The position numbers and the translations under genes are program-made. From IMG/VR virus record IMGVR_UViG_3300010158_000216, positions 1-31,531 of that record: DNA of 31,531 nt. The stretch is one strand, 5' to 3'. This stretch comes from a virus. Below, in pieces: positions 1 through 31,531 of the stretch (the stretch's first letter is position 1; every line of letters starts with the position of its first letter). The notes under the pieces were generated by a model that saw nothing but the letters and a program-made list of their open reading frames with translations, ran no database searches and was not told the origin of the DNA.

Positions 1-1752
1 TTTAAAAATAATTTTGATGACGGATTAATAAGAGGTGGTATAGTTGGTTCTACAGAGCGAGCTATATTTGATACATTACGTATTGGAAAATGGATGGCTT
101 CTCCTAGAGGATTATTATTTATAGTTAAGCAAGCTGGATTACAAGCAGCAGCACCAATTACAGAAGCAGATCCTTTTGTAGGGGCAAGAGCAGGTAATGG
201 AGCATTAACATTAATAAGTTCATTAGCTAATACTGCTACACAGCATTTAGGTATTAGATTTAGAAAAGATGCAGTACCATTTGTTCCTAGAACAACATAC
301 TCAAGTGTATTTTTTAAAAATCCGGGCAGTATATCTGATGGAAGAGGCGTTAAATTAATGTCTAGCCCGACTTCACAACAAGTTAAAGATAATCGACTAT
401 ATAAACTACAAGAAAGATTAAAGACTGGCGATCTTTTTATAAGTCAAGATTTAGGAGGGCCTCAGTCAGTATATGGTATTGGATTGACAACTATTAGAAG
501 AGTTGTTAATAGTAGAGATAATTTAAGTTATAAAACTCAAGCTAAAACTAAAATAGATATTAATAGTTCATCGACTGTATATAATCAAACATCTGCAGGC
601 CAACCCCAAGCTTCGCCTACCTTAAGTGATATCACGAAATATAATAATGATTTATATGATAAATTACAAAATTTATCCGTAACGTCTCGTGCGCCAATAG
701 GTATATTTAATTTTTCAAAAACTGGTATAGAACGTTATCCAATATATAACAAAGCAAAAAATGCAGACACTAATTATTATACTTTAGGATATGGGTTTAT
801 TAAAGTAAGAGCAACTAATTCAAAATTAAATACTACCGAAGTTACTAACTTTCTTCTTAATGACGATGCTAGAAAAGTAAAATGGATTCCTACCCTGGGA
901 AAATTTAACGGGTCGACTATTCAAGATTATACAGTTTCTAGTCAGCATATAAGAAAAAAACTTAGAGTACCAGATTATGGTAAGCGCGGTAAAGACTTAA
1001 AAAATCCTTTAGAAGGAGATTTTATGAAAGTATACAAGAAAGACTTTGGTATGATTGACCCTATTTGGCAAATAAATCAAAAGACTGACGAAGAAGTAAC
1101 TGACTTTATAAAATTCATGTTTCATGATTTAAATACTAATGAAAGATTTAGATTTAGAGCTTACATAGAAAACGTATCTGAAGATTTTAACCCCGAATGG
1201 CAAGAAGTAAAAATATTAGGAAGAGCGGATAGTCCTTATATTTATCAAGGATTTAGTCGTAATGTAAGTATATCGTTTAAAGCTGCTGCATTATCGAGAG
1301 GAGATTTAATGTTAATGTGGGATCAATTAGAACGATTAGCAAAAACTACATTACCAGAATATAACAATACCTATAAAATGAAAGGCCCATTAATTAAATT
1401 TACTTTAGGTAATTGGTTTATAAATACTCCGGCATTTATTAAATCTTTATCATATACAGTTGATAATGATACTCCATGGGAGATTAATTTAGGAGATTCT
1501 GACATATATGGACCTGGGGCAACAATTAATAATGTTGGAGAATTACCTATGACAGTATCCGTTCAAGTATCAATGCAAATATTTGGAGAGGTAAGACCTG
1601 AAAGTACATCTAATAAATCTGATAAAATATCTAAACCTGCTGGAATCACTGAATCAAATCATTATAATAAAGGTAATTTATATCCGTTAGGAAATGAAGG
1701 ATTGAGAGGAAGACGTCAATTTGCTAACTATAACGTACAAACAGAAGGATAA
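1..1752 (+). CDS. virion/baseplate structural protein, 5' end outside window
   Basis: The frame is open from base 1, so the ATG at 94 is internal and the gene starts left of the window; 583 residues are visible. There is no signal peptide or membrane segment. The C-terminal third (about bases 1080-1590) has a phage tail look: a region rich in aromatic and basic residues around FRFRAYIENVSEDFNPEW, a GRADSPYIYQGF stretch, then FTLGNWFINTPAFIKSLSYT and PWEINLGD. I have seen similar patterns in large-phage tail or baseplate proteins but cannot name a T4 equivalent. The next two genes (LysM-like small protein, hub-like large protein) support a baseplate role. What is seen is an intact partial frame; the baseplate role is inference from context. 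Confidence 0.75.
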   Translation, partial: FKNNFDDGLIRGGIVGSTERAIFDTLRIGKWMASPRGLLFIVKQAGLQAAAPITEADPFVGARAGNGALTLISSLANTATQHLGIRFRKDAVPFVPRTTYSSVFFKNPGSISDGRGVKLMSSPTSQQVKDNRLYKLQERLKTGDLFISQDLGGPQSVYGIGLTTIRRVVNSRDNLSYKTQAKTKIDINSSSTVYNQTSAGQPQASPTLSDITKYNNDLYDKLQNLSVTSRAPIGIFNFSKTGIERYPIYNKAKNADTNYYTLGYGFIKVRATNSKLNTTEVTNFLLNDDARKVKWIPTLGKFNGSTIQDYTVSSQHIRKKLRVPDYGKRGKDLKNPLEGDFMKVYKKDFGMIDPIWQINQKTDEEVTDFIKFMFHDLNTNERFRFRAYIENVSEDFNPEWQEVKILGRADSPYIYQGFSRNVSISFKAAALSRGDLMLMWDQLERLAKTTLPEYNNTYKMKGPLIKFTLGNWFINTPAFIKSLSYTVDNDTPWEINLGDSDIYGPGATINNVGELPMTVSVQVSMQIFGEVRPESTSNKSDKISKPAGITESNHYNKGNLYPLGNEGLRGRRQFANYNVQTEG

Positions 1753-1779
1753 TACCTTATCCCTGATATTTATTAATAT

Positions 1780-2088
1780 ATGAATAGATATCAAGACCTT
1801 TTAATTATTAAAGATCAAAATGGAAGACGTAAGTTTAAAACTACGTTTATACCATATATTGATAAATCAGATAATGATGTATATGTTATTACTGACCCTT
1901 CTGATAGATTAGATTTATTAGCAAACCAATTTTATAATGATTCTACAGGATGGCCAATAATTGCTACTGCTAATAATTTAGGGCAAGGAACTTTAAATGT
2001 CGAAGCAGGAATACAAATACGTATACCAGACCCAACAAAATATAGAGATTATATTATTCAAATTAGCAGATTTAATTCTCAAAGATAA
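1780..2088 (+). CDS. small LysM-like baseplate protein (gp53-like)
   Basis: This 102-residue protein has a LysM-like core in its second half. DRLDLLANQFYNDSTGWPII is followed by an ANNL segment and ends in IRIPDP, the usual order (a 'structure' helix, W-x-x-I, an N-rich turn, and a final I-x-I-P) of LysM-like domains in phage tail proteins. Known families of this type include the T4 baseplate wedge protein gp53 and P2 gpX. It lies between two large virion genes, 27 bases after the first and 11 before the next, so it probably belongs to a baseplate operon. The start is preceded by an AT-rich GATATTTATTAATAT stretch and no Shine-Dalgarno sequence. The LysM-like fold is fairly secure; equivalence to gp53 specifically is inference. 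Confidence 0.7.
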   Translation: MNRYQDLLIIKDQNGRRKFKTTFIPYIDKSDNDVYVITDPSDRLDLLANQFYNDSTGWPIIATANNLGQGTLNVEAGIQIRIPDPTKYRDYIIQISRFNSQR

Positions 2089-2099
2089 AATAAATAGTT

Positions 2100-4244
2100 A
2101 TGCCTTTAAATTACCAATTTTATAATAACGTTACTCAAGACGTTAAAGATGAGATATATCGAAGAGAGAAATTATATTGGCCATCTGGTCATGTTAGCAA
2201 TGATGCATTAGCATGGAACTATCAAAAGACTGCGTATATGATTTTAACTGCATTAAAAGTAACTCCTAAATCAGTTGCATATAATTCTCCAGCCTCTACT
2301 GTACCGCCTCTTACTCCTGCACTAACTACTACTAAACCAATAAGACCAGATTGGAGATCTGCTACAGTAGGAGATTACCAAGCAAACGCAATAGCATCTA
2401 AGCCAGTTACGATAGAAAAATCATCAGAAGTTATAACTAGAATAACTACTCCTAACGCGCCTATTTTAGATTTATATGGCCCCAATTATACAAATTCTAC
2501 AGGCACTTTGCGAGGCGCCGTCCTTACTTCAGCTACAATAGGAGTTGAGGGTACATATGGATCTATTTTACGAATTATTGTTAATTTTACGGTATTTGAT
2601 AAAGACGAATTAGATAGGTATATGAATAACTTTCTTCGTCCGGGCGTAGATATAGGATTAGAATGGGGATGGACAGTAAACGAAAAACTTAATGTTAATA
2701 CTGGTAATATAACAGGCACTGTTTTTAATTTTTCATTTGCAGCTAATACAGATGGTAGTTGGCAATGTACTTTACATGCATTTGGGCCTTCGGCTATGAC
2801 TTACGGATTTAATGTCGATGCTAAGGATGCAGAAAATACTACACCTGATCCTTCAAATTATAAAGTCTATGGATTATTAGAATTATTTCGTAGTGTTGTA
2901 GATCAAGTTGGCGATTTTTATACTATGGGAGAACAAATTAATGGCGGTGAAAATCCAGTAAAGAAAATATACGCATCTCAAGCAATACCCGTAAGTGCAA
3001 AAAGTAATAGTACATATCCATATAACCCAGATAAAAAAGAAGGACCTATATTTTATATTTATAAACTACCTTCTCAATTTTTTCCAGCATTTAATGGTAA
3101 TAAAGAACTTATATCTGAGTATACGCCTATGGCATATATTACCCTAGGAAATTTAGTTGAATTAATTAATTCTAAAATTAATGCAGTATCTAAACGAGGA
3201 TTACCAACATATGAGTTTTTGCAAGATGGCGTTAATATATGTGTGGGTACTGGACTAAATGAAAGATTTCTCCAAACAGGCCCTGCAGATTCGTCAAAAT
3301 TTGCATTTACTACTCAAAGAAATGGAGCTCCAGGATCAGAGTTTCAATCAGTATTATCGTTAAGAGATTCATCAGAATCATTTAGTTCACAATTAAGTGG
3401 TAAGTCTATTGCATTACAAAACTTAGTTTTAGTAAACGTACAATTTATTGTAGACGAATTACAGCAAATTATTAGCGGAAATAAAAACGTACAAAATAAA
3501 AAAATAACATCATTTTTAAATTTATTGTTCGCTCAATTAGAAACTGAAACGGGCGGTATAATAGATTTAGTCTTCGTACCCAATAGAGATAGTGACGGTA
3601 ATATAGTAAGTATATTAATACAAAATAAAAACGGAGATCCAGATAATGCATCGACAAGCATAACCCCATTTTCTATACCTATGATGACTAAAAATTCAGT
3701 AGTACGTGCTATGAATATAGAATCTAAAATTCCAGATGCGATAGTAACAGAAGTAGCAACGTATACCAGGGCAGGTTTAAGTTATGGCGAAGAAGAACAA
3801 ATAGATGTTAAAAGCTCAAATGATCAAAAAAAAATACTATTAGATGATTTACTCAAATCAAATACTGATTATCTTACGAACCTAGTAGGCTCAGATACAA
3901 CAATAACTTCTACAATAAATCAATGGAGAACAAATATAAGAAATATATACAGAAGATTAGCATCTATAGAATCGTCATTAACATTAAATTCTAATGGTTC
4001 AGTAATATCAATAAATAACATAATGGATTTAAAAACGGCTGTATTTCCAATTTCATATAAAGTGACGTTAGATGGCATAAATGGATTTTTATATGGAAAT
4101 GCTATTACTACTAATTGGCTACCTAAACAATATAGAGATGATAGAGTATATTGGACAGTTAAAACAATTACGCATACTATACAAAATAATGATTGGACTA
4201 CTGAATTAGAAGCTATATATAGGGTAAAAGAAGTAAAAAAATAA
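2100..4244 (+). CDS. putative baseplate hub protein
   Basis: This is a 714-residue protein with no signal peptide or membrane helix. Two features suggest a tail hub protein of the gp27/gpD type. A beta-rich middle contains FTVFDKDELDRYMNNFLRPG followed by an EWGW turn. A C-terminal strand pair reads YWTVKTITHTIQNNDWTTEL, the 'V-x-x-I-x-H-x-I-x-x-x-x-W-x-T' pattern seen at the end of many hub-domain tail proteins. Thr/Asn-rich stretches are typical of virion proteins. It starts 11 bases after the LysM-like gene with TAGTTATG as start context, and its stop overlaps the next ATG by one base (TAATG), implying translational coupling. The hub call rests on pattern recognition and neighbours only. 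Confidence 0.6.
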   Translation: MPLNYQFYNNVTQDVKDEIYRREKLYWPSGHVSNDALAWNYQKTAYMILTALKVTPKSVAYNSPASTVPPLTPALTTTKPIRPDWRSATVGDYQANAIASKPVTIEKSSEVITRITTPNAPILDLYGPNYTNSTGTLRGAVLTSATIGVEGTYGSILRIIVNFTVFDKDELDRYMNNFLRPGVDIGLEWGWTVNEKLNVNTGNITGTVFNFSFAANTDGSWQCTLHAFGPSAMTYGFNVDAKDAENTTPDPSNYKVYGLLELFRSVVDQVGDFYTMGEQINGGENPVKKIYASQAIPVSAKSNSTYPYNPDKKEGPIFYIYKLPSQFFPAFNGNKELISEYTPMAYITLGNLVELINSKINAVSKRGLPTYEFLQDGVNICVGTGLNERFLQTGPADSSKFAFTTQRNGAPGSEFQSVLSLRDSSESFSSQLSGKSIALQNLVLVNVQFIVDELQQIISGNKNVQNKKITSFLNLLFAQLETETGGIIDLVFVPNRDSDGNIVSILIQNKNGDPDNASTSITPFSIPMMTKNSVVRAMNIESKIPDAIVTEVATYTRAGLSYGEEEQIDVKSSNDQKKILLDDLLKSNTDYLTNLVGSDTTITSTINQWRTNIRNIYRRLASIESSLTLNSNGSVISINNIMDLKTAVFPISYKVTLDGINGFLYGNAITTNWLPKQYRDDRVYWTVKTITHTIQNNDWTTELEAIYRVKEVKK

Positions 4245-4795
4245 TGGCTAACAGACCTAAAATATATTATCCCCAAGACCAAATAACTACAGGCCTTAAA
4301 ACATCAGGAAAAGAATGGATGTTAAGAAATGGTACTGAATTTAAAGGATTTTATCATACTTATAAAGATGGTATGGTAATGACGGGCTTTGATTATAATC
4401 AAGCTACCTCAGAATATTTAATCAAATATCAGCCCCGCATATTATTTAAGTATGATACTTTAACTAAGACTAATGTAAAAGAATATATTTCTCCTCAACA
4501 ATATTATCCTGTCCCGTCAAAACAAGATTATAATCAAGGATATGTTACAAGATACTTTATAAGAAAATCTAATAATGTAGATGCCAAAATTATTGAGATA
4601 GACAATGCTCAATGGGGTCAAATAGGAAGTCAAATAGATCCTTATTTATATATGAAGACTTCTTTACCTTGGAAATTAACAGGTAATATGAAAGATGTAG
4701 AATCTACGAACTTTAAAATTACAAGAAAGTATAACGAAGAATTACCCGGACTTATAAAATATCTTCAAAACTACACAGAATTATATAAAGGATAA
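4244..4795 (+). CDS. conserved-looking virion-associated protein of unknown function
   Basis: This 183-residue soluble protein is rich in Tyr, Lys and Asn. The N-terminus runs PKIYYPQDQITTGLKTSGKE followed by WMLRNGTEFKGFYHTYKDG, which reads like short beta-strands with a Gly-Tyr turn, a composition common in phage tail accessories. I do not recognise a named family and see no catalytic motif. It is translationally coupled to the hub-like gene by a one-base overlap and is the last gene before a promoter, so it most likely ends the baseplate operon. The function is unknown; the structural assignment comes only from position. Confidence 0.6.
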   Translation: MANRPKIYYPQDQITTGLKTSGKEWMLRNGTEFKGFYHTYKDGMVMTGFDYNQATSEYLIKYQPRILFKYDTLTKTNVKEYISPQQYYPVPSKQDYNQGYVTRYFIRKSNNVDAKIIEIDNAQWGQIGSQIDPYLYMKTSLPWKLTGNMKDVESTNFKITRKYNEELPGLIKYLQNYTELYKG

Positions 4796-4811
4796 TCTTT
4801 TTTCACTAAAA

Positions 4812-4842
4812 ATTAGGTTATATCAAATTTATTTTATATATT
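4812..4842 (+). promoter_or_regulatory. phage promoter ATTAGG-N19-TATATT, leaderless type
   Basis: ATTAGG (4812-4817) and TATATT (4837-4842) are separated by exactly 19 bases, as in four other intergenic copies. TATATT ends 6 bases before the ATG of the family A polymerase gene, so a start point 6-7 bases downstream would fall on that ATG and the mRNA would have no leader. The TATATTTC box also resembles the Bacteroidota -7 element TAnnTTTG. Confidence 0.75.
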
Positions 4843-4848
4843 TCTGGT

Positions 4849-6201
4849 ATGCTACCCATTGTAGAAACCGAAATTGAATTATTTGACTTGATAAGTGAAA
4901 TCGAAGATCATCGTATCTTTGTAGCACCAATACTGAAAGATCCATTTCTGCATTATCAAGTAAATAGCATTTCTTTATTATATTTATATGATCTTACAAC
5001 AGACAAAGAATGTATAGTAAGTTTTAATCATTCCGAAGCTCTTTCTATTAACGAATCATTATTAACTAAACTATTATGTGCTAGTAAAGAATGCTTTGTT
5101 TTAAATCTTAAGTATATATTATCTAAAGTTACTTGCGCTCATATGTATGATGCTAATCTTGTAATATATTTTACTACGAACAAGTCAATAGATTTAGAGG
5201 AATATAATACTCCCGTTCACGAATATTTTAATCAAAAATACAGTAATCTTAAAGATCTTAATCATCTTATACCAATCGTTAAGCAGCATGAAAAGTTTGG
5301 CGATATAATAAAAGAGCATAAAGAATTATTTAAGACATTTAATATAACTGAAGCATTTATAAAATATAATACAGCAATAAAGACTCTTAATAAAATAGAA
5401 GTAAATGGATTATATGTTAATTCTGATATATTAAAAGAAACATTTCCAAATGTAACAATAACTAATGATTTTGTTTATTCTGAATATAATCCTTATACAA
5501 CAACAGGAAGACCTTCAAATAGATTTGATTCAGTAAATTATGCGGCTTTAAATAAAGAATCAGGAGTAAGAAAATCATTTAAATCTAGATTTGGAAGTGA
5601 TGGATTCTTATTACAATTTGATTATGATGCATACCATATTAGATTATTAGGAGAATTATTAAATTATGATTTTCCAGGTAAAATAAATATGCATGAGTAT
5701 TTTGGAAGACAATATTTTGGAAAAGATATATTAACTCCAGAAGAATATGATCAAAGTAAAGGAATAACCTTTAAATTATTATATGGTGGTATTGAAAAAG
5801 AATTTTTAGAAATACCTTTTTTTAAATTAGTAGATGATTTTACTAAAACTAATTGGAAACTATATAAAGATCAAAGATACCTAGAAACGCCAATATATAA
5901 AAGGACATTAAAAAATACTTTCTTTAGTGAGATGAATTCGCAGAAACTTCTTAACTATCTTATTCAATCATTAGAGATGGAAGAAACGTTGGCGATATTA
6001 GATACTTTGACGAGCTTTAATGAAGGATATAAGAGTAAGCTAATACTATATACCTATGATTCCTTATTGATCGACTTCCACAAAGATGATGGCGGTAAAT
6101 ATATTAAGAAATGCCAAGACATATTAGAATGTAATGGGAAGTATCCAGTAAAAGTTCAAGCAGGTTATGATTATCAATTATTGAAGAATGTAACGTTATA
6201 G
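4849..6201 (+). CDS. divergent family A (Pol I-like) DNA polymerase
   Basis: This 450-residue protein carries the ordered motifs of a family A polymerase. A TGR segment (T219-R221) starts the palm. Motif A is FDYDAYHIR with D258 in place of the catalytic Asp of DYSQIELR. Motif B (O helix) is KGITFKLLYGG with K304, F308, Y312 and G313 in Pol I register (K758, F762, Y766, G767). A Q-helix-like NYLIQS has N369 and Q373. Motif C is YTYDSLLIDF with D404, where Pol I has His-Asp. Both catalytic aspartates are therefore kept, while the usual R754 position is Tyr and the motif C His is Tyr. It is short, with about 200 residues before the palm, and I could not place exonuclease motifs there. It sits directly after an ATTAGG promoter and precedes accessory genes. 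Polymerase ancestry is secure; activity and role beside the family B enzyme are inferred. Confidence 0.85.
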   Translation: MLPIVETEIELFDLISEIEDHRIFVAPILKDPFLHYQVNSISLLYLYDLTTDKECIVSFNHSEALSINESLLTKLLCASKECFVLNLKYILSKVTCAHMYDANLVIYFTTNKSIDLEEYNTPVHEYFNQKYSNLKDLNHLIPIVKQHEKFGDIIKEHKELFKTFNITEAFIKYNTAIKTLNKIEVNGLYVNSDILKETFPNVTITNDFVYSEYNPYTTTGRPSNRFDSVNYAALNKESGVRKSFKSRFGSDGFLLQFDYDAYHIRLLGELLNYDFPGKINMHEYFGRQYFGKDILTPEEYDQSKGITFKLLYGGIEKEFLEIPFFKLVDDFTKTNWKLYKDQRYLETPIYKRTLKNTFFSEMNSQKLLNYLIQSLEMEETLAILDTLTSFNEGYKSKLILYTYDSLLIDFHKDDGGKYIKKCQDILECNGKYPVKVQAGYDYQLLKNVTL

Positions 6202-6217
6202 ATATTTATATTAAATA
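6191..6217 (+). repeat. 27-bp direct repeat, copy 1 (end of polymerase gene)
   Basis: This segment covers the last codons and stop of the family A polymerase gene and the following AT-rich GATATTTATATTAAATA stretch. It is repeated exactly at 6804-6830, on the other side of the leucine-rich repeat gene. The identity does not extend further on either side. The AT-rich half may be the promoter for the next gene, whose ATG is at 6223. Confidence 0.85.
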
Positions 6218-6222
6218 GTTAA

Positions 6223-6801
6223 ATGACAAGCATCTACAACTTATTCAAATTTATAGAAGATAAAGAAGGATATAAAACTCCTCTTGAAGTTAAGTTACTT
6301 AATGCGCCAGAAACTATAACTCCTGATGATTTAATAATTAAAGGCGGTCTTTATTTAAATAATACTAAAATAACATCACTCCCCGATAATTTAGTTGTTA
6401 AAGGAGATCTTGATTTAACAAATACTAAACTAACATCATTCCCTAATAATTTAACAGTTGGAGATACTCTTAATTTAGCTTATACTCCAATAACATCACT
6501 TCCTGATAATTTAACAGTTAGAGGTACTCTTATTTTAACTAATACTCCAATAATAAAATTGCCAGATAATTTAAATGTAGGAAGAGATCTTTATTTAATA
6601 AATACTAAAATAACGACTTTACCTGATAATTTAAAAGTTGGGGGGACTCTTAATTTAACTAAGTCTAAAATAACGTCGCTACCAGATAATTTAAATGTAG
6701 GGAGAGATCTTTATTTATATAGTACTCCATTATCCAGAAAATATACAAAAGACCAATTAAGACAAATGCTACCTGGCGTCAAAGGAGATATATATTTATA
6801 A
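6223..6801 (+). CDS. leucine-rich-repeat-like protein (20-residue repeats)
   Basis: This 192-residue protein consists of a 33-residue N-terminal cap, seven tandem 20-residue repeats (residues 34-173) and a short C-terminal cap (about 174-192). The repeat consensus is PDNL-x-V-x-G-x-L-x-L-x-x-T-x-I-T-x-L, with regularly spaced Leu and Asn positions as in short solenoid leucine-rich repeats seen in many phage and bacterial proteins. The last repeat drifts into STPLSRKYTKDQLRQ, a charged helix-like cap. No catalytic motif or signal peptide is visible. The gene lies between two copies of a 27-bp repeat and looks like a mobile accessory gene (moron). Solenoids of this type usually bind proteins; the partner is unknown. 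Confidence 0.8.
   Translation: MTSIYNLFKFIEDKEGYKTPLEVKLLNAPETITPDDLIIKGGLYLNNTKITSLPDNLVVKGDLDLTNTKLTSFPNNLTVGDTLNLAYTPITSLPDNLTVRGTLILTNTPIIKLPDNLNVGRDLYLINTKITTLPDNLKVGGTLNLTKSKITSLPDNLNVGRDLYLYSTPLSRKYTKDQLRQMLPGVKGDIYL
6322..6741 (+). repeat. seven tandem 60-bp coding repeats
   Basis: Seven in-frame 60-bp units encode the 20-residue PDNL repeats. Units 4 and 6 share a nearly identical stretch encoding LNVGRDLYL, which suggests recent unit duplication or exchange. The copy number is likely to vary between related phages. Confidence 0.85.
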
Positions 6802-6803
6802 TC

Positions 6804-6830
6804 TAACGTTATAGATATTTATATTAAATA
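6804..6830 (+). repeat. 27-bp direct repeat, copy 2
   Basis: This is an exact copy of bases 6191-6217, including the codons that end the family A polymerase gene. Here it lies just after the leucine-rich repeat gene and 12 bases before the GTG of the next gene. The pair flanks one gene, as expected for an inserted or excisable cassette, or for duplication of a promoter. Confidence 0.85.
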
Positions 6831-6841
6831 ATCTATAATCA

Positions 6842-7228
6842 GTGATACGACTACTTTGCACATTTACTATAGAAGATAATCTTCAATCAGTAATTAATGA
6901 TATTTCAACTAATTATGATATCCTTAATGGGAAGATTTTTATTCTTCAGTTAAGCGAAAATCCAGAGCTAGCTTGCACATATAACATAGAATCCGGTAAC
7001 CTTAGTAACCTACTAGATAATACAATATCTATACATAGAAGAAAAGAAAATAATGTATTATATACTATTAATGGATTAAACCATTTAATAAAATCACTTA
7101 ATAATAATATATTGGATAAAGGATATAAAATTAATTGGGATGATTATTCCAATAGCGCGTTACTAGTAACTGATGGCCAATTAGTAATACATCAATTACA
7201 AATATACAAGATTGTATATATAAAATAA
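6842..7228 (+). CDS. hypothetical protein, GTG start
   Basis: This is a 128-residue soluble protein of unknown function, low in charge and rich in Asn, Ile and Leu. GTG at 6842 is the only usable start: the protein has no internal Met and a TAA lies in frame at 6836. The second half alternates short predicted strands (NNVLYTING, ALLVTDGQLVIHQLQIYKIVYI) with one helix (LNHLIKSLNNNIL). I recognise no domain. It follows the second copy of the 27-bp repeat, whose AT-rich half may serve as its promoter, and is followed 16 bases later by another accessory gene. Confidence 0.55.
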   Translation: MIRLLCTFTIEDNLQSVINDISTNYDILNGKIFILQLSENPELACTYNIESGNLSNLLDNTISIHRRKENNVLYTINGLNHLIKSLNNNILDKGYKINWDDYSNSALLVTDGQLVIHQLQIYKIVYIK

Positions 7229-7244
7229 AAAAATCTATTTTAAT

Positions 7245-7736
7245 ATGAATATAAAAAAGTTAATACGGGAAGAATTAGAAAAGATATTAGAAACTAGAAA
7301 TCCATTACTGAATTATCTTAAAGATAAATTACCAAATGCTCCAGATTATATAATAAAAGATTTTTTTTATAGTAATTTAAAAAATTCTACAAGAGAAGAA
7401 GTGTTTGATATGATTAAAGAATATTCAAATATAAAATGGGAATTAAAAACAAATTTTCCTATAAATTATAATATCTTTAATAACGACACCATTAAACGAT
7501 TAAAAGAACGGGAAGGTGGTTCTAAAAATCCATATGAGGTTCCTAATGATATAAATAGACATAATACTCAAAAAGATCTTATATTAAAGAATGGTTTACC
7601 AAAAGAACCAATAATTTTATTTAAAGATGGCAGTAAATATGAATTAGTAGAAGGGTGGCATAGGACAATACAATTACTAACTATGTTCCCTAAAGGATAT
7701 AAATATCCTAATGTTTATATAGGGACTAAAAAATAA
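7245..7736 (+). CDS. ParB/sulfiredoxin-fold-like accessory protein
   Basis: This 163-residue protein has a C-terminal segment PIILFKDGSKYELVEGWHRT. The 'hydrophobic strand, DG, strand, E-G-x-H-R-T' order matches the core of ParB/Srx-like domains, where the GxHR segment binds phosphate or nucleotide. Phages encode many small proteins of this kind with unknown roles. The N-terminus MNIKKLIREELEKILE is an amphipathic lysine/glutamate helix similar to those at the starts of the genes at 18042 and 18334, and may be a separate targeting tag. It is the last gene before the promoter of the SSB gene. The fold assignment is moderate; the function is not known. Confidence 0.6.
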   Translation: MNIKKLIREELEKILETRNPLLNYLKDKLPNAPDYIIKDFFYSNLKNSTREEVFDMIKEYSNIKWELKTNFPINYNIFNNDTIKRLKEREGGSKNPYEVPNDINRHNTQKDLILKNGLPKEPIILFKDGSKYELVEGWHRTIQLLTMFPKGYKYPNVYIGTKK

Positions 7737-7746
7737 AAAAGAAAAA

Positions 7747-7777
7747 ATTAGGATAATACGAAAGATAATATTATATT
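7747..7777 (+). promoter_or_regulatory. phage promoter ATTAGG-N19-TATATT
   Basis: ATTAGG at 7747-7752 and TATATT at 7772-7777 have the same 19-base spacing as four other copies. Between them lies ATACGAAA, a sub-motif partly shared with the copies at 15931 and 19192. The ATG of the SSB gene is 57 bases past the TATATT box, giving about a 50-base AT-rich leader, so this copy is not leaderless. Confidence 0.75.
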
Positions 7778-7834
7778 AGATAAAGAAATTAGATATCGGG
7801 TAGATACTAAATAAAAAACAAGAGAAAAACAATT

Positions 7835-8626
7835 ATGGCAATTAATTTAGACAGCATTAGAGCGAAGCTCGTAGATTTGCAAAAGAACACTGGTAAAAGT
7901 GAAAAACAAGAAAATCTTTGGAAACCAGAAGGTACCCAAGTAATCAGAATCGTACCGTATCAATTCAATACGGAGAATCCATTTAATGAACTTTATTTTC
8001 ATTATGAATTCGGTAACAAACAATACTTATCACCATCGACATTTGGTAAGGCAGATCCAGTAGTAGAGTTTTCAGAAAAGCTTCAATCAACAGGTAAAAA
8101 AGAAGATTGGAAATTAGGAAAGAAAATTGAACCTAAAATGAGATGTTATGCACCTATTATCGTTCGTGGTAAAGAGTCAGAAGGAGTTAAATTTTGGGGA
8201 TTTGGTAAGACAGTATATGCTGAATTATTAGCATTTATTGCTGATCCTGATTATGGTGATATTTCAGATCCAGTTTCTGGAAGAGATATTACAGTAGAGT
8301 TCAAAACTAAAGAACAAACAGGAAAAGACTTCCCTGAAACATCAATCCGTATTAAACCAAATCAAACTCCAGTTTCTACAGATAAAGAAATTATCAAAAA
8401 AATAGCTACAGGTCAAAAGAATTTATTAGAGATTTTTAAAGAACCTTCTTACGAAGATTTAAAGATAGCTTTAACAAATTGGTTAAATCGTGATACAGAA
8501 GGAATGGCAACAGACGCAGCACCTGCTCAATCTGGTACAGCCACTAAAGTATCAACTCCTACAAAGCCCGCCGAAACTAAATCGGTAGAAGATATATCAA
8601 GCGCATTCGATAGCTTGTTTAATTAA
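7835..8626 (+). CDS. 32: gp32-like single-stranded DNA-binding protein
   Basis: This 263-residue protein matches the T4 gp32 type of SSB found in T4-like phages. After a short basic N-terminus come LWKPEGTQVIRIVPY, then NPFNELYFHYEFG, LSPSTFGKADPVVEF, RCYAPIIVRG, VKFWGFGKTVY and IADPDYGDISDPVSGRD, the usual order of OB-fold segments. An acidic, helical C-terminus (SVEDISSAFDSLFN) fits the protein-recruiting tail. The Cys/His zinc site of T4 gp32 is not recognisable: only one Cys remains, in RCY. It would coat single-stranded DNA at the fork and organise UvsX, helicase and polymerase. It has its own promoter upstream and a hairpin downstream, which fits high separate expression. Confidence 0.92.
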   Translation: MAINLDSIRAKLVDLQKNTGKSEKQENLWKPEGTQVIRIVPYQFNTENPFNELYFHYEFGNKQYLSPSTFGKADPVVEFSEKLQSTGKKEDWKLGKKIEPKMRCYAPIIVRGKESEGVKFWGFGKTVYAELLAFIADPDYGDISDPVSGRDITVEFKTKEQTGKDFPETSIRIKPNQTPVSTDKEIIKKIATGQKNLLEIFKEPSYEDLKIALTNWLNRDTEGMATDAAPAQSGTATKVSTPTKPAETKSVEDISSAFDSLFN

Positions 8627-8636
8627 CAACAAAAGT

Positions 8637-8671
8637 AAATAAGGAGGGTATTTGATATACTCTTCTTATTT
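8637..8671 (+). terminator. 15-bp hairpin after the SSB gene, probable terminator
   Basis: Arms 8637-8651 and 8657-8671 pair over 15 positions with two G-T wobbles around a 5-base loop (TTGAT). Because the stem begins AAATAAG and ends CTTATTT it could end transcription in either direction. It follows the SSB stop by 10 bases and precedes uvsX by 20. The 5' arm contains AAGGAGG, the only perfect Shine-Dalgarno-like string I noticed in an intergenic region, but it is buried in the stem and 45 bases from the next ATG. Confidence 0.65.
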
Positions 8672-8691
8672 TACTATAATAATAAAGCATT

Positions 8692-9843
8692 ATGGCAAAA
8701 AAGAAAAGTGAAGGACTTGGAGCAGATGACATCCAAGAAGATTTAGCGTCAGTACTAGCAAGTACATTAAATGCAAAATTCAAAGAAACAAATCAAAAGG
8801 TAGCATTCTTTTTAGATAAAGATGTTGATTCTCCTAGTAATGTTACAGATTGGATTTCTACAGGCAATGATATTGTAGATTTAGCTATTTCAAATAGACC
8901 TTATGGTGGATTACCAGTAGGACGTATTATAGAGATAATGGGTGAAACCGCAGCAGGTAAGTCTTTATTAACTGCTAGTATTTTAGCTCAATGTCAACGT
9001 AAAGGTGGATTAGCAATTTATATTGATACTGAAAATGCAGTAGCAAATGAATTCTTTGAAATGTTGGGTATGGATTTAAGTAAAATGATTTATGCTCCTA
9101 TTGAAACAATAGAAGATGCATTTGCAGTTATTGAAACTATCATTGAAAAAGTTCGCATATCTGATAAAGATAGATTAGTGTGTATTGCAATTGATTCTAT
9201 TATGGGTGCAACTACAAAAGTAGAACAAGCAGCTGATTATGAAAAAGATGGATTTGCAACTACCAAAGCTATTGTATTATCAAAAGCAATGCGTAAAATT
9301 ACTAATATGATTGGTCGTCAAAAGATCTGCTTAGTTTTAACTAATCAATTACGTGATAAAGTTGGAGTTATGGGGTTTGGAGAAAAGACTCAAACATCAG
9401 GAGGTAAAGCAGTTGGATTCCATGCTTCTGTAAGATTGCAACTTTACAATTTAGGTATGATTAAAAAGTCAGACGGGACGGTAGTAGGAGCAAGAACAAA
9501 ATTAAAACTTAAAAAGAATCGTTTAGGACCACCGAGCAGAGAAGTAGAATATGATATTTATTTTGATTCGGGCATTGATTCAGCGCCAAGTTGGATTGAC
9601 GAATTAGTAAAGCATAAGTTAGTTAAGAAGCGCGGAGCATATTACGATTACGTAGATCAAGAAACAGGAGAAGAAGTAATTTTTACGTCTGCTAATATAT
9701 TGACAAAGTTTAAAGAAAATCCTGCACTAAAGAAACAGGTATATGAAAGACTTTGCAGCGAATATATTATGAAGTATGATCCTTCTAATCCAGATGAAGA
9801 ATTACAATTAGTTACAAGTCCCGATGGTGGAGACGATTTTTAA
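8692..9843 (+). CDS. uvsX: UvsX/RecA-family recombinase
   Basis: This 383-residue ATPase forms filaments on single-stranded DNA and drives strand exchange, acting with the gp32-like protein in recombination-dependent replication. Walker A is GETAAGKS (residues 84-91). A D-T-E-N stretch follows IYI. Walker B is CIAIDS (D168). TNQL has the sensor Q219, and the DNA-binding loop region runs from there to TSGGKAVGFHAS. The C-terminal 80 residues are charged and end in DDF. The order and length fit T4 UvsX (about 390 residues) and RecA. No Shine-Dalgarno sequence precedes the ATG; the leader is AT-rich and follows a hairpin. Confidence 0.93.
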   Translation: MAKKKSEGLGADDIQEDLASVLASTLNAKFKETNQKVAFFLDKDVDSPSNVTDWISTGNDIVDLAISNRPYGGLPVGRIIEIMGETAAGKSLLTASILAQCQRKGGLAIYIDTENAVANEFFEMLGMDLSKMIYAPIETIEDAFAVIETIIEKVRISDKDRLVCIAIDSIMGATTKVEQAADYEKDGFATTKAIVLSKAMRKITNMIGRQKICLVLTNQLRDKVGVMGFGEKTQTSGGKAVGFHASVRLQLYNLGMIKKSDGTVVGARTKLKLKKNRLGPPSREVEYDIYFDSGIDSAPSWIDELVKHKLVKKRGAYYDYVDQETGEEVIFTSANILTKFKENPALKKQVYERLCSEYIMKYDPSNPDEELQLVTSPDGGDDF

Positions 9844-9863
9844 ATAAAACAAAAAAACAATAA

Positions 9864-11495
<1,632 letters not shown>

Positions 11496-11507
11496 AATAA
11501 GTTATGT

Positions 11508-12563
11508 ATGCTGAATAAATATATCGAATTATTAAAAGAAATTCAGCAAGAGAAAGATAGTGCCGATTCAGTTAATATTAATTCCAGGATTATGTTAATT
11601 GACGGCACTAATTTTTATCTTCGCTGTTTCATGGCAAATCCAAGTTTAAATGAAAATGGAGAGCACTTAGGAGGATCATTAGGATTCTTGAGATCTTTGG
11701 GCTCTTATATTAAGACATTTAAACCTACCCGGGTAATTATTACCTTTGATGGTAAAGGCGGTTCGCAAAAAAGAAGAGATATTTTCAGCGACTATAAAGG
11801 AAATAGATTAAACCCTAAATCATTTAATAGGGCTGAAATATTTGAAAACGCAGAAGATGAAGCAAAGTCAATGCAACATCAATTTATGCGATTAGTTCAA
11901 TACCTAAGATGCTTACCAGTATTAGTAGTTTCTTTAGATCATATTGAAGCAGATGATATGGTATCATATTTAACGACATCAGTATTACCTAAGGTAAGTA
12001 ATAATATTATATTGGTTTCAGATGATAAGGATTTCTTACAACTAATAAACGATAAAGTATCAGTATACAGACCCGTTGAGAAAAAGATGTATAAACTGCC
12101 GGAAATGAAAGAAAGATTTGGAGTCCCTGCAGAGAATTATCATTTGTATAAGGTCTTTATAGGAGACTCATCCGACAATATACCCGGCATACCAGGAATC
12201 GGGCCTAAGACCGCAGAAAAACTGGCTATACTACAAGAAAATAGGATTGTTGGTTTGCAAGAGTTTTTAGATTATTGTGAAGCCAATGCCGATAATAAAG
12301 TATACAAGAAGATTTTAGATCATAAGGAAGCAATTATACGAAACTATAAGTTAATGCAGTTACATGATGTTGATATATCAGGAGCGCATAAATTATTTTT
12401 GCAAGATAAGTTTAGAGATTCTGTATCTACAATCAATAAAAATGAATTCTTACAAATTTTAACATTAGATAAGGGCTACACTTATATTAAAGATCCTGTA
12501 GCATTTTTAAATTATTTCAGTCAACTAAATTTATTTGCGCTAGGAACTAATAATAACTCTTGA
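11508..12563 (+). CDS. rnh: 5'-3' exonuclease / RNase H of the FEN family
   Basis: This 351-residue protein has the metal-binding acidic residues of 5' nucleases: D32 in LIDGTNF, IEADD (E147, D149, D150), SDDKDF (D172, D173, D175) and GDSSDN (D220, D223). These are followed by the helix-hairpin-helix IPGIPGIGPKTAEKL that binds duplex DNA. Size and order fit T4 RNase H, which removes Okazaki primers, or the nuclease domain of Pol I. The upstream context is ATAAGTTATGTATG. The first ATG (11504) is out of frame and encodes only four residues before a stop, so translation must use the second ATG at 11508. It lies between GroEL and the helicase in the replication cluster. Confidence 0.9.
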   Translation: MLNKYIELLKEIQQEKDSADSVNINSRIMLIDGTNFYLRCFMANPSLNENGEHLGGSLGFLRSLGSYIKTFKPTRVIITFDGKGGSQKRRDIFSDYKGNRLNPKSFNRAEIFENAEDEAKSMQHQFMRLVQYLRCLPVLVVSLDHIEADDMVSYLTTSVLPKVSNNIILVSDDKDFLQLINDKVSVYRPVEKKMYKLPEMKERFGVPAENYHLYKVFIGDSSDNIPGIPGIGPKTAEKLAILQENRIVGLQEFLDYCEANADNKVYKKILDHKEAIIRNYKLMQLHDVDISGAHKLFLQDKFRDSVSTINKNEFLQILTLDKGYTYIKDPVAFLNYFSQLNLFALGTNNNS

Positions 12564-12588
12564 TCTTTAGAAAATAAAATTATATATT
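12558..12588 (+). promoter_or_regulatory. possible promoter TCTTGA-N19-TATATT before helicase
   Basis: TATATT (12583-12588) ends 5 bases before the helicase ATG, the same geometry as the leaderless ATTAGG promoters. The upstream box 19 bases away is TCTTGA rather than ATTAGG, overlapping the stop region of the nuclease gene. It could be a host-type TTG promoter or chance in AT-rich DNA. Confidence 0.3.
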
Positions 12589-12593
12589 AAGAT

Positions 12594-13955
12594 ATGAATC
12601 AAGACAAATTTACTCAATACGGAAAAACCTTTCAATTAAAAATTATAGCAGCATTATTAAAGGATAAGTTATTTCTTCAACAAATATATGATATACTTAT
12701 TCCTGAATATTTTGATTCTGAAGCCAATACCTGGATTGTAAATGTAATAATGAAATATTTTCCAGAGTATAAGACAGTCCCTACCTTAGAAGTATTTAAA
12801 GTAAAGGCCTTAGAATTAACTAATGAACCTTTAAAAATGTCTATTGTAGAATCTTTAAAAGATATATTAAGATATGTTGAAGCCGAGGATTTAGAGTTTG
12901 TTAAATCTGAATGTATTAATTTCTGTAAGAACCAATGTATTAAGACTGCTATTATTGAATCAGTAGAATTATTACAATCTGGAGAATATGACAATATTAA
13001 GAAAAAGATTGATAATGCTATGAAAGCAGGAGCCAATCAAGATATTGGAATGGATTATTTAAAGGATGTTAAACAAAGATATGAAACATCATCTAGATTA
13101 ACTCTCGCAACTCCCTGGACTGCTTTTAATGAATTAGTTGATGGTGGTATTGGTAAAGGAGAGCTTATTATATTTGTAGCAGGACCTGGAGCAGGTAAAT
13201 CTACTGCGATGATTAATGTTGGAGCTCATTTATTAAGACAAGGTAAGACGGTAGTGCATTATACAATGGAATTATCAGAGCCTTATGTAGCTCAAAGATA
13301 TGATTCGGTAGTTACAGGAATAGCTACTGCGAACTTAAAATATAACTTAGATGAGGTAGAGCATGAATTAGGAAAATTAACAGGTCAATTAATATTAAAG
13401 TATTTTCCAACAAAAACCGCATCAGTAACAACCTTAAAGGCGCATTTAGATAAAATATTAATGCAAGGAATAAAACCAGATATCGTTATTGTAGATTATG
13501 CAGATTTATTAAGATCAGCTAAATCAAAAGAGAAGCTTCATGAAGAGCTAGAAACTACATACGAAGATTTAAGAGGATTGGCAGGTGAATATCAAATACC
13601 ATTAGTTACAGCATCTCAAGCAAATAGAAGTTCAGTTGAATCAGACATTATTACATCAGATCAAGTAGCTTCTTCTTTTAGCAAGATTATGATTGGAGAT
13701 GTTATTATTTCATTAGCAAGAAAGACAACAGATAAGATAGCCGGAACAGGAAGAGTCCATTTTATTAAGAATAGATTTGGACCTGACGGATTAACTTTGC
13801 CAACAAAACTTAATATGTCTAATGGAAGAATTGATATGTATCAAGAAACTTCTATCAAGGGAAGAGAGACAAGAACAGATATGGATGAAGATACGATAAC
13901 ACGAAAATCTTTAGCTAATAAATATTCTGAACTTTTAGGAGATTCTATGGGATAA
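12594..13955 (+). CDS. 41: DnaB-family replicative helicase (gp41-like)
   Basis: This 453-residue protein has a helical N-terminal domain (about 1-160) and a RecA-like motor domain. Walker A is GPGAGKST (residues 197-204). MELSEPYVAQRYDS is the DnaB motif 1a region. Walker B is DIVIVDYADLL (D301). TASQANRSS carries the glutamine of motif H3, and FIKNRFGP contains the arginine-finger region seen in DnaB helicases. Length and order fit T4 gp41, which unwinds DNA ahead of the lagging strand and binds primase. A primase gene is not present in the window. It follows the 5' nuclease by 30 bases. Confidence 0.93.
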   Translation: MNQDKFTQYGKTFQLKIIAALLKDKLFLQQIYDILIPEYFDSEANTWIVNVIMKYFPEYKTVPTLEVFKVKALELTNEPLKMSIVESLKDILRYVEAEDLEFVKSECINFCKNQCIKTAIIESVELLQSGEYDNIKKKIDNAMKAGANQDIGMDYLKDVKQRYETSSRLTLATPWTAFNELVDGGIGKGELIIFVAGPGAGKSTAMINVGAHLLRQGKTVVHYTMELSEPYVAQRYDSVVTGIATANLKYNLDEVEHELGKLTGQLILKYFPTKTASVTTLKAHLDKILMQGIKPDIVIVDYADLLRSAKSKEKLHEELETTYEDLRGLAGEYQIPLVTASQANRSSVESDIITSDQVASSFSKIMIGDVIISLARKTTDKIAGTGRVHFIKNRFGPDGLTLPTKLNMSNGRIDMYQETSIKGRETRTDMDEDTITRKSLANKYSELLGDSMG

Positions 13956-13975
13956 AACCATAAGTAAACAATAAT

Positions 13976-13983
13976 TATAAATA
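13976..13983 (+). promoter_or_regulatory. candidate late promoter TATAAATA
   Basis: A perfect TATAAATA, the T4 late promoter consensus, lies in the 94-base gap between helicase and ribonucleotide reductase, 66 bases before the ATG. In DNA this AT-rich several chance copies of the octamer are expected in the window, so only its intergenic position supports it. I see no clear terminator in this gap. Confidence 0.3.
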
Positions 13984-14049
13984 CCTAATAAGGGTCGTTA
14001 TGGAATACTCCTTTTCACAAAAAATTAAAAACTAACTAACAACAAAACA

Positions 14050-15912
14050 ATGGACATATCAAACAAGATACTCTCCGACATTACAGTCTACAGCAAATAC
14101 GCGAAATATCAACAAGATATTCAAAGAAGAGAAAAATGGGAAGAAATCGTTACCCGAAACAAGGAAATGCACATCAAAAAATACCCTAGTATGGAAGAAG
14201 AAATTAATCTTGCATATCAAATGGTATTAGATAGAAAAGTGCTTCCATCAATGAGAAGTTTACAATTTGGAGGCAAATCCATAGAGTTATCACCAAACAG
14301 AGTTTACAATTGCGCTTATCTTCCAATAGATGATTATAGAGCTTTTGGAGAAACTATGTTTTTATTACTAGGTGGTACAGGAGTTGGTTATTCAGTTCAA
14401 AAACATCACGTAGATAAATTACCTGAGATAAGAACACCCAAAAAAGATAAGCACAGAAGATTTTTAATTGGCGATTCAATTGAAGGTTGGGCAGATGCAA
14501 TTAAAGTATTAATGAAATCTTATTTTGAAGGAGGTTCTAATATTTTATTTGATTTTTCTGACATCAGACCAAAAGGAGCAATGTTGGTTACATCAGGAGG
14601 TAAAGCACCAGGCCCTCAACCATTAAAAGAATGTATCGTTAAGATTCAAGGCATTTTAGATAGCAAAGTAGACGGGTCTAAATTATCTTCTATTGAGACT
14701 CATGATATTGTTTGTCATATTGCGGATGCAGTATTAGCAGGTGGTATTAGAAGAGCGGCTTTAATTTCATTATTTAGTGCTGACGATGATGAAATGATTT
14801 CGTCTAAAACAGGCAATTGGTGGGAACTTAATCCACAAAGAGGAAGAGCTAATAACTCAGCAGTTTTATTACGTAATAAAGTTACTAAAGAGTTTTTTAT
14901 GTCATTATGGGATAAAATTAAAGCTTCTGGAGCAGGTGAGCCTGGAATTTATTTAAATAACGATAAAGATTGGGGAACGAATCCTTGTTGCGAAATAGCA
15001 TTAAGACCATTCCAATTCTGTAATTTATGTGAAGTTAACGTAAGTAATATTGAATCTCAAGAAGATTTAAATGAACGCGTTAAAGTTGCAGCATTTATAG
15101 GAACATTACAAGCAGGATATACGGATTTCCATTACTTAAGACCAGTATGGCAAAGAACGACAGAAAAAGAAGCTTTGATTGGAGTAGGTATTACAGGAGT
15201 AGGTTCAGGTAAAGCGCAGCAATATGATATGAAAGAAGCTGCTAAAATAGTAATGGAAGAAAATGAGCGCGTAGCTAATTTAATTGGAATCAATAAAGCA
15301 GCAAGGGCAACCACAATCAAACCATCAGGGACTTCTTCATTAGTATTAGGTACTTCATCAGGAATACATGCTTGGCACAATGATTATTATATTAGAAGAA
15401 TGCGCGTTGGTAAAAATGAATCGTTATATACGCATTTATTAATTAATCATCCAGAGTTATTAGAAGATGAGTTTTTCAGACCACATGACACAGCAGTAAT
15501 TTCCGTTCCTCAAAAAGCACCGGAAGGTTCTATTCTAAGAACAGAAAGTTCATTAAATTTATTAGAGCGTATTAAATGGTTCTATCAAAATTGGGTTGAA
15601 CCAGGCCACAGAACAGGACAAAACACTCATAATATTTCAGCAACCGTTTCAGTAAAAGATGATGAATGGGAAATAGTAGGAGAATGGATGTGGGCTAATA
15701 AAAATTATTATAATGGTTTATCAGTATTGCCTTATTCAGGTCATACATATATTCAAGCACCTTTTGAAGACATTACCGAAGAAAAGTATTATGAATTACT
15801 AAAAAACTTAGAAAATATTGATTTATCTAACGTAATTGAAATCATGGATAATACTAATCATAGCGGAGAGATAGCTTGTGGAGCAGATGGTTGTGTTGTT
15901 GAAGGTGTATAA
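14050..15912 (+). CDS. nrdJ: class II (adenosylcobalamin) ribonucleotide reductase
   Basis: This 620-residue enzyme would reduce ribonucleotides to deoxyribonucleotides using vitamin B12. VYNCAYLPIDD holds the first redox cysteine (C88), and LLLGGTGVGYSVQ is the substrate/phosphate loop region. The active-site motif is NPCCEI (thiyl-radical Cys C313, E315), followed by FCNLCEVN; TIKPSGTSS is the other phosphate-binding stretch. The C-terminus GEIACGADGCVVEG carries the CX4C redox pair (C610, C615) of class II enzymes. There is no ATP cone. C88 to C313 is about 225 residues, shorter than the roughly 290 I recall for the monomeric Lactobacillus enzyme, so an internal segment may be missing. NPCGE is usual; Gly is Cys here. 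The host or its medium must supply cobalamin. Confidence 0.92.
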   Translation: MDISNKILSDITVYSKYAKYQQDIQRREKWEEIVTRNKEMHIKKYPSMEEEINLAYQMVLDRKVLPSMRSLQFGGKSIELSPNRVYNCAYLPIDDYRAFGETMFLLLGGTGVGYSVQKHHVDKLPEIRTPKKDKHRRFLIGDSIEGWADAIKVLMKSYFEGGSNILFDFSDIRPKGAMLVTSGGKAPGPQPLKECIVKIQGILDSKVDGSKLSSIETHDIVCHIADAVLAGGIRRAALISLFSADDDEMISSKTGNWWELNPQRGRANNSAVLLRNKVTKEFFMSLWDKIKASGAGEPGIYLNNDKDWGTNPCCEIALRPFQFCNLCEVNVSNIESQEDLNERVKVAAFIGTLQAGYTDFHYLRPVWQRTTEKEALIGVGITGVGSGKAQQYDMKEAAKIVMEENERVANLIGINKAARATTIKPSGTSSLVLGTSSGIHAWHNDYYIRRMRVGKNESLYTHLLINHPELLEDEFFRPHDTAVISVPQKAPEGSILRTESSLNLLERIKWFYQNWVEPGHRTGQNTHNISATVSVKDDEWEIVGEWMWANKNYYNGLSVLPYSGHTYIQAPFEDITEEKYYELLKNLENIDLSNVIEIMDNTNHSGEIACGADGCVVEGV

Positions 15913-15930
15913 ATAAATAAATAAAATAAA

Positions 15931-15961
15931 ATTAGGAAATACGATATTAATATATTATATT
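15931..15961 (+). promoter_or_regulatory. phage promoter ATTAGG-N19-TATATT, leaderless type
   Basis: ATTAGG at 15931-15936 and TATATT at 15956-15961 have exactly 19 bases between them. TATATT ends 5 bases before the ATG of the membrane-protein gene at 15967, predicting a leaderless mRNA. The box continues as TATATTTATG, close to the Bacteroidota TAnnTTTG. A TATAAATA overlaps the upstream stop codon at 15908-15915 and might act as a second, late promoter. Confidence 0.75.
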
Positions 15962-15966
15962 TATGT

Positions 15967-16203
15967 ATGGAATTATTTGGATGGATATGCACTATAATGA
16001 TCATTATAGGATTTATATTAAATAGTATTGGAAACTTAAAATATGCTATATACGTATGGATAATTGGCGATATTGGGTGGATATTATATGATCTATCCAT
16101 ACGTAATTATAGTCACCTTGCCCTGAGTATTATTATTGTTATAATTAATATGTACGGGCTTTATAAAATAAACAAAAATGAAGATAAAAGTAAAAAAGAT
16201 TAA
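15967..16203 (+). CDS. small integral membrane protein, PnuC-like pattern
   Basis: This 78-residue protein has three hydrophobic segments: about residues 4-20 (WICTIMIIIGFILNSIG), 26-44 around a W-I-I-G-D-I-G-W core, and 49-67 (HLALSIIIVIINMYGLY). It ends in a lysine-rich cytoplasmic tail. The repeated 'W-x-x-G-x-x-x-W-x-x-Y' arrangement resembles part of nicotinamide riboside transporters (PnuC) and other small phage membrane proteins, but it is too short to be a complete transporter. It would sit in the host inner membrane. It is the first gene after an ATTAGG promoter and overlaps dut by 26 bases. An out-of-frame ATG lies 3 bases upstream (ATGTATG). The function is unknown. Confidence 0.6.
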   Translation: MELFGWICTIMIIIGFILNSIGNLKYAIYVWIIGDIGWILYDLSIRNYSHLALSIIIVIINMYGLYKINKNEDKSKKD

Positions 16204-16603
16204 TGAAAATGCCGTTATACCAAAGTATTCAAAACCAGGCGATGCTGGATTAGATTTAACGGCAGTAAGTATTGTATTAGATACTACAACGCAAGTTATA
16301 TACGATACCGGATTGGCTATCGAAATACCTGAAGAACATGTAGGATTAATATTCCCAAGATCATCAATTTGCAATTATGATTTAGAGTTATCTAATAGTG
16401 TAGGAGTAGTTGATAGCGGTTATCGTGGAACTATACGATTTGTATTTAATAAGATTAACGGAGATTTTTCTGTAAAATATAATGTTGGGGATCGTATAGG
16501 GCAATTATTAATATTACCTTATCCAGAAATCGAACTTGTAGAAGTAGATGAATTAAATGATTCAATAAGAGGTCACAAAGGATTTGGAAGTACCGGTAAA
16601 TAA
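16178..16603 (+). CDS. dut: dUTPase
   Basis: This 141-residue trimeric-type dUTP pyrophosphatase has all five motifs: PGDAGLDL (1), PRSSI (2), GVVDSGYRGTI with the catalytic Asp and Tyr (3), GDRIGQLLI (4) and the C-terminal RGHKGFGSTG arm (5). It hydrolyses dUTP to dUMP and pyrophosphate, keeping uracil out of phage DNA and feeding dTMP synthesis, which fits its place after ribonucleotide reductase. Its start lies inside the membrane-protein gene, so the two are probably co-transcribed from the promoter at 15931 and translationally coupled. Confidence 0.96.
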   Translation: MKIKVKKINENAVIPKYSKPGDAGLDLTAVSIVLDTTTQVIYDTGLAIEIPEEHVGLIFPRSSICNYDLELSNSVGVVDSGYRGTIRFVFNKINGDFSVKYNVGDRIGQLLILPYPEIELVEVDELNDSIRGHKGFGSTGK

Positions 16604-16635
16604 AATTAACTAGATATATATATATTATATAAGAT

Positions 16636-18015
16636 ATGAAATCATTAACTAACATATTAGAACGCATTACACTTACTAAAGAAGATATTTCTGGTATGAT
16701 TCGTGAAGCAAGAAAATCTGTTCCTGGAGATCAAGTAATAATACAAGGGAATTACTTAAATGGAAGATTTCCAGAATTAGAAATGGAAGATATACGTACG
16801 TTATCAAAATTATTTAATTCAATGAGTAAGTCAATAGTAGCGCAAGATGTATCAGAAGAAGATGCTGATGATATTATTTCAAATGCTATAACAGATATTA
16901 ATAATAATAGATTTTCAATAATAGACTTTCCTTTACTAAAAGGATCAGATGCTAATATTTTATCAAAGACTATTAATAATATGAAGTCATTTATATTAGA
17001 TCAAGGATTTACAAAAGACGAATCTAATAGGATAGTTACCAAAACTGTTAATGATATATTTAATGGTAAAGCTCAGGAATATGCAAGAGGCGCTGAGCCT
17101 GGTCGAGATAGAAGTAATAAAGACCCATTTAGATCAGCTGAAGCATTTGAAGCATTTATTAAAGAAAGATATTTATCAGAAAATCAAAGTATATCTGGAT
17201 TAGATGCTTTATATAACAAAATTATATTAAATGATATATCAGGGGATTTAATAAAATTAATTACTTCTGAAACCAATAAATCTTTAAAATCAGGAGAATA
17301 TACAATATCAGATACTGAAGGCGAATTATATGATATTTTAAAACGCACCGTTAAAATTGATAACGGGCATGAATCTGAATTATGGTTTGCTATAGTATTT
17401 AAAGGTTTAGTAATAGGAGCAAAAGGAGACACGCCTGATGTATTAGTTAATGGTAAGACAGTATCTTTAAAGGCTTATGGAACTTCAACTTTTGATTTTG
17501 GGACTTTAGATAATGATTCATCGAGATTATTAAGTATATTTATAAGTTTATGTCATTTATTAACGCCGATATCAATTAATCCTGTGCAGTTATCAAAACT
17601 TGATATTAATAAAGCATTAGATTTAGTTGAATCTGATGAAGTAAAAAAAGATATAAAAGAAATCTTAAAATTATCAGAATCTCCATCTATACCACGTCCT
17701 ATTGCAAAATTAGCGTTACAAATTAAACGGTTGTTAAATTCTAATAATGATAAAGATTTACATAATTTAGTAGTTCAATTTTGCAATGATATTGATATAT
17801 TACTAGAAGCAAAAATTAAAGATGCTAATTGGTGGGGATTAATTGTAACTAGTAATAAAACATTATATTTAAATGATTCTGAATCAGTATTTAATTCAAT
17901 TAGATGTAAAAATAATAGATTATCAGATGCTATCGCTCATTTTAAAGGTTATCATTTATGGATAAAAGGAACGCAATTAGAAACGGCAGTTACGACAAGA
18001 AAAAGTAAAGCATAA
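16636..18015 (+). CDS. unknown protein with possible PD-(D/E)XK-like core
   Basis: This 459-residue soluble protein was not assigned to a named family. The N-terminal 130 residues are helical and charged (MKSLTNILERITLTKED). A middle segment reads HESELWFAIVFKGLVIGAKG, then TPDVLVNGKTVSLKAYG: an acidic helix (E246, E248), a strand, P267-D268, and a strand ending S277-L-K279. That spacing is reminiscent of the PD-(D/E)XK nuclease core, but the middle acidic residue is Ser, so it may be inactive or unrelated. It is followed by STFDFGTLDNDSSRLL. The C-terminus is rich in Asp/Asn/Lys helices. It follows dut and begins a run of three genes with lysine-rich N-terminal helices. An internal head or DNA-associated role is possible but unproven. 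Confidence 0.55.
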   Translation: MKSLTNILERITLTKEDISGMIREARKSVPGDQVIIQGNYLNGRFPELEMEDIRTLSKLFNSMSKSIVAQDVSEEDADDIISNAITDINNNRFSIIDFPLLKGSDANILSKTINNMKSFILDQGFTKDESNRIVTKTVNDIFNGKAQEYARGAEPGRDRSNKDPFRSAEAFEAFIKERYLSENQSISGLDALYNKIILNDISGDLIKLITSETNKSLKSGEYTISDTEGELYDILKRTVKIDNGHESELWFAIVFKGLVIGAKGDTPDVLVNGKTVSLKAYGTSTFDFGTLDNDSSRLLSIFISLCHLLTPISINPVQLSKLDINKALDLVESDEVKKDIKEILKLSESPSIPRPIAKLALQIKRLLNSNNDKDLHNLVVQFCNDIDILLEAKIKDANWWGLIVTSNKTLYLNDSESVFNSIRCKNNRLSDAIAHFKGYHLWIKGTQLETAVTTRKSKA

Positions 18016-18041
18016 TATATATATATAAAATAAACGATAAC

Positions 18042-18326
18042 ATGAAAATATCAGAATTTAGAAAATTAATCCGTGAAGAGATTAAGCTGGCGGTTATGGA
18101 AGAGTCATTTATGGACAAGATCAAATCTTTTTTTATGAGAACTCCTGCAGAAACCAAGTTGTTAAATAGTTTAGACATATTTAGCGATGACTTGCTTTCT
18201 CCTGGCCAGAAAAAATATGATATTGTCATAAACAAGGCAAAGGAATTTGGAATGGATATCGATGATGCTCAGGCATTAGTTCTTCTACAAAAGAAGTTAG
18301 CAATGGAGATTGAAAAATTAAAATAA
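18042..18326 (+). CDS. small tagged protein of unknown function
   Basis: This 94-residue, almost fully helical and highly charged protein has no membrane segment. Its start, MKISEFRKLIREEIKLAVME, is closely similar to that of the next gene and to that of the gene at 7245, although the rest of the three proteins differs. The remaining part contains MDKIKSFFMRTPAETKLL and a C-terminal helix AQALVLLQKKLAMEIEKLK. I recognise no domain. The ATG follows an A-rich leader (AAACGATAAC) with no Shine-Dalgarno sequence, and the next gene starts 7 bases after its stop. The shared start may be a head-targeting tag; see findings. Confidence 0.6.
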   Translation: MKISEFRKLIREEIKLAVMEESFMDKIKSFFMRTPAETKLLNSLDIFSDDLLSPGQKKYDIVINKAKEFGMDIDDAQALVLLQKKLAMEIEKLK

Positions 18327-18333
18327 CAACAAC

Positions 18334-19113
18334 ATGAAAATATCACAATTAAAATCTCTTATAAAAGAGAGCATCAAAGAAGTATTAAAAGAAAATGAAA
18401 TTAATACTATCGATTACAAAAAACTAAAGACAATATATACTTTAGCCGGTAAACTTAAGTTATATGAACCTTATATGGTTGATGAAACAATAGAAGATAT
18501 AAAAGCATTAGAAAATGCAGTAAAAACTAATGATGAGTCTATATTTGAAACAATGGAAGAATCACAAGTTGACACGTATGAGTTGTCAGGTCTTGCAAAT
18601 TTAAATCCGGAACAGCAAGCTAAATGGAAAGGCATTGATATTGCTTTACGAGAATTATCTCGTATAATATATAAAATGGACTTCAACCTTATAAGTGAAA
18701 AATTCAAAAAATTAGCAGTTGCCATAAATAACTTTAATGCTCCGACTATGCAAGAAAAACGTAAAATGTCTTTAAAGGAAAATAGTCCATTAGACCCTAA
18801 ATTAGCTGGTTATTGGGTGATGAAAGACAAGAATTATGCTATATGTATGTATCCTTCGAAGCAAGAAGCAGAAATGGCATTTAAAAATCGCGGAACAAAA
18901 TACGGAAGTCATGCATTAAATTCGGGATGGAAAATTATGCCAGCAGAAGAGTTTGTTTCAACCGGTGGTTTATTAGATAAACATACCAATGGTCATCCAA
19001 ATTATATATCACCTTATAGACGCCCTGCTACAAATGATGCTGAGCTAGCTAAACATAAAGAACAAGATAGACTTGATCGAATAGCGCATTATTATAGAGA
19101 AATGGAAAGTTAA
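18334..19113 (+). CDS. tagged protein of unknown function
   Basis: This 259-residue soluble protein begins MKISQLKSLIKESIKEVLKE, a lysine/glutamate helix shared in style with the previous gene. Residues about 25-145 look helical. A second, different domain begins near residue 150 (LKENSPLDPKLAGYWVMKDK), with NYAICMYPSKQEAEMAFKNR and GWKIMPAEEFV resembling a small alpha/beta repeat, and ends in a charged tail RLDRIAHYYREMES. The LKENSPLD junction repeats a tag-like LKE, so the gene may be a fusion. I know no family. A strong terminator follows 24 bases after the stop, making it the last gene of its transcription unit. Confidence 0.6.
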   Translation: MKISQLKSLIKESIKEVLKENEINTIDYKKLKTIYTLAGKLKLYEPYMVDETIEDIKALENAVKTNDESIFETMEESQVDTYELSGLANLNPEQQAKWKGIDIALRELSRIIYKMDFNLISEKFKKLAVAINNFNAPTMQEKRKMSLKENSPLDPKLAGYWVMKDKNYAICMYPSKQEAEMAFKNRGTKYGSHALNSGWKIMPAEEFVSTGGLLDKHTNGHPNYISPYRRPATNDAELAKHKEQDRLDRIAHYYREMES

Positions 19114-19137
19114 TACATTTACGACATACATATTAAT

Positions 19138-19173
19138 AAGAGCCTGCAAAATATACCAACTGCAGGCTCTTTT
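19138..19173 (+). terminator. intrinsic terminator
   Basis: Perfect 11-bp arms AAGAGCCTGCA (19138-19148) and TGCAGGCTCTT (19161-19171) enclose a 12-base loop and run into TTTT. This is the most GC-rich stem in the window's intergenic DNA. It separates the unit ending with the gene at 18334 from the queD unit, whose promoter begins 19 bases further on. Confidence 0.9.
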
Positions 19174-19191
19174 ACTCTTATTTTAGATAAG

Positions 19192-19222
19192 ATTAGGAAA
19201 TATGAAATAAAGATATTATATT
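19192..19222 (+). promoter_or_regulatory. phage promoter ATTAGG-N19-TATATT
   Basis: ATTAGG at 19192-19197 and TATATT at 19217-19222 again have a 19-base spacer, which begins AAATATGAAA (compare AAATACGATA at 15937). It lies between a strong terminator and the queD-like gene, whose ATG is 18 bases after the TATATT box, giving a leader of about 12 bases. The terminator-promoter order strongly supports both calls. Confidence 0.8.
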
Positions 19223-19240
19223 AATAAAAAATAAAAATAT

Positions 19241-19741
19241 ATGGGAAAATTTCAATCAACAAAAGTATTTGACGGTTACAGCTGCGTATTTCGTCAATGG
19301 AAAGCAGAAGGCACACATTGTAAATTCTTACATGGTTATGGAGTATCATTTAAAGTAACATTTGAAGGTGATTTAGATGAAAAAAATTGGGTGTGGGATT
19401 TTGGAGGTATGAAGCGAGCTAAAGGTAATATTGATGGTATGAATCCTAAAGAATGGATGGATTATATGTTTGATCATACTACAATTATAGCTAATGATGA
19501 CCCAAAACTAGATAGATTTAAAACACTAGACCAACTAGGTATTATCCAATTAAGAATAATACCAGCTACAGGAGCAGAACAATTTGCAAAATTTATCTAT
19601 GAAAAGTTAAATGTATTTGTCAAAGAAGAAACTAACGGTCGCGTAAAAATAGTAAAGGTTAAATTTATGGAGAATGCTAAGAATAGTGCTTACTATTATG
19701 AAGATGATACATTAACACCATTATTAAAAGAAATAGAATAA
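19241..19741 (+). CDS. queD: QueD-like 6-carboxy-tetrahydropterin synthase (HGY subtype)
   Basis: This 166-residue PTPS-fold protein has the conserved order of QueD: a catalytic Cys and metal-site loop THCKFLHGYGVSF (C27, H31), strand VTFEG, WDFGGMK, the catalytic FDH, and TGAEQFAKFIYEKL, which replaces PTSEN. Two of the usual three zinc histidines are changed: the HGH motif reads HGY (Y33), and the early A-A-H position lies in GYSCVFRQW. I recall a bacterial subfamily with the same FRQW and HGY signatures annotated as QueD-like, so this may be a variant rather than a decayed enzyme. It would make 6-carboxy-tetrahydropterin from the FolE product. FolE and QueE are both in the window. It is the first gene after a terminator and promoter. 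Confidence 0.85.
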   Translation: MGKFQSTKVFDGYSCVFRQWKAEGTHCKFLHGYGVSFKVTFEGDLDEKNWVWDFGGMKRAKGNIDGMNPKEWMDYMFDHTTIIANDDPKLDRFKTLDQLGIIQLRIIPATGAEQFAKFIYEKLNVFVKEETNGRVKIVKVKFMENAKNSAYYYEDDTLTPLLKEIE

Positions 19742-19743
19742 TT

Positions 19744-19917
19744 ATGAAAACAATACAAAACAGAAACACTTTTGAAGTGAGGAGAGTATCAGACGTAGTA
19801 GCTGAGAAGATGATTTTACAAAATTGGAAATATGTTCCTAAAGCAACTGCTAAGACAATTAAAGAACCTGAATTAAAATTCGTAACTAAAACTAAAAAGC
19901 ATGATAAAGTTTCATAA
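19744..19917 (+). CDS. 57-residue small protein
   Basis: ATG at 19744 lies 2 bases after the queD stop and opens a 57-residue frame ending TAA at 19915-19917. The protein is basic: it begins MKTIQNRNTFEVRRVSDVVA, continues with ILQNWKYVPKATAKT, and ends in a Lys/Thr tail. The tight spacing after queD and the 17-base overlap with the next gene make it a real gene candidate despite its size. I do not recognise the family. Composition and size would fit a small nucleic-acid-binding or virion protein, but nothing proves that. Confidence 0.6.
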   Translation: MKTIQNRNTFEVRRVSDVVAEKMILQNWKYVPKATAKTIKEPELKFVTKTKKHDKVS

Positions 19918-20224
19918 ATACGCCTTGACATCTTTCGATTTAGAAAAGATGGAGGATTTAAAATTTGATGGCGAACATCCTAACGGATATAATCCAGGAT
20001 ATAAGATTAAAGGAGCTACTATTAATTTAGAGTCATCTATAAAATATCAAGCATTATTTGTTCATGATGGACCAGATAGATGGTTTCATACATCGACAGT
20101 TGAAAGACAAGAAGAATGTGAAGGATATGATTTATTATATACCCTTAATTCAGTTTATAAAGTAACTCCAAACATTCCTGGAATATCAGGAGTTCAAGAA
20201 AAACATATAGTAACGATAGATTAA
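19901..20224 (+). CDS. hypothetical protein
   Basis: This 107-residue soluble protein has no known domain. It overlaps the preceding small gene by 17 bases; a later in-frame ATG at 19949 would avoid the overlap and still leave most of the protein. The middle is beta-rich with conserved-looking Gly and aromatic residues (GEHPNGYNPGYKIKG, ALFVHDGPDRWFHTSTV), and the tail GVQEKHIVTID is strand-like. It ends 5 bases before the broken queE start at 20230, so in the ancestral order it probably lay directly before queE. Confidence 0.5.
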   Translation: MIKFHKYALTSFDLEKMEDLKFDGEHPNGYNPGYKIKGATINLESSIKYQALFVHDGPDRWFHTSTVERQEECEGYDLLYTLNSVYKVTPNIPGISGVQEKHIVTID

Positions 20225-20229
20225 AGAAT

Positions 20230-20286
20230 ATGAAAAATACATTATTAATATCAAGCGATTTCTATTCAGTACAAGGGACGTTGTAA
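20230..20286 (+). pseudogene. broken 5' end of a queE gene
   Basis: ATG at 20230 opens an 18-codon frame ending TAA at 20284-20286. It reads MKNTLLISSDFYSVQG followed by TL and stop. The intact QueE at 21009 begins MNKINKMLISSDFMSVQGEG, so LISSDF and SVQG align with a single substitution between them, and the match stops exactly after QG. Codons differ at most synonymous sites, so this is not a recent duplication. The likely history is that an endonuclease gene with its own queE start inserted here and left the old start as a remnant. The protein match is seen directly; the history is inferred. Confidence 0.8.
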
Positions 20287-20300
20287 AAAGTAAAACTGTC

Positions 20301-20316
20301 TATATTTATATTAAAA
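20301..20316 (+). promoter_or_regulatory. AT-rich upstream element of the endonuclease gene
   Basis: TATATTTATATTAAAA lies 4 bases before the endonuclease ATG and resembles the ATATTTATATTAAATA elements upstream of other accessory genes (6202, 6815, 22535, 26356, 30794). It may be a late-type promoter, but the base composition makes chance matches easy. Confidence 0.3.
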
Positions 20317-20320
20317 GAAT

Positions 20321-21016
20321 ATGGAATATAAAAAAGACATGAAATGGCGTAAATTAAAATTTACTGCAGAAGAAAAAAAGCAATATTATAATAGTATTAT
20401 TAAACCTTTAATTTGGGAAGGGTTGACATCAAAAAAAATGCAAGATGATAAATTAATATTATGCTCACATCCTACAGCTCGAGTCCTTTTAAAAGAGTTT
20501 GGTACTGAAGATGATATTATTAAGTATACAAATAACACGAAGTCTGGTAAAGCGCATGGTAAAACTAAAGGTCGTGCTAATAAATATAAAGGAATGAAAT
20601 ATGAGGAATGGATGTCACCTGAAAAAGTAATATCTAAAAAGGCTCAAGCTTCAAAACTTTGGAAGGAAAATAATCCCAGAAAATTCTTTACTGGAAATAA
20701 TGTTAGTAAAGGACAGCGTTTATTATATGAGACTATAAAAGAAAAATTTCCTACAGCAGTATTAGAATATGAAATAGCAGCGCCCGGCAAAAAATATTAT
20801 TTAGATATTGCAGTTCCTGACCTTATGCTAAATTTTGAATATGATGGTATATATTGGCATTCATTTCCCGAAGCTATTGAACGAGATAAAAATCGTGATA
20901 TATACTTAAAATCGTTAGGATGGAAAGTTTTTAGGTATTCATTTAATGCTAGAAATGATTTGGAAGTTAGAGAAGAATTAATTAAATTAAATATAAATTT
21001 TAAAGAATATGAATAA
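20321..21016 (+). CDS. EDxHD/Vsr-like homing endonuclease
   Basis: This 231-residue protein has two parts. The basic N-terminal half (about 1-125) contains GKAHGKTKGRANKYKGMKYEE and KKAQASKLWKENNPRKF, similar to NUMOD-type DNA-binding segments of phage homing enzymes. The C-terminal half is a Vsr/PD-(D/E)XK-type core: a helix after SKGQRLLYE, strand YYLDIAVPD (D162, D167), then FEYDGIYWHS with E173, D175 and H180 (the E-x-D-x4-H of EDxHD enzymes), ERDKNRD, and GWKVFRYS. It stands between a broken and an intact queE 5' end and overlaps the intact queE by 8 bases. Free-standing homing endonucleases usually cut alleles lacking the insertion, so queE is the probable target. It likely makes a double-strand break or nick. 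Confidence 0.85.
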   Translation: MEYKKDMKWRKLKFTAEEKKQYYNSIIKPLIWEGLTSKKMQDDKLILCSHPTARVLLKEFGTEDDIIKYTNNTKSGKAHGKTKGRANKYKGMKYEEWMSPEKVISKKAQASKLWKENNPRKFFTGNNVSKGQRLLYETIKEKFPTAVLEYEIAAPGKKYYLDIAVPDLMLNFEYDGIYWHSFPEAIERDKNRDIYLKSLGWKVFRYSFNARNDLEVREELIKLNINFKEYE

Positions 21017-21896
21017 AATAAATAAGATGCTGATTTCATCAGACTTTATGAGCGTACAAGGAGAAGGTATATCAACTGGTATTCCATCATACTTTGTACG
21101 ATTAGCAAATTGCAATTTAACTTGCGGAATGTCGAGAGCATTCGCAAATAAAATTCTAAAAGAAAAATTACTAGATGATGGTGAAATATTTAAAGGTGAT
21201 TTAGAATTAGAAGGTAAAGCTACTTGGACCTGTGATTCTACATCACAATGGTTATGGAGAGGAGTTGAGCAAGACTTTCAATATCTAATTAATCAGTGGA
21301 AACAACAAGGAATATATGATGATATATTAAGTGGTACCATTCATGTTATTTGGACAGGTGGTGAACCTACAATTAAGTCACATCAAGAAGCTATTGTTAA
21401 TTTTCACCACTATCTATATGATGTTGTGTATTATGAAACATTAGAAAATCTAAAAGGAACAGCAGTTGCCGATGAAGATGTCTATAACTACATTAAATTA
21501 AATTTATTTAATGAAATAGAAACTAACGGCACAATAGTAATTGAAGATGCTTTATTCCAAATGCTAAACCAAATAAATTGCTCACCTAAATTAGCAAACT
21601 CAGGAATGACTGAGAAACAACGTATTAATCCAGAAGCAATTAAACGAATAATGTCACATAATAATTATCAATTTAAATTTGTAATAAGTAATGAAGAAGA
21701 TATCCAAGAAATATTCAGCGATTTTATCATACCATTTAGCATACCTTTTAAGAATGTAGTTGTAATGCCAGGAATGGATTCGCAAACTCAGTTTCATGAA
21801 AGAACCAATTTCATTATGGAAATGGCCAAGAAATATAAAGTAAGAGCATTATCTAGAATGCACATAAGTGCGTGGGACAAAACATTAAATGTATAA
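21009..21896 (+). CDS. queE: QueE, 7-carboxy-7-deazaguanine synthase (radical SAM)
   Basis: This 295-residue enzyme would convert 6-carboxy-tetrahydropterin to 7-carboxy-7-deazaguanine. It begins with the QueE-type SVQGEG and PSYFVRLANCNLTCG. The iron-sulfur cysteines are C35, C39 and C75 (in ATWTCDS), giving CX3CX35C instead of the compact CX3CX2C: about 33 extra residues sit inside the cluster loop. IWTGGEPTI is the SAM-binding GGEP motif, ETNGTI follows, then INCSPKLANSG, FKFVIS and MPGM. The start overlaps the endonuclease gene by 8 bases; a Met at residue 7 (21027) is an alternative. The 5' end is probably the copy brought in with the endonuclease. It shares a pathway with FolE and QueD. 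Confidence 0.9.
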   Translation: MNKINKMLISSDFMSVQGEGISTGIPSYFVRLANCNLTCGMSRAFANKILKEKLLDDGEIFKGDLELEGKATWTCDSTSQWLWRGVEQDFQYLINQWKQQGIYDDILSGTIHVIWTGGEPTIKSHQEAIVNFHHYLYDVVYYETLENLKGTAVADEDVYNYIKLNLFNEIETNGTIVIEDALFQMLNQINCSPKLANSGMTEKQRINPEAIKRIMSHNNYQFKFVISNEEDIQEIFSDFIIPFSIPFKNVVVMPGMDSQTQFHERTNFIMEMAKKYKVRALSRMHISAWDKTLNV

Positions 21897-21899
21897 GTT

Positions 21900-22514
21900 A
21901 TGAATAAAAAAGGAAATGAAGGACCAACCTTCGAAGAAATAGCCGTTGTAGAAAAAGCAACTAACGGAAAAATTGGGAAATATGAATGGTGGGATGTTAG
22001 AGGTACAGACGAAGCATTTAAATCAAATATTAAACCAAAGAATGAATCAGATATAATTTTTCATGGTGTATTAGAAAACTCATTTATATCACCTAATGGA
22101 AAATATATTGGTGATTTTGATAGAGCTAAATGGTATCAAAAAAATAAACTAAAAGTATATGAACCGTACGCTTCTGGAGTTGCTGAAGCATATAATGAAA
22201 ATGATGAATTAGAAGGATATTGCGGTTACACTCATAGAGGAGCTCAAATATTTCGAATCGGAGATAGATTATTTGATGAATCTTATGAACCAAAAGAAGA
22301 AGATTACACATCAGAACAGTGGTCAGAATGGGTTAAAAAATATAATGACGATATTGCTGAGGCTGAGTTAGAAGGAGATACTTGGTGGGTAGATGATATT
22401 AAAAGTGATGGTATTGGTAGATATATACCATTTAAATTAAAAGGATCTAAACTTATTGAATCGATGGAAGAATGTGCTCAAGCAGCAATCAACTTAAGTA
22501 AACATTTAAGTTAA
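21900..22514 (+). CDS. hypothetical acidic protein
   Basis: This is a 204-residue, acidic, Trp-rich soluble protein of unknown family. Visible segments are a short helical N-terminus (TFEEIAVVEKAT), GKYEWWDVRGTDEAFKS, a beta-rich middle (YCGYTHRGAQIFRIGDRLFD), the acidic EEDYTSEQWSEWVKKYNDD, and a C-terminal helix MEECAQAAINLSKHL. No catalytic signature stands out. It starts 3 bases after queE with the ATAAGTTATG context, so it is probably co-transcribed with queE. Position after queE hints at a link to DNA base modification, but the sequence gives no direct support. Confidence 0.55.
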   Translation: MNKKGNEGPTFEEIAVVEKATNGKIGKYEWWDVRGTDEAFKSNIKPKNESDIIFHGVLENSFISPNGKYIGDFDRAKWYQKNKLKVYEPYASGVAEAYNENDELEGYCGYTHRGAQIFRIGDRLFDESYEPKEEDYTSEQWSEWVKKYNDDIAEAELEGDTWWVDDIKSDGIGRYIPFKLKGSKLIESMEECAQAAINLSKHLS

Positions 22515-22534
22515 TAAGTTATGAATATAAAATA

Positions 22535-22551
22535 ATATTTATAATAAAATA
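22535..22551 (+). promoter_or_regulatory. AT-rich upstream element of the ADP-ribosyltransferase gene
   Basis: ATATTTATAATAAAATA lies 5 bases before the ATG at 22557 and belongs to the same loose family as the elements before other accessory genes. Just upstream, at 22521, an ATG in the ATAAGTTATG context opens only four codons, a possible leftover of the start of the next gene (23298). Confidence 0.3.
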
Positions 22552-22556
22552 TAATT

Positions 22557-23282
22557 ATGATTAAATTAATTGATTTATTAAAAGAATTTGAGTATGGTAC
22601 TTATTTGTTTAGCGATCCTAATGATAAAAGTATAGTTAATAAACAGCATATCAAATCACTTATTTCAAAGAAAGAACCAAATTCAAATGACGAGAAGATT
22701 TTTTTAAAAGCATTAAATAAATATTTTTCAGATAATGTTGAAAAGACTATTGATGTTGATGTATTAAATAAACTATTACAGCTCAAATCAAAATTTCCAA
22801 ATATTTTAGATCCAACTATGTCTAGATATTCGTCAGCATATAGAGGTACGACTATTGATATAGACATATTACTTGAAAGTGATATTAAATTTTATAACTT
22901 TAATGTATATATTATTGAATCGCCAGACATAACTATACAATCAAAAGGATCTGCCGGGTATCTTAGTTTTAGTAATTCATATCAACAAGCTGAACTTTTT
23001 AGTAAGGTAAATTCTAAAGATATTAATAAATTAATTAGTACTAACACATTTCCTATTATATCAGAAATAGATTTAATCAATCCAAACTTATTATTTAATA
23101 CCGAATTCACGAGAGCTGTATCTGAATTTGATGAAGAAGAATTTATATTAGTAGATAATAAATTTACTCCTAGTAATATATTCATAGCAAACCCTAATGA
23201 TATATTTAGTAAGATTAAAAATATAAAAAAGACGGCTCCTAAATTTTACGAGTTACAATCTAAATTAAATTTAAGTAAATAA
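22557..23282 (+). CDS. putative mono-ADP-ribosyltransferase
   Basis: This 241-residue protein shows the three-part R-S-E signature of ADP-ribosyltransferases in order: SAYRGTT (R96), GYLSFSNSYQQAELF (S137-F-S139-N-S141, the STS position), and FDEEEFILVD (E193-x-E195, the ExE catalytic position). The expected beta-strands (YIIES, FILVD) surround them. The N-terminal 90 residues are helical and lack a known domain. It would transfer ADP-ribose from NAD to host proteins or nucleic acids, as T4 Alt and Mod do to RNA polymerase and other targets. The start MIKLIDLLKEF resembles the short helix at the head-packaged T4 Alt N-terminus. The gene looks inserted between the genes at 21900 and 23298. Fold confidence is good; the target is unknown. 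Confidence 0.75.
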   Translation: MIKLIDLLKEFEYGTYLFSDPNDKSIVNKQHIKSLISKKEPNSNDEKIFLKALNKYFSDNVEKTIDVDVLNKLLQLKSKFPNILDPTMSRYSSAYRGTTIDIDILLESDIKFYNFNVYIIESPDITIQSKGSAGYLSFSNSYQQAELFSKVNSKDINKLISTNTFPIISEIDLINPNLLFNTEFTRAVSEFDEEEFILVDNKFTPSNIFIANPNDIFSKIKNIKKTAPKFYELQSKLNLSK

Positions 23283-23297
23283 ATAAACAAATAAGTT

Positions 23298-23819
23298 ATG
23301 AGTATTAATAAAATAAAATATAACACTCTCTATAATCAATTAGCAGAGTCTATTGATTTTGAAAATTCGACACCCATTACTTTAAAATTAGATCAAGATG
23401 TTAGATTTAAAGTTAAAGATTTAGATGTCGGAGTAAAAGTAGAAAGATTTGGTCATGGCAGTGAAATAATGTTTCAGCGAGGATCCATTCTATATAATAA
23501 ATTCAATCCTAATACATATTATAATATTGGATTTGATATTGAAGATTCTACAATCCAAAAATATAAAACAGATTATAATACATTGGCCAATATACTAGGA
23601 ATAATAGTTAAATCAACCTTAGAATGGATTAAGCAAAATAATCCAGATGTAGTTACCATAATACCTGCTGGTAAGAATGATATTGAATCTAAAAAGAAAT
23701 TAAGTATTTACGCCTCTATATTACATGGTAATGAATCTTTATTAAATAGTATTGGATACTATTGGGATACTAGTAAATTTATGGGTAAATCAGGACTATA
23801 TATAGCTAAAATTAAATAA
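23298..23819 (+). CDS. hypothetical phage protein
   Basis: This 173-residue protein has an N-terminal beta-rich part (ITLKLDQDVRFKVKDLDVGV) and a C-terminal helix-strand part: LANILGIIVKSTLEWIKQNN, PDVVTIIPAGKND, KKKLSIYASILHG and a final YYWDTS. The order 'helix, hydrophobic strand, then basic-SIYASIL helix' resembles a group of uncharacterised phage proteins that recall acetyltransferase topology, but the acetyl-CoA loop is not evident. It uses the AATAAGTTATG start context and is followed one base later by the next gene, so the two are coupled. The function is unknown. Confidence 0.55.
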   Translation: MSINKIKYNTLYNQLAESIDFENSTPITLKLDQDVRFKVKDLDVGVKVERFGHGSEIMFQRGSILYNKFNPNTYYNIGFDIEDSTIQKYKTDYNTLANILGIIVKSTLEWIKQNNPDVVTIIPAGKNDIESKKKLSIYASILHGNESLLNSIGYYWDTSKFMGKSGLYIAKIK

Positions 23820-23820
23820 A

Positions 23821-24288
23821 ATGAAATTATTAAATAAACACTTAGACACATTTGAGCCAATTATAAATAAACTAAATCAATTGGCTACTACAGGAAATAA
23901 TTGCCGAATTGGAGGTTCAATGGCATTAGAATTACATGGATTAAAGATTCCCAGGACGCCTGATGATTTAGATATTATTATATCTTTTCCTTCATTAAAA
24001 CAAGAAGAATATTTGCAATTACTAGAACCATTTAATTATAATACAAACCTTGGTATGTATGATGATAATCGATATAACTTTAAATTTAAAAAAGATGGAA
24101 TGTTTTTAAATATCCTTATATCATATAATACTAATATTCATGGCAATGATTTACTTTATAAATATAAAGACCATTACTACCCAATTGCGCCAATTGAAGA
24201 AACGATAGATGCAAAAAGAAAATATAACCGACTAAAGGATTTAGGCGATTTTATTTATTTAAAAAATAACAATTTTAACAATCAATAA
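23821..24288 (+). CDS. nucleotidyltransferase-fold protein (AbiEii/MNT-like)
   Basis: This 155-residue protein has the start of a nucleotidyltransferase fold: CRIGGSMALELHGL (G31, G32, S33) followed by RTPDDLDIII with D49 and D51 as the metal-binding pair, then a longer loop and strand, and IEETIDAKRKYNRLKDLGDF near the end, where similar proteins have K-x-x-x-x-R-x-K-D-x-x-D. Such enzymes move nucleoside phosphates to proteins, tRNA or small molecules; AbiEii-type toxins belong here. No antitoxin-like partner is adjacent. It could counter host defence or modify a host molecule. The fold call is fair; the substrate is unknown. Confidence 0.7.
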   Translation: MKLLNKHLDTFEPIINKLNQLATTGNNCRIGGSMALELHGLKIPRTPDDLDIIISFPSLKQEEYLQLLEPFNYNTNLGMYDDNRYNFKFKKDGMFLNILISYNTNIHGNDLLYKYKDHYYPIAPIEETIDAKRKYNRLKDLGDFIYLKNNNFNNQ

Positions 24289-24292
24289 TAAA

Positions 24293-24616
24293 ATGACAAA
24301 CAACGAAGAAAATGCGCAATTAGCGAAGCCGTTAGGCGACAGAGTGTTAGTAGAAGCTGCACCAAAACATGAAGAAAAGAAAACGGAATCAGGAATCTTT
24401 ATTCCAGAAACAGCCGCAACAGAAGATGTTAAATACACAACCGTAGTTGCTGTAGGAGATGGTCTTTATACCCAAAGTGGTATAGCAATTCCTATGACAG
24501 TAAAAGTAGGAGATAAAGTAGTAGTCCCTCCTTATCATCAAGGACAAGATATTAAAATGAATGGCAAATCTTATCTTATATTAAGAGAGTCAGAATTATT
24601 AATGGTAATTAGGTAA
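24293..24616 (+). CDS. groES: GroES co-chaperonin
   Basis: This 107-residue protein is collinear with bacterial GroES: PLGDRVLVEA near the start, a mobile loop KKTESGIFIPETA that contains the GroEL-binding hydrophobic GIFIP, then VAVGDG, VKVGDKVVVPPY, and ILRESELLMVI. It has an extra ten-residue acidic N-terminus. It would cap the phage GroEL encoded at 9867 or the host chaperonin. The final codons contain the ATTAGG box of the promoter for the glycosyltransferase gene. It starts 4 bases after the nucleotidyltransferase-like gene. Confidence 0.95.
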   Translation: MTNNEENAQLAKPLGDRVLVEAAPKHEEKKTESGIFIPETAATEDVKYTTVVAVGDGLYTQSGIAIPMTVKVGDKVVVPPYHQGQDIKMNGKSYLILRESELLMVIR

Positions 24617-24638
24617 TTTGAAAATTAATACTTATATT
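24608..24638 (+). promoter_or_regulatory. phage promoter ATTAGG-N19-TATATT, leaderless type
   Basis: ATTAGG at 24608-24613 forms the last codons of groES, and TATATT at 24633-24638 follows after exactly 19 bases. The box ends 6 bases before the ATG at 24645, the same geometry as at 4849, so the transcript would start at or next to that ATG. This decides the start of the glycosyltransferase gene in favour of 24645 over the TTG at 24618. Confidence 0.75.
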
Positions 24639-24644
24639 AATGTT

Positions 24645-25847
24645 ATGAAAGAAATGAATGAAAAATGTAACGTATTCTACTTTAGCCTAGAGCCATACAA
24701 AGCTAGATATACATATCAACTAAGTACAAAATGGATGCCAGATGCATTCGCATTACAAAGTGATAAAATTAATTTTATCGATGTTCCTGGTGAATTTAAT
24801 GAAGATCAGGAAATTAAAGTCGGAGCAGTATTAGATGCTGTAGGTAGAGGTAAGTATGCAATGAGCCAATGTGCTAACTTTTTAGATATGCTTAATAAAG
24901 ATATCGTAAAAGATAATGATATTGTATTTTTGCAAGACTTTTGGACTCCTGGTATTGAAAGCTTATTTTACGCCTTAGATTTATACGGTTATAAAAATAT
25001 TAAGTTTTATGCTCGTAATTGGGCTCAATCTTCTGATGAATATGATTTTACCTTTGATATGAGAAAGTGGATGAGACATTACGAATTGGGGCTAGATGCA
25101 CGTTTAAGTGGTATGTTTGTAGGAAGTACTTTACATAGAGATCTTTTGCGTCAAGATGGTTATACTTGCCCAATACATGTTGTATCAATGCCTGTTTCGG
25201 AAGAAGAAATAAGAAGCAAAGTTCCTAATTGGAAAGAAAAAGCAAGTGAAGCTAAAAAGAATGTGGTTATGTTTTCATCTAGATTAGATAAAGAAAAAAA
25301 TCCATTCTTTATGCTTGAGGTAGCAAAGGTATTCTTAAAAAATAATCCGGATTTTGAATGGCACATAACTACATCAGGAAAAGTATTAAGAAGTTCACTT
25401 CCTGGCGTAATGGATGCTTTTAGATCATATGCTAAAGAAGAACCTAGATTTAAATTAATGGAAGGTCTTTCTAAAGAAGAGTATTATGAAGAATTGGCAT
25501 CTAATATGATTATGTTTAATTCGTCTTTACAAGATTGGGTATCATTTACAATAGTAGAAGGTACGGCATTTGGTATTGATGTAGTATATCCTAATTTTAG
25601 AGGATTTCCAGAGCAAGTCCCGGCAAATAGAATGTATGTTCCTTTTGATGTAGATTCAGCAATTGAAGTATTAGATAATACAATTAAAGATATGTATTAT
25701 AGTGGTAGCACTAATTATGGTATTGTTGAGAAGAGTGATTTAGGAAGAAGAACAGAAGCTTGGATAGTAGCTAATAATCCTGAATTTGAATTAAATATTT
25801 GGCACGAGTCCGAATTATGTAAACACTTATTAAAAACATCTAAATAA
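24645..25847 (+). CDS. GT-B glycosyltransferase (GT4-like)
   Basis: This 400-residue protein is read from ATG 24645. An in-frame TTG at 24618 would add nine residues but lies inside the promoter spacer. The N-terminal Rossmann-like half contains NVFYFSLEPYKARYTYQLS and DIVFLQDFWTPGIES. The C-terminal half begins NVVMFSSRLDKEKNPFFMLE, the usual start of the donor-sugar domain, then WHITTSGK, and ends with MIMFNSSLQDWVSFTIVEGT followed by AFG, where the 'S-x-x-E-x-x-A-x-G' block binds the nucleotide sugar. No membrane segment is seen, so it acts in the cytoplasm. Possible acceptors are modified bases in phage DNA, or host surface sugar precursors. The GT-B fold is fairly secure; donor and acceptor are unknown. 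Confidence 0.8.
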   Translation: MKEMNEKCNVFYFSLEPYKARYTYQLSTKWMPDAFALQSDKINFIDVPGEFNEDQEIKVGAVLDAVGRGKYAMSQCANFLDMLNKDIVKDNDIVFLQDFWTPGIESLFYALDLYGYKNIKFYARNWAQSSDEYDFTFDMRKWMRHYELGLDARLSGMFVGSTLHRDLLRQDGYTCPIHVVSMPVSEEEIRSKVPNWKEKASEAKKNVVMFSSRLDKEKNPFFMLEVAKVFLKNNPDFEWHITTSGKVLRSSLPGVMDAFRSYAKEEPRFKLMEGLSKEEYYEELASNMIMFNSSLQDWVSFTIVEGTAFGIDVVYPNFRGFPEQVPANRMYVPFDVDSAIEVLDNTIKDMYYSGSTNYGIVEKSDLGRRTEAWIVANNPEFELNIWHESELCKHLLKTSK

Positions 25848-25848
25848 T

Positions 25849-26313
25849 ATGAAAACTAAAATACCATTCACACATAAGAATCTTGTTATTTCAGATATTA
25901 GAAAGATAACAAAAGCTAATAATACTTATGCTAATTTAGATGTATCATATATGATTAAGTTTGAAGATCTTGCTCAAACGTTTTATCTTCCAGCAAGTGT
26001 ATTTGAAAGCACTATAGAAAAGTATTTATTGACAAAGTATTTTAATAGAACTGATATTTTGAATCTTAAATTCAATGCAGTAATTACTCCTGGATATTAT
26101 ATAAAGTATAATTCTCAGCTTAAAGAATATTCAAAGGTATCTGGAATATATACTACAGCATATCTTAATTTTCTTTCAATTGATTCAGGAAGACCGTTAG
26201 ATTTAGATGCAATACATATTGAAACTAATTGGCAAGAAACGACAGATGTCAAAATTGAAGAAGAACCTTCATATACTACATCTAAATATGATGACGATGA
26301 TTTACCATTTTAA
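25849..26313 (+). CDS. small protein with SSB-like acidic C-terminal tip
   Basis: This 154-residue protein has a beta-rich body (AQTFYLPASVFE, LKFNAVITPGYYIKYN, IYTTAYLNFLSI) compatible with an OB-like fold, a linker rich in Glu and Thr, and a final DDDDLPF. That end closely matches the DDDIPF tip by which bacterial SSB recruits replication and repair proteins, and recalls the acidic tail of T7 gp2.5. The phage's own gp32-like SSB lacks this tip. It may be a second single-stranded DNA-binding protein or a decoy that binds host SSB partners. The fold is my inference; the tip is seen directly. It starts one base after the glycosyltransferase stop. Confidence 0.6.
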   Translation: MKTKIPFTHKNLVISDIRKITKANNTYANLDVSYMIKFEDLAQTFYLPASVFESTIEKYLLTKYFNRTDILNLKFNAVITPGYYIKYNSQLKEYSKVSGIYTTAYLNFLSIDSGRPLDLDAIHIETNWQETTDVKIEEEPSYTTSKYDDDDLPF

Positions 26314-26354
26314 ACAATTAAATAACATGAAAGATTTCATTTTTTTGCTGTCAT

Positions 26355-26371
26355 CATATTTATTATAAATA
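26355..26371 (+). promoter_or_regulatory. palindromic AT element with TATAAATA
   Basis: CATATTTATTATAAATA contains the inverted pair TATTTA/TAAATA and a T4-late-type TATAAATA (26364-26371), ending 10 bases before the endonuclease ATG. Upstream, 26327-26340 forms a short AT hairpin followed by a T run, possibly a weak terminator of the previous gene. Confidence 0.35.
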
Positions 26372-26381
26372 GATATATGAT

Positions 26382-27230
26382 ATGTGCAAAACAACTTGTT
26401 TAATATGTAATAAAGAATTTTCGTATGTGAGCAATACGCATCTAAAAACTCATAACTTAACTCCTATAGAGTATAAGGCCAAATTTCCCAATGCTAGCTT
26501 TAAATCTGAGATAATAAATAAAAAATCAGGCGATAAAACCCGTGGCAAATCTTATGAGGAGTTATATGGCATCGATAATGCAAAGTTATTACGTAAAAAT
26601 AGGAGTATTGCTGCGAAAAAACAAATGAAAGATATAAATCAAATTAATATACGTCGTGAGAAATGTGGATTGCCAGAGCATTATACAATTGATCGTAAAT
26701 TAAATATGTCTATTGCAGCTAATAATGAAGATTTAAAAGAACGAAGAAGAAATACTGTCATTAATAATATAGAAAATAATAAATATCAATCTAAGATATA
26801 TGGTCGTCAAAGCAACCAAGCTAGATCAGTCATCAAAGAATATCTAAAACTTCATGATATTGATGATTCTCTATGTTATTATGATGGCGGTGGTATTACT
26901 GGGAATGAATACTATCAGATAATATATAATCCTATAACTAATAGAAAAAAGTCTATAGCTTATGATTTAGTAATAACCAAAGATTCAAAGCACTTAATTA
27001 ACATTATTATAGAAATTAATGGGCCGTGGCATTATCGATTAAATGAAGTGTTATTAGATCCCAGTGGGTCATCATGCCCATTAAAATCAAATATATATAC
27101 TAAAAAAGAGTCATATAATATAGATGCCTTAAAAATAAATAAGGCTTTGGAATTATCAGAAAAAGTTTATATATTCTGGTTAGATACGAAAGAATTAATA
27201 GAAATAAAAAATCAAATAACGTTAATATGA
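26382..27230 (+). CDS. zinc-finger EDxHD-like homing endonuclease
   Basis: This 282-residue protein begins with a zinc finger: C6-x2-C9 and H20-x3-H24 in CLICNKEFSYVSNTHLKTH, followed by LTPIEYKAKFP, a module common at the start of phage homing endonucleases. The middle is basic and helical (KTRGKSYEELYG, LRKNRSIAAKKQ), like NUMOD DNA-binding repeats. The C-terminal domain has AYDLVI (D195) and IIIEINGPWHY (E211, N213, H217), then SYNIDALKINKALE, the layout of Vsr/PD-(D/E)XK-type nucleases with a changed E-x-D. It has its own AT-rich upstream element, and its stop overlaps folE by 4 bases (ATGA). As with the element in queE, folE is a plausible target region. Nuclease activity is inferred. 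Confidence 0.78.
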   Translation: MCKTTCLICNKEFSYVSNTHLKTHNLTPIEYKAKFPNASFKSEIINKKSGDKTRGKSYEELYGIDNAKLLRKNRSIAAKKQMKDINQINIRREKCGLPEHYTIDRKLNMSIAANNEDLKERRRNTVINNIENNKYQSKIYGRQSNQARSVIKEYLKLHDIDDSLCYYDGGGITGNEYYQIIYNPITNRKKSIAYDLVITKDSKHLINIIIEINGPWHYRLNEVLLDPSGSSCPLKSNIYTKKESYNIDALKINKALELSEKVYIFWLDTKELIEIKNQITLI

Positions 27231-27844
27231 AAACAAAAAAAATATACACGGATAAAGAACGTGAAGAAGTAATCGTAAATGCTTCGGTAGAGTATGGTAA
27301 ATTTTTAACCGCACTAGGATTTGATTATAAAGAAGATCCGCATATGATAGACACACCTATGCGCGTAGCTAAATCATTTGTCAATGATCTATATAAAAGT
27401 ATGTATAGCGGTCCCCCAAAAATTACAGCATTTTCAAATACAGATAAGTATGATGGTATGGTGTTTCAAGGCAATATAGATGTAAAATCTACTTGTTCGC
27501 ATCATGCACTTCCTTTTGTAGGTAAAGCATTTGTTGCTTATTTACCTGCGCCAGATGGTAAAGTAATTGGATTAAGTAAATTAAATAGAGTAGTTGATTA
27601 TTTTTGCAGAATGCCTCAAGTCCAAGAAAATTTAACTGAACAAATAAGTGCGTATTTAGATAGAACTTGTGAAGGTAATTTAGGTGTTGCAGTTATGATT
27701 CAAGCAAATCATCAATGCGCTTGTTTAAGGGGTATACAGCACGATTCGACAATGATGACTTCTAAACTAACTGGCGCATTTAAAACAGATAATGCTACCC
27801 GGGATGAGTTTTATAAATTTATAGGATACCTTAATAATAAATAA
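27227..27844 (+). CDS. folE: GTP cyclohydrolase I
   Basis: This 205-residue type I enzyme has its zinc ligands in KSTCSHHALPF (C90, H93) and NHQCACLRG (C164), plus DTPMRVAKSF, GLSKLNRVVDYF, QENLTEQI and the final MMTSKLTGAF. It converts GTP to dihydroneopterin triphosphate, the first step of both folate and 7-deazaguanine synthesis. With QueD and QueE in the same window, the second use is more likely. It overlaps the endonuclease gene by 4 bases and the polymerase gene follows directly after its stop, so it probably shares transcripts with the DNA polymerase. Confidence 0.95.
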   Translation: MKTKKIYTDKEREEVIVNASVEYGKFLTALGFDYKEDPHMIDTPMRVAKSFVNDLYKSMYSGPPKITAFSNTDKYDGMVFQGNIDVKSTCSHHALPFVGKAFVAYLPAPDGKVIGLSKLNRVVDYFCRMPQVQENLTEQISAYLDRTCEGNLGVAVMIQANHQCACLRGIQHDSTMMTSKLTGAFKTDNATRDEFYKFIGYLNNK

Positions 27845-30394
27845 ATGTATAAGAATGTATATTATAACAGAGAACAAAATGAAGTAATTGTTTGGGACGA
27901 TAAAAAAGGTCGTCTTAATTTTAAGTATAAGAAATATGCTTATATCAAATCTCCTAATGGCAAGTTTACTGCTTTAGATGGTAATCGTGTAGAGAAAGTA
28001 TTTACTTGGGATGCTGCAGACGAACAAAGAGGTATTATTTATGAATCGGATGTTAAAGCAGAGGTAAGAACCTTAATCGATAACTATGGTGATACAGATG
28101 ATATTGCAGAAAATGTAACTACTTTATATTTTGATATCGAGGTTGCAAAAGGAGATGGTTATTCTACTCCTTGGGACGCTTCAAACGAAATTACTTCAAT
28201 TGCATTGTATGATGATAAATCTAAAGAATGGAGCGTATTATTAGTTGACAGAACCAATACGGTAGCTGACAGACATAATTCAAAATATACTTTAGAGGTA
28301 TTTTCATCAGAATCAGGATTATTACAAAGATTCTATGAATTATATTTAAAGATTCAACCCGATATCTTAACTGGATGGAATATAGATGGATTTGATATTC
28401 CTTATGTTTATAACAGAGCTAAAAAGCTATTAGGTGGAAGTGTTGCTAAGCAATTAAGTCCAGTTGGAGTAGTTAGTAAAGCATACAAGAAAGATAAGAT
28501 TGATATTGCAGGTATAACTTCATTAGATTATATGTATTTGTATAGATCATTTACTTATAATGAAGAACCTTCTTATGCTTTGGAATTTATCTCTCAAAAG
28601 GAATTGGGCAGGGGTAAGATTCAGTATGAAGGTAATTTAGATGCTTTATATAAAGCAGATTTAGATAAGTTTATTGAGTATAACATTAATGACGTTCAGC
28701 TTATTGTTGATCTTAATGATAAATTAGATTTTATTACTCTTGCAAGAAACATTGCTCATAAAGGACATGTTCCATATGAAGATGTATTTGCAGCAACTAG
28801 ATATCTTGACGGAGCCTGTTTAACTTACTTATCTCGTTTGGGAATTATCGCAACTAATAAACCTGTAAGGGAAGAAAAAGATGATGATGATGAACCTATA
28901 GGAGATAATGCTTTTGAAGGAGCATTTGTAAAAGATCCTAAACCAGGATTATATGAATGGGTATTTGATTTGGATTTAAAGGCACTATATCCTAGTTGTC
29001 AAAGAACAATAAATATTTCTCCAGAAACTAAAGTATGTAAGATTGAGAATTGGGATCATAACAAGTTTATGTCAAATGATCCTGACCAAGTTTATAAATA
29101 TAAAAATAAATCATGGAAAGGCGGTGAGCTTAGAGAATTCTTAATATCTAATAATTTTTCTATATCAGCAGTTGGAGTTGTATATGATCTTAAAGCAAAA
29201 GGATTAGTTCCTTCTATTTTAGAGAAATGGGATTCAGAAAGAACAGAATATCGTCAGCTAGCAAAAAAATATGGTGAAAGTGGTGATGAGAAGATGTATA
29301 GATTCTTTGATGCAAGACAATTAACTATGAAAATTATCTCAAACTCATTATATGGTGTTTTAGGTAATGCAGGATTTAGATTCTTTGATATTGATAATGC
29401 AGAGGGTACAACCTTAGGTGGTAAAGCAGTTATTATGCATAAAACAAATGTAGTAAATAAATGGCTTAATGATAAGATGGGTACGTCAGGTATTGATTAT
29501 GTATTATATGTTGATACAGATTCTTGTTTCTTATCTGCAATGCCTTTAATAAGAAAATTACAGAAAGCCCAAGGTAAAATATTTACGAAAGAAGAATGTG
29601 CAGGTATGACATTTAAGTTGGCGGTAGCATGTGAATCATTTATTAATTCTACGTTTGATGAATTTTCGTTATTAGCATTTAATTGTAAAGAACATCATTT
29701 CTTAACAAAGCAGGAATATGTATCTGAAACAGCTATGTGGATTGCTAAGAAACGATATGCTCAAAAAATTATATCTGAAAAAGGAACATCTATATCTCAA
29801 ATAACTAATGGTAAGAAGGAATATAAATTAGATGTAAAAGGATTGGATGTAGTAAGATCATCTTTCCCAAAAGCATTTAGAGGATTTATGTCTGGTATAT
29901 TAGTTGACATTCTTAATAAAGCAGAGAAGCAAGAAATTGTAGATAAGATATTTGAATTGAAAGATTCGATGCCCAATTTAGAAATATATGATATTATGGT
30001 TACTTCCGGTATTAAAGAATTAAGTAAATATCCTTGTAAGAAAACAGGATCAATATTTAAAACTAGACCAAAAGGAATGACAGCCCATGCTAAATCCGCA
30101 GCAAACTTTAACGATTTATTAGAGCATTTTAAAGTTAATTATATGGCTCCTATTAAAGATGGCGATAAAATTAAATGGACATACCTAAAACCCAACCAAT
30201 TAGGCATTGAAACCTGTGCTTTAACGGGCTATAATGATCCTTTGGAGATATTATCTATAGTTAAAGAAAACGTTGATTATAATGGTATCTTTGAGTCTTC
30301 CTTGAAAAATAAATTGGATGACTTTTTCTCAGCATTAGGCTGGGGCTCAGTGCCAAATAATAACAATACAAAAAAATTCTTTGATTTTGTATAA
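27845..30394 (+). CDS. 43: family B DNA polymerase (T4 gp43-like)
   Basis: This is an 849-residue replicative polymerase with both domains complete. The 3'-5' exonuclease has LYFDIE (D97, E99), GWNIDGFDIPY (D184) and YNINDV (D283). The polymerase has motif A DLKALYPS (D377), motif B KIISNSLYG (K496, N500, Y503, G504) and motif C YVDTDSC (D557, D559). Thumb residues follow, ending in KKFFDFV, a hydrophobic tip like the sliding-clamp-binding end of T4 gp43. The gene is not split and has no intron or intein. It follows folE without a gap. The stop codon overlaps a TATAAATA, a candidate promoter for the next gene. Confidence 0.96.
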   Translation: MYKNVYYNREQNEVIVWDDKKGRLNFKYKKYAYIKSPNGKFTALDGNRVEKVFTWDAADEQRGIIYESDVKAEVRTLIDNYGDTDDIAENVTTLYFDIEVAKGDGYSTPWDASNEITSIALYDDKSKEWSVLLVDRTNTVADRHNSKYTLEVFSSESGLLQRFYELYLKIQPDILTGWNIDGFDIPYVYNRAKKLLGGSVAKQLSPVGVVSKAYKKDKIDIAGITSLDYMYLYRSFTYNEEPSYALEFISQKELGRGKIQYEGNLDALYKADLDKFIEYNINDVQLIVDLNDKLDFITLARNIAHKGHVPYEDVFAATRYLDGACLTYLSRLGIIATNKPVREEKDDDDEPIGDNAFEGAFVKDPKPGLYEWVFDLDLKALYPSCQRTINISPETKVCKIENWDHNKFMSNDPDQVYKYKNKSWKGGELREFLISNNFSISAVGVVYDLKAKGLVPSILEKWDSERTEYRQLAKKYGESGDEKMYRFFDARQLTMKIISNSLYGVLGNAGFRFFDIDNAEGTTLGGKAVIMHKTNVVNKWLNDKMGTSGIDYVLYVDTDSCFLSAMPLIRKLQKAQGKIFTKEECAGMTFKLAVACESFINSTFDEFSLLAFNCKEHHFLTKQEYVSETAMWIAKKRYAQKIISEKGTSISQITNGKKEYKLDVKGLDVVRSSFPKAFRGFMSGILVDILNKAEKQEIVDKIFELKDSMPNLEIYDIMVTSGIKELSKYPCKKTGSIFKTRPKGMTAHAKSAANFNDLLEHFKVNYMAPIKDGDKIKWTYLKPNQLGIETCALTGYNDPLEILSIVKENVDYNGIFESSLKNKLDDFFSALGWGSVPNNNNTKKFFDFV

Positions 30395-30397
30395 ATA
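30390..30397 (+). promoter_or_regulatory. candidate late promoter TATAAATA
   Basis: TATAAATA overlaps the polymerase stop codon and ends 16 bases before the ATG at 30414. A second AT-rich box, CTATATATTAAAG, lies just before that ATG. It matches the T4 late consensus, but chance copies are expected in this base composition. Confidence 0.3.
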
Positions 30398-30413
30398 ATC
30401 TATATATTAAAGT

Positions 30414-30773
30414 ATGAAAGAACTAAAAACAACAATAATGGTCAAGTTATCAGTAGATGCTTGCCATAACTTTCCCTTAGCAGCAGAATTATTTCCTGAA
30501 GTAGATTTCCTAGCAGATAGACATAGACACATGTTTCATTTTAAAATTGAATGCTATGTCTCACATGACGACAGACAAATAGAATTTTTAATGCTTAAGA
30601 GAGATATATTAGATTATCTTTTAGAAACATATTATGATTATGGTACTAGAACACACGAATTTGGCGCTAGATCTTGCGAAATGCTAGCTACTGAAATTTT
30701 AAATTATTTTTCAGCAAAGCGTGTGGAAGTATGGGAAGATGATGAAAATGGTGCAGCTGTTGAAATAGTTTGA
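30414..30773 (+). CDS. second PTPS/QueD-fold protein, probably not a standard QueD
   Basis: This 119-residue protein follows the PTPS topology: first strand VKLSVDACHNFPLA with H18, then DRHRHMFHFKIECYV with H37 and H39 in the place of HGH, then IEFLMLKRDILDYLLE, SCEMLATEILNYF in the place of PTSEN, and the closing strand VEVWEDDENGAAVEI. All three zinc histidines are kept, but I see neither the catalytic Cys before the HxH nor the usual DH dyad. The QueD-like protein at 19241 shows the reverse pattern (Cys and DH kept, zinc site altered). It may be a divergent enzyme, a binding protein, or a partner subunit. It lies just after the DNA polymerase gene. Confidence 0.65.
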   Translation: MKELKTTIMVKLSVDACHNFPLAAELFPEVDFLADRHRHMFHFKIECYVSHDDRQIEFLMLKRDILDYLLETYYDYGTRTHEFGARSCEMLATEILNYFSAKRVEVWEDDENGAAVEIV

Positions 30774-30792
30774 TATACTTCACGGTCATGAT

Positions 30793-30810
30793 GATATTTA
30801 TATATAAATA
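30793..30810 (+). promoter_or_regulatory. palindromic AT element with TATAAATA
   Basis: GATATTTATATATAAATA contains the inverted pair TATTTATATATAAATA and a late-type TATAAATA (30803-30810), 5 bases before the HNH gene ATG. It is the most symmetrical of the accessory-gene upstream elements in the window. Confidence 0.4.
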
Positions 30811-30815
30811 ATATT

Positions 30816-31412
30816 ATGTTTATATCATACAGGCAATGCCCAAAATGTAATCAAGAAATACAGCAATTATCTAGCATATCTCAAGCTCGTGCAGATTATA
30901 CTAGCAAGCAGTCTATTAAACATAAAAAACTTTGTCGCAGTTGTATAGCCACAGATGTTAATAATAGACGATGGTCAATTCAAACTAATAGAGATAAACA
31001 GTCTGAACGATGGAAATCTAATAATCCTTCTAAAATTAATGGGCCATGGAATAAAGGAATACCAAGAAGCATAAAGGATCGAAATGCAATTAAAGAGTCT
31101 TTAAAAGATCGTAATACCAAAGGAGTGTTCAATCCTAATTATGGAAATCTTAAATATCATAATATAGGTAATGAATTTAAAAAATATTCTGAAAGAGTTA
31201 GAGTATTAACTGAAAGGAATCGGTATAATATATTTGGATATGACGAAACTATTAGAGGTAAAACAGGCGAATTGGGTAAATATCAAATTGATCATATTAA
31301 GTCTATTTTACAGTGTTGGAAAGAATCTATATCTGTAGAAGATGCATCATCTATATCAAATTTACAATTTATTACGTGGCAAGAAAATTTAAACCGGAGA
31401 ATATTTAAATAA
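30816..31412 (+). CDS. HNH homing endonuclease with zinc ribbon
   Basis: This 198-residue protein starts with a four-cysteine zinc ribbon (C8, C11, C40, C43). It is followed by a NUMOD3-type segment around NGPWNKGIPRS, a basic linker, and a C-terminal HNH nuclease: KYQIDHIKSI with D159 and H160, a helix with SSISNLQFIT, and WQENLNRRIF. This layout is typical of free-standing homing endonucleases in T4-like phages. It has its own AT-rich upstream element, and its stop codon overlaps the ATG of the following gene by one base (TAATG). It lies downstream of the DNA polymerase region, a frequent neighbourhood for such genes. Confidence 0.88.
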   Translation: MFISYRQCPKCNQEIQQLSSISQARADYTSKQSIKHKKLCRSCIATDVNNRRWSIQTNRDKQSERWKSNNPSKINGPWNKGIPRSIKDRNAIKESLKDRNTKGVFNPNYGNLKYHNIGNEFKKYSERVRVLTERNRYNIFGYDETIRGKTGELGKYQIDHIKSILQCWKESISVEDASSISNLQFITWQENLNRRIFK

Positions 31413-31531
31413 TGAAAACGATTTTTATCATCGACTCTAATACAATCGACTTTAAATATCTAAAAATTTGGCAACGCGAATTAGAGGATGCTATATCAGA
31501 TTATATCCTTCAGAATGGATTAAATTGTAAA
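31412..31531 (+). CDS. hypothetical protein, 3' end outside window
   Basis: ATG at 31412, sharing a base with the stop of the HNH gene, opens a frame of 40 codons that runs off the right edge. It begins MKTIFIIDSNTIDFKYLKIW with no stop. The start looks like a first beta-strand followed by an acidic helix. No family can be named from so little sequence. Coding is likely because of the tight coupling and the continuous frame. Confidence 0.5.
   Translation, partial: MKTIFIIDSNTIDFKYLKIWQRELEDAISDYILQNGLNCK

Follow-up and report, generated by a model that had tools for sequence, protein, structure and literature searches.

Why should a virus that encodes a complete, proofreading replicase also carry a second, compact DNA polymerase? 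The question is raised by ORF 4849-6201 in a 31.5-kb virus fragment (hereafter the window, i.e., the whole stretch of 31,531 nucleotides that was analyzed). The window has a T4-like gene set, comprising baseplate genes, gp32, RecA, GroEL, a 5' nuclease, a DnaB/gp41 helicase, and a gp43-like family B polymerase (PolB), along with ribonucleotide reductase, QueE-like, and GTP-cyclohydrolase-like genes; genes without a Pfam or PHROG match were assigned by reading the sequence. This gene set resembles that of the Far-T4 phages (PMC4360716), some of which have been assigned by prediction to Bacteroidota hosts (PMC7198788). Three ORFs (20321-21016, 26382-27230, and 30816-31412) appear by eye to encode HNH/homing-type endonuclease-like proteins.

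Identification of a divergent family A polymerase

The initial annotation had proposed that the ORF encodes a divergent family A enzyme of compact size and that the window also holds a full family B replicase with proofreading, and both parts of this proposal were borne out. The two genes are as follows.

27845..30394, + strand: gp43-like family B replicase whose proofreading motifs are intact (PHROG_262, 2.9e-175)
4849..6201, + strand: divPolA1, a compact thumb-less family A DNA polymerase (PF00476, PHROG_17, hhalign, AlphaFold2)

The PolB displays the exonuclease motifs FDIE, NIDGFD, and YNIND and the polymerase motifs DLKALYPS, KIISNSLYG, and YVDTDS. ORF 4849-6201 starts with ATG and encodes 450 aa. 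Single-sequence searches with this protein recovered PHROG_17 DNA polymerase (1.1e-10) and Pfam DNA_pol_A (PF00476; E = 1.1e-5, 25 bits, below the 34.3-bit cutoff), and the corresponding search of the PDB was weak (0.37). A profile of 79 family sequences recovered the Klenow fragment (3.8e-8), and 63 of these 79 members matched PF00476 at an E of ≤0.01. Profile-profile comparison of the family with 10 PolAs by hhalign gave an E of 8.6e-20 (99.2%). The AlphaFold2 model (pLDDT 94.7, pTM 0.91) aligns end to end with Klenow (best Foldseek E of 2.2e-18), with TM-scores over the query of 0.74 to 0.80 against Klenow structures, the highest being to 1kfs, and it has a Klenow-like palm and fingers with the Asp residues of motifs A and C. 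The protein is a divergent branch within the family A superfamily, and this placement stands despite the absence of the Glu710 equivalent (see below) because it is based on homology and fold.

A degenerate exonuclease-like domain and a truncated thumb

Alignment with E. coli Pol I shows two further departures from the standard architecture.

4849..5268, + strand: degenerate 3'-5' exonuclease-like domain, residues ~1-140 (hhalign, column makeup)
5443..5472, + strand: thumb remnant, residues 199-208 (alignment with Pol I)

Residues 4 to 198 are collinear with Pol I 332 to 555 (hhalign, E of 6.2e-6), a region that covers the first palm helix as well as the 3'-5' exonuclease-like domain. The exonuclease carboxylates compared were D355, E357, and D424, D501 being without a confident counterpart in the alignment; these positions are occupied by P27, L29, and I90 in the window protein and, column by column, mostly by P/V, S/L/Y, and L/F/W in the family, whereas all 10 reference PolAs keep D/E/D/D. 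The initial statement that no exonuclease motif could be identified is more aptly recast as the presence of a degenerate exonuclease domain; judging by its sequence, the N-terminal third of divPolA1 is a dead 3'-5' exonuclease domain. Residues 186 to 445 align with Pol I 631 to 927 (hhalign). The segment corresponding to E. coli 556 to 650 (~95 residues, essentially the thumb) is reduced to 3 to 14 residues in divPolA1 versus 95 to 205 in the 10 references, a loss that had previously been missed. The fingers are also shorter (55 to 58 residues versus 78 in Klenow and 70 to 106 in the references). In E. coli Pol I, a truncated thumb leaves activity in place and reduces processivity and fidelity (Minnick 1996, as cited in PMC10061031).

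Invariant and substituted active-site positions

We then compared 165 full-length divPolA1 members (39 groups at 70% identity) with 10 divergent reference PolAs, including those of E. coli, T7, T5, a schitovirus, and the full PolA of Flavobacterium phage immuto_3-5A (hereafter immuto), a cultured phage of Flavobacterium sp. LMO8.

5620..5637, + strand: motif A, D258-Y-D-A-Y-H263, with Glu710 replaced by His (D and H in 165/165)
5746..5787, + strand: motif B (O helix), Y300...K304...F308...Y312-G313, with Arg754 replaced by Tyr (member counts)
6055..6060, + strand: motif C, Y403-D404, with His881 replaced by Tyr (165/165)

The catalytic D258 and D404 are invariant in all 165 members, as are R221 (R668 of Pol I), K304, F308, Y312, G313, Q373, and E376, and N369 (N845) is kept in 164. 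Both Asp residues and the Lys-Phe-Tyr-Gly pattern of the O helix had been read correctly from the sequence in the first place, as had the Tyr residues at the R754 and H881 positions, which prove to be family-wide: the former is Tyr (Y300, in a YxxxK pattern) in 162 of the 165 members (98%) versus Arg in 10 of 10 references, and the latter is Tyr, giving Tyr-Asp, in every member versus His-Asp in 10 of 10 references. The initial annotation had not picked up a third substitution, that of Glu710 by His263; this position is His throughout the family and Glu in all 10 references, and is preceded at position 709 by Tyr or Phe in all members. None of the family A hallmarks E710, RxxxK, and His-Asp is thus found in divPolA1. 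E710 has been described as universally conserved in family A (PMC4882331), the E710A variant of Pol I is a mutator (PMC6345897; PMC4882331), and altering positions 709/710 in Taq lowers fidelity or lets ribonucleotides in (PMC6345897). A Ser/Ala at the E883 position was considered as a further special feature and dropped, as ordinary reference PolAs also vary at the residue following the motif C Asp.

The family is under purifying selection (dN/dS of about 0.07 to 0.16), and this, together with the invariant catalytic and pocket residues, indicates that the active site is under selection. The divPolA1 sequences make up a single clade that is set off by a long branch and separate from the full PolA of immuto. 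A pseudogene or decaying copy of the phage's own replicase is therefore rejected, given the separate long-branch clade, the dN/dS near 0.1, and the invariant motifs.

The divPolA1 family and its distribution

The family had escaped the initial annotation but is already known: Yutin et al. (2024, Virol J 21:200; PMC11348598) named it divPolA1 in 14 phages, including immuto, and its discovery is to be credited to them. They described a truncated thumb and an inactivated 3'-5' exonuclease, inferred that polymerase activity is retained, and noted that it is a second polymerase besides the regular DNAP (PolC in some genomes), with replication genes downstream, a conserved neighborhood that they took as a hint of a role in replication itself. 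Our literature search found no use of the name beyond that article and its preprint. The window protein is 31% identical to immuto divPolA1 (QQO91919; tblastn 6e-52 over 97%), and as a test of immuto homology, the divPolA1 profile matched MW353176 at 2.9e-176. With this homology, the truncated thumb, the lost exonuclease Asp, the status of second polymerase, and the downstream replication genes, the window gene is a further member of divPolA1. The article text makes no mention of the His/Tyr pocket substitutions or of a constant 128-aa partner (see below); as far as that text shows, the present analysis adds these two features, the scale (>500 viral loci), the finding that carriers have a primase, and the absence of any strict link to queC.

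Profile-derived patterns recovered at least 554 confirmed relatives in IMG/VR, and the immuto query recovered 312. By comparison, 84,980 bacterial and archaeal genomes yielded two relatives, both on contigs of metagenome-assembled genomes. Seven database phage records were matched, one of which (CRP-212) represents an ordinary PolA. The LR756508 protein as sole query found no match in viral contigs, and the Far-T4-like phage RM378 gave no match to the divPolA1 profile. divPolA1 is virus specific and occurs in a large group of T4-like phages; the many bacterial viruses that carry it are aquatic. Members are sometimes left as hypothetical proteins and can now be correctly annotated: in Microcystis phage Mel-JY01, divPolA1 (L013:11452-12678) is labeled "hypothetical protein," and the stand-alone 5' nuclease (L013:16847-17887) is labeled "DNA polymerase I."

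A conserved gene neighborhood with a constant 128-aa partner

Downstream of divPolA1, the window encodes the following genes.

6842..7228, + strand: conserved 128-aa hypothetical protein, the constant neighbor of divPolA1 (50/50 loci)
7835..8626, + strand: gp32-type single-strand DNA-binding protein (PF08804, 1.5e-15)
8692..9843, + strand: RecA/UvsX-type recombinase (PF00154, 5.8e-49)
11508..12563, + strand: free-standing 5' nuclease resembling T4 RNase H or the N-terminal domain of Pol I (PF02739, 1e-29; PF01367, 9.5e-14)
12594..13955, + strand: DnaB/gp41-type helicase (PF03796, 2.5e-18)

The two Pfam matches verify the 5' nuclease that the initial annotation had placed at 11508. In loci with room on the contig, the 128-aa gene is found downstream of divPolA1 in 50 of 50 cases, gp32 in 49, the 5' nuclease (within about 4 to 7 kb) and the helicase in 47 each, and RecA was detected in 36, all on the same strand; on the upstream side, 94 of 95 loci with room retain a tail gene. 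The reverse test, starting from the 128-aa gene, recovered the polymerase in 32 of 32 loci with room, mostly directly adjacent, and within a phage collection, both genes map to one and the same set of six records. The 128-aa protein, which occurs in hundreds of phage contigs, has a His-Arg that never varies and a conserved stretch, HRKKETNTLYTINALN. Its AlphaFold2 model (pLDDT 93.1) gave no significant fold match in the PDB, the OB fold included, and searches of Pfam and PHROGs gave no convincing match. In the window, a protein with 20-residue LPDNL-type repeats (6223-6801) lies between polymerase and partner, an arrangement seen in only five relative loci.

A regulatory element may also precede the gene.

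4837..4842, + strand: TATATT, 12 bases ahead of the ATG, candidate element of a leaderless or short-leader promoter (enrichment, conservation)

TATATT[AT] occurs 3 to 22 bases before 8 of 35 starts in the window versus ~1 expected (about eightfold), with sites including those upstream of 4849, 6223, 12594, 15967, 16636, 20321, and 30414. The sequence TTATATTTCTGGT before the divPolA1 ATG is kept in relatives, while the sequence further upstream differs there. The earlier suggestion that divPolA1 has its own leaderless-type promoter is plausible, as is a promoter with a short leader at this place.

Replicases of the carriers

Among 22 divPolA1 records, most of them long, 20 encode a full replicase elsewhere, namely, PolB in 12 and a full PolA of ~780 aa in 8; the two never occur together, and two fragments have neither. 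An exclusive pairing with PolB is rejected, as eight records carry the full PolA; a full-length PolA replicase accompanies divPolA1 in the immuto group. In immuto, this main polymerase (L017:21855-24188) lies beside the GroES/GroEL genes, and at the counterpart of this site in the window, GroES is followed a few genes on by PolB, i.e., a replicase swap in a similar neighborhood. In the 484-kb phage LR756508.1 (260623-266900), PolB appears to be divided between two open frames of 1,022 and 625 aa, perhaps reflecting an intein, an intron, or a split gene.

Proposed role and alternatives

The results above establish family membership, fold, the lost thumb and exonuclease residues, the invariant catalytic Asp and pocket substitutions, the gene pairing, and purifying selection, whereas catalytic activity, substrate, partner binding, and biological role are inferred. 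The lost proofreading, the truncated thumb, and the changes at 709/710 together point to short, error-tolerant synthesis. The role that appears most likely, and to which we give about an even chance, is short-patch, non-proofreading accessory synthesis on SSB/RecA-coated DNA. divPolA1 would act as a low-processivity, error-tolerant enzyme making short DNA patches on SSB- or RecA-coated substrates such as recombination intermediates, primer ends that have stalled, and gaps created by the 5' nuclease, while the genome would be copied by PolB or the full PolA. Because its own thumb is gone, divPolA1 probably needs help in gripping DNA, and the gene pairing suggests that the adjacent 128-aa protein is the most likely binding partner to provide it. 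Of the roles first suggested for the gene, repair and gap filling with the 5' nuclease fit the conserved neighborhood, but the copying of modified bases fares poorly: queC was found in only 5 of 17 divPolA1 records and is missing from both the complete 190-kb record and the 484-kb record, and a link to 7-deazaguanine as a requirement is rejected on these grounds.

Two points speak against this role: the missing E710, R754, and H881 equivalents might mean that ordinary dNTP incorporation has been abolished, and Yutin et al. read the conserved neighborhood as hinting at participation in replication itself. divPolA1 and the 128-aa protein could also form a two-subunit enzyme of a previously undescribed kind, a thumb-less PolA with its DNA grip provided in trans and a rebuilt pocket (with His at position 710 and Tyr at positions 754 and 881) conferring another substrate choice, e.g., ribonucleotides, de novo starts, or damaged ends; we regard this as unlikely.

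The constant partner also brings to mind a two-component primase-polymerase, with the pair starting DNA chains de novo like CCPol and MP of SCCmec. The layout is that of CCPol-MP (PMC7581432), with a small protein of unassigned family encoded after a compact non-proofreading family A polymerase and with a helicase nearby, and shortening of the last thumb helix has been suggested to give the initiating triphosphate room (PMC10061031). This reading is nevertheless rather improbable: a DnaG/gp61-type primase is present in 11 of 17 carrier records and in all nine tested records of ≥150 kb, the E710 equivalent kept by CCPol (PMC7581432) is never kept by divPolA1, and the partner model matches neither an OB fold nor anything else in the PDB. 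That divPolA1 is the sole primase of the phage is likewise weakened by the gp61-type enzyme. Since a primase is usually present and queC was found in just 5 of 17 records, divPolA1 need not serve for either priming or the copying of deazaguanine.

There is also little likelihood, in our estimate, of a dedicated nick-translation and Okazaki-maturation enzyme, for which divPolA1 and the separate 5' nuclease would constitute a rebuilt split Pol I. Displacement synthesis would be an odd task for a thumb-less enzyme, and only 3 of the 11 large records examined yielded a DNA ligase from either of the two main families, even though the close linkage of the 5' nuclease in 47 of 50 loci, alongside SSB and helicase, is what such an enzyme would predict. 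In T4, gp43 and RNase H do this job, which we count against this reading.

The loss of E710, R754, H881, the thumb, and the exonuclease could alternatively mark a non-catalytic or barely catalytic accessory factor in which the Pol I fold serves for DNA binding or as a scaffold; this is very unlikely, as an abandoned site would not need to keep Asp258, Asp404, Lys304, Tyr312, and Gln373 in 100% of 165 members. Finally, the 709/710 pair of Tyr/Phe and His coincides with a hotspot of sugar-tolerant Taq variants (PMC6345897), as might befit a polymerase for rNTPs or other unusual nucleotides with a relaxed sugar gate, but the bulky His may still shut out the 2'-OH and the scarcity of queC argues against a deazaguanine link, making this highly doubtful.

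The replacement of E710, R754, and H881 across a family whose catalytic metal ligands are fixed is a natural experiment on the needs of family A catalysis, and through the constant partner gene, one can ask directly whether the thumb of a polymerase can be outsourced.

Comparison with known systems

divPolA1 resembles Klenow in its fold over the full length (TM-score of 0.80 on the query), in its frame of motifs A, B, and C, and in having the equivalents of R668, K758, F762, Y766, N845, and Q849; it differs in being without a thumb, in its dead exonuclease domain, and in the E710H, R754Y, and H881Y replacements. A second thumb-less PolA beside a PolB replicase is likewise seen in divPolA2 of barbaviruses, which has, however, another N-terminal globular domain and a variable neighborhood (PMC11348598). 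With the CCPol-MP/PolA-SSB primases and the TV-Pols, divPolA1 shares the combination of a compact family A enzyme and a small partner gene near a helicase. Unlike them, it has lost E710 and RxxxK, it occurs in phages with their own DnaG-type primase, and its loci encode a DnaB-type rather than a D5 helicase. TV-Pols are defined by a two-helix thumb and RxxxK, neither of which is found in divPolA1, and the small partner in CCPol-MP/PolA-SSB is an OB-fold single-stranded-DNA-binding protein; the model of the constant divPolA1 partner gave no significant PDB match of any kind. Functionally, CCPol-MP comes closest: there, a small partner turns a compact PolA into a primase (PMC7581432).
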